NCBI RefSeq assembly: GCF_000016125.1
Contig: NC_009135.1
Span: 1 to 64,000, forward strand
Length of the DNA: 64,000 bases
DNA from: Methanococcus maripaludis C5
Lineage (GTDB): Archaea > AGJL01 > Methanococci > Methanococcales > Methanococcaceae
Direction of reading: 5' to 3'
A program made the translations under genes and the position numbers. Positions 1 to 64,000 of this stretch are shown piece after piece (position 1 is the first letter of the stretch; every line of letters begins with the position of its first letter). A model generated the notes under the pieces. It worked only from the letters and a program-made list of their open reading frames with translations. It had not been told where the DNA came from and searched no databases.

Positions 1-8
1 TTAAAAAA

Positions 9-743
9 ATGTTTAGTTTAAAAATGAGAGCTTCAAGAAATGGAAATCATGTTTCGGGTGCAGAACGGTTAGTTAATGAAGAAAAAATTGAAAAAATTTC
101 TTCAGAGCTGATAAAACGTGCAATGAGTCATGAAAATGGAGTTCCAGATTTCATAAATTTAAAGATAGAAAAAGTTACTGAAAAAATAAATAAGTTAAAG
201 CATCTCGAAATAAAAACAGTTCATTCAACTTCAAAAGAGAATTCCAGAAATATTGCAAGGAATCTTTTGAAAAATGAACTGGAAAAATATTATTTAAAGA
301 ATGGAAAAGATATTGAAAAAATCGATGAATTGATTGATTTTGCATTTAAAATAATTGATGCAGGAAATATGCGTGGAGCCGCAATTTTAGATTTGGATGG
401 AAATCGACTTGAAAATATTTTAGAACGAGGAATTCGCGTAAAAAATATTGATACAACAGAAGAATTATCTGAAAAAATTTTAAAAGATAGTTCGTTAACT
501 GAAAGAACTGTTGATGCAATCGCAATCGCAACAAAAGTTGTAAACTGCGGTGTAATTTCAGAACTTTGCACGTCTGACAACTTTTCATATACGACTGGTT
601 ATGTTGCAACTAAAGACGGATACTTTAGAATTTTAAATCTTAAGGATAAAGGGCAGGTGGGTGGACGAGTATTTTTTGTTGAAAATTCAAAAATCGATGA
701 ATTATATGATAAGCTTGAAAACATGCCGGTTACTGTTTACTAG
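9..743 (+). CDS. bioW: 6-carboxyhexanoate--CoA ligase (pimeloyl-CoA synthetase)
   Basis: Activates pimelate with ATP and CoA to pimeloyl-CoA, the acyl substrate of BioF in biotin synthesis; cytosolic. The 244-aa product starts [12 protein letters not shown] and goes on to SGAERLV, the N-terminal signature of BioW proteins, and its length fits the family. The ATG at 9 is preferred over the Met at residue 6 because family members carry residues before the MRAS motif; the ribosome binding site would lie at or beyond the left edge and cannot be judged. bioF follows 8 bp downstream, so the two are co-transcribed. Identification rests on motif recognition, not a search. Confidence 0.93.
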
Positions 744-751
744 GTGTCTTT

Positions 752-1864
752 ATGTTTAGAGAAAACTTAAAAAATGAGATTGATTCAATAAAAAATCAAA
801 AACTCTATAGAAAATTAAAAGGGGAAAAAGGTATTGAATTAAACTTCTCTACAAACGATTATTTGGGACTTTCGAAAAATAATGACGTAATTAACGATTA
901 TAACGAAGGTTTGAAATACGGTGCAGGGGCAACAGGTTCAAGACTAACATCTGGAAACTTAAACCACGAGAAACTCGAAGAAACAATTTCTGAATTTAAA
1001 GGAACTGAAAAGTCACTGGTTTATTCTTCGGGTTATAGTGCAAACTTGGGGGTCATAAGTGCGCTCTGCAAAAAAGGAGATTTAATATTAAGCGATGAAT
1101 TAAACCACGCATCAATAGTCGATGGAATAAGGCTTTCAGGAGCCGACAAAAAAATTTATTCTCACAATAATACTTTCAATTTAATTGAAATTCTGGAAGA
1201 AAACAAAAATTACGAGAATAAATTTATTGTAACCGATGCAGTATTCAGTATGGGTGGAGATATTGCACCAGTAGATGAATTAAAAAAAATAGCAGACGAA
1301 TATAACGCAGTTTTGATATTGGATGATGCACACGGAACCGGTGTTTTGGGAAATGGGAAAGGAACACTTCAACATTTTAAAATAAAACCAAATGACAATA
1401 TTATTCAAATTGGAACCCTTTCAAAGGCGATCGGAACTGTTGGGGGATTTGTAACAGGTATTGAAGAATTAAGTGATTATTTAATAAATACTTCAAGAAG
1501 TTTTATTTATTCAACAGCACTTCCTCCAGCAGTAATCTCTGCAAGTATTAAATCTTTTAAATTGATAAAATCTGGCGAATTAACTGATAAACTATCTAAA
1601 AATATTGATATTGCAAACAAAATCTTTAAATCAGCAGGATTTATCGAGGAAGAACAGATTACTCCGATATATCCATTTTTATTCGGGGAAAAATCGATAA
1701 AAATTTCAGAAGAACTTTTAAATTATAAGATATTTTGTGTCGGAATTCGCTATCCAACTGTCAAAAAAGGTTCCGAGCGAATAAGAGTAAGCATAACTGC
1801 AGAAAATAAAAAGGAAGATTTTGAATATCTATGCGAAAGCATTTCAAAAATAAACAATGGGTGA
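752..1864 (+). CDS. bioF: 8-amino-7-oxononanoate synthase
   Basis: PLP-dependent alpha-oxoamine synthase that condenses pimeloyl-CoA with L-alanine to give 8-amino-7-oxononanoate, the second biotin step here. At 370 aa it is slightly short for the family. Visible motifs are NDYLGL (about 35-40), GAGATGSR (57-64), the PLP-ring aspartate and histidine in DDAHGTG (191-197), and the Schiff-base lysine in GTLSKA (Lys225). The start follows an AGGTG ribosome binding site. The last codons overlap the ribosome binding site of bioD, so the genes are translationally tight. Confidence 0.95.
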   Translation: MFRENLKNEIDSIKNQKLYRKLKGEKGIELNFSTNDYLGLSKNNDVINDYNEGLKYGAGATGSRLTSGNLNHEKLEETISEFKGTEKSLVYSSGYSANLGVISALCKKGDLILSDELNHASIVDGIRLSGADKKIYSHNNTFNLIEILEENKNYENKFIVTDAVFSMGGDIAPVDELKKIADEYNAVLILDDAHGTGVLGNGKGTLQHFKIKPNDNIIQIGTLSKAIGTVGGFVTGIEELSDYLINTSRSFIYSTALPPAVISASIKSFKLIKSGELTDKLSKNIDIANKIFKSAGFIEEEQITPIYPFLFGEKSIKISEELLNYKIFCVGIRYPTVKKGSERIRVSITAENKKEDFEYLCESISKINNG

Positions 1865-1869
1865 TTTAA

Positions 1870-2499
<630 letters not shown>

Positions 2500-2513
2500 A
2501 TACTATTATTTAA

Positions 2514-2810
2514 TTATTTTTTTATAAGTTCTAATTTCTGCCTTATTTCGTAAATCTTGACAATCAGTAATTCTTTATCTCCATCGGAAATCTCTTTTTC
2601 AGAAACTTCAGATATCAGCTTTTCTTTTCTAAAATCGATTAAATTCAAAATTGAATCAAGTTCGAAATCATTTTTAGTTTCTTCGACTATTTTTTTCCAC
2701 TTTTTTCCAATTTCATCTATTTTAGATTCGATTCCCAATTTTTCGGTTCCATTGATTATATTTAATTGTCTTTTGAGATCATTTACGTTGGATTGTTCGT
2801 TGGGCGTCAT
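2514..2810 (-). CDS. Small conserved-looking hypothetical protein
   Basis: Not recognised. The 98-aa product is highly charged, rich in Lys, Glu and Ile, with no membrane segment or cysteine, and probably all-helical with coiled-coil character (MTPNEQSNVNDLKRQL onward). ATG at 2810 is chosen over the upstream TTG at 2825 because an AAGGTT stretch lies just ahead of it. It is convergent with bioD and divergent from the membrane protein that follows. Base composition and codon use match the neighbours, so it looks genuine, but no function can be given. Confidence 0.6.
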   Translation of the reverse strand: MTPNEQSNVNDLKRQLNIINGTEKLGIESKIDEIGKKWKKIVEETKNDFELDSILNLIDFRKEKLISEVSEKEISDGDKELLIVKIYEIRQKLELIKK

Positions 2811-2896
2811 TTTAAAACCTTGCAACAGGTTATATAATGCAAATTATTATAATCAAAATTGCACTAGATTATATTTATTATTTACTCGGTGATAAT

Positions 2897-3832
2897 TTGG
2901 ATAGTATTTTAATTGCAGAGGCATTTTCCAGTTCTTTTTTTTATACCGTAAGGATTTCTGCAGTAGTACTTTTAACAATTTATATTGTGAATTATTTTGT
3001 AAATAATGGACTTTTAGAAAAAATTTCAAGTTATACATATCCCATAACGCAAAAACTTAATTTAAACAGTTTTTTAGTTTCTTCAATACTGGTTTCATTT
3101 TTCAGTCCGACTGTGGGGTATACAATGCTTGCAGATGGAATTGCTGAAAAAGAATTAACTGAAACAGAAGTTTTGGCCGGAACATTAGCAAATTCATTTC
3201 CTGCGGTACTATCACACGTTTTAACGTACTATATTCCTGTGGTTATACCAATTTTAGGATATACTGGAATAATTTATGTAATTTTAAGACTTTCAATTGC
3301 ATTTACAAAAAGTATTTTGGGACTCTTTGTTCTTTTGATGATTTCAAGAAAAAGTGAAAAGAAAATACAAACTCAAATTAATAATAAAAATAATAAAAAG
3401 AGTCCCTTTGAAAAAACATTTAAATTTGCAAGAAGATTTGTTCCAGTAATGTTTGTTTCGATGTTTTTGGTTTTGTATCTGTCAAAAACAGGATTTTTTA
3501 ATATATTTTCCACAATTGTAATGCCTGTAACGAATATTTTTAATTTAAATCCAAATACTGGAATTTTAGCAATAACTGAGATAATAAATGTCTCAGCTGC
3601 AATGGTAATGGCAGGAACGTTCTTAAACGAAGGTTCACTAAGTGCAAATGAGGTTTTAATTGGACTCATATTTGGAAATATTGTGGCTTTTTCTACGAGG
3701 TCAGTAAAACATTCAATTCCACTTCATTTTTCACTATTCGGTTCGAAAAGAGGTACCAAAATAATACTTTTAAATTCGAGTGTTACAATAATCTTAGACA
3801 TTCTGATAATCGGACTTTTAATTATGTTTTAG
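2897..3832 (+). CDS. Gate-domain (nucleoside-recognition-like) membrane protein
   Basis: Integral membrane protein of about 311 aa with roughly eight hydrophobic segments. Its pattern (SFFSPTVGYTMLADG near the first third and a matching SAAMVMAGTFLNEG in the second half) fits the archaeal family of Gate/nucleoside recognition proteins; the substrate is unknown. The frame is open further upstream, but TTG at 2897 directly follows a perfect GGTGAT ribosome binding site (2888-2893), so this start is preferred over ATG at 2837. A charged loop containing KNNKK separates the two halves. The tatD-like gene follows 8 bp later, which suggests one transcript. Confidence 0.75.
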   Translation: MDSILIAEAFSSSFFYTVRISAVVLLTIYIVNYFVNNGLLEKISSYTYPITQKLNLNSFLVSSILVSFFSPTVGYTMLADGIAEKELTETEVLAGTLANSFPAVLSHVLTYYIPVVIPILGYTGIIYVILRLSIAFTKSILGLFVLLMISRKSEKKIQTQINNKNNKKSPFEKTFKFARRFVPVMFVSMFLVLYLSKTGFFNIFSTIVMPVTNIFNLNPNTGILAITEIINVSAAMVMAGTFLNEGSLSANEVLIGLIFGNIVAFSTRSVKHSIPLHFSLFGSKRGTKIILLNSSVTIILDILIIGLLIMF

Positions 3833-3840
3833 GTGTTTTC

Positions 3841-4596
3841 ATGAATTTAGATGATTTTAAGTATATCGATTCCCACTGCCACGTTGAAGATAAGTCACTC
3901 AATAAATTTCGTGAAGATATTGTAAAAAGGGCGTTTGACGAAAAAGTGCAGATGGTAACGAGCGGTACGAATTTAGGTGGCTGCAGAAGAGCAGTTGAAT
4001 TAAAAGATAAATATGGAATTTACATAACTCTTGGTTATCACCCGGGAAGAGTAAATGCCGAAGATAACGCAATTGATAAAGTTTATAGATTTATTCAATC
4101 AAAAGAAAAGGATATTTTGGCAGTTGGGGAAATCGGGCTTGATTTTGATGCAGGAAATACTGAAAGACAGGAAAGTATATTTAAAAAGTTTATAAAACTC
4201 GCAGAAGAATTAAATAAACCTGTAGTAATTCATGCAAGGGGTATGGAAGAGCGTTCCTACGAAATTTTAAGAAATGATTCAGTTTCAATGTACCACTGTT
4301 ACAGCGGTTCACTGGAACTTGCAAAAGGGCTGATCGAAAACGGCAATTTTATTTCATATTCTACATTAGTATGCTTTTCAGATCATCATAAAAATCTTGT
4401 TAAAAATCTCAGTCTTGAAAATATTGTGGTGGAAACAGATAGTCCTTATATTTCACCGATAAAAGGTGAAAAAAATGAACCAAGAAATGTAATAAAGGTC
4501 ATTGAAACGATATGGGAATTAAAAAAGGACGAATATTCCTTAGACGAAATCACTAAAATTATATACAATAACACAAAGAGGTTATACCATATCTGA
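3841..4596 (+). CDS. TatD-family metal-dependent hydrolase
   Basis: Predicted amidohydrolase-fold phosphoesterase/DNase of the TatD family, cytosolic, 251 aa. The metal-binding motif DSHCH is at residues 10-14, GEIGLDF at about 97-103, a VIHARG strand in the middle, and the C-terminal ETDSPYISP at about 200. The order and spacing match TatD enzymes, and length is typical. The start has an AGGTG ribosome binding site. It lies between the Gate-domain protein and two small genes on the same strand, with gaps of 8 to 10 bp, which indicates an operon. The natural substrate in methanogens is not known. Confidence 0.88.
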   Translation: MNLDDFKYIDSHCHVEDKSLNKFREDIVKRAFDEKVQMVTSGTNLGGCRRAVELKDKYGIYITLGYHPGRVNAEDNAIDKVYRFIQSKEKDILAVGEIGLDFDAGNTERQESIFKKFIKLAEELNKPVVIHARGMEERSYEILRNDSVSMYHCYSGSLELAKGLIENGNFISYSTLVCFSDHHKNLVKNLSLENIVVETDSPYISPIKGEKNEPRNVIKVIETIWELKKDEYSLDEITKIIYNNTKRLYHI

Positions 4597-4606
4597 GGGT
4601 GATATA

Positions 4607-4915
4607 ATGGTAAAATTCACTGCAAAATTGATATCGATTATAACTGTGGAAGAAGCACTGAATTCAGAAGTTTCGGGAACTGTTCGGGTCAGGGCTTCTC
4701 ACGATAATAGGGAACTTGATCCCAATCAAAATGTGGCAATACTTAATATTGAAGGAACTACCAGCTACCAGGCTTACTTTGTAGATCCTGATACAGATAT
4801 TGAAAAAATAAAGGCAGACCTAGAAAAATACGGTGCAGTATTGAACCACAATTCAGAAGAAATAATTAAAAAATATGTCGAGAGGATGAATGATGAAGGA
4901 TGCCAAGGGGATTGA
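4607..4915 (+). CDS. Conserved archaeal small protein, possibly DUF749 family
   Basis: A 102-aa soluble protein without cysteine pairs or membrane segments. The sequence alternates beta-prone stretches (FTAKLISIITVEEA, VAILNIEG, YQAYFVDPD) with a C-terminal helix. I suspect the archaeal DUF749 family from memory of length and context, but this is not secure. The start has a textbook GGTGAT ribosome binding site. The next gene begins 26 bp before this one ends, so the two are translationally coupled and probably act together. Confidence 0.7.
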   Translation: MVKFTAKLISIITVEEALNSEVSGTVRVRASHDNRELDPNQNVAILNIEGTTSYQAYFVDPDTDIEKIKADLEKYGAVLNHNSEEIIKKYVERMNDEGCQGD

Positions 4916-5426
4916 TAAACAGTGGGTAATATTAAATGAACTGGCATCAAAAGTTTCTAAAATTCGGCCACTTCCTGAAGACGTTTATTCAAAACTCCGG
5001 ATTGCAAATAATATAATTACTTACTATTTACTTGACGAACACGCAGATTTTGAAGTTTTAAGAGACGCTGAAAAGGAAATATCGAAAATACAGGTGATCT
5101 TGTTTGGATTAGCTGACCCTGATACTTCAAAAGAATATTTGATCAAAATGGGTCAGGCATTAAGGAATGAGATTGATCTTGAATTTCCATTGAAACAGAC
5201 TTCATTTAATACCGAAGTTAAAAGAAAGAAAGATTCTGAAACAATAAGAATAAATATGCCTGTAGAAGTTCATATTGAAGTTCTTGGGGAACTTAGCGAG
5301 CATAACGGAGTAATATTTGAATTAAGTCAGGAAGACGAGAAAAAAGTTCTTATCGAAGGCGTAAAAGAAAAAATAACTACTACATTGAAAGATTTTTCTG
5401 TAATATGGAAATTTACGGATAATTAA
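4890..5426 (+). CDS. Conserved archaeal protein, possibly DUF2096 family
   Basis: A 178-aa soluble protein of unknown function. The first half is helical (KQWVILNELASKVSKI), the second half has beta strands around INMPVEVHIEVLGE. Overlap of 26 bp with the preceding gene implies coupling; AGAGG at 4881-4885 precedes the ATG. A DUF2096 assignment is my guess from recall of an archaeal family of this size and needs a profile search. The gene ends in TAA followed by a T-rich tract, the usual kind of methanococcal transcript end, and faces the mtr operon end-on. Confidence 0.68.
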   Translation: MMKDAKGIDKQWVILNELASKVSKIRPLPEDVYSKLRIANNIITYYLLDEHADFEVLRDAEKEISKIQVILFGLADPDTSKEYLIKMGQALRNEIDLEFPLKQTSFNTEVKRKKDSETIRINMPVEVHIEVLGELSEHNGVIFELSQEDEKKVLIEGVKEKITTTLKDFSVIWKFTDN

Positions 5427-5471
5427 CTTTTTTATTTTTTTATAAACTATAATTTGTAAATTTAAATTTTA

Positions 5472-5523
5472 GAATATTATTTTACAAAAATAAAAAGAGA
5501 ACAAATTAATTAAATTAATTTGT
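5472..5523 (-). terminator. mtr operon 3' end: inverted repeat plus U-tract
   Basis: An 11-bp perfect inverted repeat (ACAAATTAATT at 5501-5511 and AATTAATTTGT at 5513-5523) overlaps the mtrH stop codon. On the minus strand it is followed by CTCTTTTTATTTTTG and then TAAAATAATATTC, itself a weak hairpin with a T-run. This is the expected end of the mtr transcript. The T-run motif recurs at other transcript ends in the window. Confidence 0.6.
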
Positions 5524-6469
5524 TTAATGGGTGTTCTGCAACAGTTGCAGTTCCCATTTCTTTTGCGGTTTCTGCGATGATCATATCGGTCATTGCAACT
5601 GCAGGGAATGCGAGTTCAGCATTGTCGATTGGACCGTATAAAACGTAGTCACCTGAAGCCATTGTTTGTACAATGTTTGCACCAATGTCACATACGTGGT
5701 GTACGTCTTTTGAGATCTGATCTTTGCCTTCTTCTCTTAATCCTTTTCTGAATTCTCTAAGCCAGTCCCATGCGGAAGGTACGTTGTGAATACCACTTCC
5801 TACGGGTAAACCGAGTTTTGCTTTAACAGCGAATGATGCTCTAACAGCGTGACCTGCACCGTTACCCATTGGGGTTACTGCAACGTCGATGAGTGGGTAT
5901 TTAATACCTGCTTTTTCTGCAAGTTCTAACATACCGATGTCTTTTGTTTTACCACCATCGTTTAATACGTTCAATTTACCTCCAACGGATGGATCCATTG
6001 GGTCGAAACATAAAACGATTGAAGCTTCAACATCACTGTTTGTTAAGTTTTCAATTTCTTCATCTTCTGCAGCAACGTTAATTGAGTTGTAAACACACTG
6101 TTTTGCGTATCCTGCTTCTGTAGCTCTGTTTGCAGCGGCCATTCTTGCTTTACCGGATGTTGAATCGAGTAACATTGGACCGTCCCATACTTCGGAAACG
6201 AAATCAATGTAGTTAACTAAAGCTTCTTCTGTACCGCCGAAAACTTGCACGAATGCTGAGTTTCCTGTAATGTCTTGCATTTCAGCTTGTTTGTTAATTA
6301 AAGCTTCAGCAGCTTTTTTATCGAAGATACCTTTTTTAGCATCTTCTACAATTTTGTGTCTTGCGTAGAAAATTGTACCGGATAATGCGGTAGGGTATTC
6401 TCCTGGTTGTCCACCGAATTTTGCACCAGCGAACTCAATGACCATTTGTTCTTTGTCAAATCTAAACAT
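5510..6469 (-). CDS. mtrH: Tetrahydromethanopterin S-methyltransferase subunit H
   Basis: Peripheral subunit that transfers the methyl group from methyl-tetrahydromethanopterin to the corrinoid of MtrA, on the cytoplasmic face of the Na+-pumping Mtr complex. 319 aa, a TIM-barrel methyltransferase (starts MFRFDKEQ; PGEYPTALSG near the N-terminus; LLDSTSGKARMAA about 110; GNGAGHAVRAS about 195), all typical of MtrH. AGGTGGA ribosome binding site before the ATG. It is the last gene of mtrEDCBAFGH, 24 bp after mtrG, and its stop codon lies inside the operon-terminal inverted repeat. Confidence 0.97.
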   Translation of the reverse strand: MFRFDKEQMVIEFAGAKFGGQPGEYPTALSGTIFYARHKIVEDAKKGIFDKKAAEALINKQAEMQDITGNSAFVQVFGGTEEALVNYIDFVSEVWDGPMLLDSTSGKARMAAANRATEAGYAKQCVYNSINVAAEDEEIENLTNSDVEASIVLCFDPMDPSVGGKLNVLNDGGKTKDIGMLELAEKAGIKYPLIDVAVTPMGNGAGHAVRASFAVKAKLGLPVGSGIHNVPSAWDWLREFRKGLREEGKDQISKDVHHVCDIGANIVQTMASGDYVLYGPIDNAELAFPAVAMTDMIIAETAKEMGTATVAEHPLNKLI

Positions 6470-6493
6470 TATTCCACCTCTGTTTAGGCTCTC

Positions 6494-6718
6494 TTATTTT
6501 ATTAAGTCAAATAATGGTAAAACGGTTCCTAGAACATATACGAATATAAATCCTATTGCGAGTCCGTATGCAATACCTACGTCTCTTCCTGCCTTTTTAC
6601 CGGTTCTCTGGATTATTTCAGCGTTGGTATTTTCAACTGTATTTTCGATTTCATCGAGTTTTGCTTGAAGTTTTTTGTAGTCTTTTGTTGGTGTGACTAC
6701 TGTTGGAATTTCAGACAT
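6494..6718 (-). CDS. mtrG: Tetrahydromethanopterin S-methyltransferase subunit G
   Basis: Small membrane-anchored subunit of Mtr. 74 aa: an N-terminal soluble helix (MSEIPTVVTPTKDYKKL) and one C-terminal transmembrane helix (YGLAIGFIFVYVLGTVLPL, about 50-68), as in other MtrG proteins. GGGTGA ribosome binding site. It lies between the MtrA-MtrF fusion (4-bp gap) and mtrH, the conserved operon position. Confidence 0.95.
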   Translation of the reverse strand: MSEIPTVVTPTKDYKKLQAKLDEIENTVENTNAEIIQRTGKKAGRDVGIAYGLAIGFIFVYVLGTVLPLFDLIK

Positions 6719-6722
6719 TTAC

Positions 6723-6935
6723 TCACCCCATTAAGAATTTTAAAGCTATTGGGACTGCAATTAATGCGATAGCAAATACTGAACCGTACATTAATCCTGT
6801 GACAGTTTCAGTCTGAACACCGGAAGCTAATCCGAGGTCTCTTGTCATCAATCCTACTTTGTAATCCAATGCTTCGTTTAATGATTTTATTGATTCAATG
6901 TCTGGCTCTGCTACAGTAGGGATACCTTCAATCAT
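6723..6935 (-). CDS. Possible free MtrF from an internal start
   Basis: Within the fusion gene, GGAGG at 6940-6944 followed by four bases and ATG at 6935-6933 would give a 70-aa protein ([11 protein letters not shown] to KFLMG), the normal size of MtrF in other methanogens. The ribosome binding site and start begin only a few bases after the duplicated mtrA segment ends at 6948, so this looks like the original start of mtrF, still intact inside the fusion. Whether it is used is not visible from sequence. Confidence 0.5.
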
Positions 6936-7484
6936 GAGGCCTCCTTCTTCGTCACCAGCAGCAGCTGCGCCACCTTCTAATTCAATGACCATTGGATCTT
7001 CTTCAAATGCTCCAGGGTCTTTTGAAATACAGTTTTTGATTGCGTCTGCAATTTTACCCTTGTCTTCAACATCAATTAAATCAATGCATTCAACAACTTG
7101 GGTTTGGAGTCTTCCAACTGGTTCTTTTCCTACGTTTTCCATGAATGGAATAGCTCCTTTAGCTCCGATGATACCACCATCGTCACCAATTCCGTTTTCG
7201 TATAATGCTTTGATACATTGTCCAGTAATGTGTCCTTGAACTTCTGATCCAGCAATTACCATAAATCTGATGTTTGGGTTTGAAATGTAGTTTGCAACAA
7301 CTTTTTCAATTCCTAAGTTTTCTGTGTGGCATGGCCCTGAGATAGCTGCACCAGCGTCAATTGCAGCCTGGTCCAAACCGTGGGAACCGAGTGTAATTAC
7401 TGCAACACAGCTTTCAGGGTTACCCACTACATATTCACCGTTAGCAACAGGCCATCCTGCTGCTGGGGCTTTTTTATCTGCCAT
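6723..7484 (-). CDS. mtrF: MtrA-MtrF fusion: second corrinoid domain joined to subunit F
   Basis: At the mtrF position of the operon there is a 253-aa gene. Residues 1-178 are identical to the soluble corrinoid-binding domain of the adjacent mtrA, including His85 in EVQGHITGQ, the predicted cobalt ligand by analogy with MtrA His84. It then switches to MtrF (about 184-253: soluble helix, RDLGLASGV, one C-terminal transmembrane helix ending PIALKFLMG). The MtrA membrane anchor is absent and is functionally replaced by the one from MtrF. ATG at 7484 is preferred over GTG at 7493, because GGAGGTG sits six bases before it. A normal-size MtrF may also be made from an internal start at 6935. Mtr would then carry two corrinoid domains per unit, or two MtrA-type proteins; this is inference. 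Confidence 0.93.
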
Positions 7485-7498
7485 TGTTTGCACCTCCT
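6948..7498. repeat. Direct repeat copy 1 (5' part of mtrA inside the fusion gene)
   Basis: By eye identical to 7684-8234 (offset 736 bp) except for one base in the leader (7488 T versus 8224 C). It covers codons 1-178 of mtrA plus the ribosome binding site. Identity extends through all third codon positions, which means very recent duplication or continuing gene conversion. Confidence 0.93.
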
Positions 7499-7500
7499 CC

Positions 7501-8220
7501 TTAGAGTAATGAGAATACCAATATTGAAAGGAACAAGCCTATTGCAATACCTTGGATTTTTCCGTTGTAGTATCCTGAATTAAATTTAGCAATCATTGCA
7601 GCTTCATTCATTTTTTCGGAGACGATTCTCATTCTAGCTTCTAACAATGCCATTTCTGGTGAGGTAGGTTTTATTGAAGTTGATTCGTCACCAGCAGCAG
7701 CTGCGCCACCTTCTAATTCAATGACCATTGGATCTTCTTCAAATGCTCCAGGGTCTTTTGAAATACAGTTTTTGATTGCGTCTGCAATTTTACCCTTGTC
7801 TTCAACATCAATTAAATCAATGCATTCAACAACTTGGGTTTGGAGTCTTCCAACTGGTTCTTTTCCTACGTTTTCCATGAATGGAATAGCTCCTTTAGCT
7901 CCGATGATACCACCATCGTCACCAATTCCGTTTTCGTATAATGCTTTGATACATTGTCCAGTAATGTGTCCTTGAACTTCTGATCCAGCAATTACCATAA
8001 ATCTGATGTTTGGGTTTGAAATGTAGTTTGCAACAACTTTTTCAATTCCTAAGTTTTCTGTGTGGCATGGCCCTGAGATAGCTGCACCAGCGTCAATTGC
8101 AGCCTGGTCCAAACCGTGGGAACCGAGTGTAATTACTGCAACACAGCTTTCAGGGTTACCCACTACATATTCACCGTTAGCAACAGGCCATCCTGCTGCT
8201 GGGGCTTTTTTATCTGCCAT
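7501..8220 (-). CDS. mtrA: Tetrahydromethanopterin S-methyltransferase subunit A
   Basis: Corrinoid-carrying subunit: 5-hydroxybenzimidazolyl cobamide shuttles the methyl group from MtrH to coenzyme M. 239 aa, the family length. The soluble cobamide domain (1-178, start [12 protein letters not shown], His85 in EVQGHITGQ as probable axial ligand) is followed by a linker ([12 protein letters not shown]) and one C-terminal transmembrane helix ([16 protein letters not shown]). ATG at 8220 is chosen over GTG at 8229 because AGGAGGTG lies just upstream. The next gene, the MtrA-MtrF fusion, starts 16 bp on and repeats the first 178 codons exactly. Confidence 0.97.
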
Positions 8221-8234
8221 TGTCTGCACCTCCT
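7684..8234. repeat. Direct repeat copy 2 (5' part of mtrA)
   Basis: Partner of 6948-7498. The repeat begins at TTCGTCACC in codon 178 of mtrA and ends in the shared CACCTCCT of the ribosome binding site; sequence on either side differs (mtrA membrane anchor on one side, mtrB-mtrA spacer on the other). Confidence 0.93.
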
Positions 8235-8241
8235 ATTCAGA

Positions 8242-8568
8242 TTACAACCCTATTAAGCTTAAATTCATTTTAACAGCCAATATAGTTACAAGCACAAGAA
8301 TTGCCATTGTTACCCAGAAACCAAAGAACATTCCTTGGAACATACCTGCAAGTTTGTAGGTTCCTTCTCTTCCAGCGTATGCTTTCATAGGTGAGTTTCT
8401 TGGATCGAGTGAGTTTTCTAATGCTTTTGCATATTGTGCTAATCTGTTTATTTCGTCTTCAACAGGGTGTAAATCTACAACGAGAATGTCTTTTCTCATT
8501 TCGGCTATTAAACCTGAGTCTATGTCCATTGCAATTTGAATTTCAGGACATACTTTGACGATATCCAT
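8242..8568 (-). CDS. mtrB: Tetrahydromethanopterin S-methyltransferase subunit B
   Basis: 108-aa subunit with a soluble N-terminal part ([15 protein letters not shown], then a [18 protein letters not shown] helix region) and one C-terminal transmembrane segment (about 82-104). Size, topology and operon position (between mtrC and mtrA) match MtrB. AGGTGG ribosome binding site, ATG at 8568. Gaps to both neighbours are 10 to 21 bp. Confidence 0.95.
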
Positions 8569-8578
8569 CTATACCACC

Positions 8579-9367
8579 TTACTCTTTCTTAGGCAATTCT
8601 GGTACATATTTAACTTCGCAAGCATCAGCAAGTGATGTTTTTACGAATGTTCCGTAAGCGATGAACCAGAAGATTGCAGCTACTGCTGTTGAAACTATGT
8701 CTAATTTTGCAATTGCGAATACCAACCATGCCATAAATCCACATGCAACTGCAAGAGTCATTGTTCTCTTGTGGCTCTCATCTGGACCGATACATGCGTT
8801 GAATGGGTGCAAAATTGCCATACCTGCTGCAATAAATGCCAATGCAATAACTCCGTTGTTAATTGCACCGTTAATAATTATATCTGCTGAAAATCCGCCT
8901 GCGAATGCAGTACAGAATCCTAAAATTGCTAAAGCACCCATTAATGAGAGTTTAGTCATACTTGAAACAATAATTGGTACTTTCATTCCTACTGGGTTTT
9001 GTGTTAACTTACCCACGATGAATCCAACAACTACTGCGATTACTGCAGCAAGGATTGGTGTAACAAGTACTGGGAGTCCAAATGCTGAAGGTATCAAAAC
9101 ACCTGCTAATGCGGAAATTGTACCCATACCTAAACTTACCATTCCAATTGATGGAACACCTGTACCTAAACCGTATGCGGCTACTCTTCTTGTAGTGTTA
9201 GCACCTGCAACACAAGCGCCCGCAGCTAATAACCCACCAAGGAGCATAGCTAATGACGGGAAAAAGTGTGCGATGTATATTCCAACGAGTGATAATACAG
9301 CGCCGAATGCTAAAACCTGATCTTCAGGGAATAGTTCTGCTGCGTGTCCTCCGCCACCATGTGACAT
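8579..9367 (-). CDS. mtrC: Tetrahydromethanopterin S-methyltransferase subunit C
   Basis: Integral membrane subunit of the Na+-translocating part of Mtr. 262 aa with about seven or eight hydrophobic helices rich in Gly and Ala, a His-containing N-terminus ([14 protein letters not shown]) and the conserved polar segment [15 protein letters not shown] about three quarters along. GAGGTG ribosome binding site. A long antisense open frame opposite this gene is a composition artefact. Confidence 0.96.
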
Positions 9368-9405
9368 AATTACACCTCAATTATTTTTTGAAAACCATGG
9401 TAGAC

Positions 9406-10113
9406 TTAAAGTCCCATAGCCATTCCAATTAATACTGCACCTGCGATTAATGAAGAAACAAATGAAGCAATAACTCCGTTTGGCATTTTCTTAAATTTAG
9501 GGTCGTGGAATCCTTCGATTGTACCACCAATGTTGTATGAAGCTAAAACCGCGTTCATAAAGAAGAAACCTACTGCCAAAACACCTGCAATAGCTGCGGC
9601 AAATCCTAACTGTTGGAGTGCGATGTATGCAAGAGCACCACCGAGACCACCGAGTGCTGCACCAATTGTACCACTTACGAAACAAACGGTTGGAATACCG
9701 TGTCCTGTTGTACCTGGTGTGATGTATGGTTTTTGAATATCTCCGGTAATAGGGTCTTTTTCACATTTATCTGCTGCAGGGACGATACCAATACCGTATA
9801 CATAGATAATTTGACCGATTAACATTGTAAGGCCTAACATGATCATTGCACCGACAGCACCAGATAACATGATCAATAACATGTGAACTGGATTAGCCAA
9901 TGAAACTCCCGCTTGTGAAGCCATTGTAGCTGCAGCCAAGAGACCGGTAAAACCTGCACCTGCTGCTAACTGTGTTGTACCTGTACCTACCCCTGTTGAA
10001 GTAGCCATCGCTGCTGGAGCACCACCTACTGGAACGAAGTGAACGCTTGCGTTGATAATCGCTCCCGCAATGGTTATTTCCGCAAGAGGTAATATAAAGC
10101 TTGTAGCATCCAT
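9406..10113 (-). CDS. mtrD: Tetrahydromethanopterin S-methyltransferase subunit D
   Basis: Membrane subunit of 235 aa with about six transmembrane helices; the cytoplasmic loop [20 protein letters not shown] followed by [15 protein letters not shown] is characteristic of MtrD. With MtrC and MtrE it forms the Na+ channel of the complex. Ribosome binding site GGTGAT before the ATG. It is the second gene of the operon, 26 bp after mtrE. Confidence 0.96.
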
Positions 10114-10139
10114 AATATCACCAATCTTCCTTATTTTAA

Positions 10140-11039
10140 TTAATTTCTGTATGGTCCGTATTTGTTTCTAGCATATACCTCGAGTTTCCTGTTGATACCT
10201 GCTGCAACGGCCACTACTAAGAGACCTACTAAAAGTGCGATTGATGTTTTTGTTACTAAGTCTCCACCGATGATGTTACCGAGAATGCTTCTCCATCCAT
10301 CGAGGAAGATAATTAAACCAAAGCATAATCCTGTAAGTGGACCACCAAATCTTGAACAGAAATATGAAGAATCTAAACCATTTCTCACACCGTATTCTGC
10401 GTAAATATCGATGTCACCTTGGTTAGCAACAGGGATACCTCCACCGAATGGGTATTTTTGGTATTCTCTTTCAGCACCGTAGTGAACGTCACCAGTTGAT
10501 GAACCGATAGCACCTACAGTAATACCGAAGATTAATGCAACCAATGGTAGTGGGAATGGGTTTCCTAATGCTGTTGTTGCTAAGTATGCAGCAAGAGTCA
10601 TTGTGAAAACAGCTATAAATCCGTGTCCTACGATTGGACCTATGTGTGATGTAAGAACATCCATGTAAACAGGTTGTCCGAACTTTTTGGACTGACCTAC
10701 AGTTCTTCCAAGGAATGCACTAACTGAGTATGCACCGTGTACGACTGCAGCAACACCTGAACCTACGATTATCGCTAAAACAGCGTTTAATCCTGCGTTA
10801 ATTAGTGCCCAAGCAATGGTACCTGCAACTGCAACATACAAACCGTATGATACAGGTTCCCCAGATATAGCTTTGTTAAAGTATCTGTGGATATTGCCCA
10901 TTTGCGGACCTAATTGAACCTGAGAGTTAGGGTTTGACTGTGAACCGACATCGGATTCCAAGTCTTCAGCACAACCTGAAACAGTTGCAGCCGCCCCAGC
11001 TAGGGCCAATGCCCCCAGAGAAATCAATGTTGGATCCAT
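10140..11039 (-). CDS. mtrE: Tetrahydromethanopterin S-methyltransferase subunit E
   Basis: First gene of the mtr operon; 299 aa, about six transmembrane helices with the conserved loop [20 protein letters not shown] in the middle. MtrE, C and D carry the Na+ translocation that makes the reaction energy-conserving. The start follows GAGGTGAAATA. A promoter with a TATATATA box lies about 110 bp upstream. Confidence 0.97.
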
Positions 11040-11044
11040 TATTT

Positions 11045-11160
11045 CACCTCACAATATATGGGACTGTTAGCTATACTTTTTATTGGCTTTTTGAGCCTAG
11101 AAACATATCTATGCCGTTAGCTATTCTGTTATTATCTCTTTATATGATATATATTACTTT
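11045..11160 (-). promoter_or_regulatory. mtr promoter and leader
   Basis: A TATATATA box at about 11147-11154 (minus strand) predicts a transcript start near 11125 and a leader of roughly 85 nt before mtrE. The leader contains a short hairpin (GGCT-loop-AGCC, 11085-11097) and two direct copies of ATAGCTAAC (11066-11074 and 11116-11124, 50 bp apart), which could be binding sites. Transcript start positions are inferred from TATA spacing only. Confidence 0.5.
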
Positions 11161-11267
11161 GTATTCCGTTTTTTACCGAATAACGCGTAATATTTTCTTT
11201 AATTTAGTTAAAGTATATTTTAGTTAAGTTATATTGTTAACGATACTGAAACAATATATACTAAGTA

Positions 11268-11293
11268 TAAAAAAAGGAAGCCAAGAGGCTTCC
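11268..11293 (-). terminator. mcr operon intrinsic-type terminator
   Basis: Read on the minus strand, GGAAGCC-TCTT-GGCTTCC (11293-11276) is followed at once by a run of T residues. The hairpin has a 7-bp perfect stem and tetraloop, stronger than the usual bare T-runs of this genome. It lies 15 bp after the mcrA stop and before the mtr promoter, and so insulates mtr from mcr read-through. Confidence 0.8.
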
Positions 11294-11308
11294 TGTATTT
11301 TAGAGAAA

Positions 11309-12970
11309 TTATTTAGCAGGTAAGATAATGTCTCTTTCTCCTGCAGCGTCGAATTCTCTTAATGCTCCTCTAGCAAACTCTTTTCTAGGTTTGGAGAAGT
11401 CGAATACGAGCATTGGGTCAGCGAATGCAACTTTTACCAATGGGCTAAGTGCAAATGCATCTCCTCTTGCGGAGTGGGCAGATTGTGCAATACCTGCGTA
11501 TTCTCCCTGGTGACCTACGTTCATTGCGTAGTTAGGGTAGTTAGGTCCTCTTAATTCAAGAGGTGCAGCTTCGTCGTTTCTGATTGCGAGTGAGTTTGAA
11601 GCACCACACTGGTCCTGCAAGTCGTAACCGTAGAATCCGAGTCTACTGTGGTATTCTTTGTGTAATAACTGTGATAAGTACCAGCCGTTTACACCAGCGT
11701 TTGAGTTACCTGTTGCCATACATACGCTGATACCTGATGCAGCAGCCGCAACCGCAGCTCTTTGTGATCCACCGAAGTGGTCTTCTAATAATGCAGGGTA
11801 TTCATCGTACTGTTCTAATGCGTAGAGTGTAACTTCACCAGCAACATCTTCTACTACATCCATTGTAGCTTTTGTTCCCATTCTACCGTATTTTTTCTCT
11901 ACGTAATCTAATCCGTAGTATGAGAAGTCATCTAAAATATCATCGGTGTATGACGCGGTAGCGTATTGTGTGAATCCTACACCACCGGACATGTATGCAC
12001 CGAGCCAGATTTGGTCGTATAATGCAGCACCAGTAGCTACAACCTCTAATGATTGTTCAACAGGGTCTTCTGAAACTCTTGTTGTTTGTACAACATCGGA
12101 GAGAATACCGAATCTGATTCCTCCTGGTTCGTTTGGACCTCTTGCTCTTCTTCCTGGTAAAGCGTTACCCATCTGAATTACGTCAGCGTGTTTTGAAGCA
12201 TATGAGAAGTCAGCTGTTGCAGCTTCCCCTGCACAAAGTTTGTATGCGGTAATGAATGACATTCCGATCTGCATTGCAGACCATCTTGAGATTGTACCAC
12301 CGTCACATACCCTACCTACGAGTGATGGAACTCTTGATACTTGGTATGTTTTTTTACCGATTGCAGCTTTTATTGTTTCAGCCTGATCTTCAGGGAACAA
12401 TTTGTTAATGTCGATTAAGAACTTGTCGTCTAATTCGTCAGCTAACTCATCGTCACCGGTGAAGATTCTAGCATAACAATCCCATGCAAGGGATGGGTGA
12501 ACTTCAACCATGTGTTCTTGAACAACTGCACCACCAGCAAGAGCGTGGTTGATTGTGTGCATATATTCGTTGATTGTTTCAGGAGTTACTTCTACACCCA
12601 ATCTTTTTTCTAAAACTGAGTGAGCAGTGTCCATACCTACAATAACGGTTCTTCTGATATCGTCCCATAATTGTTGGATAGCAGCGTTGTTCATGAAGTG
12701 TAAATCGTCACCTTCACAGTAGTCGTCAGTGTTTGACAATTTGTAAGGCATTAATTTTCTTTGACCAAGAGGAACACCAATGTCCGGGTTGTAGAGTGGT
12801 ACTCCTTGTCTTTTCTCAGCTAATATTTTTTCATTAGCTTCAACGAACTCTCTTTTCCTAGCTGACTGTTCCCAACCACCGTAGGTATAGAATTTTGTGT
12901 ATTTTTCTTTTGGGTCTTCTTCGAATTTTTCCTTTAAGGCTTTCAAAAATAATCTTTTTTCAGCTTCCAT
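11309..12970 (-). CDS. mcrA: Methyl-coenzyme M reductase subunit alpha
   Basis: Catalytic alpha subunit that, with F430, reduces methyl-CoM with CoB to methane. 553 aa. By alignment memory with Methanothermobacter numbering plus four: F430 axial glutamine Gln151 (GGAVVQEHM), 1-N-methyl-His261 (YASKHADV), 5-methyl-Arg275 in [11 protein letters not shown] (the Mmp10 target) and thioglycine Gly449 in [11 protein letters not shown]. All key residues are present, so the enzyme should be active. GAGGTGA ribosome binding site. Last gene of mcrBDCGA, closed by a hairpin terminator. Its modifying enzyme Mmp10 is encoded just beyond the operon start. Confidence 0.99.
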
Positions 12971-13010
12971 AAGTTCACCTCAATGGTTTAAGAGGTTTTT
13001 TTTAATTCAA

Positions 13011-13793
13011 TTATAATCCTTTGAATATTTCGTTTGTAGGAATGTATCCACCAAGAGTTCTTGCTCTGTGGATTCTTTTTACAACGTCAATAACGTCAGG
13101 ATCTGCTCTCATTTCAATACCGTCTTTTCTGTAGATGGTTGTCATTTCTCTTAATTTTGCTTCAGGAAGTGGCTCTCCAACGTCAACAGGTGCATCGAGT
13201 GGTTTTCCTACCTGATCTTTTACGTACATAACGTGTCCTGTTTTTTCGTCGAATACGGATCTCTGCAATGCATCAAACATCATACCGTTTTCGTCCAATC
13301 TTAATGAGTGTCCGTGTACAGTTGCACCTCTAACACCTGATGTTGCAGGGTCAAAGAGTTCTGTATCCATAAGTATGTTTTTGGAGAATTCTTCGAGGTC
13401 ACTTTCTCTACATTCAACAACTTGTCTTCCTGAGAGTGTACCTGCATCTACTCCTCTTAATCTTGTCATGTATGATCTTGATCTGTCGTATGGTTGAGCA
13501 GGAGCGTAGTACATCGAGTCAGCAAACTGGATGTATCTAACTCTATGTCCTTCTTTAGCACCGTTTAATGGTTCAACTAAATCTCTTGCATAGTCTTCAA
13601 TGAAGTCCATTTCTTCGAGTGGCGGGTGAACTGTTTTGTAGTCTTCACCAGGCTGTCTGTGTCCCATGATTTTTACAACATCTTCATCTGGGATTTCTCT
13701 TAATTTTTCCAATTCATAGTTTGGATTCAAGTGATTTCTTCTGTTTTCAGCAACTTTTGTTGCACCAGGGTAGAACTGAGGCGTATATGCCAT
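13011..13793 (-). CDS. mcrG: Methyl-coenzyme M reductase subunit gamma
   Basis: Structural gamma subunit of the (alpha-beta-gamma)2 enzyme, 260 aa. It starts MAYTPQFYPGATKVAENRR and contains GHRQPGEDY and the YAPAQPYDRSRSYM segment, all typical McrG. AAGGTGAT ribosome binding site. A 40-bp gap separates it from mcrA and 9 bp from mcrC. Confidence 0.98.
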   Translation of the reverse strand: MAYTPQFYPGATKVAENRRNHLNPNYELEKLREIPDEDVVKIMGHRQPGEDYKTVHPPLEEMDFIEDYARDLVEPLNGAKEGHRVRYIQFADSMYYAPAQPYDRSRSYMTRLRGVDAGTLSGRQVVECRESDLEEFSKNILMDTELFDPATSGVRGATVHGHSLRLDENGMMFDALQRSVFDEKTGHVMYVKDQVGKPLDAPVDVGEPLPEAKLREMTTIYRKDGIEMRADPDVIDVVKRIHRARTLGGYIPTNEIFKGL

Positions 13794-13802
13794 AAGATCA
13801 CC

Positions 13803-14399
13803 TTAACCTAAATGTTTTTTTATGCATTCAATGATTTCATCAATTTTTTTTTGAGGGGCTGATTCTCCCCTAATTACTCCGGTAATGATTTCCACGATCT
13901 TACCTTCAGTTTTTGATTCTAACGGCATCACGTTTCTCGTTTTTATTCCTATTGTCGCAAAATCTTCCATATCTACTGGTGATTGGCAGACAACTATTGT
14001 AGGAATATCCACGTACCTTAAGAACAATCTAGCTTTGTAGATTATATGGCTCTTAACATTTCCGAAATGTATTACACATAATTTATGCCTATTAACTTGT
14101 TTAGCTTCCTCGGGTTTAAGTCCAAATGTGGAACCCAAACTCCCTTGTGGAGCGTCTGACGGAATTCCCGCTCCTGCATCTAATACAAGAACACTTGTTT
14201 GAATTCCCGCTTCCCTTATTCCATAGGTAATTTCGCATACGGGTTTTGTAATATGCCTTCGTCCTGGAGACATTGCAACAACGACCACGTCATTACGCAG
14301 TCCTTCTGCAAATGTTCCTCTTTGGGCAAGCCCCCCTCCTTCTCCAAGACCCATAACCGCTCTACAATCAACGATCTGCTCTTTTCTACCTACGGGCAT
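13803..14399 (-). CDS. mcrC: Methyl-coenzyme M reductase operon protein C
   Basis: 198-aa accessory protein, not part of the purified enzyme; McrC family members are components of the ATP-dependent activation complex that reduces F430 nickel. The sequence begins [23 protein letters not shown], followed by [16 protein letters not shown] and [11 protein letters not shown], well-conserved McrC blocks. Ribosome binding site AAGTGAT. Located between mcrD and mcrG with 8-9 bp gaps. Confidence 0.96.
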
Positions 14400-14407
14400 A
14401 AAATCAC

Positions 14408-14887
14408 TTATTCGTTTGTTTCGCTTTTTGGGATCAAGGCAACAGAAGAATCGAACTTGCTTCTGGGATCAGTTGCACTCAATAATCTTTTGTCAATATC
14501 ATTAACAGCGGATTCCCCGTATTTTATGAAATCCGTTACTGTAGGCGTATTCCTTAAGAATTTACCCTTTGTTAACCGGTATCCAAATGGGAAAAGATCC
14601 TTACAGATTTCGTCGATTTTTTCAATTTCGCTTTCATCATCCAGTAAAACCCATAATCTTCCAACTTGGAGCATGAGTTCTACAGGAACTCCTCTAACAG
14701 TAATTTCCTTTTTTTCAGAATGATTTACTGGAGTTCCCTTAGCTGGACCGTATCCCACTTTTTTAGGGAGTGATTCTCCATGTATAACTACTCTTTGAAC
14801 GGTACTTAATGAATAAGCGCTGTTCAGGAATTTTTCGGTAGTTTCCGCTTTTAAGTACCTATGTGGGAAGACTTCTAATTCAATCAT
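14408..14887 (-). CDS. mcrD: Methyl-coenzyme M reductase operon protein D
   Basis: 159-aa accessory protein of the mcr operon; McrD associates with the apoenzyme and is thought to assist assembly or modification. Starts [25 protein letters not shown] at 14887 is preferred to an upstream TTG (14893) because AAGGT lies eight bases before it. 11 bp after mcrB. Confidence 0.95.
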
Positions 14888-14898
14888 TGTCAATTACC

Positions 14899-16230
14899 TT
14901 AAAATTGGTCTTTAATGCTTAAAGCTCCTTCAATTACGTATTTCATTGGTTCTCTGAATTCGTCGAATGCTGAGTATACTGCACCAACTAATCCTGAAGT
15001 AGTTTCAGGGGAGAACATCTGTGTACCTGCATCTGCACACATTGCCGCACATACTGGAGGAATAGCGAATCCTTTGGAGTGTCTGGTTACAACGTGGTTA
15101 CCGTTGAAGATACCAGGTCCACCGCCACCGTAGATTGAGTGTGAGAAGAATGAGAATCCTACTGCAGTACCCATTGATCTACCGTAGTCAACACCAGGTA
15201 AACCGGTTTCGTACTCTAGAATATCGTTGAAGTATAAAATAACTGAAGCAACGTTTTGTGCTGCTCTTGCTGCACCACAGCTTACTGCAACTGCTGCAAC
15301 TAAACCTGCTGCTGCGTAAGCATTCCATTTGTTTACGTCAGCTGGTTTGTACATGTTGAATCCTGAGCTCATTGTTTTGTCAACAACAATTACGCCGTCA
15401 GCAATTGCTCTTTCAACAACTGTTTCAACAACTGAACCAACAGTTCCTTTTCCATTTGCTTTAATAAAGTCAATAACTAAATTATCAGCGTTTAATCCTT
15501 GGTAAGCTAAACCAAGTAAATGCTGTCTTTCGAATGATCCTACTGCGTCACCCATTTCGAATGTTGCAGTCTGTTCCATAACTGATGAGAATGCAATAGC
15601 GTTCATCATGTTTTTCTTGGTTGTAGCAACCGCGTGGTTAACCGGAATATTTCTTAAAGCGTAACCTAAACCTTCCATGTTTGAAGGTGCACCTAAAAGT
15701 GACGCAATGTTACCGCCTGCGTAATCCATAACCTGTGGGTAGTTACCAACAATTGCAGCGTGCACTGTTGAACCATCGAACATGTCAATGTCGAATGTTT
15801 TAATAAGTGCTTCTTTCAATGCCATAGCGGTTGAAAGCATTGATACTGAGTATTCTGCAGCTACTTCCAATCTTGCGGTTGGAACTTGCACAGCTAACTG
15901 CTTTCCGCCGTTAACTAATTTTACTGCTGTATCGTCATCTTCGGATACTTTTAAGATTTTTTCTACTTCGTCAGCAATAGCCTGAGCATTGCTTACTGCG
16001 GATATGTCCAAAGTTCTTCCTGGAACTTGGCATCCTTTTCCACCGATTTTACCTGCAGCTAAGGTACTTTCAATACCAGCGAGGTTTACAGCAACGGTTC
16101 TTTTAATGTTCTTTACCATGTTTTTGATGGTAGGATTATATAATGGGCTAATAGCTTCTAATGGTACATTGTCGGCTACTAGGTTTCCTTTCGCATCGTA
16201 CAAACTGATCTTATCATCATACTTTACCAT
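14899..16230 (-). CDS. mcrB: Methyl-coenzyme M reductase subunit beta
   Basis: Beta subunit, 443 aa, first gene of mcrBDCGA. Starts [15 protein letters not shown]; the C-terminal half carries [28 protein letters not shown]-type blocks that line the CoB/CoM channel. ATG at 16230 with AGGAGTG upstream gives the usual McrB length; the in-frame GTG at 16239 overlaps that ribosome binding site and is rejected. Confidence 0.98.
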
Positions 16231-16299
16231 AGGAACCACTCCTATTTTTTTGATATATACATCATAACATTATTGAAAGAATATATATTCAAGTTTTCA

Positions 16300-16330
16300 T
16301 TAAACTCAAATAGAAAAATATATATACTGT
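16300..16330 (-). promoter_or_regulatory. mcr promoter TATA region
   Basis: A TATATATAT box (about 16318-16326, minus strand) precedes mcrB by about 90 bp, which predicts a leader of around 65 nt. The leader contains a 12-mer (TAAACTCAAATA at 16301-16312 on the plus strand) that recurs at 16468-16479, ahead of the divergent mmp10. Confidence 0.5.
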
Positions 16331-16459
16331 CTATAGTCGATTAAGTTTTAGATTAGGTTAAATATGTCAATTTTTAGTACGTAATACGGTATTAAATCAA
16401 AATTAACCGCGCTATTGTTGAGATACAACAGATGTTTTTAATGGATTAATATTAGTTAC

Positions 16460-16489
16460 TATTTTTATAAACTCAAATAAGATGGTAGT
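16460..16489 (+). promoter_or_regulatory. mmp10 promoter, possibly leaderless
   Basis: TTTTTATAAA at about 16462-16470 lies about 25 bp before the ATG at 16490, the normal TATA-to-start-site distance. If this is the promoter, the transcript begins at or next to the start codon. Only a weak GATGGTAG stretch could serve as ribosome binding site. Confidence 0.4.
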
Positions 16490-17800
16490 ATGAACCAAAA
16501 GTTTGGATTTAATAATATCGATGTGGGTTTTGGCTTCGAGGATAACGAAGATAACAACGCAGATGATAAATCACAAATATTAATTGACCTCAAAGGAGAA
16601 CCCGGAAAGAATTGTGGGGGTTTTTGTAAATTTTGTTACTTTAGAAAAGTTAATTTTAATAATCCTAAACCTTTAGGTTGTGGGCAGTGTACCTTCCAGA
16701 TAGGATGCGACTACTGCACAAATTCGATAAGAGAAATCAACGGAAACTTTATCCCGATACCATTTGCAGTTGAACAGGTTCAAAATGCATTATTATTCAA
16801 AAAATATGAAAAAGTAAACATTACAAGTGGTGGTGATACCAGTTACTACCCCTATCTTGAAGATCTATGCAAAATAATCAATGAAATGGGTTTAAAGATA
16901 CATTTAGGATATACTTCCGGTAAGGGATTAAACGGCATCGAGTCGGCAAAATATCTTGTAAAATCGGGTGTTGAAGAAGTTACCTTCTCAGTTTTTTCGA
17001 CGGATCCAAAACTTAGGGAAGAATGGATGAACGATAAAAATCCAGAACAATCTCTCGAATGTTTGAAGTATTTCTGCGAAACTTGTGAAACCCACTGTGC
17101 GATAATCGTAGTCCCCGGAGTGAATGACGGAGAAGTATTGAAAAATACGATTTCAGATCTCGTTTCATGGGGTGCGAATGCCGTAATACTGATGAGATTT
17201 GCAAATAAAGTTGAAAATGGGTTAATATTTGAAAATGAACCATTAATCGAAGATATAAATGTTCAAAGTGTCGAAGAATTTGGAAAATTGGTAAAAGAGA
17301 TGTATGAATTGTTTGGAAATAACATAAGAATTTCTGGAACTCCAGTATATGACCCGATAACAAACACTCCGTTTGCAATTTATTATGAAGACGAAGTTTT
17401 GAATGAGTTGCGATCTAAAATCAAAGCAGAAGCAACCATAATTACTGGAAATGTTTCTTTTATATATTTAAGTAAAATTTTTGAGAATACGCCGATAAAA
17501 GTTATTTCAGTAAACAAAGACATTGCAGATTTAATTACAAAAAAAGACTTAGAATCAGTTGATCTTTCAGAAGTAACCGATACGGTACTTTATCCTGAAA
17601 ATGCAATCGTTCATGAAAGAGATGCAGAAGATATATTCACAAAAGATGGAATGAAAAGAATTGTCTTAAGGGGGATCGATAAACTAACAATGGATGGGGA
17701 AGTTTCAGGAATTTTCACAAAAGAAGAAGCAATAGAATTTGAAGTAAATGCCTTCAATGAATTAATTGAAAAGATAAATTTCTTTGGAAATCCTATTTAA
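16490..17800 (+). CDS. mmp10: Methanogenesis marker 10: McrA arginine C-methyltransferase (B12 radical SAM)
   Basis: Cobalamin-dependent radical SAM enzyme that C-methylates the active-site arginine of McrA (Arg275 here). 436 aa. The radical-SAM cluster motif is CX3CX2C at Cys42, Cys46, Cys49 ([10 protein letters not shown]). A second group of four cysteines (64, 67, 73, 76 in GCGQC and GCDYC) matches the iron-binding loop described for Mmp10. The C-terminal third holds the remaining cobalamin-related domain. It is divergent from mcrB across a 259-bp spacer, so target and modifier share one regulatory region. The end overlaps the convergent HEPN-like gene by 8 bp. Confidence 0.95.
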
Positions 17801-18284
17801 ACTCTGGATATTTATGTTCAAATACGTAATCTGCCTCTCTGTTTAGGCATTCTGCAAAAATTGAAAAATACAATAAGTCTATCTCCAAATTATTTTTTTC
17901 AAATACGTATCTCCATTCTGTAAATGAATTGTCAACCTGATTTAACATCGTTTCAAAAATTTTTGAATCATCGATAATAAAATTTGAATTAGATGTTTCT
18001 AGAATTTTATTTTTGTATGTAATTTTTGTTAAATAATCAGTATGTGGTTTATGGCATTTCAGCATAAGATCAAAATCCAATTTAACATCGTTCTTAGTTT
18101 TTTCATCTAATTTATCAAATAATTCCTTTATTTTATGTATATGTGGGTAGGATTTACCGTTTTCAACGAGTAAAAATTTTAAAAAAAGTTCTGACGATAT
18201 CGCCAACAATAAAATTATTGGTTGAGGATCTCCGTAACATTCTGTAAATTCAGTTTTATTTTCTTTAAATCCCTATATTCTCAC
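17793..18284 (-). pseudogene. HEPN-like protein gene with an early stop codon
   Basis: The longest conventional frame is 138 aa from a TTG at 18209, but sensible protein continues upstream in frame (ECYGDPQPIILLLAISSE) to a TAG at 18273-18275. A GTG at 18282-18284 with AGGGGTG before it lies three codons past that TAG and looks like the original start, so codon 4 is a nonsense codon. The region SELFLKFLLVENGKSYPHIHKIKELF resembles HEPN-type helical proteins, several of which are RNases or toxin parts, but the RX4-6H motif is not obvious. It may be decayed, started from a weak codon, or a sequencing error. Function unknown. Confidence 0.55.
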
Positions 18285-18375
18285 TACACCCCTCAAATAC
18301 AATTTAGCTTGAGAATGCATCGCATGTGATTTGTGTTTAAATATTGGCCCCATACTCCCACCATATATTTAGATG

Positions 18376-18403
18376 TATAAATTAATTTACCCAAAAAGAA
18401 AAA
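18376..18403 (-). terminator. tRNA-Met 3' end motif
   Basis: Directly after the tRNA the minus strand reads a T-rich run and then GGGTAAATTAATTTATA. It is one of several near-identical elements at transcript ends in this window (compare 23375-23407 and 27665-27697), so it probably acts in termination or 3' processing. Confidence 0.45.
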
Positions 18404-18518
18404 TGCCGAGGGGGGGACTTGAACCCCCGACCTCTCGGTTTCCCAGGACCCAAGGGGAAGAACCCCTTAGGAATTTCCGTATGAGCCGAGCGCTATAACC
18501 AGCCTAAGCCACCTCGGC
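18404..18518 (-). tRNA. Elongator tRNA-Met (CAT) with a 40-nt intron
   Basis: Acceptor stem GCCGAGG/CCTCGGC with discriminator A, anticodon stem CTCGG/CCGAG around the loop CTCATA-A, and T-stem GGGGG/CCCCC. Anticodon CAT is at 18481-18483. A 40-nt intron (18440-18479) sits at the canonical 37/38 position, as in the tRNA-Met of related Methanococcales, and would be removed by the bulge-helix-bulge endonuclease. The CCA end is not encoded. A TATATATA box at about 18560-18567 is the likely promoter. Confidence 0.93.
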
Positions 18519-18647
18519 AATGTGCTTCATCAAAGCATCTTAAAGTAAGCAGAACAGCTATATATAGTTTTTGTAGAAAGTTTTAAATACTGAAATACAA
18601 AACTACACTATGCTTAATTGATTAGGCACTTTTAAAAGGTTCATTGT

Positions 18648-18732
18648 GCGAGGGTTGCCAAGCCTGGTTAAAGGCGCTAGGTTGAGGGCCTAGTCTCATA
18701 GGAGTTCGAGGGTTCGAATCCCTTCCCTCGCA
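18648..18732 (+). tRNA. tRNA-Leu (GAG)
   Basis: Class II tRNA of 85 nt. Acceptor GCGAGGG/CCCTCGC plus discriminator A, anticodon stem CTAGG/CCTAG around TTGAGGG giving anticodon GAG, long variable arm (TCTCATAGGAG), T-arm GAGGGTTCGAATCCCTT. It is divergent from tRNA-Met; the 130-bp spacer carries the promoters of both. Confidence 0.95.
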
Positions 18733-18895
18733 TATTTTTTAAAACAAAATAATGCGTTTTTTCTAAAGTTTATTTTAAAAATGATTTTTTCATATCTATA
18801 CTAATATTATATTATCTAAATTTTTCAATTTTTACACCATTCTATATATAAAAAGTCGGAAGAATAGTTTTTATTATAATCATCGAAGGGATAAC

Positions 18896-19453
18896 ATGGA
18901 TGAGATAATAGTTTGCATTACAGGAGCTAGCGGTGTAATTTATTCAAAACGGCTTTTAGAAGTTTTAAAAGAAGAAAATATTAAAACATCGCTGATAATT
19001 TCAAATTCCGCGAAAAAAATAATTAAACACGAACTTAAAATGGAAATTGACGAATTTAAAAAACTTGCAGATAACTACTACGAAAACGATAACTTTTTTT
19101 CACCTGTAGCATCAGGTTCACATAAATTTAAAGCAGCAGTGGTAGTTCCATGTTCTATGAAGTCTTTATCATCAATAGCAACTGGATACAGCGATAATTT
19201 AATTGGAAGAGTCTGTGACATTGCATTAAAAGAGCGAAGAAATTTAACAATTGTTCCAAGAGAAATGCCATTTAGTACAATTCATCTTGAAAATATGGCG
19301 AAACTATCACATTTAGGAGTTTCAATAATTCCGCCAGCTCCTGGATTTTATAACGATCCAAAAACAATAGACGACCTCGTCAACTTTGTTGTTGGAAGAA
19401 TTTTGGACAATTTAAAAATCGAAAATAAAATATTTAAGAGATGGGGAGAATAA
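18896..19453 (+). CDS. ubiX: Flavin prenyltransferase UbiX
   Basis: Makes prenylated FMN for UbiD-type decarboxylases. 185 aa, one flavin-binding Rossmann-like domain: VCITGASGVIYSKRL at the N-terminus (FMN phosphate loop), VVVPCSMKSLSSIATGYSDNL in the middle and VPREMPFSTIHLENM toward the end, all UbiX signatures. Ribosome binding site AGGGA. srp54 follows after 26 bp on the same strand. The partner UbiD gene is not in the window. Confidence 0.93.
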   Translation: MDEIIVCITGASGVIYSKRLLEVLKEENIKTSLIISNSAKKIIKHELKMEIDEFKKLADNYYENDNFFSPVASGSHKFKAAVVVPCSMKSLSSIATGYSDNLIGRVCDIALKERRNLTIVPREMPFSTIHLENMAKLSHLGVSIIPPAPGFYNDPKTIDDLVNFVVGRILDNLKIENKIFKRWGE

Positions 19454-19479
19454 TTACCTGCTAATAACTTGGTGAAAAT

Positions 19480-20832
19480 ATGCTTGATAAATTAGGCCAG
19501 AACCTCTCTGATGCACTAAACAAAATTAAGAACGCTACTTTTGTCGATAAAAAACTCGTAAAAGAAGTAATTAAAGATATCCAGAAAGCTTTAATCCAAT
19601 CTGACGTTAATGTAAAGCTCGTATTTAATATGAGCAAGGAAATTGAGAGAAAAGCTATTGAAGAAGCGCCTCCAAAAGGACTCTCGAAAAAAGAGCACAT
19701 TGTAAAGATTGTTTACGATGAACTTGTAAAATTACTTGGAGAAACCACTCAAAAATTAGAACTTGACCCTTCAAAAAAATCTGTAATTTTACTTATAGGT
19801 ATTCAGGGAAGCGGTAAGACAACGAGTGCCGCAAAACTTGCAAGATATATCCAGAAAAAAGGTTTAAGACCTGGATTAATCGCAGCGGATGTTTACAGAC
19901 CTGCAGCATACCAGCAATTGAAGCAGCTATCTGAAAAAATAAATGTTCCACTATTTGGTGACGAAACAAGAACAAAAACTCCCGTAGACATCACTAAAGA
20001 AGGAATGGAAAAACTGAAAAAAGTAGATGTTATAATCATCGATACAGCAGGTAGGCACAAGGAAGAAGAAAGTCTCTTAGCTGAAATGAAAGAAATGAAG
20101 GATTTAACCAATCCAAATGAAATAATCCTTGTAATTGATGGAACATTAGGTCAGCAGGCTAAAAATCAAGCAAAAGCATTCAAAGAATCAGTTTCAGAAA
20201 TCGGAAGCATTCTTGTTACAAAATTAGATGGTTCAGCAAAAGGTGGTGGTGCGTTAAGTGCCGTTGCAGAAATCAATGCTCCAATTAAATTTATCGGAAC
20301 TGGTGAAGGAGTCGACAATTTAGAACAGTTTGATCCTAAAAAATTCATATCCAGGATTCTTGGACTTGGGGACTTAGACTCTCTTTTGGAGAAAACTGAA
20401 GACATAATGGACGAATCAACGGAAGAAAGTATTGATTCAATTTTAAAAGGTAAATTTACATTAATTGAGCTTTATGCACAGCTTGAAACCATATCAAAAA
20501 TGGGTCCAATGAAACAGATTTTAAGTATGATTCCGGGAATGGGCGGAAACCTTCCAAAAGAAGCTGCACAGTTAACTGAAGACAAGCTGAAAAGATACAA
20601 AATCATGATGGACTCTATGACACTGGAAGAAAAAGAAAATCCTGAACTCATAAAAACTTCAAGACTCCAGAGAATTGCAAAAGGAGCAGGGGTAAAACAG
20701 GATGAAATAAAGGATCTTTTGAAGTACTATTCAACTACAAAAAATGCTTTTGGAAATTTGAAGCGTGGAAAAATGCCAAAAATGGGTGGACAGATGGGCC
20801 AGATCATGAGGCAGTTAATGTATAAAGATTAA
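19480..20832 (+). CDS. srp54: Signal recognition particle 54 kDa protein
   Basis: GTPase that binds 7S RNA and signal peptides and delivers ribosomes to FtsY and the translocon. 450 aa: N-domain (1-95), G-domain with GIQGSGKTT (107-115), DTAGRH (about 188) and TKLDG (about 247), then the methionine-rich M-domain ([17 protein letters not shown] and a C-terminal [16 protein letters not shown]). Length and order are standard. GGTGA ribosome binding site. Confidence 0.98.
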
Positions 20833-20955
20833 CTTAAAACCAATTATTACTTTTTTAATCACTTATTTTCACGAAAACAATATACTAAAATACTTTTTTG
20901 ATCTAGGCTAATTTTGAATGGCTATATATTCGGGTTAATTTAGATATAATCTTTT

Positions 20956-21195
20956 TTGGAGAAAAATGAGATTTACAGTAAAGATTCTTTGATAACATGT
21001 GTGACCTTATTCATCATTGCTTATTTACTGCAAGGATTACTTGCAATATTATTGCTAGGACCTTGCCATCAACCCCTTTGCAAACCAGATGATATTGATA
21101 ATGGCAAATACTCTCAGATTTATGGGATTATTGTTTGCAATAAAATCGGTTGTTTTTTGGAAAAAATGAGTAGTAATTCGATATTAAAGGTTTAA
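20956..21195 (+). CDS. Doubtful small membrane protein
   Basis: A 79-aa frame with one strong hydrophobic segment (TCVTLFIIAYLLQGLLAILLL) followed by a short part with four cysteines (GPCHQPLC, VCNKIGCFL). It would start at a TTG with no ribosome binding site; an ATG at 20966 after GGAG opens another frame of only eight codons. A TATA-like CTATATATT lies at about 20921. It may be a real small membrane protein, a decayed gene start, or chance. It overlaps the npdG end by 12 bp on the opposite strand. Confidence 0.35.
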   Translation: MEKNEIYSKDSLITCVTLFIIAYLLQGLLAILLLGPCHQPLCKPDDIDNGKYSQIYGIIVCNKIGCFLEKMSSNSILKV

Positions 21196-21855
21196 TCCTG
21201 TAATATGAATTCCTGCACCTTTTAATTTGTATTTTATGTTTAACTGAATCAATAATGGCGTAATTTGTTCTATAAATTTTGAAATTTCTAATTTTCCAGC
21301 ATCAATTCCCCTAACTCCCGGAATTTCGCTTGCAAGATCAACAATCACTTTTTTAGCATCTTTGTCATTTCCTGCAATTAAAACATCGCAAGCAACGTCA
21401 CAGTCTAAATCTTCTAAACATTTTGAGCAGATGTTTTGAAATCCGCTGACTACATTTGATTCTGGAAGCATTTCTTGGATTAATTCTGCAACTGAGCCTT
21501 GAGGGCATGCAATAACTCTTGTTGGTTTGTCTCCAATTGCTGTTGCAAGTGGAACTCCAATTGAAACAACTATTTTTCCTTTTAATACGTCTTTTAATTC
21601 TTTCAATGTGGAAATTGTGTATTCGAAAGGTAAAGATACAATAACTACATCGGCTAATTTTGAAGCTTCAATATTGGTCATTCCTTTAATATCTGCAGAA
21701 TATCCTTTTTCTGAAATTATTTTCAAGGCATTTTCTGCAGCTTCTTCTGCTTTTTCTGCTTTTCTCGATCCAATTAATATTTCATGATTTTTTGAAAATC
21801 TAAGTCCAAGACCAAATCCTTGATCTCCTGTTCCACCAAGTATCGCAATCTTCAT
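21184..21855 (-). CDS. npdG: F420H2:NADP+ oxidoreductase
   Basis: Transfers hydride between reduced F420 and NADP+, supplying NADPH for biosynthesis. 223 aa with the dinucleotide-binding motif GGTGDQGFGLGLRF at residues 7-20 and an NADP-type SRK after the second strand (GSRKAEKAEE). VIACPQGSVAEL and FQNICSKCLEDLD-like blocks match archaeal Fno/NpdG. ATG at 21855 chosen over GTG at 21861, which overlaps the AGGTGTG ribosome binding site. Confidence 0.93.
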   Translation of the reverse strand: MKIAILGGTGDQGFGLGLRFSKNHEILIGSRKAEKAEEAAENALKIISEKGYSADIKGMTNIEASKLADVVIVSLPFEYTISTLKELKDVLKGKIVVSIGVPLATAIGDKPTRVIACPQGSVAELIQEMLPESNVVSGFQNICSKCLEDLDCDVACDVLIAGNDKDAKKVIVDLASEIPGVRGIDAGKLEISKFIEQITPLLIQLNIKYKLKGAGIHITGLNL

Positions 21856-21876
21856 AATCACACCTTTATTTTGTAT

Positions 21877-22683
21877 TTATTTTTCAATCATCGATAGATA
21901 TTTGTTTATCGTTTCTCTGCTGTTTACAGCGTCCCTTATACTTTTAGATTCAAAAGATAAAACATTATCGTAGTTAATATCTTTTAATTCACTTAATATT
22001 TTTAAAAAGTCAATGTTTCCAGCACCAATCAATGCATGTTCATCTTCTGTTCCCATATTGTCGTGAATATGCACATGAACAATTCCTTTTCCTATTTTAT
22101 TTAACTCTTTTACAAAAGTTTCAGGGTTTTTTGTTGCAGTGTTTGCATGACCAATATCAAAGGTAATTCCAAGGTACTTTGAGTTGATGTCTTTTATAAT
22201 ATCTTTTAAAGATTCAATGGTAACCCCCAAAACTCCGGGGTAATTTGGCATATTTTCTAAACCAATCATTACTTCGTAGTCTTCAGCCATTTCCACTATA
22301 TCGTTTAAAGAGGAAAAATTGTTGTCTAAAATCTCTTTTGTGTAGTCAGACCAAAGTGGCGGTAAGTATCCTGGGTGAACCGTAACAACATTTGCATCGA
22401 GTTCAAAAGCACCTTCAATTGCTTCAATAATGCTGTTTGTTGTTAAATTTCTAACATCCCTGTTCATTGACGCAGGATTTAAATCTGAAAACGGTGCGTG
22501 AATTACCAGATCAACATCGTATTCTTCCCTTAAATTTCTTAAATATTTTATATTTTTTGGATTTAATTGATGACTTCCTTCAGAAACAATTTCCCAGCAG
22601 TCAAAAGAGTTTGTTGCAACTTTTTCCATTGATGACTGGAGAGTTTCCGGTAAAAATACTAAAGATGATATTCCATATTTCAT
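21877..22683 (-). CDS. Xylose-isomerase-like TIM-barrel protein (AP endonuclease 2 superfamily)
   Basis: 268-aa sugar-phosphate isomerase/epimerase-like protein. Metal-ligand motifs of the fold are seen: VIHAPFSDLNP (about 60), VTVHPGYLPP (about 100), IGLENMPN (about 142), ITFDIGHANT (about 175), VHVHIHDN (about 205) and LSFESK near the end. No substrate can be deduced. It is 15 to 20 bp upstream of npdG on the same strand, so probably co-transcribed. Confidence 0.82.
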   Translation of the reverse strand: MKYGISSLVFLPETLQSSMEKVATNSFDCWEIVSEGSHQLNPKNIKYLRNLREEYDVDLVIHAPFSDLNPASMNRDVRNLTTNSIIEAIEGAFELDANVVTVHPGYLPPLWSDYTKEILDNNFSSLNDIVEMAEDYEVMIGLENMPNYPGVLGVTIESLKDIIKDINSKYLGITFDIGHANTATKNPETFVKELNKIGKGIVHVHIHDNMGTEDEHALIGAGNIDFLKILSELKDINYDNVLSFESKSIRDAVNSRETINKYLSMIEK

Positions 22684-22760
22684 GACTATCTCTCCCCGCT
22701 TTATCTATTAATATAATAAAAGCATTCTATCTATTAATCAGTTTTTATTCTGGTGATAAC

Positions 22761-23336
22761 GTGCAATTAAAAACACCAATTTCAAAGGAAGACGTTAAAA
22801 AACTCAAAGTTGGCGATATCGTATATTTAAGTGGCGATATTTGTACTGGAAGGGATGAAGCCCACATAACAACAATAGAAGAAAAAAAACCTCCAATAAA
22901 TCTTGAAAATGGGGTAATTTATCATGCAGGCCCTATAATGAAAAAAGAGAAAAATGGCAAATGGACATGTGTTGCCATTGGGCCGACAACATCTGCTCGA
23001 ATGAATGGACTCGAAGAAGACTTCATAAGAATTACAAATATATCTGCAATTGTTGGAAAAGGTGGCATGGATGATAAGCTTTTGAAAACTTTTGAAGAAT
23101 CGGGTGTAATTTATTTTGCAGCACCGGGGGGATGTGCAGCACTTTTAGCAGATTCAGTAAATGAAGTGAAAAACGTTTATCATCTTGAACTTGGAATGCC
23201 AGAAGCATTCTGGGAACTAAGTGTTGAAAATTTTGGACCATTGATTGTCGCAATGGACGCTCACGGAAATAGTTTATATTCTAAAGTTAACGAAGACGTC
23301 GATAAAAATTTAGAAAATATTCTAAAAAAGTTATAA
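22761..23336 (+). CDS. Fumarate hydratase (class I), beta subunit
   Basis: C-terminal-type subunit of the two-subunit, Fe-S class I fumarase, which interconverts fumarate and malate in the reductive incomplete TCA path of methanococci. 191 aa: LKVGDIVYLSGDICTGRDEAH (about 15-35), YHAGPI, GPTTSARMNG and YFAAPGGCAAL are typical of the beta (FumB-like) domain. It starts with GTG behind GGTGATAAC. The alpha subunit, with the cluster-binding cysteines, is not in this window. Confidence 0.93.
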   Translation: MQLKTPISKEDVKKLKVGDIVYLSGDICTGRDEAHITTIEEKKPPINLENGVIYHAGPIMKKEKNGKWTCVAIGPTTSARMNGLEEDFIRITNISAIVGKGGMDDKLLKTFEESGVIYFAAPGGCAALLADSVNEVKNVYHLELGMPEAFWELSVENFGPLIVAMDAHGNSLYSKVNEDVDKNLENILKKL

Positions 23337-23374
23337 TTTTTTTTAAAATAAATATTAATTCTTTAATTTAAATT

Positions 23375-23407
23375 TATAAATTAATTTTCCCAAAAATAAA
23401 AAAAGAG
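23375..23407 (-). terminator. Ribosomal operon 3' end motif
   Basis: After the rps19 stop the minus strand reads CTCTTTTTTTATTTTTGGGAA and then AATTAATTTATA. It matches the elements after tRNA-Met and tRNA-Ile. A weak ATTTT/AAAAT hairpin follows a T-run. Confidence 0.5.
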
Positions 23408-23421
23408 ATTTTGAATTCCAA

Positions 23422-23907
23422 TTATTTAATTGGAACGAACATTGAACCTCTTGTTGCACCCATACCTGGTGAACCGTGTTGAACAACTGCTCTTGTTGGA
23501 GCCATTTCTCCTAAGAATCTTCCAACGGTTTCTTCAACTAATTTAATTTCTTTGAATTCTTTACCGTTGTAGATACCGAATGTTAATCCAATCATTTCAG
23601 GGGTTATAACAAAGTCTCTGCAGTGAGTTCTTATAACTCTTGCTTCTTTACCTCTGTTTGTTAACCTTCTAGCTTTTTTGATTTTCATAACTAATTTTCT
23701 TTGTTTAGGGGTAATTCCTCTAGCCATTGTTCTTCTTTGTCTTGAAGGAACAATTTCCATGAATTTTTTAATTGGCATTTCTTGAAGTTCTTCCAAAGTG
23801 AAACCTTTGTACTTGAATTCTACTCTTCTTCTTGGTGCCACATTTTGTTTTTGTTTATTTTTCTTTCTGGCGCCACCTTTGCCACTGTACTTTTTTTGTC
23901 TGGCCAT
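23422..23907 (-). CDS. rps19: 30S ribosomal protein S19
   Basis: Small-subunit head protein (uS19), 161 aa. The basic N-terminus (MARQKKYSGKGGARKKNKQ) is archaeal-type; TPEMIGLTFGIYNGKEF and FLGEMAPTR are the core S19 motifs. Last gene of rpl3-rpl4-rpl23-rpl2-rps19. In most archaea the cluster would continue with L22 and S3; here it ends, as recalled for other Methanococcales. Confidence 0.97.
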   Translation of the reverse strand: MARQKKYSGKGGARKKNKQKQNVAPRRRVEFKYKGFTLEELQEMPIKKFMEIVPSRQRRTMARGITPKQRKLVMKIKKARRLTNRGKEARVIRTHCRDFVITPEMIGLTFGIYNGKEFKEIKLVEETVGRFLGEMAPTRAVVQHGSPGMGATRGSMFVPIK

Positions 23908-23945
23908 GTTTTCACCTTTAAAATTTAAAGAGATAGCTTAAGTTA

Positions 23946-24668
23946 TTATTTCCTACCGGTTCTTCTTGAAGCGATATGTCCTACTTTTCTACCTGGGGAG
24001 GTATGTCTTGAAACGCTTGAAGGTTTTCCTAAGTGCTGGTGTCTTCCACCACCGTAAGGGTGATCTACAGCGTTCATTGCAACACCTCTAACTTTTGGCC
24101 ATGCAACAGCTTTAGCGCTTAATGAATGGTATTTTTTACCTGCTTTAACAAATGGTTTTTCTTTTCTTCCACCACCTGCAACAACACCAACTGTTGCTCT
24201 GCATGCAGGGTTCAAAACTTTTGAAAAGCCCGAAGGTAATTTTACGATTGTTTTTCCAACGTCGTGTGAAATAACGTGTGCGTAACATCCACCAGATCTT
24301 ACTAATTTACCGCCATCTCCGGGGATGGTTTCAATGTTGTATACTGGAATACCTTCTGGGATTTCACCAAGTGGTAAAACGTTTCCAGGTTTGATTTCTG
24401 CGCTGATACCGCATTCAATCTCTTCTCCAACTTGAATTCCTTCTGGAATTAATACTAATCTTTCTTCATCGTTAGCAAATCTTACTTTTGCTACAGGTGC
24501 AGATCGTCCTGGGTCGTGTAAGATATCAACAACGGTTCCGAGGATTTTTCCGTCCTTTTCCATTTCGTCGTAACTTCTGTACTTAACTGCACCTTTTCTT
24601 TTATGAGTAGGGGATCTGTATTTTGGAGTCCCTCGTCCTCTATTCTGGGAAATCAGTCTTTTACCCAT
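23946..24668 (-). CDS. rpl2: 50S ribosomal protein L2
   Basis: Large-subunit protein uL2 near the peptidyl transferase centre, 240 aa. It starts MGKRLISQNRGRGTPKYRSP; the GVAMNAVDHPYGGGRHQH motif near residue 200 carries the conserved histidine. GGTGAT ribosome binding site. Sits between rpl23 and rps19. Confidence 0.98.
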   Translation of the reverse strand: MGKRLISQNRGRGTPKYRSPTHKRKGAVKYRSYDEMEKDGKILGTVVDILHDPGRSAPVAKVRFANDEERLVLIPEGIQVGEEIECGISAEIKPGNVLPLGEIPEGIPVYNIETIPGDGGKLVRSGGCYAHVISHDVGKTIVKLPSGFSKVLNPACRATVGVVAGGGRKEKPFVKAGKKYHSLSAKAVAWPKVRGVAMNAVDHPYGGGRHQHLGKPSSVSRHTSPGRKVGHIASRRTGRK

Positions 24669-24708
24669 TATATCACCATATTATTTAATAGTGTTTTCTT
24701 AAATCGAA

Positions 24709-24969
24709 TTAGTAGATTCCTAAACTTGCAGCTACTTCTCCAGCGTTGTATTCAGCTTTCAACGTAATGTACGCTTTTTTCTTTCCTTTTGGAGTAATGC
24801 TTGTGTTTATATCTGCAACTTCTGCATCGAACAATTCTTTAATTGCTGCTCTAATGTCTGCTTTTGTTGCTTTTCTTTCAACGTAAAATACCAATCTGTT
24901 TTCTTCTTCAATGAGTTTCATTGTTTTTTCACTAACGATTGGTGTTTTTATAACATCAAAGGCATCCAT
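24709..24969 (-). CDS. rpl23: 50S ribosomal protein L23
   Basis: uL23 at the tunnel exit, binding site for SRP; 86 aa. MDAFDVIKTPIVSEKTMKLIE and a C-terminal YITLKAEY are typical. ATG at 24969 is chosen because GAGGTG is properly spaced; the upstream GTG (24978) lies within that ribosome binding site. Confidence 0.96.
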   Translation of the reverse strand: MDAFDVIKTPIVSEKTMKLIEEENRLVFYVERKATKADIRAAIKELFDAEVADINTSITPKGKKKAYITLKAEYNAGEVAASLGIY

Positions 24970-24990
24970 GCCATTCACCTCATATTGAGC

Positions 24991-25749
24991 TTAAAATCTT
25001 CCGTTTATTTTTTCAATGGCATTTTCAGTCCAAAGTGTTAATCTTCCAGCCATTGTTCCTGGTGCAATGTGTATTGCGCTTAAATCGTTAGCTGTAATTA
25101 CATCTACACCTGCGAGGTTTCTTGATGCTGCAATTGCTTCACATGCATCGCCTACAACAACCAAAACACTTCTTGGTTTTTTGTATTTTCTTCCTCTTAA
25201 TTTTGCTCTTCCAGCTTTAATTTTAATGCCGTCTTTAGCTTTTTCTACGTCAGCAGCTAAGTTTAAAGCTTTGAAAACATCTAAAACTTCTTTTGTTTTA
25301 ACAAGTCCTTCGAATTCTGCGTTAACAACTAAAGGTAATGAAGGAACACCTTCGATTTTGTGGCCTCTTGCTGAAACGATTTCAGGAATTGCTGAAGCTG
25401 CAATAGCGCTTGCTAATGCTTTTAATTTTTCTTTTTTGTTTATTCTTTCGAATAATATTTTTTCAACTTTTGGAGGGTGAGCTCTTCTTCCGCCCACTGC
25501 TTGAGGAACGAATGCACCAGCACCTTGTGCGGTTCTTCTAACTCTAGCTTTACCATGTCCTTTTCCAATTGATTTAGCTGAAGTTCTGTAACCTGCAAAC
25601 GCATCGCAACCTTTTGGTTGTAATTTTGCGGTTAATGATGAGATTACTGCTCTTTTAATTAAATCTGGTCTGTATTCTGTTTCAAATACAGCAGGTAATT
25701 CAATATCTCCTTTTTCAGAACCATCTAAATTGTAAACTTTAACATTCAT
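24991..25749 (-). CDS. rpl4: 50S ribosomal protein L4
   Basis: uL4, 252 aa, the eukaryote/archaea-type L4 with the loop [19 protein letters not shown] (about 62-80) that reaches the exit tunnel. Second gene of the operon. In bacteria L4 can repress its own operon by binding the leader; whether it binds the structured leader here is unknown. Confidence 0.97.
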
Positions 25750-25779
25750 AAGTTAACACCTGCTCGTGTTTTTGAGTAA

Positions 25780-26784
25780 TTAGTTTCCTTGTTTGGATTC
25801 TGTACTGATGTAAGCAACTTCTGGTAAGCCGAATTTGTCTTCAGCAGCTCTTACAGATCCTCTTAAAACTACTAATCTTTTTGCAGGACCTTGAACAGTT
25901 CCCTTAACTACAACATAGCCGTTTTTAACAGCACCGTAGTTTAAGAATCCGCCTTTAGGTGTAATTTCAGCGCCTTCGCTGCCTAATTTTAAGATTCTTT
26001 TGTTGTATTCCGTTCTTTGGTGGAAACCCATCTGACCAGGTAATGGTACAGTCCACATAACTCTTCTAGGTCTCCATGGACCGATTGAACCTGTGTGTCT
26101 ACCAACACCTTTTCTTTGGTGTTTTCCAAATTGAACTTTGATTCCCCATCTTTTAACTGATCCTTGGAATCCTTTACCTTTAGTAATTGCCAAAGTATCG
26201 ATAATTTCTCCAGCTTCGAAAACATCGCCAATTGCGAGTGTTTTGCCTAAGATTTCTTTAGCATAAGCTAATCTTTCAGCAACTGATGATCCACCGATTC
26301 TGATTTCAACAACTTCAGGTTTTTTCTTTGGTATTCCTGTAGTTTTTGGGTTTGTGTGAACAATAGCTCTAACTTCTGTAGCTTTTTCTACAACAGCATC
26401 CAAAGCATCAGCAGTTTTTTTCTCTTCTTTTTTAGCTAAAGTTAATTTTCTTCCTAAGTCGCCGTCTAACTGTTCAGCCCATACTTCAGTTAATGCTTTT
26501 AACCCTTTGGTTGTTTTTTCGTAGAGTCTGATTCCTGCTACGGTAACGTCCGGTGTTTCTAATACGGTTACAGGTGTAAATACTTCCTGACCATTGTTTG
26601 GACTTTTAGGGTTGTTTTCGATCAATAAAGCATGTGTTGTTCCTGCTTTGTATACAGGGAATGCTTGGAGTCCTACTTTTTTGTCTGCAGGCCATGATCT
26701 GATTTTAGGAACTAATTTCTTAGCTCTTTTTCTTGGGCTAAATGCTAGGGAACCTCTACGAGGTCTATTTTTTTTCATACCCAT
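25780..26784 (-). CDS. rpl3: 50S ribosomal protein L3
   Basis: uL3, 334 aa, archaeal/eukaryotic length. Starts [45 protein letters not shown] (about 215) and [14 protein letters not shown] are the conserved core. First gene of the operon, with AGGAGGTTATACT before the ATG. A leader of around 145 nt with a stem-loop precedes it. Confidence 0.98.
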
Positions 26785-26960
26785 AGTATAACCTCCTATG
26801 ATAGTTAACTAGAATTTCCGTGTTTTATTCGCGTAAGACTAGTCTTTTTTGAAGTGTTTGTTAAGTTTTTTTAAAAACAAAGCAACCTATTAATGGCTCG
26901 CGCCTTTTCAGGTCTTCCACATAGTTGCCTACAAACATTAATCATTACAATATATATAGT
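26785..26960 (-). promoter_or_regulatory. rpl3 operon promoter and structured 5' leader
   Basis: TATATATA at 26951-26958 predicts a transcript start near 26930. The first ~50 nt can form a 10-bp stem (AGGCAACTAT at 26930-26921 with ATAGGTTGCTT at 26890-26880, one bulged G and one G-U pair) that encloses a small hairpin GGC-GCGA-GCC (26904-26895), a GNRA-type tetraloop. About 95 nt of AT-rich sequence follows before rpl3, including the palindrome AAGACTAGTCTT. It resembles an autoregulatory ribosomal leader; ligand unknown. Confidence 0.5.
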
Positions 26961-27050
26961 TAACTCCACAACTGACTAAATCAGTATTTATTTTAAAAAA
27001 GAAATATTTTTAGTTATTATTGTATTTACTTAATAAAATAGGGTGATTAT

Positions 27051-27641
27051 GTGAAAAATAGATCTTATTTAATAGAATTCTTTGAAAAAAAGAATAATAC
27101 CAGGGAAAAAATTTTGAAGATTTCAAGGGAAATTGTAAAGGATTCGGGACTCATTATTCGAAAAATACAGAAAGGAACTGAGGTAGATTTTACAGATATT
27201 GAAGAAAAATTAAAAGAATTAAAAAACTTTTCAGAAGATCACTTCGAATTCCAAAAATATAGGGGAACTCCTGAACAGGAGTATGTCGAAACACGAGTTT
27301 ATTATTCGATAATTTTTGAAAATAAAATTTTGGATTTTTTTGATTTTGATAATATCTTGGAAGAAAGCTATATTTTGGGTTTGTGTGACGTTATCGGCGA
27401 ACTTAGAAGAATAATTCTTGAATCAATTCGAAAAGACGAAAAAACAAAAGCAGAACTTTATTTTGAATATATGAATAAAATTTACGACTTTTTAATGGAA
27501 TTTGATAATTACCACGTAATTGATGGACTTAGGAGAAAACAAGATGTTTCAAGAAGTTTAATTGAAAAAACTCACGGAGATATAATTAATTTCAACGAAA
27601 ATCTGAAACTTAGAATAGAACTTTCAAAATTTAATAAATAA
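27051..27641 (+). CDS. Translin-family protein
   Basis: 196-aa all-helical protein of the translin superfamily (archaeal branch), predicted to bind RNA or single-stranded DNA. Features that fit: N-terminal long helices with many charged residues (TREKILKISREIVKDSGLIIRKI), an EYVETRVYYSII segment and the C-terminal NYHVIDGLRRKQDVSRSLIEKTHGDI, which matches the conserved translin C-terminus. It starts with GTG behind GGGTGATTAT. The spacer to the divergent ribosomal operon is 266 bp. Confidence 0.82.
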   Translation: MKNRSYLIEFFEKKNNTREKILKISREIVKDSGLIIRKIQKGTEVDFTDIEEKLKELKNFSEDHFEFQKYRGTPEQEYVETRVYYSIIFENKILDFFDFDNILEESYILGLCDVIGELRRIILESIRKDEKTKAELYFEYMNKIYDFLMEFDNYHVIDGLRRKQDVSRSLIEKTHGDIINFNENLKLRIELSKFNK

Positions 27642-27664
27642 TCTTTTTTAATTATATATTCAAA

Positions 27665-27697
27665 TATACAAATTAATTTTCCCAAAATAAAAAGAAG
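27665..27697 (-). terminator. tRNA-Ile 3' end motif
   Basis: On the minus strand CTTCTTTTTATTTTGGGAAA followed by ATTAATTTGTATA comes directly after the tRNA. Same element as at 18376-18403 and 23375-23407. Confidence 0.5.
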
Positions 27698-27772
27698 TAG
27701 GGCAGCGGGGATTCGAACCCCGGGCCACTCGGTTATCAGCCGAGCACTCTAACCAGGCTGAGCCACTGCCCT
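27698..27772 (-). tRNA. tRNA-Ile (GAT)
   Basis: 75-nt class I tRNA. Acceptor AGGGCAG/CTGCCCT with discriminator A, anticodon stem CTCGG/CCGAG around CTGATAA giving GAT, T-arm CGGGGTTCGAATCCCCG. No intron. A TTTATATA box on the minus strand at about 27816-27823 is the likely promoter. The remaining 165 bp up to the next gene hold nothing else I can identify. Confidence 0.95.
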
Positions 27773-27938
27773 AATTTACAATGCTTTTCGAAGCAAAATG
27801 AAATAAGGTGTTTTGATATATAAACCTTTCTATGAGTATTACATTTGAATGTTAACCTAAATCATACTCTGGAGAAAGATAAAGGTTCACATATTCTGAT
27901 ATATTGTTACAAGTAAAATTTAATTTTTTCATCTTATT

Positions 27939-28760
27939 TTATAAATCAAATTCTTTTAAAGCATCAGGTATTTTTTGAATGATTTCATAAATTTGAGTAT
28001 CTGGCTTTGGTTTTACAAGTTCGCCCAATTTTCTATTGAGTTTGCATCCAAGTACTCCTGCTTTTTCCGTTTTAAATCCGCATGCAATTAATGAAGATGT
28101 AATTCCCGTTAAAGTATCGCCTGTTCCTCCGATACACTCCATTGCTTCAAATTTTGGATATTCAACAGTATCGATAACATTTCCTTCATGTACAATATGG
28201 TCTTTACTCCCCTTTACAACCATATTTTTCGGCATTTTTTGAGTATATGCCATTTTTATTAGCTTTGGAATTTCTTGGTCATCGATTTCTGAGATAAAAC
28301 CTCTTACGTATGCTGGGTGAGATGATTTTTCATCGGCTAAAAATGCTAACTCCCCCACATCTGGAAAGAACATATGAAATTTATCGCCAATTCCTGCAGC
28401 TTTTCCAGCATACATTCCACCCGCATCTCCAATAACTTTTTTTGAGAAATCAACTTTAATAATCTCAGATATTTTTGGTTTTATGTAGTGGATAATTGTT
28501 ATTTCATCATTTATTTCATGCAATTCTTCATAAATTTTTAAACTTCCTTCGCCTTCTCCAACATCTCCCGAAGTGATAAATGTTAATTCAGTTTCTTTAC
28601 CAAAGTATTCTAAAGTCTTAAAAGCAGCACCCAATAGAGCGCAAGTTCCCATTGATAAAGGCAGTTTTTTATTTTCTATTTCAACTGTATCTTTATTTAA
28701 TTTAACAGGGCCTTTGATGAGATCCATTCCTTTTATCGGTACTGCGCCTGCAATAATCAT
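27939..28760 (-). CDS. YjeF-C/ribokinase-like carbohydrate kinase in a selenium/sulfur cluster
   Basis: 273 aa, ribokinase-superfamily fold related to NAD(P)HX dehydratase. The anion-hole motif is seen as GGTGDTLTG (about 223-231) and an NMVVKGSKDHIV strand before it. Typical substrate-domain motifs of true NnrD are not clear, so the substrate is open. It starts in a 4-bp ATGA overlap with the stop of the DUF3343 gene, and lies in the same direction as the YedE genes; the four genes probably form one operon. A role in selenium or reactive-sulfur handling is inference from context. Confidence 0.7.
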   Translation of the reverse strand: MIIAGAVPIKGMDLIKGPVKLNKDTVEIENKKLPLSMGTCALLGAAFKTLEYFGKETELTFITSGDVGEGEGSLKIYEELHEINDEITIIHYIKPKISEIIKVDFSKKVIGDAGGMYAGKAAGIGDKFHMFFPDVGELAFLADEKSSHPAYVRGFISEIDDQEIPKLIKMAYTQKMPKNMVVKGSKDHIVHEGNVIDTVEYPKFEAMECIGGTGDTLTGITSSLIACGFKTEKAGVLGCKLNRKLGELVKPKPDTQIYEIIQKIPDALKEFDL

Positions 28761-29323
28761 TTTATGCCCTCTAATGCAATTGTTTTCGCTTTTTCAAAAG
28801 CTTTATTGAGTGTATATGCACACAATGTGTATCCTAAATGTTTTGGACTATCTTCTTCAGCCACATCGAGTATATTTTTCCCTTTTAATTTTAAATTTAA
28901 ATAAGGAACATCTGGACAGCCCCCTCCAGAGATATTTACAATATTTCCAACCTTATCAATTGTAATTTTCATGTTTCCCGATCTTACAAGGGTAAATCCA
29001 TCGATTTTTTTTACTTTCACAAGACTCAACGGTTCCATTGAAGTATCATCTAACGATATGAATTTAACAGCTTCCAGATTATTATTTTCAAGCTCCCTCT
29101 TAATTCCCATTTCTTCTACAAGGTCGTATTCAACTGCTAAATCACAGCCTTCTCTTATTTCCTGAGGCGGAGCTACAACTTTTACCGAATAATCCTTTAA
29201 AATCCTTTCTGCAGATATGGCATCCTTTACATTTTTAAACAGGATTAAACCATTTCCTTTTTTTTCAACTTTTTCTTTTTTGGGGTTTAAAATTGTGTTT
29301 AATTTACCGAAAATCGAAGACAT
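28757..29323 (-). CDS. DUF3343 domain protein with extra C-terminal domain
   Basis: 188 aa. Residues about 20-75 (NGLILFKNVKDAISAERIL to IREGCDLAVEY) match DUF3343, a putative selenium/sulfur carrier domain with the cysteine in REGCDLA. An additional domain of about 110 aa follows, containing SGGGCPDVPYLNLKLKG and CAYTLNKAF. The usual DUF3343 protein is only about 75-90 aa, so this is a fusion or extension. ATG at 29323 is selected because GGTGACATCC directly precedes it. Next to YedE genes, as in the bacterial selenium-related clusters. Confidence 0.72.
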   Translation of the reverse strand: MSSIFGKLNTILNPKKEKVEKKGNGLILFKNVKDAISAERILKDYSVKVVAPPQEIREGCDLAVEYDLVEEMGIKRELENNNLEAVKFISLDDTSMEPLSLVKVKKIDGFTLVRSGNMKITIDKVGNIVNISGGGCPDVPYLNLKLKGKNILDVAEEDSPKHLGYTLCAYTLNKAFEKAKTIALEGIK

Positions 29324-29384
29324 GGATGTCACCAAACTGAACTAATCTTTCAAAAAAATAGTAGAAATTAATTATATTTACTGC

Positions 29385-29855
29385 TTATGCTAAGATTGAC
29401 GCAACAAATGGGGCTACCCACTGGTGGAATGCTATTGCACCAATTGCTAAACCAATTACGTATGCCATAGCAGTTTGGTTTCCTTCTCCGGCCATCACGT
29501 AGTTTCTAAATGGACATCCACCTTGAATAACGGATAAAAATCCAACTCCGAAACCACCAATGATTGTAACGATGAAGTGTGCACCAAAGCCTAAGCTTCC
29601 TGCAGCATCTCCTGGAATTGCTGTGAGTCCTTTTGTTGCTATCCATGGGAATAATGGGAGCATTCCAATAACATTAAATATAATTGAACCAATTAAGGCT
29701 CCTCCTACAAATCCGAGTAAACCTTTAACTAACCATGTATCTTTCATGAGGTAGAAATCCCTGATACCTCCACAAAAGCACATTGATGATCTCTGTCCTA
29801 AGTATCCTAAAAGAATACCAAATGCCAAAGTGGCAATTGCAGGTACGTAACTCAT
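29385..29855 (-). CDS. YedE/YeeE-type transporter, second half
   Basis: 156-aa membrane protein with about four helices. Motifs GQRSSMCFCGGIRD near the N-terminus and GGCPFRNYVMAGEG toward the C-terminus are those of the YeeE/YedE sulfur or selenium transporter family; conserved cysteines may carry the substrate. Bacterial YedE has both halves in one polypeptide; here each half is a separate gene. ATG at 29855 or 29858 (AGGTGAA upstream suits either). Confidence 0.82.
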   Translation of the reverse strand: MSYVPAIATLAFGILLGYLGQRSSMCFCGGIRDFYLMKDTWLVKGLLGFVGGALIGSIIFNVIGMLPLFPWIATKGLTAIPGDAAGSLGFGAHFIVTIIGGFGVGFLSVIQGGCPFRNYVMAGEGNQTAMAYVIGLAIGAIAFHQWVAPFVASILA

Positions 29856-29876
29856 CATTTCACCTTTTTTCCTTAA

Positions 29877-30332
29877 TTATGCCTTTTTTAGATATACTTC
29901 AGTAGAAACGATTACTCCGGCAGCGATACCTAATATACCGAGTAAACCGAATATGTCTCCGTAAGCGGTTCTTAAACCCATTCTAACTGGGCAACCACCC
30001 ATTAAAAGTGCAAAGTTGAGTACCAAGAATCCAAGTATGAATCCAGTAACTAAACCATGGGTTTTTCTAATTTTGAAATCTTTGTGAACAATTGCACCAA
30101 TTAGTGCACCGATAAGTAAACCAACAACAGTTAACAAAGGAATTAATTTTGATACTGGGGCCATTCCTAATGTGGTTCCAGCAACGCTGTTTACGATCCA
30201 GTTTACGAGGTCTCTTGTGTGGCATGCAACACAGAGTCCGTATGCTGGAGGCGGAGTAACTTTAAAGATAACTTCCAAGAGTATTGCGGAAAAACCTGCG
30301 ATAAGGCCAGTCTGCAATGGTGAAACTTTCAT
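29877..30332 (-). CDS. YedE/YeeE-type transporter, first half
   Basis: 151-aa membrane protein with about four helices. It has LCVACHTRDLVNW and GGCPVRMGLRTAYGD, the counterparts of the motifs in the downstream gene, and starts MKVSPLQTGLIAG. 21 bp upstream of its partner, so the two would be made together and assemble into a full transporter. First gene of the four-gene minus-strand cluster; the 220-bp spacer ahead (30333-30552) is AT-rich and holds promoters for both directions, with no other feature seen. Confidence 0.82.
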   Translation of the reverse strand: MKVSPLQTGLIAGFSAILLEVIFKVTPPPAYGLCVACHTRDLVNWIVNSVAGTTLGMAPVSKLIPLLTVVGLLIGALIGAIVHKDFKIRKTHGLVTGFILGFLVLNFALLMGGCPVRMGLRTAYGDIFGLLGILGIAAGVIVSTEVYLKKA

Positions 30333-30552
30333 TTAGCCACCTCTATTTCTTTAATATGATGTTTTATATTAGATATTTTAATATGTATATAGTCCAAACA
30401 TACTCTTTTCTGCTTAATACATTATTTATACCTATTTATTAGTTAATTTAATATATATTTAGTAAATTAGGAAAATTGTACGACCTTAAATGGATATATT
30501 GTTATATAATTGGGGACTAAATAATTAAAGGCGTAATTAAAAGAGGGGTAAA

Positions 30553-31164
30553 TTGTCGTCTTTAGTTCTAAATGATAAAAAAATAGTATTTTCATGTATT
30601 TTATGCGTAATCTTTGGAATTTCTTTTTTATCGACATATAACATTGATCCCGAAGAAAAATACATATCTAATTTAAATGAGGGCGATTATGTAAAAATAA
30701 CTGCTAAAATACAGAAATTAGATGTAAAAATGAAGGAATATCTCGAAGTTACAGGAATAAAATCCATAAAGTTAATGGATGAAACTGCTGGAGATCTTTT
30801 AGTTTACGTTTCAGACGATATATCTGATGAATTTTTAGAAATTATATTGAAAACAACCCCTAGAATAAAGGAAGGGGATATCGTTGAAGTAACTGGAAAA
30901 ATTCAAATTTACAATGGACTTTATGAAATAGTTTTAAAAGATCCAAATGATTTTGAATTAGTCGAAAAAGTAAATTTTGAGCGAGATATATTTCTTTCAA
31001 AATCCAGAACAAACTACTATGCCTCAAAAAACAGTAAAGTGTATCACAATTATGAAGACTGCCCATATGGCGGAAAAATAGTTGAAAAAATCTATTTTAA
31101 AACTGAAGAGGATGCGATAGATTTGGGATATGAATTATGCAGTTACTGTGAAAAAAGGGATTAA
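30553..31164 (+). CDS. Membrane-anchored OB-fold protein with Ada-like cysteine tail
   Basis: 203 aa. An N-terminal hydrophobic segment (IVFSCILCVIFGISFLSTY, about 11-29) would anchor or secrete it. An OB-fold-like region follows (GDYVKITAKIQKL to VTGKIQIYNGLYEIVL), then a C-terminal YYASKNSKVYHNYEDCPYGG and LCSYCEKRD with cysteines spaced as in Ada/metal-binding tails. Outside the cell such modules may hold metal or bind ligands; function unknown. It starts with TTG after GGGGTAAA. The permease gene starts directly after the stop, so the two are one unit. Confidence 0.68.
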   Translation: MSSLVLNDKKIVFSCILCVIFGISFLSTYNIDPEEKYISNLNEGDYVKITAKIQKLDVKMKEYLEVTGIKSIKLMDETAGDLLVYVSDDISDEFLEIILKTTPRIKEGDIVEVTGKIQIYNGLYEIVLKDPNDFELVEKVNFERDIFLSKSRTNYYASKNSKVYHNYEDCPYGGKIVEKIYFKTEEDAIDLGYELCSYCEKRD

Positions 31165-32361
31165 ATGATTCAAAACTTACTTTTTTTAATTTTTGGAACT
31201 GTTACTGGAACAATTACTGGATTAATCCCCGGAATTCATCCAAATACGATTATTCCAATTTCAATAGTTTTATATCCTTATTTTGGAAGCAATAATTATT
31301 TTAGTTTTTTAATCGGACTTTTGATAGCTCACTACTTTTTAAATTACATTCCTTCAGCATTCATCGGGGTTCCGGACGATGAATCTGCAGTAGCAGCGGT
31401 TCCGATGCACAATTTGACAATTTTGGGAAGGGGCTACGAAGCAGTAGTTTTGGCAGGCTTTGGAGCATTTTTTGGAATAATCTGTTCAATTTTGGTATTC
31501 ATGATAATTTCAGCAATAAATATAGATTTTCAAAGTTTTTATTCGAATTTTAAGCCATTTATCCCGTATATTTTAATTTTATTCATGCTAATTTCGATTA
31601 TCTTTTCGAAAAACAGGATCTGGACATTTTTAATAATTTTATTTTCAGGAATTTTGGGAACGATAGTATTTTACAAAAATCCTAGTTTTAATTATTCTTT
31701 AACGGTAATCTTTACAGGAATGTTTGGAATTCCGCTTCTATTTGAAAATTTGACTAAAAAAGAACTAGGAAACCAGTTTATCAGTTTTCCAGAAATAAAA
31801 ATGTCATACTTAAAATCTGCAATTTTTGGAACTTTGGGCGGATTTTTCAGGATATTTATTCCAGCAACCGGTGGGGCACAGATGAATTATTTTTTAAGTA
31901 AATTAATAAAAGAAGAAAATATCGAAAATTTCATAATTTCGCAAGGTTCGATAACTCTTTCAAACGAGCTTTTTTCAATTCTGGCAATCATGTTGATCGG
32001 AACTGGAAGAAGCGGAATTTCAGAAGCAATAAAAAGCTTAAAAATTGAATACGTAACTTCGGAACTTTTTTCAAACGTACTTATTGCAACAGGCCTTTCT
32101 TTTTTAATTTTAACAGTAATTTCAAAGTATTTTTTACAAAACATTAATAAATATGATTATAGCATTATTTCAAAGATTTTGATAGTTTTTTGCACGATTT
32201 TGATGTTAATTCTTTCGTTTAAAAGTTACCCGATATATCACATTATAATATACCTAGTATCAATTTCGATAGGAATATTATGCGTTAAAAAACGAGTAAA
32301 TCTATCAAACATGATGGGTGTTTTGATATTCCCTACGATTCTTTATTTTTTAAAAATTTAA
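31165..32361 (+). CDS. TctA-like (DUF112) archaeal permease
   Basis: 398 aa, about ten transmembrane helices. GTITGLIPGIHPNTIIP at residues 13-29 and GVPDDESAVAAVP (about 67-79) match the TctA family glycine-proline motifs. Bacterial TctA works with TctB and a binding protein TctC, neither of which is present here; the archaeal branch acts without them. Substrate unknown. The ATG abuts the stop of the OB-fold gene. Confidence 0.78.
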   Translation: MIQNLLFLIFGTVTGTITGLIPGIHPNTIIPISIVLYPYFGSNNYFSFLIGLLIAHYFLNYIPSAFIGVPDDESAVAAVPMHNLTILGRGYEAVVLAGFGAFFGIICSILVFMIISAINIDFQSFYSNFKPFIPYILILFMLISIIFSKNRIWTFLIILFSGILGTIVFYKNPSFNYSLTVIFTGMFGIPLLFENLTKKELGNQFISFPEIKMSYLKSAIFGTLGGFFRIFIPATGGAQMNYFLSKLIKEENIENFIISQGSITLSNELFSILAIMLIGTGRSGISEAIKSLKIEYVTSELFSNVLIATGLSFLILTVISKYFLQNINKYDYSIISKILIVFCTILMLILSFKSYPIYHIIIYLVSISIGILCVKKRVNLSNMMGVLIFPTILYFLKI

Positions 32362-32368
32362 AAAAGAA

Positions 32369-32914
32369 TTATTCAATAAGATAAAAGTAATCCTCAAGCC
32401 AGCTTACATTTCCATATTCTGGATTTTTTGAGTCTAAAAACATTAATATTTCGTTTACTATTTTTTCTGGATCTTTTTCGCTGCATTCTATTTCAAAAAT
32501 CATTGATTCGTCATTTCTTTCAATAGATTCTACTAAACAAACGTCAAGAAGTTCGGCTTCAACATTTTCATTTAATTTTTCGGAATTATAATTTCGAGAT
32601 TCCAGCCGATTTTTAATCAACAGTGGATTTGCCCGAAGTACAATAATATAATCTGGATTTAAATAATGGCTGACGTGCCCGTCCAGAAGTATATCTTTGG
32701 TTCCAACTGACTGAATATATTCATTTAATTTATCAAAATCGACAACATAAGAATCCATTTCAATATCTTTTTCCAGATAAAGTCCTTCTTTTGAAACCAC
32801 TTCAGTAATATTTATGCAAGCGATATCTTTACCGCTAGATTTTAATTTTTCAAAGAGGAATTTTGATACAGTCGACTTTCCAACTCCAGGGGTTCCTGTA
32901 ATTGCAATCAGTAT
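32369..32914 (-). CDS. Adenylate kinase AK6/Fap7-type, with no canonical start codon
   Basis: Broad-specificity adenylate kinase/ATPase involved in small-subunit maturation. Read from 32914 it has 181 aa with the P-loop GTPGVGKST, LDGHVSHYL (NMP-binding), DYIIVLRANP with the LID basic residues KNRLESRNY, and NVEAELLDVCLVES, typical of AK6. The only conventional start (GTG at 32800) would lose the P-loop. Upstream of the P-loop the frame offers only ATT, ATA and CTG before the TGA stop. AGGTGA (32919-32924) is four bases from ATA at 32914, the normal position of ATG, so ATA (one base from ATG) or CTG at 32911 is likely used, or the sequence carries an error. Confidence 0.75.
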   Translation of the reverse strand: MLIAITGTPGVGKSTVSKFLFEKLKSSGKDIACINITEVVSKEGLYLEKDIEMDSYVVDFDKLNEYIQSVGTKDILLDGHVSHYLNPDYIIVLRANPLLIKNRLESRNYNSEKLNENVEAELLDVCLVESIERNDESMIFEIECSEKDPEKIVNEILMFLDSKNPEYGNVSWLEDYFYLIE

Positions 32915-32922
32915 AATTTCAC

Positions 32923-33375
32923 CTATTCTTCAACTTCGTGAACAGGTTCTTCTGATACGTATTTATCTACTTCAACGTCGGATTTAATTGCAAGAATCGT
33001 GTTTTCTCCAACTCTTCCAAGGCTGTAGTCTAGTGTTTCGAGGTATTTCTTAAAATCGTTAAATTCTTTAATGATCGCTTCTATTGGCACTTCTTCAAGA
33101 TTGATTACGATAACATCGTGTTCTACGATATTTTTAATGTATTCAAAGTCTTCTGGCGATTTAATTCTTGTCGTAAGAACTCTTGGGTAAATTTTGTGTT
33201 TTATAACTTGCACTTTGTTTTCGGAAGTTTCCTGAGTTATAGGTATTTTTTCAGACTCTTTGATCTCGTATGCTGAATATTCCTGACCTATTACAACGTA
33301 TTCTTCTTCGTGTACTGGAACTTGGGTTGGCAACTCTTTATTTCCCACAAATATTCTTTTTATTTTTTTAAACAT
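32923..33375 (-). CDS. sepF: Archaeal SepF cell division protein
   Basis: 150 aa, membrane anchor of FtsZ in archaea. An amphipathic N-terminal helix (MFKKIKRIFVG) is followed by an acidic linker and the SepF core (about 65-135: VIKHKIYPRVLTTRIK, DVIVINLEEVP, YSLGRVGENTILAI). This is the layout of FtsZ-using archaeal SepF. The stop codon lies 2 bp from the AK6 ribosome binding site region, so the two genes are one unit. GGAGGAA ribosome binding site. Confidence 0.85.
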   Translation of the reverse strand: MFKKIKRIFVGNKELPTQVPVHEEEYVVIGQEYSAYEIKESEKIPITQETSENKVQVIKHKIYPRVLTTRIKSPEDFEYIKNIVEHDVIVINLEEVPIEAIIKEFNDFKKYLETLDYSLGRVGENTILAIKSDVEVDKYVSEEPVHEVEE

Positions 33376-33747
33376 GTTATTCCTCCGCCGTGTCGTATGT
33401 GCCTGAATACATGGATTTATAATACATTTATCTAATGAAGTTATTTATCTTTTTTGATTAACTTTTTCTATTTTATTAAATTTTTGACTTTTGCCTATCT
33501 TAATATAATCAAAAAATACATGAAAGTTTAAACTATCCGTTAAAGGGCAGTTTTTGAATAATTAGAATAATAATAACATATAACTAAACAATATTTTTGA
33601 AAATACGGGTATTAATTTATAAATACTAATTCAAATAATTCTTTACAAAATAATATTAAATTAAAGATTTATTACATAGTACCTATTTTGAATATTATTG
33701 TTAAAGAGATGACTTTAATCAAACCATGAAAAAACGGAGGAATAATA
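33376..33747. other. 372-bp divergent promoter region, sepF/pgk
   Basis: No open frame of note. A TATA box TTTATAAATA at 33616-33625 faces pgk, giving a leader of about 100 nt that ends in ACGGAGGAATAATA. On the other strand ATTATAAA at about 33417-33424 probably serves sepF. The middle is AT-rich without clear repeats. Confidence 0.5.
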
Positions 33748-34992
33748 ATGTTTTTAACTCTTGACGACTTTGAATTGGAAGGGAAAACGGTTGCATTGAG
33801 AGTTGACATTAATAGCCCTATTGATGTTAATACTGGCGATATTTTAGATGATACAAGGATTAAAGCCTGTTACGATACAATAACTGGCCTTTCAAAAAAA
33901 GGAGCAAAGGTTGTTATTTTAGCACACCAGAGCAGACCTGGAAAAAAAGACTTCACAACACTCGAAGCTCACGCAAAAAAACTCTCCGAAGTATTAAATA
34001 TGGAAGTTACACACGTAGATGGCTTAATTTGTGCATCTGCACGTGATGCAATTCTTTCAATGGATAATGGGGAAATAATTCTTCTTGAAAACGTAAGGCT
34101 TCTTGCAGAAGAAGTATTGTCCGATTGGAAATCTTGGGAAGCAATTACCCCTGAAAAACAGGCTAAAACAGTTATGATTAAAAAATTACATCCTTTTTTT
34201 GATTATTTTGTTAACGATGCATTTGCAGCCGCTCACAGGGCTCAACCTTCTCTTGTAGGGTTTTCATACTATGTTCCGATGTTATGCGGAAGGGTAATGG
34301 AAAAAGAATTGTTTACACTTACAAAAGTTCTTAAAAACCCTGAAAGACCCTGCGTATTTGCATTAGGCGGTGCAAAAGCGGATGACAGCATTGAAGTATT
34401 GAAAAATGTACTCGAAAAACAAACTGCTGACCAGGTTTTAACAAGCGGTGTAGTTGCAAATATATTTTTAGTTGCAAAAGGCTACAAAATCGGCCCAAAT
34501 GAAAATTTAATTGCAGATATGGGTTATACTGGCCAGATAGAAATTGCAAAAGAGTTAATTTCAAAATATGGGGACAAAATCGTAGTTCCGATCGATGCAG
34601 GATTAAATGTTGATGGTGAAAGAGTTGAAAAAGAACTCGACATAAACGAAGAAATAACTCATCCTATTCATGACATGGGCGAAAACACAATGAAATTATA
34701 CGAAGAAATTTTGAAAAATGCAAAAACAATTGTTGCAAATGGTCCTGCTGGAGTTTTCGAAAATAAAAATTTCTTGAAAGGAACAGAAGAACTTTTAAAA
34801 AGCGTCGCAAATTCCGAAGGCTTTTCAGTTATTGGTGGGGGCCACCTCTCAGCAGCTGCAGAAGTTGTTGGTTTAGCTGGAAAAATGGGCCACATAAGCA
34901 CTGGTGGCGGTGCATGCATTGAATTTTTGGCAGGTAAAAAACTTCCAGTAATTGAGATGTTATCAGAATCCTACGAAAAACATAAAATTTAA
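33748..34992 (+). CDS. pgk: Phosphoglycerate kinase
   Basis: Interconverts 1,3-bisphosphoglycerate and 3-phosphoglycerate in gluconeogenesis/glycolysis. 414 aa: [10 protein letters not shown] (about 15-24), [10 protein letters not shown] (substrate arginine), [13 protein letters not shown] (about 156-168), [11 protein letters not shown] and the C-terminal GGGHLSAA nucleotide loop. Standard length. GGAGGA ribosome binding site. Followed by a hairpin terminator. Confidence 0.97.
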
Positions 34993-35005
34993 AAAAAAGG
35001 AAATA

Positions 35006-35050
35006 ACCGAGTTTTTGATTTTAAAATTCGGTGTAAATTTAATTTTTATG
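35006..35050 (+). terminator. pgk terminator hairpin
   Basis: ACCGAGTTTT (35006-35015) pairs with AAAATTCGGT (35023-35032) across a 7-nt loop, with one G-U pair, and T-rich sequence follows. It lies 13 bp after the pgk stop. Confidence 0.55.
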
Positions 35051-35131
35051 GAAAATTATTTATAAGAATCAACTTACTATTTTATTATTAAAATAGTTTT
35101 TTCGGATATTATAGAACTCATGGGCGATTTT

Positions 35132-36103
35132 ATGGATTTAAGCAAGCTCGCTGACGAACTCAGAAATTTTGAAGGCGTTACAAGAAAAAAAGAAATCAAA
35201 AATGTTGTCAATAACTTTAATTTTCAAGAAGATTATGAATTCGATATTGTTGTAGATTTTGGTGATGATGCGGCAATAATTGGAATTGATGATGAAAACG
35301 CAGTACTTCTCGCAGCAGATGGGATTTGGGGAAAATTGCTTGAAACAGATCCATTTTGGGCAGGATACTGCGCAGTTTTAGTAAATGCAAATGATATTGC
35401 TGCAATGGGCGGTAGGTCCATTGGAATGACAAATATTATCGGCATAAAGGACTGCGATAAAGGAAGGGACTTGTTAAAAGGCCTTAAAGAAGGAGTCAGT
35501 AAATTTGGAATACCTGTTGTTGGCGGTCACACGCACCCTGATGCACAGTGCAATGTTTTAGATATTTCGATTACTGGGCTTGTAAAACGGGACAATGTTT
35601 TAAGAAGTGATGCTGCAAAAACTGGGGACAAAATCGTCTTTGCATATGATTTGGACGGAAAAATCCACGAAACATTTAATTTAAACTGGGATACTACATC
35701 CATGAAATCTAAAAAGTACGTTCGAGACCAGTTAAAAGTTCTTGAAATAATCGGTGAGGAACACCTTGCAAACTCCTGTAAGGATATAAGTAATCCCGGC
35801 GGACTTGGAACTTTAGGAATGCTTTTAGAAGTTTCAAAAAAAGGTGCAATGGTTGATGTAAGTAAAATCCCGGTTCCAGAAGATGTGTCCTTAAACCACT
35901 GGCTTAAAATGTACCCTGGAAGCGGTTTTGTATTTACTGCGCCGGAAAATAAAACAAAAGACTTAATCGAAAGACTCGAATTTACAGGAATTGCATCTGC
36001 AGTTTGCGGTGAAGTTAAAAACGACAGAAAATTCATGATAACTGACGGAAATGAAAAAACCGTGTTTTTCGACTTTGAAAAAGAATACATCTGTGGCTGT
36101 TAA
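35132..36103 (+). CDS. Methanogenesis marker protein 2 (AIR synthase-like)
   Basis: PurM/AIR-synthase-related ATP-binding protein found in essentially all methanogens (marker 2); role unresolved. 323 aa from MDLSKLADELRN. VDFGDDAAIIG (about 43-53), VNANDIAAMGG (about 94-104) and VGGHTHPDA (about 131-139) are the PurM nucleotide motifs. The ATG at 35132 has GGGCGAT in the ribosome-binding position; the upstream ATG at 35120 would add four residues. Followed within 9 bp by a small gene on the same strand. Confidence 0.88.
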   Translation: MDLSKLADELRNFEGVTRKKEIKNVVNNFNFQEDYEFDIVVDFGDDAAIIGIDDENAVLLAADGIWGKLLETDPFWAGYCAVLVNANDIAAMGGRSIGMTNIIGIKDCDKGRDLLKGLKEGVSKFGIPVVGGHTHPDAQCNVLDISITGLVKRDNVLRSDAAKTGDKIVFAYDLDGKIHETFNLNWDTTSMKSKKYVRDQLKVLEIIGEEHLANSCKDISNPGGLGTLGMLLEVSKKGAMVDVSKIPVPEDVSLNHWLKMYPGSGFVFTAPENKTKDLIERLEFTGIASAVCGEVKNDRKFMITDGNEKTVFFDFEKEYICGC

Positions 36104-36112
36104 GGGATATGC

Positions 36113-36403
36113 ATGAAAATGATGATAGATGGGGTATTTTACAACCCTGAAGAAATAGATTTTGAAGGCGTTCTTCAAAAACTCGTTGAACTTTTGGGCG
36201 AAGAGTTAAAAGTTTTATCTTTAGAATTTCCCGAATTCGCAGCAATTTATGAACCTGAATGTTATTACAGGTCAGGGTTTTGTCTTGATAAGGAAGTTGA
36301 TAAAGAATTAAGCAATGATGAATTAGCAAAAATTAGGGAAGAGATAATAGCTGTATTTCCAGAAGGCACTATTGTCTACAGCCTTAAATGTGAAATTTTA
36401 TGA
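36113..36403 (+). CDS. Small conserved-looking acidic protein
   Basis: 96 aa, not recognised. Acidic, with two helices, a CYYRSGFCLDKE pair of cysteines in the middle, and a C-terminal YSLKCEIL. Sandwiched tightly between mmp2 (9-bp gap) and the methyltransferase (4-bp ATGA overlap), so co-translated with them. The start could be Met1, Met3 or Met4. Confidence 0.65.
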   Translation: MKMMIDGVFYNPEEIDFEGVLQKLVELLGEELKVLSLEFPEFAAIYEPECYYRSGFCLDKEVDKELSNDELAKIREEIIAVFPEGTIVYSLKCEIL

Positions 36404-37110
36404 ATAAATCAAAATCAGATAAAGTAAAAGATTTTTATGAAAATTGGGATGTTTCAAAGTATCCTGATTACTTAAAAGTATTAATGGAGTTTGAAGAAAA
36501 CCTCATTTTTAAAATAATTTCAAAAGATGACTTTTTTAAATCTTTATCCAAATCCCCAAAAAATATCAAAGTACTCGATTGCGGATGCGGTTTTGGTTCA
36601 TTTTACGACTTAACAAAAGATTTTGATACAATTTATCTCGATTTTTCACTGAATCTTTTAAGAAAATTTAAAATAGAAAAAAATAAAATTTGTGCAAGTA
36701 TTGAAAATTTACCATTTAAGGATGGTATTTTTGATTTAATCTTGTGTATCAATGTTTTAGAGCATGTCGATTTTAAAAAAGCAGTTTTTGAAGTAAAACG
36801 GGTTTTAAAAACAAATGGAAGGGCTTATTTTATCGTAGTAAATTCTGATTCAATAATTAATGACGAAATATTTGTTGAATGGAAAATACCTCACAATTTA
36901 ATTTCAAAATCTGATTTTAACGATATTGAATCTGAAGATTTTAAAATAGACTATATAAAATCATTTTATTTTTTACATCCTTTCTTTAAGGTTTTTCCAA
37001 AACCTATTTTAAAAGGAATAATAAATTTATTTTTTAAAAATGATGAAAAGATTTCAAGTTTTTTGAAATTTAAAGGACAGTTTTTAATTTGCAGAATGGT
37101 GAAAAAATGA
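36400..37110 (+). CDS. Class I SAM-dependent methyltransferase
   Basis: 236 aa, soluble. The SAM motif I is VLDCGCGFGSFYDL (about 55-68), followed by TIYLDFSLNLLRKF, an ASIENLPFKDGIFDLILC motif II-III region and NVLEHVDFKKAV. Typical small-molecule or lipid-type methyltransferase; substrate unknown. ATGA overlap with the previous gene and with pheA at its end, so it lies within one operon. Confidence 0.85.
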   Translation: MNKSKSDKVKDFYENWDVSKYPDYLKVLMEFEENLIFKIISKDDFFKSLSKSPKNIKVLDCGCGFGSFYDLTKDFDTIYLDFSLNLLRKFKIEKNKICASIENLPFKDGIFDLILCINVLEHVDFKKAVFEVKRVLKTNGRAYFIVVNSDSIINDEIFVEWKIPHNLISKSDFNDIESEDFKIDYIKSFYFLHPFFKVFPKPILKGIINLFFKNDEKISSFLKFKGQFLICRMVKK

Positions 37111-37916
37111 TCTGCTGTCTCGGACCAAAGGGAAGTTATACTGAAAAGGCTGCTGTTACGTTTTCAAAAGCGATAAATGACAACGAAATCCAGTTTGAAG
37201 ATTCAATTTACAATGTATTCAAGGCAGTTGAAACTAATTCTGAATTTTTTGGAGTAGTTCCATCTGAAAATTCAATTGGAGGTTCAGTGTCGCTTACACA
37301 AGACCTTCTTTTGGAGTTTCCTGTAAAAATTATCGGTGAAGTGGATGTTTCAATAAACCACTGCTTAATTGGCATAGATATTAAAAAAGTAACCGAAGTT
37401 TTAGCCCACCCACAAGCACTCACACAGTGTGGGCACTACATTACAAAAAATAACTGGAATATAACCCCAGTTGACAGCAACGCAAAAGCTGCAAAAATTG
37501 TTTCAGAGAAAAAGGACGAAAAACTTGCAGCAATCTGCGGTGTTGAAAATGCAGAAATTTACGGGTTAAAAGTTCTTGATGAAAACATTCAGGACTACAA
37601 AAACAATACTACACGATTTTTTTTAATCTGCAATAAAAATAATGATTTTAAAACCAATTTAAAACCAAATAAAGTATCGATAGTAATTGAAATAAATAAA
37701 AACATGCCTGGAGCATTTTATGAAGTTTTGGGCGTATTTAAATATAGAAATGTTAATTTAACACGGATTGAGTCCCGACCTTCCAAAAAAGAAATTGGAA
37801 ATTATGTATTTTATATTGATTATGAATTTTATGAGGATAATGCGGCATTACTTAGGGATCTAAGAATGTGGGCATTAAACGTAATTGAGCTTGGAAATTA
37901 TTTCGTTTTAAAATAA
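37107..37916 (+). CDS. pheA: Prephenate dehydratase
   Basis: Converts prephenate to phenylpyruvate for phenylalanine synthesis. 269 aa: MICCLGPKGSYTEKAA at the N-terminus, VPSENSIGGSV (about 53-63), the catalytic NNTTRFFLI (about 168), then a C-terminal ACT domain (PGAFYEVLGVFKYRNVNLTRIESRP) that binds phenylalanine for feedback. ATG at 37107, in ATGA overlap with the methyltransferase stop and preceded by GGTGAAAAA, is preferred over the upstream 37089. Confidence 0.95.
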   Translation: MICCLGPKGSYTEKAAVTFSKAINDNEIQFEDSIYNVFKAVETNSEFFGVVPSENSIGGSVSLTQDLLLEFPVKIIGEVDVSINHCLIGIDIKKVTEVLAHPQALTQCGHYITKNNWNITPVDSNAKAAKIVSEKKDEKLAAICGVENAEIYGLKVLDENIQDYKNNTTRFFLICNKNNDFKTNLKPNKVSIVIEINKNMPGAFYEVLGVFKYRNVNLTRIESRPSKKEIGNYVFYIDYEFYEDNAALLRDLRMWALNVIELGNYFVLK

Positions 37917-38023
37917 ATGAAATTAGCGAAAGAAATTAATTTATCCACTTACATATTTTAAAATGCATTATTATTTATATGAAAACCGATTATTTACTAA
38001 AAATCACTTATTCGGGTGTTAAA

Positions 38024-39274
38024 ATGGAAAGTTATATTCAAAACTTGTTCGCTGAAAGAATTGGTGGCAAAAGCTTTGGAAAAGAAGATGTAATCTACAA
38101 ATTCGAAAAAATTAAAAGAGCAAAACAGGCTGCGAAATTAAAGTACCCCGACATGGAATTAATCGACATGGGTGTTGGGGAACCTGATGAAATGGCTGAC
38201 GAGTCCGTAGTTGAAGTTTTATGCGAAGAAGCAAAAAAACACGAAAACAGAGGATATTCAGACAACGGTGTTCAAGCATTAAAAGATGAAATCCCACTTT
38301 ACATGGAAAAAGTCTTTGGAGTTAAAGATTTAGACCCTGTAAACGAAGTAGTTCACTCAATCGGATCAAAACCTGCTTTAGCATACATTACATCGGTATT
38401 TATCAACCCTGGCGATGTAACCTTAATGACCGTTCCAGGATACCCTGTTACTGCAACACACACCAAATGGTATGGCGGAAGTGTAGAAACCTTGCCATTA
38501 TTGGAAAAAAATAACTTCTTGCCAGAACTCGATGCAATTTCAAAAGAAGTTAGGGAAAAAGCAAAAATTCTCTACTTAAACTACCCAAACAACCCAACTG
38601 GTGCACAGGCTACCAAAAAATTCTACAAAGAAGCAGTTGATTTTGCATTTGAAAACGATTTAATTGTTATTCAAGACGCTGCATATGCTGCATTAACTTA
38701 CGGCGACAAACCGCTTTCATTCCTTACCGTAAAAGGTGCAAAAGAAGTTGGTGTTGAAATTCACAGCTTCTCAAAAGCATACAACATGACCGGATGGAGA
38801 CTTGCATTCGTTGCAGGAAACGAACTTATCGTAAGGGGCTTTGCAGCAGTTAAAGATAATTACGATAGCGGACAGTTCATTCCAATCCAAAAAGCAGGAA
38901 TTCACTGTTTAAGACACCCTGAAATCACTGAAAAAACAAGGGCAAAATACGAAAGAAGACTTTCAAAAATGGTTAAAATCTTAAAAGAAGCAGGATTTAA
39001 CGCAAAAATGCCTGGAGGAACATTCTACCTCTATGTAAAAGCCCCAATTGGAACAAAAGACGGCGCTAAATTTGCAAATGCTGAAGAGTTTTCGCAATTT
39101 ATGATAAAAGAAAAACTTATTTCAACTGTGCCTTGGGACGATGCAGGCAACTTTGTAAGGATGGCAGCATGCTTTGAAGCATTCAAAGACGGCGAAATTT
39201 CAATCGAAGAAGAAGACAGAATCTTAAACGAAGTTAAAAGAAGATTAACTGAAGTAGAATTTGTTTTCGAATAA
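38024..39274 (+). CDS. dapL: LL-diaminopimelate aminotransferase
   Basis: PLP enzyme that makes LL-diaminopimelate directly from tetrahydrodipicolinate, the lysine route of methanococci. 416 aa from MESYIQNLFAER. NRGYSDNGVQALKDEI (about 75), YPNNPTGAQA (about 185-194), and the PLP-lysine in HSFSKAYNMTGWR (about 250-262). The start at 38024 has GGGTG ahead; the longer frame from 37979 lacks support. TATA-like ATTATTTATA lies near 37970. Confidence 0.93.
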   Translation: MESYIQNLFAERIGGKSFGKEDVIYKFEKIKRAKQAAKLKYPDMELIDMGVGEPDEMADESVVEVLCEEAKKHENRGYSDNGVQALKDEIPLYMEKVFGVKDLDPVNEVVHSIGSKPALAYITSVFINPGDVTLMTVPGYPVTATHTKWYGGSVETLPLLEKNNFLPELDAISKEVREKAKILYLNYPNNPTGAQATKKFYKEAVDFAFENDLIVIQDAAYAALTYGDKPLSFLTVKGAKEVGVEIHSFSKAYNMTGWRLAFVAGNELIVRGFAAVKDNYDSGQFIPIQKAGIHCLRHPEITEKTRAKYERRLSKMVKILKEAGFNAKMPGGTFYLYVKAPIGTKDGAKFANAEEFSQFMIKEKLISTVPWDDAGNFVRMAACFEAFKDGEISIEEEDRILNEVKRRLTEVEFVFE

Positions 39275-39301
39275 ATTTTAAACTTTTTTTAAATTTTTAA
39301 T

Positions 39302-39991
39302 TTAATTTTTATTTTTTTCAAGCTTTAAAAGTGCATTTTTAGCAGCTTTCATTTCAGCTTCTTTTTTACTTTTTCCAATTCCCTTTCCGAGCATTTTTTG
39401 CCCGGATTTTACGGCAATAACAAATTTTTTATCGTGTGGTTTTCCAGCTTCTTCTAACTTTACATATTTGATAGTTTTATTGTTTAATTCAGGCAATTCC
39501 TGCAATCTGGTTTTATGATCAATAAACAATTCTTTCGAACTTTCTTCGATAATTGGAATTATGTTATTATATACAAACTTTTTAGCTGAATCTAAACCCT
39601 GATCTAAATATATTGCAGCGATAAATGCTTCAAAAACGTCTGAAATTATCGCAGGTTTATTGTATCCTTTAGAATTTAGTTCCCCTTTTCCCAAAAGGAT
39701 GTAATTATTAAAATTCAGCTTTTTAGCATATGTAAAAAGTGCACTTTCACAGACGTATTTTGCCCGCAATTTTGACATTTCCCCTTCAGATAAATTTTCT
39801 TTTTTAAACAAGTATTCAATAATTATTAATTCTAAAACAGCATCCCCTAAATATTCCAGTCGTTCATTATCTTCTAAATTAGTATTTTTTTGCTCATTTA
39901 CGTACGAAGAATGCATAAATGCTCGTTTAAATATATTTAAATCATTAAATTTTATATCAAGTTTCGAAAGCAGCTTTTCAAAATTCTTCAT
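39302..39991 (-). CDS. rnc: Bacterial-type ribonuclease III
   Basis: Double-strand RNA endonuclease, unusual in archaea. 229 aa. The nuclease signature NERLEYLGDAVLEL (about 42-55) carries the catalytic Glu and Asp; LSEGEMSKLRAKYV and ISDVFEAFIAAIY supply the remaining acidic metal ligands, so it should be active. A C-terminal dsRBD (about 160-226) has GIGKSKKEAEMKAAKNAL. ATG at 39991 is chosen over TTG 39994. Base composition matches the neighbours, so a transfer would be old. Convergent with dapL and after pmbA on the same strand. Confidence 0.93.
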   Translation of the reverse strand: MKNFEKLLSKLDIKFNDLNIFKRAFMHSSYVNEQKNTNLEDNERLEYLGDAVLELIIIEYLFKKENLSEGEMSKLRAKYVCESALFTYAKKLNFNNYILLGKGELNSKGYNKPAIISDVFEAFIAAIYLDQGLDSAKKFVYNNIIPIIEESSKELFIDHKTRLQELPELNNKTIKYVKLEEAGKPHDKKFVIAVKSGQKMLGKGIGKSKKEAEMKAAKNALLKLEKNKN

Positions 39992-40040
39992 CAAACCCCC
40001 TTTTAAAATAAATTAAAAAATAGTTAATCAGTATTTTTAA

Positions 40041-41303
40041 TTAAACGAGGATTTTTCCAGTGAATAGAAGTGGTGGAGAAATTAATTTTCCTCTCTGTTC
40101 AACTCTATCGAGTGGAATTGCAGTTTTTAAGATTTCAAAGATATTTCCAGAAAGAAGTCCTTTTTTGACCGGTGTTTTTTCGCCTTTTTTCATTATGTAG
40201 CTGTTGCTGATTTCAACTGAAAAGTCTCCCGTAATCGGGTTTGCAGTATGCGTTCCAATTAGCGTGTTGATGTAGAGATATTCATCAATGTTTTCCTGTT
40301 TTTCAACAGGCTCAATTACGATATTTGTAGGTCCAACTGATGGAAAGCTTGAATATCCTCTGCTCGCATTTCCGGTGGATTCTTTTTCTTCGATATTTGC
40401 CCTTTTGATATCGTAGAGATAGTTTTTCAAAACACCATTTTCAATAAGCATAGTTTTTTGAGTTGGAGTTCCTTCGCCATCCACAACTGCTGAATAAAGC
40501 GAGTAATCTCTCGTTCCATCGTCTTCAATTGTGATTTTTTCTCCAAATACTTCTTCACCGAGTCTATCTTTTAATACTGACCTGTTTCTCTGAACATTTT
40601 CAGCATTAAATGCAGGAATAAGTGTGTAGCTTAAAAGTGAGTTTAAAGCCCTCTGATCCAACACGATATTTCCTTCAAATTCCGTTTTTATCGCATTTGG
40701 ATTTTTCAAAAATTCTACAACGTTTTCTGCAAGTTCTTTAACATCAAAAATATTGTTTTTTGTTAAATAATCGTATGCAGTTTCCCCATTATTGATTCCA
40801 GCAATTGATGCAGAGTAGTAGGTACTTTCTTCTTCAACATCAACACCGTTTGAATTTACAATTCTCGAATAGTCGTAAGAATTCGAAACTCCACCGCTTA
40901 CAGTTGTAATTTTATTTTCTTTTAAAATATCTTTCATTTCAAAAAGTGCATCGATCAATTCCTTTTCAGATAGGGTTTTGACGTTGCCGTATAACATTCC
41001 TTTGGGATGTGCATATTTTCCAGGATTTGAGAAACTTGTATCAGAATCATAAATTAAATTTTCCATCGCCTTATTTACTACATCGACATCTTTTTTAGAG
41101 GAATATGCAAATCCAACTTTTTTATCTTTAATAACCCTTACTCCAATTCCAAAATCATCAGATTCCTCAATCGAATCTAAATTTTCTCCATCAAGTTCTG
41201 AACTGAAGTGTTTTCCTTTTGAGATAAATACTTCGGTTTTAAAACCTTTATTTTCTGAAATTTCCATAATTTTGTCAATAATGTATCCTAAATCCGTTTC
41301 CAT
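40041..41303 (-). CDS. pmbA: TldD/PmbA-family metalloprotease (TldE-like)
   Basis: 420 aa, the family whose TldD-TldE pair trims peptides (in bacteria microcin B17 and CcdA). N-terminal TEVFISKGKHFSSELDGENLDSIEESDDFGIG-like block, central VLDQRALNSLLSYTLIPAFNAEN, C-terminal GDFSVEISNSYIMKKGE. TldE-type subunits do not carry the HEXXXH of TldD, and none is seen here. GGTGCTATT before the ATG. Confidence 0.88.
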   Translation of the reverse strand: METDLGYIIDKIMEISENKGFKTEVFISKGKHFSSELDGENLDSIEESDDFGIGVRVIKDKKVGFAYSSKKDVDVVNKAMENLIYDSDTSFSNPGKYAHPKGMLYGNVKTLSEKELIDALFEMKDILKENKITTVSGGVSNSYDYSRIVNSNGVDVEEESTYYSASIAGINNGETAYDYLTKNNIFDVKELAENVVEFLKNPNAIKTEFEGNIVLDQRALNSLLSYTLIPAFNAENVQRNRSVLKDRLGEEVFGEKITIEDDGTRDYSLYSAVVDGEGTPTQKTMLIENGVLKNYLYDIKRANIEEKESTGNASRGYSSFPSVGPTNIVIEPVEKQENIDEYLYINTLIGTHTANPITGDFSVEISNSYIMKKGEKTPVKKGLLSGNIFEILKTAIPLDRVEQRGKLISPPLLFTGKILV

Positions 41304-41410
41304 AATAGCACCAATTCTTTCTATATATTCGTTTTTTATAGTTCATAAATATTTAAATAATATTGTTTTTAAATAATTGATGTTATGAACTCTATTTCTG
41401 GAGGGAAAGG

Positions 41411-42256
41411 ATGAATATCAACTATAAGGTGTTAACAATTATTCCAATAATTTTAGCACTACTATCTTTGGCCCTTGTATCTGTAAACGGGCTCAAAGAA
41501 AGCATTGACGTAAGTGGGGGGACTGAAATAAGCATCCTCGCATCCGAAAACACAGATTTAAGTGTATTGAAAGAACAACTGCCCGATTCAGAAGTTAAAA
41601 TATCAGAATCTTCAATCGGAACGTTTGTGGTAATTAAATCTGGCTTAGCTACTGACGTAGATTCAGTAAGGGCAGTAGTAAAGGAATTTTTTAATGTGGA
41701 TGATCTTTCAGAATTAAGCTACACTGAAAAACAAATCGGTTCAGTTTTGAGCAGTAAATTCTGGGAAGAAGGAATGAAAGCAGTAGGATTTGCGTTTATA
41801 TTTATGGCAATTGTAGTTTATGCGATATTTAGAACTCCTGTTCCAAGTGGGGCAGTTATTCTCGCAGCAGCGTCAGACATGGCAATTGCGATTGGTGGAA
41901 TGAGTTTATTTGGAATTCCAGTTTCAACTGCAACAATTGCGGCACTTTTGATGCTTGTTGGTTATAGTGTTGACACAGACATCATGCTTACAACAAGAGT
42001 GTTGAAAAGAAGAACCGGAACTCTTGATGAAAGAATTGCTGGTGCAATGAAAACAGGAATAACAATGTCTCTTACGACGATTTTTGCAATGGCCGTATTG
42101 TACCTCGTAGTTACATTCGTAGTTCCTGCAGCAGACGTTCTTGCAAATATCGCAGCAGTACTTCTTATCGGATTGATTGGCGATTTAATGCTTACCTGGA
42201 TGACAAATGCAGGAATTTTAAGATACTATATGACTGAATACAAAAAAGGGAAGTAA
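41411..42256 (+). CDS. secF: Protein translocase subunit SecF
   Basis: Membrane subunit that with SecD aids Sec-dependent export; 281 aa. First transmembrane helix at the N-terminus (VLTIIPIILALLSLALVSV), extracytoplasmic domain starting with the DVSGGTEISIL motif, then five helices with SVDTDIMLTTRVLKRR. Archaeal order is secF before secD. GGAGGGAAAGG ribosome binding site. Confidence 0.95.
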   Translation: MNINYKVLTIIPIILALLSLALVSVNGLKESIDVSGGTEISILASENTDLSVLKEQLPDSEVKISESSIGTFVVIKSGLATDVDSVRAVVKEFFNVDDLSELSYTEKQIGSVLSSKFWEEGMKAVGFAFIFMAIVVYAIFRTPVPSGAVILAAASDMAIAIGGMSLFGIPVSTATIAALLMLVGYSVDTDIMLTTRVLKRRTGTLDERIAGAMKTGITMSLTTIFAMAVLYLVVTFVVPAADVLANIAAVLLIGLIGDLMLTWMTNAGILRYYMTEYKKGK

Positions 42257-42273
42257 TTTGACGAGGAGATAGA

Positions 42274-43440
42274 ATGAAATTGCTAAAAGACCCTAAAGTA
42301 ATAATTCTTTTAGTATGTATTTTGGCTTCCTTGCTACTTATTGCATTTAAGGGAATTTCCTTTGGTGTAGATTTAAGTGGTGGTTCTACAATAGTATTGC
42401 AGACTGAAACTGAGCTTTCAGATTCTGAAATGGTAGTTGTAAATGAAATATTAACAAGCAGGCTCAATACAAACGGACTTAGTGACGTTAGGATTTACCC
42501 AAGAGGCAGTGACGAGATAATTATTGAAATACCTGAAAGTGCAGATCTAGATAGAATAAAAAAAATATTAACACAACAAGGGGTATTTATAGCAATAATT
42601 AATAATCAAACTGCATATACTGGGCAGGAAATATCTTATGTCGAGGAACCCGGAATAACTGCTTCGGGTTATGGGGTAGGATTTAAATTAACTCTTGATG
42701 GGGCACAAGGCTTTGCAGATGTGGCCTACGGAAAAGGAGGATATCCTGTAGAACTCTACATGGATGGAAATTTGATAAGTGCTCCGATTCTTTCAGCAGA
42801 TCTTGCTGATGGAAATATACACCAAAGTCAGGTAATTACTGTTGCAGGATCTTCTCCTACAGAAGAAGATATCGATGAAGCATGGGTTATTTACACAGCT
42901 TTACAATCTGGTTCACTTCCTGTAAAAGTACAGATTGAATATATCAGCTCAGTTTCCCCTACTTTGGGATCAGAATTTATAAAAGGATCAGCAATTGCAG
43001 GATTTTTTGCATTCATTGCGGTTGCAGCAGTCATTTCATTTAGGTACAAAAATCCAAAGATAGTTCTTCCAATTTTAATAACTGGATTTTCAGAAGTTTT
43101 GTTAATTTTGGGTTTTGCATCACTTATTAACTGGAAACTTGACCTTGCATCAATTGCAGGAATTATTGCGGCTGTGGGTACGGGTGTTGATCACCAGATA
43201 GTTATCACTGACGAAACAATTGCTGGTGAAGCTAAAAAAGTAACCAAAAGTATTAAAAGGGCGTTCTTCATTATATTCGGTGCAGCGGCTACAACAATTG
43301 CAGCAATGCTTCCATTGTTTGTAATGGGTATTGGAATGCTCAAAGGGTTTGCTATAACCACAATTGCAGGTGTTTTAATGGGAATTTCAATTTCAAGACC
43401 TGCATTTTCGAGAATTATACAATATGTATTAAAGCATTAA
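42274..43440 (+). CDS. secD: Protein translocase subunit SecD
   Basis: 388 aa, shorter than bacterial SecD as usual for archaea. First helix, then GVDLSGGSTIVLQTE motif (about 30-44), large external domain, and membrane domain with AAVGTGVDHQIVITDE (about 300). Eighteen base pairs after secF; GAGGAGATAGA ribosome binding site. Confidence 0.95.
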   Translation: MKLLKDPKVIILLVCILASLLLIAFKGISFGVDLSGGSTIVLQTETELSDSEMVVVNEILTSRLNTNGLSDVRIYPRGSDEIIIEIPESADLDRIKKILTQQGVFIAIINNQTAYTGQEISYVEEPGITASGYGVGFKLTLDGAQGFADVAYGKGGYPVELYMDGNLISAPILSADLADGNIHQSQVITVAGSSPTEEDIDEAWVIYTALQSGSLPVKVQIEYISSVSPTLGSEFIKGSAIAGFFAFIAVAAVISFRYKNPKIVLPILITGFSEVLLILGFASLINWKLDLASIAGIIAAVGTGVDHQIVITDETIAGEAKKVTKSIKRAFFIIFGAAATTIAAMLPLFVMGIGMLKGFAITTIAGVLMGISISRPAFSRIIQYVLKH

Positions 43441-43491
43441 GTAATACTAATTAAATAAAATAAATCACCTACTTTATTTTTTAGGGATCAG

Positions 43492-44514
43492 ATGGACAGA
43501 AAACAGCACAGGCTTTTAAGGAACATTGTTGTATATGGGCTCGGTATCTCTATAATTTCATTTATAATTTACAAAATAGGCATTTTTGAGGTCTATGCAG
43601 TTTTAGCATCGGCACACGTTGAAATTTATTTATTGGCAGTTTTTATTTATTTATTGACTCTTTACGTCCTTTCACTGAGATGGAATTATCTTTTAAAATT
43701 AAATGGGTACAGTGCAGGTTCTAAAAATCTTCTTCTTTTAATCACAATGGGTCAGTTTATAAACAACGTAACACCTTCAATGAAAGGCGGCAGTGAACCA
43801 TTTAGGGCGTACTACTTATCAAAATTGGAAAAAATACCTTATCATGTTTCATTTTCAGCAGTTGTAATCGAAAGAATTCTCGATACTGTTATATTTTTGA
43901 TTTTCAGCTTTTTTGTAATAATATATTTCGCTTTAAGTGGGGTAGTCTACACTCAAGCTTTTTTCATGGCATGGATTTTGGTAATGGCCCTAACAGTTTT
44001 TATAATTTACCTTGCAATGCACAAAGAATGGGCTTTTAAAATAACGCTCCAGATTGCGAAAGTCGTTACTAAATTTTCGTCAAAAACATTGAATGAACAG
44101 AAAATAAAGGATACAATAGATAAATTCCAAAAAACAATGATTTTCTTTAAGGGAAATCGAAAAGGAATGTTTACAGCACTTTTTATTTCATCAGCATGGT
44201 GGATATTAGATATATTTAGAATTTATGTACTGTTTATTGCAATAAGTACGCATGTAGCATTTATTTCTGTTGCATCAACGTACCTTGTGGCATTACTTGT
44301 TGGAATTTTACCAATGCTCCCTGGAGGTCTAGGAACAAGCGATACTGCAATGATTGCAATGTATTCGTTCTTTAAAATACCTTATTCAAATGCAGCAGCA
44401 GGAACGCTTCTTGATAGGTCGATATCATATATGGGAGTTACAATCATTGGATCAATAGCCTTTAAAATAATAAAGAAGAAAGCCAAAGAAAACAGTTACG
44501 AAGTTGAAAGTTAG
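43492..44514 (+). CDS. UPF0104/flippase-like membrane protein
   Basis: 340 aa with about eight transmembrane helices. Conserved features include NNVTPSMKGGSEPFRAYYLSK (about 85-105), VVIERILDTV and MLPGGLGTSDTAMIA, typical of the UPF0104/lysylphosphatidylglycerol synthase transmembrane domain family. Relatives act in lipid or glycan handling; no specific role is shown. 51 bp after secD, possibly in the same transcript. Confidence 0.82.
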   Translation: MDRKQHRLLRNIVVYGLGISIISFIIYKIGIFEVYAVLASAHVEIYLLAVFIYLLTLYVLSLRWNYLLKLNGYSAGSKNLLLLITMGQFINNVTPSMKGGSEPFRAYYLSKLEKIPYHVSFSAVVIERILDTVIFLIFSFFVIIYFALSGVVYTQAFFMAWILVMALTVFIIYLAMHKEWAFKITLQIAKVVTKFSSKTLNEQKIKDTIDKFQKTMIFFKGNRKGMFTALFISSAWWILDIFRIYVLFIAISTHVAFISVASTYLVALLVGILPMLPGGLGTSDTAMIAMYSFFKIPYSNAAAGTLLDRSISYMGVTIIGSIAFKIIKKKAKENSYEVES

Positions 44515-44523
44515 GTGAATATT

Positions 44524-44952
44524 ATGAATAATGTGAACATGATCATGGGAAGACTTGTAAAATCGATGGAAGCTTTTAAAGGATCGAAGCCGGTAATAAA
44601 TAAAGAAGGTATTCTTTCAGTAAGAAGTGTTTGTAGAGACTCCGAATTTGAAAAATACAACTCCATAAAAGAATATTTGACCGAAAAACTTGTTCAAAAT
44701 GGTTTTGAATTGGCATCCGAAGACGATATTTTGGAAATGGTTGCAAAAATAAATGAGTTAATTGGGGATTCAGAAACTTACTCCGATGAATTTGGATTTG
44801 AAGGGGTTAAAAGCGGTTTTGAAAACATTGGATGCGATTGTGATTATGTTGTTGGAAAAAAAGGAAGCACTTACGTCGGAGTTAGTATGTGGTATGAAAA
44901 ACTTTCAAAAGAGCCAAAATTTGTTGAAGTAATGTCAATTTACAATATATAA
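44524..44952 (+). CDS. Hypothetical protein
   Basis: 142 aa, soluble, not recognised. It has a GCDCDYVVG cysteine pair and a C-terminal YVGVSMWYEKLSKEPKFVEVM. ATG at 44524 is selected since AGGTGAATATT precedes it and overlaps the upstream stop, so it is coupled to the membrane protein gene. Confidence 0.65.
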   Translation: MNNVNMIMGRLVKSMEAFKGSKPVINKEGILSVRSVCRDSEFEKYNSIKEYLTEKLVQNGFELASEDDILEMVAKINELIGDSETYSDEFGFEGVKSGFENIGCDCDYVVGKKGSTYVGVSMWYEKLSKEPKFVEVMSIYNI

Positions 44953-44976
44953 CAAAGAAATTTAGTTTTTATTTAG

Positions 44977-45651
44977 TTATTTTTGATTTTTAACTTCTTT
45001 AACTGTTTTTTTAATGAAATTAACAACTTCATCAACACCTTGCCCGTGTTTTATGGCAGTTAAAAGAACTTCCATATCTTTGTTGATTTTCTTTGCATCG
45101 TTTAACATTTTTTGCGGATCAGCGCCAACAGCTTCACAAATGTCGATTTTGTTGATTATTGTTAAATTTGCAGTTTTAAAGATTTCAGGGTGTTTTTCAA
45201 CGGTATCGTCCCCTTCAGTAACGCTTACAACAACAGTTCTTTTGTGTGTTCCCAGATCAAAGTCTGTTGGACATATCAAGTTTCCAACGTTTTCAATAAA
45301 TATAATATCTAAATTATCAAGATCTAAATCGTGGAAGCAATGTCCTACTTGGTGAGCATCGAGGTGGCATTCTTTTCCAGTATTTAATGGAATAACTTTA
45401 ACACCGTGCTTTTCCATCCTTCCAGCATCGTATTTTGCAATAACATCTCCTGCAATGCATGCAATTTTGTATTCGTCTTTTAATTCATTGATTAATTTTT
45501 CGATTAAAAGAGTTTTACCACTTCCAATCGCACCCATAAAATCAAAAGCTGCAATCCCGTGACTTTCCAATATTTTCCTGTTTTTATCCGCATTTTTATT
45601 ATTTGCCTTAATTATGTCTTTTCCGATATTCAAAACGTCGACAAAATGCAT
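44977..45651 (-). CDS. hypB: Hydrogenase/urease nickel incorporation protein HypB
   Basis: SIMIBI-class GTPase that delivers nickel to [NiFe]-hydrogenases. 224 aa: Walker A GAIGSGKT (about 41-48), a dimer-interface CHLDAHQVGHCFHD with Cys and His metal ligands (about 104-117), FIENVGNLICPTDFDLG, and NKIDICE for guanine. No His-rich N-terminus, as in other methanogen HypB. AGGTGAT ribosome binding site. Confidence 0.95.
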   Translation of the reverse strand: MHFVDVLNIGKDIIKANNKNADKNRKILESHGIAAFDFMGAIGSGKTLLIEKLINELKDEYKIACIAGDVIAKYDAGRMEKHGVKVIPLNTGKECHLDAHQVGHCFHDLDLDNLDIIFIENVGNLICPTDFDLGTHKRTVVVSVTEGDDTVEKHPEIFKTANLTIINKIDICEAVGADPQKMLNDAKKINKDMEVLLTAIKHGQGVDEVVNFIKKTVKEVKNQK

Positions 45652-45815
45652 AAAACATCACCTAAATTAGCCATAAGTTAGAAGTATAGATAATTTCAAA
45701 TCTTATTTTATAAAAAAGGGTATTATTTGAAAAACGATTAATGAATTATAATTACCATTACCTTAATATATTAATTCAAAACTATTTACAATACAATACG
45801 GTTTGGTGTGATAAT

Positions 45816-46583
45816 TTGAAGGCGGACAAAGGATTTAATTTGTTATTTTTGGTAATTTCGCTATTTTTGTTGGCATTTGTACTACTTCCACTGTTAAATA
45901 TGATATTTAATCCAGGAAATGTAACTGGTGCAATTAACGATTCAGAAGTAATTAAATCTCTTCTTGTAAGCATCAAAGCAGCAGGCACTGCAACTGTGTT
46001 CGCGATTTTTTTAGGGATTCCTTTATCTTACATGCTTGCAAGATACAATTTTATTGGAAAAAATGTAGTCGAAGCAGTTATAGATATTCCAATGGCAATA
46101 CCTCACTCTGTAATCGGCATCATGATTTTGGCTTTCTTTTACGGAACTTCAATTGGAAGGGGGATTGAAGACATCGGTTTTGAAATTGTTGACAATTTCT
46201 GGGGAATTGTTGTTGTAATGCTCTATGTTGGACTTCCTTACATGGTAAACAGCGGAAGAGATGGATTTTTAATGGTTGAGGAGGAACTTGAAAATGTTTC
46301 AAGGACACTTGGCGCCTCAAGAATAAAGACATTTTTCAATGTTTCGCTACCTTTAATTAAAAATAACCTTGTTTCTGGAAGTATTCTGACATTTGCAAGA
46401 GGTATTAGTGAGGTAGGGGCAATATTGATTGTTGCATACTTCCCAAAGACTACTCCTGTGTTAATTTTAGATAGATTTAATGAATACGGACTTAGTTCTT
46501 CAAAACCGATTTCTGTAATTATGATTGTGCTGAGTATTGTATTATTTTCAATATTTAGACTTGTGAGCTATAATAAGAAATAA
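45816..46583 (+). CDS. wtpB: Tungstate/molybdate ABC transporter permease
   Basis: 255 aa, about six helices, with the permease EAA-type loop ENVSRTLGASRIKTFFNVSLPL (about 168-189) that contacts the ATPase. TTG at 45816 follows GGTGTGATAAT, so it is preferred over the longer frame from 45741, which would add 25 polar residues without a ribosome binding site. Homologous to ModB/WtpB. The ATPase gene follows directly; no binding protein gene is adjacent. Confidence 0.85.
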   Translation: MKADKGFNLLFLVISLFLLAFVLLPLLNMIFNPGNVTGAINDSEVIKSLLVSIKAAGTATVFAIFLGIPLSYMLARYNFIGKNVVEAVIDIPMAIPHSVIGIMILAFFYGTSIGRGIEDIGFEIVDNFWGIVVVMLYVGLPYMVNSGRDGFLMVEEELENVSRTLGASRIKTFFNVSLPLIKNNLVSGSILTFARGISEVGAILIVAYFPKTTPVLILDRFNEYGLSSSKPISVIMIVLSIVLFSIFRLVSYNKK

Positions 46584-46595
46584 TTGGGGTGCATC

Positions 46596-47534
46596 ATGCT
46601 TAAATTAGAAAAGTTATGTAAATCCTGGAAAGAATTTCAACTTAAGAGTGTAAATTTGGATATTGATGATAATTATTGCATACTGCTTGGCCCAAGTGGT
46701 GCTGGAAAATCAGTTATAATCCAGTGTATAACTGGGATTTTAAAACCAGACTCTGGAAGAATATATTTTGATGGCGAGGATATAACAGATATACCTCCAG
46801 AAAAACGAAACTTTGGATACGTACCCCAAAATTATGCACTTTTCCCACACATGAATGTATATAATAACATTGCATACGGAATGAAACTTAGAAAATGCCC
46901 CAAATTGGAAATCGAGAAAAAAATAACCGAAATTGCTGAATTTTTAAAAATTACCCATATATTGAATAGAAAACCAACAACTTTGAGCGGTGGAGAACAG
47001 CAAAGAGTCGCAATTGCAAGGGCACTTGTTCTTGACCCTAAAATTTTACTTCTCGATGAGCCAACTTCTGCACTTGATACGAACATAAAAGAAAATGTAA
47101 TTTCTGAGTTGAAAAGAATCGGAGAATTAGTTCCAATAATTCACATAACCCACGACTTTGTTGAAGCAAAAACACTTGGAAACCAGATTGCAATATTGAT
47201 AAACGGGGAATTAAATGATTTTGGAGATTCTGAAATTTTTAAAACTCCTAAAAATGAAAAAATAGCTAATTTTTTAGGATATAATGTTATAACCGAAGAA
47301 AAAGAATCATTTGCAGTAGCTCCAGAAGAAATATTTGTAAAAAAACACGACGATACCGACAATGGGGAATATATTAAGGGAAAAGTCGAATCTTTGGTTG
47401 ATTTTGGATATTATAAAAAAGTATCAGTTAATATCAATGAAACGGTTGTAAAAACAATAACAGATGGGGAAAATCCCGTAAATGTCGGGGATATAGTATC
47501 TATTAAATACAAAAGAAAAGTTCCAATCAATTAA
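46596..47534 (+). CDS. wtpC: Tungstate/molybdate ABC transporter ATP-binding protein
   Basis: 312 aa: Walker A GPSGAGKSV (about 33-41), Q-loop YVPQNYALFPH, signature LSGGEQQRVAIARAL, Walker B ILLLDEPTSALD, then a C-terminal TOBE-like domain (about 230-312) as found in ModC/WtpC where it can bind oxyanion. ATG at 46596 with GGGGTG upstream; 12 bp after the permease stop. Confidence 0.87.
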   Translation: MLKLEKLCKSWKEFQLKSVNLDIDDNYCILLGPSGAGKSVIIQCITGILKPDSGRIYFDGEDITDIPPEKRNFGYVPQNYALFPHMNVYNNIAYGMKLRKCPKLEIEKKITEIAEFLKITHILNRKPTTLSGGEQQRVAIARALVLDPKILLLDEPTSALDTNIKENVISELKRIGELVPIIHITHDFVEAKTLGNQIAILINGELNDFGDSEIFKTPKNEKIANFLGYNVITEEKESFAVAPEEIFVKKHDDTDNGEYIKGKVESLVDFGYYKKVSVNINETVVKTITDGENPVNVGDIVSIKYKRKVPIN

Positions 47535-47703
47535 TTAATCTTTATTTTTAAAACTGTTCAATATTTAAGATATAAAACACGATTTTTTTTTATTTTTTAG
47601 AGATAATTTGAAGTTAAAAGCAGTTACTATTTTAAGTAGTTTAAATAAAGATAAGGTCACGTATTTTCAAGAGGATATTTGTATTCTGATCTGGTGAAAA
47701 ATA

Positions 47704-48306
47704 ATGAGTTCATTTAAGGGAATTTTTGGATTTAACAACATCGAATTGAAAGATTTGCTGATTTCGTCACTTGCGATAGCTCTCGTAGTTGTCTGGCCAA
47801 GAGGATTTCCATCATTTAGTGTAGGATTTCTTTTACAGTATGTTGCAGCATTATTTACAGTTGGAACTGCATTTATTCTTCACGAACTTGCACACAGGAC
47901 CGTTGCAAGACATTTTGGAGCATGGAGCGAATTTAGGGCATGGTATGAGGGACTTGGAATTGCGTTATTTTTAAAAGTAATTCTCGGATTTACATTCATT
48001 GCGCCGGGTGCCGTGTATGTCCATAAAGACTATTTAACAACAAAAGAAAACGGATTAATTTCGATAGCAGGCCCTTTAACAAATATTGCGCTCGCAGTTT
48101 TATTCTTGGTTCTTCCAATACCTGCAATATATTATTCAGGATACTACATCGATATCGCAGGCTTTGGATATTATGTAAACGTATTTTTGGCATTTTTCAA
48201 TATGCTTCCGATATATCCATTTGATGGATCAAAGGTTATGCGATGGAACTTTTTAATTTGGGCAGCAATCTTTATTCCTCTAGTTGCATTATATTTCTTC
48301 GTCTAA
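47704..48306 (+). CDS. M50 site-2 protease-like zinc metalloprotease
   Basis: 200 aa, about five or six transmembrane helices. The HELAH zinc motif is in FILHELAHRTVAR (about 59-71) and the second ligand in NMLPIYPFDGSKVM (about 167-180). Compact size without PDZ or CBS domain. Intramembrane cleavage of a membrane protein is expected; the substrate is unknown. scpA follows 18 bp later. Confidence 0.88.
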   Translation: MSSFKGIFGFNNIELKDLLISSLAIALVVVWPRGFPSFSVGFLLQYVAALFTVGTAFILHELAHRTVARHFGAWSEFRAWYEGLGIALFLKVILGFTFIAPGAVYVHKDYLTTKENGLISIAGPLTNIALAVLFLVLPIPAIYYSGYYIDIAGFGYYVNVFLAFFNMLPIYPFDGSKVMRWNFLIWAAIFIPLVALYFFV

Positions 48307-48324
48307 AATTCAAGGAATGATAAA

Positions 48325-48993
48325 ATGGAGTTTGACCTCTGGGTTAGAATCATCAAAGAAAGCATCGAAAAAAAGGATGTTGATCCATGGAATATCAACA
48401 TTTCTGAAATAACGGAGGAATACCTTGGAACAATAAAAGAACTTAGAAGATTTGATATACGGTTGTCCGCAGATGTTGTTTTAGTTGCAGGGATTCTTTT
48501 AAGGTTAAAATCGCAGGTACTCTATGGAGAATGTGAAACTGCATTTAGCGAAGAAGAGGAAGAAGTTTACGAAGATGACTATCGGGATGATGATTACATC
48601 GAGCCTGAAACGGTTGAAAAATCTAAAAAAGAACCTGCAAAAGATATTAATCCTAAAAGCATGACGTTAGATGGCCTGATCAGTACCCTTAATACAGAAC
48701 TTAAAAAAATTAAGGATGCAAAGCCAAGGAAAAAACGAGAAGTGGTAAGGCCAACCGCACTTTACAATCTCGTTGAAGAGATGATTGAAGAAGACGATAT
48801 TTCAGATATCATGGAATTTTTGGTTTTGGAACTTAAAAAATCGGGCGGAAAATTTACTTTCCAAAATAAATTTAAGACGAGAGAAGAGATTATAAAGAAT
48901 TTTTTACCTGCATTATATCTTGCAAATGACGGAAAAATTGATTTAGGTCAAGATGATCTGTTTGAAGAGCTAAATTTAGAATTGAAGAAATAA
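48325..48993 (+). CDS. scpA: Segregation and condensation protein A
   Basis: Kleisin subunit that bridges SMC heads, 222 aa. N-terminal IKESIEKKDVDPWNINISEITEEYL (about 8-32) and ADVVLVAGILLRLKSQVL are the conserved kleisin block; acidic linker of about 40 aa, then the C-terminal winged-helix. SMC itself is not in this window. Confidence 0.92.
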   Translation: MEFDLWVRIIKESIEKKDVDPWNINISEITEEYLGTIKELRRFDIRLSADVVLVAGILLRLKSQVLYGECETAFSEEEEEVYEDDYRDDDYIEPETVEKSKKEPAKDINPKSMTLDGLISTLNTELKKIKDAKPRKKREVVRPTALYNLVEEMIEEDDISDIMEFLVLELKKSGGKFTFQNKFKTREEIIKNFLPALYLANDGKIDLGQDDLFEELNLELKK

Positions 48994-49096
48994 TTGATGT
49001 TTTATTGTTATTTAAACGAATATTACTTTTTTATAGTTATTAATTTCAATGAATAACTCTTTTTTTTAGGCCATTTAAAAAAATTAAATCAAAATC

Positions 49097-49176
49097 TTTA
49101 TATATACCTTCATAGTCATATACATACCGAAGCAGTACATTTTACCAATCAACAATTGAAAAACAGAGGTGCAATT
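49097..49176 (+). promoter_or_regulatory. Thermosome promoter
   Basis: TTTATATATA at 49097-49106 is a strong TATA box about 70 bp before the start at 49177, so a leader of around 45 nt. GAGGTGCAATT precedes the ATG. Confidence 0.6.
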
Positions 49177-50814
49177 ATGGCACAACCCGGAGTTTTACCT
49201 GAAAATATGAAGAGATACATGGGAAGAGATGCTCAAAGAATGAACATCTTAGCAGGAAGAATCATCGCAGAAACAGTAAGATCAACACTCGGTCCAAAAG
49301 GAATGGACAAAATGTTAGTTGACGACTTAGGAGACGTAGTTGTTACAAACGACGGTGTTACAATCTTAAGAGAAATGAGTGTAGAACACCCTGCAGCTAA
49401 AATGTTAATCGAAGTTGCAAAAACACAGGAAAAAGAAGTCGGCGACGGTACAACAACAGCTGTTGTAGTTGCTGGTGAATTATTAAGAAAAGCTGAAGAA
49501 TTATTGGACCAAAATGTACACCCAACAATTGTTGTAAAAGGATACCAAATGGCAGCTCAAAAAGCTCAAGAATTATTAAAATCAATTGCTTGCGAAGTTG
49601 GAGCTCAAGACAAAGAAATCTTAACCAAAATCGCAATGACTTCAATCACCGGAAAAGGTGCTGAAAAAGCTAAAGAAAAATTAGCTGACATCATCGTTGA
49701 TGCAGTTTCAGCAGTAGTTGACGAAGAAGGAAAAGTTGACAAAGACTTAATCAAAATTGAGAAAAAATCAGGCGCATCAATCGACGACACCGAATTAATC
49801 AAAGGTGTTTTAGTTGACAAAGAAAGAGTAAGCGCTCAAATGCCTAAAAAAGTAACTGATTCAAAAATTGCACTCTTAAACTGTGCAATCGAAATCAAAG
49901 AAACAGAAACAGACGCAGAAATCAGAATCACTGACCCTGCAAAATTAATGGAATTCATCGAACAAGAAGAAAAAATGTTAAAAGACATGGTTGCTGAAAT
50001 CAAAGCAAGCGGTGCAAACGTTTTATTCTGTCAAAAAGGAATCGATGACTTAGCACAACACTACTTAGCTAAAGAAGGAATCATGGCTGCAAGAAGAGTT
50101 AAAAAATCCGACATGGAAAAATTAGCTAAAGCTACCGGTGCTAACGTAATTACAAACATCAAAGACCTGTCAGCTGAAGACTTAGGTGATGCAGGTCTCG
50201 TTGAAGAAAGAAAAATCTCCGGAGATTCAATGATCTTCGTAGAAGAATGCAAACACCCAAAAGCAGTTACAATGCTCATCAGAGGTACAACTGAACACGT
50301 AATTGAAGAAGTTGCAAGAGCAGTGGACGACGCTGTTGGTGTAGTTGCATGTACTATCGAAGATGGAAGAATCGTAGCTGGTGGAGGTTCAACAGAAGTT
50401 GAATTATCCATGAAATTAAGAGAATACGCAGAAGGAATCAGCGGAAGAGAACAACTTGCTGTTAGGGCATTCGCTGATGCTTTAGAAGTAATCCCAAGAA
50501 CCTTAGCTGAAAATGCAGGACTCGATGCAATCGAAATCCTCGTTAAAGTTAGAGCAGCACACGCAAGCAACGGCAACAAGTGCGCAGGTTTAAACGTATT
50601 CACCGGAGAAGTTGAAGACATGTGCGACAACGGTGTTGTTGAACCATTAAGAGTTAAAACACAAGCAATCCAGTCAGCAGCTGAATCAACAGAAATGTTA
50701 CTCAGAATCGACGACGTAATTGCTGCAGAAAAATTAAGAGGCGGCCCTGACATGGGTGACATGGGAGGCATGGGCGGAATGGGAGGCATGGGCGGAATGC
50801 CAGGAATGATGTAA
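49177..50814 (+). CDS. Thermosome (group II chaperonin) subunit
   Basis: ATP-driven folding chamber subunit. 545 aa: starts [43 protein letters not shown] (about 40-61) and GDGTTTAVV (about 90-98) are the nucleotide motifs; [11 protein letters not shown] and C-terminal GGM repeats ([11 protein letters not shown]) as in archaeal chaperonins. Codon use is strongly biased (nearly all GAA, AAA, TTA, AAC), a sign of high expression. Start at 49177 with a GAGGTG site; upstream ATG 49156 rejected. Confidence 0.98.
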
Positions 50815-50821
50815 TTCCCCT

Positions 50822-50866
50822 TCCTTTCCTTTTTTTATTTTTGCAAAATAATATTTATAGATTTAA
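50822..50866 (+). terminator. Thermosome 3' end motif
   Basis: CTTTTTTTATTTTTGCAAAA then TAATATTTATAG after the stop. A TTATTTT/AAAATAA weak hairpin with loop TGC sits on a T-run. It matches the end of the mtr operon (5472-5500) almost base for base. Confidence 0.5.
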
Positions 50867-50910
50867 ATATATTTAAAAAAGTATTCGGTTTTTCGGATAA
50901 TATGCAGAAA

Positions 50911-52230
50911 TTAATATCTTAATTTTCCACCGATATTTTCAACAATTTCATTGAAATTTTCTTTTAATGTTTTTAGATCTTCTTTTTCGTAAGAATTTAT
51001 TCTAAAAGTTGCACTCAACTCATTTTCATCAATTTTTTCTCCAGAATATTTATCAATTACTTCAATTTCAAATTTATGGGTTAATAATTCAAGAATTATG
51101 CTTAAATCAATGTCTTTTTTAAATAATACTGAAATATCTACGAAATATTTTTCTAAATTTTCAGTTTTCCAGTCTTCAAGTTCCTTATTTTCCATCAAAG
51201 AAACATTTGAAATATTTAGAATTATTTCCTTTTCGTTCTGTTTCAAAACGATATTGTCAGCATAAACTTCTTTTAAAATACCGTAATGCACGTTTTCAGA
51301 ATAAATATGTTTTAAACCGATTTCTTTTCCAACAGATTTAATCAATTTTTCAGTTTCTTTTGAAATTGCGTAAACTGCTTTGTTGGAACAGTTAAGTCCT
51401 CTTTTAGTTTCATTTCCAAAATGTTTTGCAGAATTTTTCATGTTTTCTACAAAACTATCTCTATCTTTGTTTTGGACGATTTCACTTATATTTTCGCAGT
51501 TTTTAATGAATGTATCATGGATAGTTTTTATCTGCGGGTTGTGCATCTGGATATCTGCATAGAGATAGGGGTTTTGGCCGATTATTCTTGCAATAATATT
51601 AATCATGAGTTCGTAAATTGGAGATGCAAAGTTTCTGGATTCTTTTATATCGATTCCAAGGTCCTTTAACGTGGAACCAAGTGAAATATATACAAAATGG
51701 GTTAAGCCCTGAACTACGCCCATGATTTTATCATGTTCTTTTGGGGAGACAACAATTACTTTTGCGCCTTCGTTTTCCAAAAATTCATGGATTTTTTCAA
51801 AGAACGGATTTTTTTCCTTTTCAGTCGGTGTGAGTATTACAACTTGCCTGTTTAATGAAGGAGTTTCTGGCCCAAACATCGGGTGTGTGGGGAGTACAAA
51901 TACACCACTTTTCGAAAGTTCATTCATCAATTTTGAAGGCTTTTCTTTTATCGAAGTGATATCCATCAAAAGTGAGCCTTCCCTAACATGCGGAGCAACG
52001 TCTTTAATAACAGATTCTGTAACGTTTATCGGAACAGAAATTATTACGATATCTCCTTTTTTTGCAGCATCGATGTTGTCATTCGTATAAATTACACCAA
52101 GTTCATTTTCAACATCTTTTCCTTTTACCAAATCCCTTCCAGATACGATTACATCAAATCCTCTGTTTTTAAGAAATGATGCAAACCATTTTCCAAGCCC
52201 GTCAGTTCCGCCGATTATCGAAATTATCAT
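50911..52230 (-). CDS. tyrA: Prephenate dehydrogenase
   Basis: Makes 4-hydroxyphenylpyruvate for tyrosine. 439 aa: NAD(P) motif ISIIGGTDGLGKWFA (about 3-17), DITSIKEKPSKLM (about 92), LPTHPMFGPETPS with the substrate-binding His (about 114), then GVVQGLTHFVYISLG; a C-terminal extension of about 150 aa beyond the catalytic part ends in an ACT-like region. ATG at 52230 is preferred over the one at 52242, since family sequences start at the glycine-rich strand; neither has a strong ribosome binding site. Confidence 0.9.
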   Translation of the reverse strand: MIISIIGGTDGLGKWFASFLKNRGFDVIVSGRDLVKGKDVENELGVIYTNDNIDAAKKGDIVIISVPINVTESVIKDVAPHVREGSLLMDITSIKEKPSKLMNELSKSGVFVLPTHPMFGPETPSLNRQVVILTPTEKEKNPFFEKIHEFLENEGAKVIVVSPKEHDKIMGVVQGLTHFVYISLGSTLKDLGIDIKESRNFASPIYELMINIIARIIGQNPYLYADIQMHNPQIKTIHDTFIKNCENISEIVQNKDRDSFVENMKNSAKHFGNETKRGLNCSNKAVYAISKETEKLIKSVGKEIGLKHIYSENVHYGILKEVYADNIVLKQNEKEIILNISNVSLMENKELEDWKTENLEKYFVDISVLFKKDIDLSIILELLTHKFEIEVIDKYSGEKIDENELSATFRINSYEKEDLKTLKENFNEIVENIGGKLRY

Positions 52231-52541
52231 GATTTTTTCCATTTTCAGTTTGATTGGTTTATTTTATCTCTTTTATTCTATAAGTCATTCTTCCATAATA
52301 AAATTTTTACATTTTTTTATAATTTCTGATAAATTTACCATAATTTTCTCATAATGGGGCTCTATTATAAAAAATGGATGTGCAGCATTTTTGAACAACC
52401 AATGCCCAATTATTACATTCTAATTCTTGAGTATATAACTGAAGTCAAAAATCCTCTGAAAGTGATAAATACGATGTTGCCGTATTAGGTGCCAGTAACT
52501 TATCAAAAAAGTACAAAAAATGTAGATAACGAGGGATTGAC
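52231..52541. promoter_or_regulatory. 311-bp tyrA/ald divergent region with candidate ald leader structure
   Basis: Contains an AGTATATAACT TATA-like box at about 52432-52440 facing ald. Downstream, nested inverted repeats TGATAA (52463-52468)/TTATCA (52500-52505) and ATACG (52469-52473)/CGTAT (52481-52485) could fold in the ald leader. GAGGGATTGAC is the ribosome binding site. The tyrA side is AT-rich with no clear motif. Confidence 0.4.
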
Positions 52542-53663
52542 ATGCTAATTGGAGTACCAAAAGAAATTAAAAACAATGAAAACAGGGTAGCTATCACACC
52601 AGCAGGTGTAGAGGCTTTCGTTTTGGCAGGACACAAAGTATACATCGAAAAAGATGCAGGTCTTGGAAGCGCAATCACTGACGAAGAATACCTTGCAGCA
52701 GGAGCAGAAATATTAAAAACTGCAAAAGAAGTATTCGACATTGCAGAAATGATCATTAAAGTTAAAGAACCTCTTAAATCAGAATTTGAACTTTTCAAAG
52801 AAGGACAAATCTTATTCACTTACCTGCACTTGGCACCAGAACCACAGCTTACACAAGCCCTTCTCGATAAAAAAATCACAGGTATTGCATATGAAACAGT
52901 TCAACTTGCTGACAGAAGCTTACCTCTCTTAACTCCAATGAGTGAAATTGCAGGAAGAATGTCAATCCAACTCGGTGCACAATATTTGGAAAAACAAGAA
53001 GGCGGAAAAGGTGTTTTATTAGGTGGTGTTCCGGGAGTAGAACCTGCTGAAGTTGTAATTGTGGGTGGTGGAATCGTTGGTACCAACGCTGCAAAAATCG
53101 CAGTAGGAATGGGTGCAAAAGTAACGATTTTAGATGTTAACACAAGAAGACTCGCTTACTTAGACGATATTTTCGGAAACAAAGTTACAACCTTAATGTC
53201 AAACAGTTTCAACATTGCTAAAGCAGTTAAAAAAGCAGATTTACTCGTAGGATGTGTTTTAATTCCTGGTGCGAAAGCTCCAAAATTAGTTTCAGAAGAA
53301 ATGGTTAAATCAATGCAGCCAGGATCAGTAATCGTTGACGTTGCAATCGACCAAGGTGGATCAATCGAAACAATCGATAGAATCACAACACACGACAACC
53401 CAACTTACGAAAAATTCGGAGTTATCCACTACGCAGTTGCAAACATCCCTGGAGCAGTTGCAAGAACATCTACATATGCATTAACAAACGACACGCTCCC
53501 TTACGCATTACAGATAGCAAACAAAGGATACAAACAAGCAGTAATTGAAAACCCTGCATTATTAAAAGGATTAAACACACTTAACGGAAAAGTAACTTAC
53601 GAAGCAGTGGCAAAAGCACACGACCTCCCATACACGCCTGCAGAAAAAGCTTTAAATGAATAA
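52542..53663 (+). CDS. ald: Alanine dehydrogenase
   Basis: NAD-dependent oxidative deamination of L-alanine to pyruvate and ammonium; lets the cell use alanine as nitrogen source. 373 aa, bacterial-type: [20 protein letters not shown] at the start, the substrate lysine in [18 protein letters not shown] with the catalytic His (about 96), NAD motif [13 protein letters not shown] (about 171-183), and [12 protein letters not shown] (about 269). The following alr and agcS complete an alanine-use set known in M. maripaludis and probably bacterial in origin. Confidence 0.97.
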
Positions 53664-53720
53664 TCATCTTATTTTTTATTCATTAAAAAGCAACATTTTT
53701 CAATTTATAAGGTGGAGTTC

Positions 53721-54842
53721 ATGGTTTCACATCCTATCTGGGCAGAAATTGACTTAAGCGCAATTAAAAACAATATTGAAGAAATAAGAAGAATCACAAA
53801 CCCCAAATCTCAAGTAATGGCAGTAGTAAAGGCAAATGCCTATGGACACGGTGCAGTAGAAGTTTCAAAAGTATGTCTCGAAAACGGGGCCGATAGGTTG
53901 GCAGTTGCACGCTCAACCGAAGCTCTTGAACTAAGAAATGCCGGAATAACGTGTCCCATACTAGTATTTGGTTACTGTACTGAAGAAGAAATTGAAAAAA
54001 TGGTTGAAAATGATATAACTTTAACAGTTTATTCATTTGAAACTGCGAGTTCAATTCAAAAAACTGCCGAAAAATTAGGAAAACATCCAAAAATCCATAT
54101 CAAAGTAGATACAGGAATGAGTAGACTTGGATTTTTGCCCAGAAAAGATGCGGTAGAAACCATACAAAAAATCATGGAATTAGAAAATATTGAAGTTGAA
54201 GGAATTTACACGCATTTTGCCGATGCAGACAATTCCGATAAAACATACACTACTTTGCAATTTTCAAGATTTACGAATTTCTTGCACGATCTTGAAGAAA
54301 ATGAAATTTTTATCCCCATAAAACATGCATCAAATAGTGCTGCAATAATTGATCACCCTGAAACACATCTTAATCTAGTAAGGCCGGGAATTATCCTTTA
54401 TGGGCTTTACCCTTCAGAATTAGTCCATAAAGAACGGATTAATTTAAAACCTGCGATGAGTTTAAAAGTTCTCGTAACTCACGTAAAAGAAGTTCCAGAA
54501 AACACGAAAATAAGTTATGGATGCACATTTGAAACCAAAAAACCCTCAAAAATTGCCTCACTTCCAATAGGTTATGCTGATGGATTTACAAGAATGCTAA
54601 AGAACGGATACGTTTTGATTCATGGATCAAGGGTTCCAGTTATTGGCAGAATATGTATGGATCAGTGCATGATCGATGTTTCATATATTGAAAATGTTCA
54701 AGTGGGAGACGTTGTTACAATATTTGGAACTCAGGAAAATGAAACAATACCAATCGAAGAGTTTGGTGAAAAATTGGGAACCATAAATTATGAACTTGTT
54801 TGTATGGTGGCAAGCAGAGTTCCAAGAAAATACCTACAATAA
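53721..54842 (+). CDS. alr: Alanine racemase
   Basis: PLP enzyme interconverting L- and D-alanine, here for growth on D-alanine since archaea lack peptidoglycan. 373 aa: AVVKANAYGHGA (about 33-44, PLP-Lys), VDTGMSRLGF (about 129), and C-terminal GRICMDQCMIDVS with the catalytic-loop region; the second catalytic Tyr is in ISYGCTFETK. ATG 53721 follows AAGGTGGAGTTC; GTG at 53712 overlaps that site and is rejected. Confidence 0.95.
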   Translation: MVSHPIWAEIDLSAIKNNIEEIRRITNPKSQVMAVVKANAYGHGAVEVSKVCLENGADRLAVARSTEALELRNAGITCPILVFGYCTEEEIEKMVENDITLTVYSFETASSIQKTAEKLGKHPKIHIKVDTGMSRLGFLPRKDAVETIQKIMELENIEVEGIYTHFADADNSDKTYTTLQFSRFTNFLHDLEENEIFIPIKHASNSAAIIDHPETHLNLVRPGIILYGLYPSELVHKERINLKPAMSLKVLVTHVKEVPENTKISYGCTFETKKPSKIASLPIGYADGFTRMLKNGYVLIHGSRVPVIGRICMDQCMIDVSYIENVQVGDVVTIFGTQENETIPIEEFGEKLGTINYELVCMVASRVPRKYLQ

Positions 54843-54916
54843 TTCTTTTTTTTAGTCCTAACAATCTATAAATTCAAGTATTTAAATCCGTTACATTTAT
54901 ATACCAATCTACACAA

Positions 54917-54945
54917 TTTATATATTGCCGGAATATGCGTTCCGG
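54917..54945 (+). promoter_or_regulatory. agcS promoter with NrpR-type operator
   Basis: TATA box TTTATATATT at 54917-54926 is followed two bases later by the inverted repeat CCGGAATATGCGTTCCGG (54928-54945). This contains GGAA-N6-TTCC, the operator consensus of the nitrogen repressor NrpR in M. maripaludis. Its position between TATA and the predicted start site would block transcription until 2-oxoglutarate relieves NrpR. Confidence 0.75.
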
Positions 54946-54981
54946 TGACCACAAAATTCAAAATAAAAATTCATATAAATG

Positions 54982-55004
54982 ACCTTTCATATAACTTGAA
55001 AGGT
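54982..55004 (+). promoter_or_regulatory. Inverted repeat in agcS leader
   Basis: ACCTTTCA (54982-54989) and TGAAAGGT (54997-55004) form a perfect 8-bp inverted repeat with a 7-nt spacer, about 35-60 nt downstream of the predicted transcript start and 54 bp before the start codon. It could be an RNA hairpin or a protein-binding site; no U-run follows, so it is not a terminator. Confidence 0.5.
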
Positions 55005-55057
55005 ATATCTGTAATGATTAAACATTAAAAATCGAAAAAAAACTCGGAGTGGATATA

Positions 55058-56419
55058 GTGGATTTTGTTTCGCTTGTTAATACCGTTAATGGTTTTGTTT
55101 GGGGCCCCTATATGCTCGTACTCCTTTTGGGTACAGGGATCTTTTTAACACTCAGGCTGGGTTTTATGCAAATTCATACCTTGCCTTACGCATTAAAACT
55201 TGCATTTTCAAAAAATCAAGATAAAACCTCAGAAGGGGATATCTCACACTTTCAGGCATTAATGACTGCACTTGCAGCAACAATCGGTACAGGAAACATC
55301 GCAGGGGTTGCAACTGCATACGTTCTCGGTGGACCTGGAGCAATATTTTGGATGTGGGTCACCGCATTCTTCGGAATGGCTACAAAATACGCAGAAGCAG
55401 TTCTTGCAATTAAATACAGAACTGTTGATGACAACGGGGAAATGGCAGGAGGTCCAATGTACTTCCTTGAAAAAGGTCTCCCTGATCACGGACTTGGAAA
55501 AATTTTAGGGGTTGCATTCGCATTCTTTGGTGCATTTGCTGCATTCGGTATTGGTAACATGGTTCAAACGAACTCAGTTGCTGATGCAGTGGCATCAAAC
55601 TTCGGTGTTGATCCATTAATTACAGGATTTATTCTCGCAGTATTCACAGCTGCAGTTATTTTAGGCGGTATTAAAAGTATCGGTAAAGCTACAGGTATTA
55701 TCGTACCTTTCATGGCTGTATTTTACATATTAGCAGGATTGGTAATTCTTGCAATGAACATTGGTTACATTCTTCCAGCTTTTGCAACAATATTCTCCTC
55801 AGCATTTAACTTCGATGCAGGATTCGGTGCATTAATCGGTACTGCAATCATGTGGGGGGTTAAAAGAGGTGTATTCTCAAACGAAGCAGGTCTTGGTTCC
55901 GCACCAATTGCAGCAGCAGCTGCTAAGACAGACCACCCTGGAAGACAGGCATTAGTTTCAATGACCGGTACATTCCTCGATACAATCATTGTATGTTCAA
56001 TTACAGGATTAGTTTTAACAATCGCAGGTTTAAAAGCATTCCCTGGTCTTACAGACTTAACAGGTGCATCTTTAACCGCAGCTTCATTCGATGCATTAAT
56101 GCCAATGGGTGGATTGATCGTTACAATCGGTCTCGTATTCTTCGCATACTCAACTGTGCTTGGATGGTCCTACTACGGTGAAAAATGTTTCGAATATTTA
56201 ATTGGTACAAAAGGAATTAGGTTGTACAGGATTGCATTCGTTTTAGTTGCTTTCTGGGGTGCAACCGCAAGTTTACCACTTGTATGGAACATTGCAGATA
56301 CTTTAAACGGAGCAATGGCAATTCCAAACTTAATTGGTTTATTATTACTTTCCGGAGTAGTTGTTAGCGAAACAAAAGCTTTCAATGAAATAAGGAAAAA
56401 TGAAACCAAAAACGCTTAA
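55058..56419 (+). CDS. agcS: Sodium:alanine symporter
   Basis: Na+-coupled importer of L- and D-alanine and glycine; the M. maripaludis AgcS of known structure is essentially this protein. 453 aa, about eleven transmembrane helices; the family signatures TALAATIGTGNIAGVATA (about 73-90) and GVFSNEAGLGSAPIAAAAAK (about 270-289) are present. GTG at 55058 is selected with GGAGTGG ahead; the GTG at 55049 lies inside that site. Own promoter with NrpR-type operator. Confidence 0.97.
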   Translation: MDFVSLVNTVNGFVWGPYMLVLLLGTGIFLTLRLGFMQIHTLPYALKLAFSKNQDKTSEGDISHFQALMTALAATIGTGNIAGVATAYVLGGPGAIFWMWVTAFFGMATKYAEAVLAIKYRTVDDNGEMAGGPMYFLEKGLPDHGLGKILGVAFAFFGAFAAFGIGNMVQTNSVADAVASNFGVDPLITGFILAVFTAAVILGGIKSIGKATGIIVPFMAVFYILAGLVILAMNIGYILPAFATIFSSAFNFDAGFGALIGTAIMWGVKRGVFSNEAGLGSAPIAAAAAKTDHPGRQALVSMTGTFLDTIIVCSITGLVLTIAGLKAFPGLTDLTGASLTAASFDALMPMGGLIVTIGLVFFAYSTVLGWSYYGEKCFEYLIGTKGIRLYRIAFVLVAFWGATASLPLVWNIADTLNGAMAIPNLIGLLLLSGVVVSETKAFNEIRKNETKNA

Positions 56420-56588
56420 ATTAACAATTAATTAACAATCCAATACTTTTTTTTATTTTTTATATTTTTAAAGAAATAATTCAAACCAGTGATTTTTGCA
56501 ATTTAGAGTTTTGAAATGATAATTTGTCTCAATACTTTTTTATACGTAAAATGGATAAATCTATAGGACTTGTAATTTAGGTGATTAA

Positions 56589-57884
56589 ATGATTACTGAC
56601 AGAGTTTCCGATTACTTGGAAAAAATCGAGAAGTCTGATGTTAATGCTTTTATTGATGTTAACAGCGAGAAAGTTCTAAAAGAAGCAGAAGAACTGGAAA
56701 AAAACGACGATCTTAAGAATAAACCCCTTTACGGAAAAATAGTTGCGGTAAAGTCCAACATAAATGTAAAAGGCTACAAAATTTCATGTGCATCAAAAAC
56801 ACTTGAAAAATATGTTGGAACCTACGATGCAACTGTTGTTAAAAAATTAAGATCACAGGGGGCGTTGATTGTTGGAATGACAAACATGGATGAGTTTGCA
56901 GGCGGAAGCAGTGGTGAAACATCCTGTTATGGTCCAACAAAAAATCCTGCTGCATTGGATAGAATTCCTGGTGGAAGTAGTTCGGGAAGTGCTGCGGCAG
57001 TCGCTGCAGATTTATGTGATATGGCAATTGGAAGCGACACGGGGGGAAGTATTAGAAACCCTGCAAGCCACTGTGGAATTGTGGGATTCAAACCTTCATA
57101 TGGTGTAGTATCAAGACAGGGTTTGTGCGACCTTGCAATGAGTTTTGATCAGATTGGCCCATTAACCAAAAATGCAGAAGATGCATTAGTTTTAACAAAC
57201 GCAATAAAAGGAATTGACAGGTCTGACAGCACTTCACTCGAAACACCGAAATTCGAAAAAAAGGATATTTCAAATTACAAAGTGGGTGTTGTAAAAGAAT
57301 TCATGGACGTAACTGATGAAAAAATCAGAAATGAAATTGAAAAAGGAATTGAAGTTTTCAAAGATATGGGCTGTAAAATCGTTGATTTAAGCTACAAATA
57401 TATTGATCTTGCTCTTCCAACTTACTACCTCATAAACTACGTTGAATTTTTCTCTGCAACCAGAAAATACGATGGAAGAAGATACGGAGAATTCATCGAA
57501 GAAGCTTGTGGCGAAGAAGTTTTAAGGAGAATTTTGATCGGAAAACACATCAGTGAACAGGAATTCAGTGGAAAATACTACAAAAAAGCACTTCAAGCAA
57601 GAAAATCAATGAAAAAAGAAATGCTTGGACTTTTCAACAGTGCTGATTTGATAGTTGGCCCAACTGTACCAAAGCTCCCACACAAACTCGGTGAAGATTT
57701 ATCTCCGATGGAAATGTATGCATACGATGTATTAACGGTTCCAACAAACATCTGCGGAATATGTTCAGGAGTTGTTAGATGTGGTAACATTAGTGGGGTT
57801 CCTGTGGGATTACAAATCCAAGGGGCACCTCTTGAAGATGAAAAAGTACTCAGTGCAATGATTGAGTTTGAAAAAAATTATTAA
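56589..57884 (+). CDS. gatA: Asp/Glu-tRNA(Asn/Gln) amidotransferase subunit A
   Basis: Amidase subunit of GatCAB, which converts Asp-tRNA(Asn) (in archaea) to Asn-tRNA(Asn). 431 aa: catalytic Lys in GKIVAVKSNINVKG (about 49-62), amidase signature GGSSSGSAAAVAADLCDMAIGSDTGGSIR-type block (about 132-160, with the Ser-cisSer pair). TAGGTGATTAA before the ATG. GatB and GatC are not in the window. Confidence 0.94.
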   Translation: MITDRVSDYLEKIEKSDVNAFIDVNSEKVLKEAEELEKNDDLKNKPLYGKIVAVKSNINVKGYKISCASKTLEKYVGTYDATVVKKLRSQGALIVGMTNMDEFAGGSSGETSCYGPTKNPAALDRIPGGSSSGSAAAVAADLCDMAIGSDTGGSIRNPASHCGIVGFKPSYGVVSRQGLCDLAMSFDQIGPLTKNAEDALVLTNAIKGIDRSDSTSLETPKFEKKDISNYKVGVVKEFMDVTDEKIRNEIEKGIEVFKDMGCKIVDLSYKYIDLALPTYYLINYVEFFSATRKYDGRRYGEFIEEACGEEVLRRILIGKHISEQEFSGKYYKKALQARKSMKKEMLGLFNSADLIVGPTVPKLPHKLGEDLSPMEMYAYDVLTVPTNICGICSGVVRCGNISGVPVGLQIQGAPLEDEKVLSAMIEFEKNY

Positions 57885-57897
57885 ATTATTTTTTTTA

Positions 57898-58368
57898 TTA
57901 ATTTTTAGATGTCGATAGTTTGTTTGCGGCTTTCATAAATATTCGGTATAACGATTTTATCGCATATTTATTTGGCAAGATCGCTGAATAAACAATTTCA
58001 AAGTCATTTTCAAACTTTTTTAATTCTGATGGTTTTAGCAATAGGTATTCAATTCCAAATTTTTCCGATTTTAGCGTAGCAAACATGATGTAATTGTTGT
58101 CATAAGGTTTTAAATAATTCCATTTTTTGTATCCTTTAAATAAGTCCAGAGTGTTTTTTTCATTATTTAAAAGCGAGATAGAATCGAGTTCATCTTCAAG
58201 AATTCTAAATATGTGCATGGTTTCCATTACTAAATCAAGATAAAGCATTGGATCGACTTTTTTAAAATCTGAATTCATAGTTCGTGAAAAATTTTGAGTG
58301 TATGCTAAAAATTCAGATGATATTTTCGTGTTTTTTACAATGGAATATCCAATTATTTCATTAATCAT
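57898..58368 (-). CDS. Hypothetical protein
   Basis: 156 aa, not recognised. Helical, soluble, with no cysteine and an N-terminal hydrophobic strand only (MINEIIGYSIV). GGGAGGATACAC ribosome binding site. It lies 30 bp downstream of the solute-binding protein gene on the same strand, so co-transcription is likely. Nothing in it indicates transport or enzymatic function. Confidence 0.62.
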   Translation of the reverse strand: MINEIIGYSIVKNTKISSEFLAYTQNFSRTMNSDFKKVDPMLYLDLVMETMHIFRILEDELDSISLLNNEKNTLDLFKGYKKWNYLKPYDNNYIMFATLKSEKFGIEYLLLKPSELKKFENDFEIVYSAILPNKYAIKSLYRIFMKAANKLSTSKN

Positions 58369-58398
58369 GTGTATCCTCCCGTTTTTAAAATAATTAAA

Positions 58399-59157
58399 TT
58401 AAAGAGATTTTTCTAGATTTCCAAACCATTTATCGTATATTTCTTGATATGTTCCATCTTCTTCCATTTCCAGAAGAATTTCATCAATTTTTTCAGTTAA
58501 TTCAGGGTTTTTAGAATTTATTACCATACTCACGTATTTGATGTCGAGTTCTTGGACAAATTTCAATGAATCACTTTCTTTCTGAATGTAATTCAGGTGG
58601 TGTTTATCTGAAATTGCAGCATCTAAATTTCCAGATCCAATGTCATTTTCAATATCTTTTGGATTGTCATAAGTTATTATTTCAAAATTCATACTTCTAA
58701 GAAGATATTTCGCTTTTTCTTCAGCTTTAGAATTTTTAAGTACTCCTATTTTTTTATCTTTCAAATCTTCGAGTCTGAAGAATTTCTGACTTTTTTCACA
58801 CATTAATACTTCATAGGTACTTAAATACGTTCTCGAATATTCTATATTGTCATTATTACGTGATAAAAAGTTTGAAGATATTGCACAATCTATTTGTTTG
58901 TTTTTTACCGCTTCGTATGGTTCGTTAGTGTAATTATATAGTATAAATTCTGGAGTTACCTCGATTCTTTTGGCTATTTCATTTATCAAATCAATCTCAA
59001 ACCCCTTTAATTCCCCGTTTTCTTCATAGGTATATGGGGTTAGATCAGGATATACTCCAACAGTCAAAACGCCGGTAATTTGATATTCGTTTTCAATATC
59101 GACGACATTTGAAAGGGGGCTGAGCAGTGTTAACAATACCATATATAATGATTTCAT
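58399..59157 (-). CDS. Family 3 extracellular solute-binding protein
   Basis: 252 aa, amino-acid-type periplasmic binding protein. A short signal-like segment (LYMVLLTLLSPLSNVV, about 4-19) precedes the mature domain: GVLTVGVYPDLTPYTYEENGEL (about 29-50), GFEIDLINEIAKRI, and LKDKKIGVLKNSKAEEKAKYL. No lipobox cysteine. No permease or ATPase gene is adjacent, so it may work with a distant transporter or as a sensor domain. GGTGAGTT ribosome binding site. Confidence 0.85.
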   Translation of the reverse strand: MKSLYMVLLTLLSPLSNVVDIENEYQITGVLTVGVYPDLTPYTYEENGELKGFEIDLINEIAKRIEVTPEFILYNYTNEPYEAVKNKQIDCAISSNFLSRNNDNIEYSRTYLSTYEVLMCEKSQKFFRLEDLKDKKIGVLKNSKAEEKAKYLLRSMNFEIITYDNPKDIENDIGSGNLDAAISDKHHLNYIQKESDSLKFVQELDIKYVSMVINSKNPELTEKIDEILLEMEEDGTYQEIYDKWFGNLEKSL

Positions 59158-59177
59158 AACTCACCAGTTCTATTTTT

Positions 59178-59196
59178 TATTCATATTTTATGAATA
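59178..59196. promoter_or_regulatory. Inverted repeat upstream of the solute-binding protein gene
   Basis: TATTCATA/TATGAATA with a 3-nt centre, perfect over 8 bp, 21 bp before the start codon of the gene to its left. It may be an operator or a leader hairpin, but AT-rich palindromes of this length are common in such a genome. Confidence 0.3.
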
Positions 59197-59364
59197 TAAT
59201 ATCTTAATTTACGTACAATAGTTTACTAATAAGAACATAAGTTATATAACTTTCTGAAAAAAATATCATAATTAATCATTATAATAATCAAAAAACGGAA
59301 AATCATCATTAAAAATTAAATTTACAATATAAAATTCGTTTAAAACTTAAAAAAAGAGAAAAAT

Positions 59365-59706
59365 TTAGATTTCTACGACATCCACGTCTTCTAACGGGAT
59401 ATCTTTTAAAGCTCTTCCGATTGAAGATTTTGCAATCCTTACTGCGTGTTCAGGACTTTCTGCATTAAAAACTTTCATCGAAAGTAAAATACCTACAATC
59501 GCAGTTTTTGCAACTACGAGTACACAATCAATTGGTTCACCACATTTTGGACATATGGTAAGCCCAACATCGATGTCTACGTAGTCCAAGCTTCCTTTAT
59601 TTAGAAGTTTTCCAATCTGGGATATTGCAACCCCGATCGCATCTTCTACATCTTCAACGTTTTTTGCAATATATGACGCTTGCAATGTTACGTGGTAATT
59701 TCCCAT
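59365..59706 (-). CDS. UPF0212 (DUF555) protein
   Basis: 113 aa. [29 protein letters not shown] and the zinc-like [10 protein letters not shown] pair (about 52-61), then [23 protein letters not shown]. This matches the archaeal UPF0212 family; function unknown, possibly metal- or nucleic acid-binding. GGTGAGATAAC ribosome binding site. Twenty base pairs after the DUF357 gene. Confidence 0.85.
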
Positions 59707-59726
59707 GTTATCTCACCGAAATCTCG

Positions 59727-60032
59727 CTATTTTGCTAGTGTAAATCTCACGTCGTCGTCTCCTACATTAAAAATTCCGAGCCGTGCTCCGGCGTCAATCC
59801 AGCCGTAAGCATAATTCAACGAAGCGAATGCATTTATATAATCCCCTTTATCTATAAATGTTTTTGCATCTTCAAAATAGCAATCGATCATTAACAAAAA
59901 GTCGGAAGCAACGTCTGATAAAAGACTTTTTTCAGGGGGCAATCCGTTTTTTATAATTGATATTGCTTCTTTTGTTCTTTCAAAGTAATTTTCTATTTTT
60001 TCATCGGTAATAATATTATCAATTTCTACCAT
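59727..60032 (-). CDS. DUF357 protein
   Basis: 101 aa, all-helical, matching the archaeal DUF357 family: [17 protein letters not shown], then [39 protein letters not shown], a TPR-like helical hairpin. Function unknown. First of a two-gene unit with UPF0212; the 255-bp spacer toward por holds divergent promoters. Confidence 0.82.
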
Positions 60033-60206
60033 TTAACCACAAAATTATCTTTTTTATTTTCCATTTTTAATTCATTTTCACGATTAATACTTTTATACAT
60101 AACTGTGAATTCATAATTCTTATTGTGAAAAATTAAAACGTTAAATAACGTAACATTTTAGCATATTTTCGAGAATTTTTTCGTCAATATGCGAATAGTG
60201 AAAACC

Positions 60207-60287
60207 TTTATATAATAATAATTGTAACGATTAATAATGATGATTATGAATTTGGTTTCATTGCAGAGGTTATTTTGAGGTGAATTA
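60207..60287 (+). promoter_or_regulatory. por operon promoter
   Basis: TTTATATA at 60207-60214 is about 80 bp before the first ATG, with a leader of roughly 50 nt. GAGGTGAATTA is the ribosome binding site. No operator-like repeat was seen. Confidence 0.55.
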
Positions 60288-60818
60288 ATGATTGAAGTTA
60301 GATTCCACGGAAGAGGGGGACAGGGTGCAGTAACAGCGGCTCAAATTCTTGCTAAAGCTGCATTCTACGACGGTAAGTTCTGCCAGGCTTTTCCATTCTT
60401 TGGTGTGGAAAGAAGAGGGGCTCCCGTAATGGCATTTACAAGAATTGACGATGAGAAAATAAGATTGAGGAGCCAAATTTACGAACCAAATTATGTAATA
60501 GTACAGGATCCAACATTAATGGATTCAGTAGACGTTACAAGCGGGCTTAAAGACGGCGGAAAAATATTGATAAACACATTAAAAGACATAGATCTAAATG
60601 GTTACGATGTTCAAACAATAGATGCTACAGGAATAGCATTAGAAGTTCTTGGGGTTCCTATTGTAAACACAGTACTTTGTGGAGCTTTTGCTGGAATTAC
60701 TGGAGAAGTTACTATTGAATCACTTAAAAAAGCAATTTTAGAAACATTTCCTGGTAAATTAGGACCTAAAAATGCAGAAGCAGCAGAAAAAGCATACAAT
60801 TTAATAAAAGGTCTGTAA
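60288..60818 (+). CDS. porC: Pyruvate:ferredoxin oxidoreductase gamma subunit
   Basis: 176 aa, gamma domain: [25 protein letters not shown] (about 1-25), [15 protein letters not shown], and a C-terminal [16 protein letters not shown]. Por decarboxylates pyruvate to acetyl-CoA with ferredoxin; in methanogens it mainly runs reductively, to make pyruvate from acetyl-CoA and CO2. First gene of porCDABEF. Confidence 0.95.
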
Positions 60819-60834
60819 TTTCAAAGGTGATTAT

Positions 60835-61092
60835 ATGGTAAACACAGGAACAATTATTTATGAACCTGGAAGTTCAGCAAACAATAAAACTGGAAGCTGG
60901 AGAGTATTCAAGCCAGTTTTGGACCAAGAAAAATGTGTAAAATGTGAAAATTGTTACATTTTCTGTCCTGAAGGTTGCATCCAAGAAAAAGACGGAAAAT
61001 TCGAAATTGATTATGACTACTGTAAAGGATGTCTCATTTGCGAGAAAGAATGCCCTGTAAAAGCGATAAAAACAGAAAGGGAAGAAAAATAA
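60835..61092 (+). CDS. porD: Pyruvate:ferredoxin oxidoreductase delta subunit
   Basis: 85 aa with two 4Fe-4S ferredoxin motifs: CVKCENCYIFCPEGC and CKGCLICEKECP (eight cysteines). Electron conduit of the four-subunit archaeal POR. AAGGTGATTAT ribosome binding site; 16 bp after porC. Confidence 0.95.
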   Translation: MVNTGTIIYEPGSSANNKTGSWRVFKPVLDQEKCVKCENCYIFCPEGCIQEKDGKFEIDYDYCKGCLICEKECPVKAIKTEREEK

Positions 61093-61113
61093 TACTGATT
61101 TAAGGAGGATATC

Positions 61114-62277
61114 ATGTCTGAAGTTAAAGTTATCACAGGAACTTCTGCAGCTGCTGAAGCTGCAAAGCTTGCAGATGTAGATGTTATTGCAGCATATCCA
61201 ATTACGCCGCAGACCACATGTGTAGAAAAACTTGCAGATTTTGTAGCTAATGGTGAATTAAATGCAGAATACATCAAAGTGGAAAGTGAGCATTCTGCAA
61301 TGAGTGCAAGTATTGCGGCAAGTGCAACAGGTGCAAGAACATTTACTGCAACATCATCACAAGGTTTAGCATTAATGCACGAAGTTTTATTTGCTGCAGC
61401 AGGAATGAGAGTTCCAGTTGTAATGATGAATGCAAACAGGGCATTATCTGCACCAATTAACATTTGGAACGACCAGCAAGACAGTTTATCTCAAAGAGAT
61501 ACTGGATGGATACAACTATATGCTGAAGACAATCAGGAAGTTTTAGATCTGGTTATTCAGGCATTTAAAATTGCAGAAGATGAAAAAGTTCTTCTTCCAG
61601 TTATGGTAAATTTAGACGGTTTTATTTTAACACACACCGTAGAACCAGTTACTCTTCCAAAACAGGAAAGTGTACTCGATTTTATCGGAAGTTATGAACC
61701 AAAACATGCATACTTGGACCCTAAAAAACCAATGACTCAAGGTTCGCTTGGTGATCCAAATTACTACATGGAAACAAGATACGCAATTGAAACTGCAATG
61801 AGAAACGCTGAAAAAGTTATTGCAGACGTTCACGACGCTTTTGCAGAAAAATTCAACAGGGCTTACGGAAACGGGCTCATTGAAAGTTACAATTTGGAAA
61901 AAGCAGAAAACGTAATTGTTGCAATGGGTTCAATTTGTGGAACCATTAAAGATATGATCGACCTTAAGAAAAAAGAAGGCGTAGAAATCGGTTTATTGAA
62001 AATAAGATGCTACAGACCACTCCCTGTTGAAATGATTAAAGATGCACTCAAAAATGCTAAAAATGTTGCAATTCTCGATAAAAGCATAAGCCTTGGTATG
62101 AACAAAGGTGCAATTTATGCGGACGTTGCATCATTTTTGAAAGATAAAAAGACCGTAAATTACATCGTAGGTCTTGGTGGAAGAGATATTACTCCTGAAG
62201 ATATTTTAGGAATTTACGTGGATGTAGAAACATCTGAAGACGGAAAAACAAACTGGGTCGGATTGAAGGAAGAATAA
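61114..62277 (+). CDS. porA: Pyruvate:ferredoxin oxidoreductase alpha subunit
   Basis: 387 aa. Pyrimidine-binding-type domain: [19 protein letters not shown] (about 29-47), [28 protein letters not shown], and [21 protein letters not shown] (about 116), typical of POR alpha. Strong AAGGAGGATATC ribosome binding site. Confidence 0.96.
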
Positions 62278-62293
62278 TTTATTTGGTGATATT

Positions 62294-63190
62294 ATGACTG
62301 GAAGCCAATTTCCAAGAGAAGAATTATTTGCTCCAGGACACAGGGGCTGTGCAGGTTGTGGTGCAGCAATTGTCGCAAGACTCGCTTTAAAAGCTGCTGG
62401 AAAAAATACAATCGTTGCAAATGCTACCGGATGTCTTGAGGTTATGACAACACCTTATCCTGAAACTGCGTGGAGAGTTCCTTGGATTCACGTTGCATTT
62501 GAAAATGCTGCTGCAGTAGCAAGTGGTATTGAAGGAGCGGTAGTTGCTTTAAAAAGAAAGAAAGGAAAATACGGCGAAGAAAAAGTAAACGTCATTGCAT
62601 TTGGTGGTGATGGTGGTACTGCAGATATCGGTTTTCAAGCATTAAGTGGTGCAATGGAAAGAGGACATGATATGGTATACATCATGTACGATAACGAAGC
62701 TTACATGAACACAGGCGTTCAAAGAAGTGGTTCAACACCTTTCATGGCATCAACAACAACATCGCCTGCTGGAAGCCATATCCGTGGAGAAAACAGGCCT
62801 AAAAAAGACATGCCAATGATCATGGCTGCTCACGGAATTCCTTATATTGCAACAGCATCAATAAGCTATCCTGAAGACTTCATGAACAAAGTTAAAAAAG
62901 CATGCGAAGTAAACGGCCCTGCATTCATTCAGGTACTTCAGCCATGTACTACTGGTTGGGGATACCCTGCTGAAAACACGGTTGAAATGGGTAGACTTGC
63001 AGTTGAAACTGGTGTTTGGCCACTTTTCGAAATTGAAAATGGTGAATTTAAGTTAAATTACAAGCCATTGAAAAGAAAACCAATTGAAGAATACTTAAAA
63101 GTGCAGAAAAGATACAGACACTTAAAACCCGAAGATATTTCAGTAATCCAAGAGACCATCGACATGAAATGCGACGAATACGGTCTTTAA
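62294..63190 (+). CDS. porB: Pyruvate:ferredoxin oxidoreductase beta subunit
   Basis: 298 aa, thiamine diphosphate-binding subunit. [12 protein letters not shown] (about 17-28), [22 protein letters not shown] with the ThDP motif GDG...N (about 98-119, plus DNEAYMNTG), and cluster cysteines at CAGC and CTTGW. 16 bp after porA. Confidence 0.96.
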
Positions 63191-63213
63191 TTAACATTTT
63201 TTAAGGTGCGATC

Positions 63214-63717
63214 ATGAAAAAAGTAATGATGGTTAACGAAGCTTGTGATAACTGCGGGGATTGTGTTAAAGCATGTTCTGAAGTTCACGAAGTTAGTGGA
63301 ATCAGCATTTGGGAGCACGAAGGAAGGTACTTGCCAGTAGTATGCCAGCACTGTACTTCATCGCCATGTATGGAAGTATGTCCGGTTTCTGCTATCGAAT
63401 CAAAAGATGGCGTAATTTACCTCGATAAAGAATCATGCATTGGATGTGGACTCTGTGCAATGGCATGTCCGTTTGGTGCAATATACATCAGTGGAAAGAC
63501 TGCACACAAGTGCGATTTGTGTTTTGGAAGAGATGAACAGGCATGTGTTAAAGCATGCAGTAAAAGATGTCTCGAAGTTGTAAATGTTGACGAATTAGTA
63601 ATGGATAAAAAATTGAAAAATATTGAAAATTTAACAGTTTTGGGCCCTAAAGGAAAATCCAAAAATAAAAAAGGACTTCTTTCTTTAGTTACTGCATCAT
63701 CAAGATGTAATCCTTAA
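63214..63717 (+). CDS. porE: POR-associated polyferredoxin PorE
   Basis: 167 aa with four 4Fe-4S-type cysteine groups (CDNCGDCVKAC, CQHCTSSPCMEVCP, CIGCGLCAMACP, CDLCFGRDEQACVKAC). In M. maripaludis PorE and PorF are needed for POR function as electron carriers. The cysteine-free C-terminal tail is basic (KGKSKNKKGLL). AAGGTGCGATC ribosome binding site. Confidence 0.93.
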   Translation: MKKVMMVNEACDNCGDCVKACSEVHEVSGISIWEHEGRYLPVVCQHCTSSPCMEVCPVSAIESKDGVIYLDKESCIGCGLCAMACPFGAIYISGKTAHKCDLCFGRDEQACVKACSKRCLEVVNVDELVMDKKLKNIENLTVLGPKGKSKNKKGLLSLVTASSRCNP

Positions 63718-63734
63718 AATAATCTGGTGAAGTT

Positions 63735-64000
63735 ATGAAGGTAATGCCAAATATTGACTTATGCGTAGATTGCAAAAAGTGCGAAAGGGCATGTCCTATA
63801 AACGCAATTCACGTGTTTGAGGGAATTCCAATTAGATGTATGCATTGTGAAGATGCGCCATGTCTTAACGTATGTCCGGAAGATGCAATCAAAAAAATAG
63901 ACGACAAGGTTGTAATAGAATCTGAAAAATGTATCGGATGTGCATTATGTGCTGAAGTATGCCCTGTTGGAGCAATACAAATTGATAAATGCAAAAAAGT
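63735..64000 (+). CDS. porF: POR-associated ferredoxin-type protein PorF (partial)
   Basis: Starts at ATG 63735 after CTGGTGAAGTT and is open through the right edge; 88 codons are visible. Three cysteine motifs are seen: CVDCKKCERACP, CMHCEDAPCLNVCP and CIGCALCAEVCPVGA, with a further Cys just before the edge. Homologous to PorE, its neighbour. C-terminal part missing only because the window ends. Confidence 0.9.
   Translation, partial: MKVMPNIDLCVDCKKCERACPINAIHVFEGIPIRCMHCEDAPCLNVCPEDAIKKIDDKVVIESEKCIGCALCAEVCPVGAIQIDKCKK

Follow-up and report, generated by a model that had tools for sequence, protein, structure and literature searches.

Fusion of MtrF to a second corrinoid domain

In the DNA analysed here, a 64,000-nucleotide stretch of the Methanococcus maripaludis C5 genome (the window), the gene of the corrinoid protein MtrA is followed by a second gene in which the same corrinoid domain is joined to MtrF. 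The question raised by this locus is whether the Mtr complex works with two corrinoid domains, or whether the fusion competes with MtrA or takes its place. The operon runs on the minus strand in the order mtrEDCBA-(A-F)-GH and comprises the following features:

5510..6469 (-), mtrH, 319 aa (open reading frame; named from gene order and sequence)
6494..6718 (-), mtrG (PF04210)
6723..7484 (-), mtrA-F fusion (mtrA-2a), 253 aa: corrinoid domain, linker and MtrF (open reading frame; PF04208 and PF09472)
6741..6926 (-), MtrF domain of the fusion (PF09472, E = 5.2e-22)
6933..6945 (-), AGGAGG-CCTC-ATG in the fusion junction, a possible but weak internal start for free MtrF
6948..7484 (-), repeat copy 2, 537 nt identical to 7684-8220
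7008..7022 (-), KDPGA codons of mtrA-F (from the sequence)
7230..7232 (-), His85 codon in mtrA-F
7501..8220 (-), mtrA (mtrA-1), 239 aa: corrinoid domain, linker and stalk/transmembrane helix (open reading frame; PF04208)
7684..8220 (-), repeat copy 1, 537 nt identical to 6948-7484
7744..7758 (-), KDPGA codons of mtrA, recognised by Connectase, whose cut falls between D and P (site defined in PMC10154401)
7966..7968 (-), His85 codon in mtrA, the lower axial cobalt ligand (ligand role from PMC4915002 and PMC12774963)
8242..8568 (-), mtrB (PF05440)
8579..9367 (-), mtrC (open reading frame; named from operon order)
9406..10113 (-), mtrD (open reading frame; named from operon order)
10140..11039 (-), mtrE (open reading frame; named from operon order)

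Counted from their ATG codons (8220 and 7484), mtrA and mtrA-F are separated by a gap of 16 bp and are identical over 537 nt, i.e. 179 codons; an earlier note on this DNA had rightly placed the identity at the start of the genes but gave 178 residues, one too few. The ribosome-binding stretch GGAGGTGCA is common to both. Beyond the repeat mtrA continues as the MtrA tail and the fusion as the MtrF tail. Pfam recognised the MtrA domain alone in mtrA, and in the fusion an MtrA domain at residues 4-173 (E = 1.7e-79) together with an MtrF domain at residues 187-248 (E = 2.7e-21). PF04208 gave an E of about 1e-79 in both genes and PF09472 was matched over its full model in the fusion (positions 1-62 of 62). 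The presence of an MtrA-MtrF fusion beside mtrA is thus confirmed by open reading frames, Pfam and the same gene order in other genomes. His85, said in the note to be retained, is indeed found in both copies, as are Glu55 and the GAIPF loop (at 110), and the expectation of a cobamide-binding fusion anchored through its MtrF helix is supported. An AlphaFold model of the fusion, built from a 12-row alignment, had a mean pLDDT of 39.7 and was set aside.

A profile search of the whole genome (1.79 Mb in 2 contigs, 99.85% complete) revealed exactly two MtrA domains, those of mtrA and mtrA-F, and no separate mtrF; the only MtrF domain is the fused one. A plasmid search with the fusion as query gave no match. 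Near the left end of the window (9-2499, plus strand) we observed candidate biotin synthesis genes, bioW-, bioF- and bioD-like, which were named by eye.

A known arrangement maintained by gene conversion

The arrangement in the window is not new. It was named mtrA-1/mtrA-2a in Methanococcales by Wang et al. 2015 (PMC4632066), and the earlier note was right in stating that MtrA-MtrF fusions have been mentioned for Methanococcus. Our fusion is the same gene as their mtrA-2a: it lies directly downstream of mtrA-1 and before mtrG, its own transmembrane helix is replaced by MtrF, and its corrinoid domain is homogenised. Those authors found the copies within a species to be 99.7% identical on average and concluded that gene conversion has been at work for a long time, and a later survey counted mtrA among concertedly evolving genes (PMC6053082). 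Both the tree and the difference counts reproduce their conclusion. In a tree of the corrinoid region, built on the codons up to the Connectase cut, the two copies were sisters in every two-copy genome. The copies of the window's genome (G000) differ at none of 468 nt, while the nearest species pair differs at 22-23 of the same 468 nt, which excludes chance. It is ongoing gene conversion, not a recent origin, that explains the identity of the copies. In a close relative, G016 (L005, 765-1484), there are differences between the MtrA domains at 36 of 178 residues and 50 of 468 nt, and here gene conversion has stopped. The fused copy of G016 keeps the ligand residues and KDPGA; its mtrA-1 has QDPDA instead.

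Second corrinoid domains are also found elsewhere. In mtrA-2b (mtrA-G) of the Methanomicrobiales and in mtrA-F of Methanocella arvoryzae such a domain, similar to that of mtrA-1, likewise sits on a single-helix stalk subunit, but these fusions are of independent origin according to PMC4632066, and in the Methanomicrobiales the partner is MtrG. Cytoplasmic MtrA homologues, e.g. that of Methanothermus fervidus (PMC4915002), also represent an extra corrinoid domain in one genome; unlike the fusion in the window they are soluble and lack the membrane helix.

Three states of the mtr operon in Methanococcales

An alignment of mtr operons across Methanococcus species had been proposed in the note. 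We searched 36 Methanococcales genomes and could read 30 mtr operons, 10 with separate mtrA and mtrF and 20 with the fusion, which fell into three states. In the first, mtrA and mtrF are separate (L022-L031; an eleventh example is G013 in L098). In the second, that of the window, mtrA is followed by mtrA-F. Both copies were seen in 11 genomes, and to these we add G001 and G034, in which only a fusion adjoining mtrB was seen; these lone fusions are probably collapsed or rearranged repeats. In the single-contig assembly of G001 (L089, reverse-complement 3597-6401) a second mtrC fragment and mtrB occupy the place where mtrA-1 would be expected, and we regard this duplicated mtrC-mtrB piece at the repeat as a misassembly or rearrangement. 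The third state, found in seven genomes (L015-L021) including the single-contig assembly G028, combines mtrA-F with an mtrA that lacks the corrinoid domain and is called headless below. Two state-3 loci carry names, L032 being that of Methanothermococcus sp. SCGC AD-155-C09 and L033 that of Methanothermococcus isolate SZUA-1385.

On an RpoB tree state 3 requires one change, and the fusion three gains or losses. In PMC4632066 mtrA-2a was present in all complete Methanococcales genomes used there and always accompanied by a full mtrA-1. In contrast, 10 of our 30 operons lack the fusion and seven combine it with a headless mtrA. The fusion is patchier in Methanococcales than published.

Two kinds of mtr operon could also be told apart. 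One (L023-L026, L030, L031) has an MtrB that starts like MATYVFID and an SNKPN-type MtrF, the other (the remaining loci) an MEIVKICPE-type MtrB and an IEGIPTV-type MtrF. The two kinds cross genera, which suggests that whole operons may have been exchanged.

The perfect 537-nt repeat might raise the suspicion of a sequencing or assembly artefact, or of a recent tandem duplication. Such repeats can collapse or multiply, and G001 and G034 look affected. However, the same gene order with both copies and distinct tails is present in 10 other genomes and has been published for several species. On account of this conserved two-gene arrangement an assembly artefact was rejected, and we give the whole explanation practically no credence.

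Relatives in which the fusion carries the only corrinoid domain

The headless MtrA proteins comprise 106-127 aa: a variable leader, the block [ED]NPGA[IFL]DE[ED]PMILDLEGG, a linker and a normal stalk/transmembrane helix. Their genes lie at oriented positions of about 1100-1490 in L015-L021. A profile search found exactly one MtrA corrinoid domain per state-3 genome, that of the fusion, in 7/7 genomes. We found no description of this state in a literature search of open-licence papers. His85, Glu55 and the GAIPF loop region are kept in the fused domain of all 20 fusions examined, and where the fused domain is the sole copy its pN/pS is 0.06 (pN/pS values given here are simple Nei-Gojobori averages over related sequences).

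Mtr is required for growth of hydrogenotrophic methanogens. Because it is essential and no other corrinoid domain is encoded in these genomes, the fused domain must be catalytically competent in state 3, which argues that it serves as a working methyl carrier in these relatives. The suggestion that the fusion substitutes for MtrA applies to the seven related genomes, but not to the genome of the window, whose mtrA has its own corrinoid domain.

Two corrinoid domains per protomer?

The conclusion from state 3 is also the main reason to believe that the fusion in the window is a functional carrier, although sole use of the fused domain in relatives would not prove simultaneous use of both domains here. 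On balance we think it likely that MtrA-F belongs permanently to the Mtr complex and is a second working cobamide carrier alongside MtrA, giving two tethered corrinoid domains per protomer. The C-terminal helix of MtrA-F would fill the place of MtrF in the stalk, and its N-terminal domain would act as the second cobamide methyl carrier, so that a trimer would possess six corrinoid domains instead of three. One domain would hang from the MtrA helix and the other from the adjacent MtrF helix; both would pick up methyl groups at MtrH and deliver them to coenzyme M at MtrCDE, and gene conversion would hold the two domains identical. This proposal is built on what can be read from the sequences, i.e. 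the identity of the copies, the ligand residues, the lack of another mtrF, the conservation across genomes and the sole-copy relatives; it predicts that both proteins are expressed, loaded with cobamide and used at the same time in the stoichiometry given above.

The solved structures offer a place for such a subunit. In the complexes of Methanothermobacter marburgensis (8Q3V) and Methanosarcina mazei (9QTQ) the central stalk contains one helix each of MtrA, MtrB, MtrF and MtrG per protomer, and at its cytoplasmic top the N-terminal segments of these subunits come together (PMC10998594, PMC12774963). A flexible linker lets the corrinoid domain swing, and the M. marburgensis structure did not resolve this domain. 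MtrA and MtrF of these species match the domains of the window's proteins, with a similar His ligand, linker and helix order, but their MtrF lacks a corrinoid domain, leaving one such domain per protomer. Since the N-terminal segments of MtrA and MtrF are adjacent at the top of the stalk, a domain on MtrF would sit almost where MtrA hangs its own. The linkers from PGA to the stalk segment are about equally long (31-33 aa in the fusion, 26-27 aa in MtrA). Moreover, MtrF is encoded only by the fusion gene and thus every protomer with MtrF should also hold a fused corrinoid domain. Competition of the fusion with MtrA, which had been considered in the note, is unlikely: the genome contains no further mtrF, and each protomer of the solved complexes requires one MtrA and one MtrF helix.

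A second carrier could be beneficial in several ways. One domain might load at MtrH while the other unloads at MtrCDE, a spare carrier would be available if one cobamide became oxidised, or access might be gained to a second MtrH active site. The membrane-distal MtrH active site of M. mazei is thought to be hard for MtrA to reach (PMC12774963). The open-licence literature yielded neither proteomics of a Methanococcus Mtr complex nor its cobalt content or structure, and no direct evidence for the fusion protein came from ribosome-profiling or proteomics papers. Passages in proteomics reports on M. maripaludis and M. voltae name MtrA and not MtrA-F, which would be hidden by the shared peptides.

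It might be thought that only one kind of carrier exists, with free MtrF arising through internal initiation in the fusion gene or through proteolysis and the fused domain being left as a by-product. An AGGAGG fits this idea: it precedes by 4 nt an in-frame ATG that coincides with the MtrF border. However, the internal ATG is present only in G000 and its two close relatives G015 and G017, and in the remaining state-2 fusions this position is taken by Val, Ala, Ser or Glu; nor do the seven sole-copy relatives possess an ATG at the MtrF border. An internal start was therefore rejected as a general mechanism, and the strong constraint on the fused corrinoid domain also speaks against a by-product. 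We regard this explanation as improbable, and as very improbable the view that the fused domain has no role in methyl transfer and is kept as a conversion donor, as a spare or for dosage. Gene conversion by itself is enough to preserve a passenger domain (the mechanism is described in PMC4632066), but a passenger would hardly be the only corrinoid domain in seven genomes, or keep its ligand residues and KDPGA in G016, where conversion has stopped and KDPGA was lost from mtrA-1.

Connectase and a possible exchange of corrinoid domains

Connectase, a ligase of methanogens, cleaves MtrA at KD|PGA and is able to attach the KD end to a different PGA end; its site consists of KDPGA and about 10 residues that follow, and it works in other proteins as well (PMC10154401, PMC11961121). 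The genome of the window encodes Connectase (G000:C1:1608472-1609044; PF09894, E = 2.4e-64; MJ0548-type), with a match to PDB 6zvz (E = 2.6e-78), and the full site including the downstream stretch is identical in mtrA and mtrA-F. The published target of Connectase (MJ0548, PF09894) is MtrA; an exchange between MtrA and MtrA-F is our own suggestion. We tentatively propose that the enzyme moves the corrinoid-KD part between MtrA and MtrF tails, which would be compatible with two carriers. A need for interchangeable parts would help to explain the identity of the copies, and the activity of Connectase on its site in any protein context (PMC10154401, PMC11961121) is in keeping with such a reaction. 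In the seven relatives the domain would be made on MtrF and then transferred to the headless MtrA stalk, or shared between the two.

The headless proteins are informative in this respect. Although the linked domain is gone, their NPGAxDE[ED]PMILDLEGG block has a pN/pS of 0.04 (pS 0.74) with 14 of 16 columns invariant, and is about as conserved as the membrane helix, whereas the 12 codons before it are nearly free (pN/pS 0.59). Candidate acceptor sequences of headless-mtrA species are the peptides PGAIDEEPMILDLEGG and LENPGAIDEEPMILDLEGG. State-3 fusions keep KDPGA but without the downstream pattern (they have TEEDAEEIDL), and a split into donor and acceptor would suit both this and the site pattern of G016.

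Several observations argue against exchange. In headless MtrA the PGA is preceded by EN or DN instead of KD; freeing an acceptor end would take a putative extra cut, and the EN is a serious obstacle to ligation. In the crystal structure from M. jannaschii the stretch in question, residues 156-170, is turned back onto the corrinoid domain (PMC4915002), and the selection could thus be for docking in trans with no ligation involved. Genomes with a single mtrA likewise contain Connectase together with KDPGA; in other words, the pair is not specific to the fusion. The wider picture is accordingly speculative, and we doubt that it is right in full: the corrinoid domain would be an exchangeable cartridge moved between MtrA and MtrF stalks by Connectase, and in one Methanothermococcus-like clade it would be encoded only on MtrF, with the headless MtrA receiving it after translation or docking it in trans.

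Implications

Mtr is the sodium-pumping step of methanogenesis. What is new here are the relatives that possess only the fused corrinoid domain, which indicate that the domain can work on MtrF. Such a position would constrain models of how the mobile carrier reaches both MtrH and MtrCDE, and a second tethered carrier would be a natural test of reach to the membrane-distal MtrH site. If the link to Connectase holds, this enzyme, known as a protein ligase for laboratory use, would gain a defined role in methanogenesis as a physiological subunit-exchange enzyme, one that could be tested in the genetically tractable Methanococcus maripaludis.
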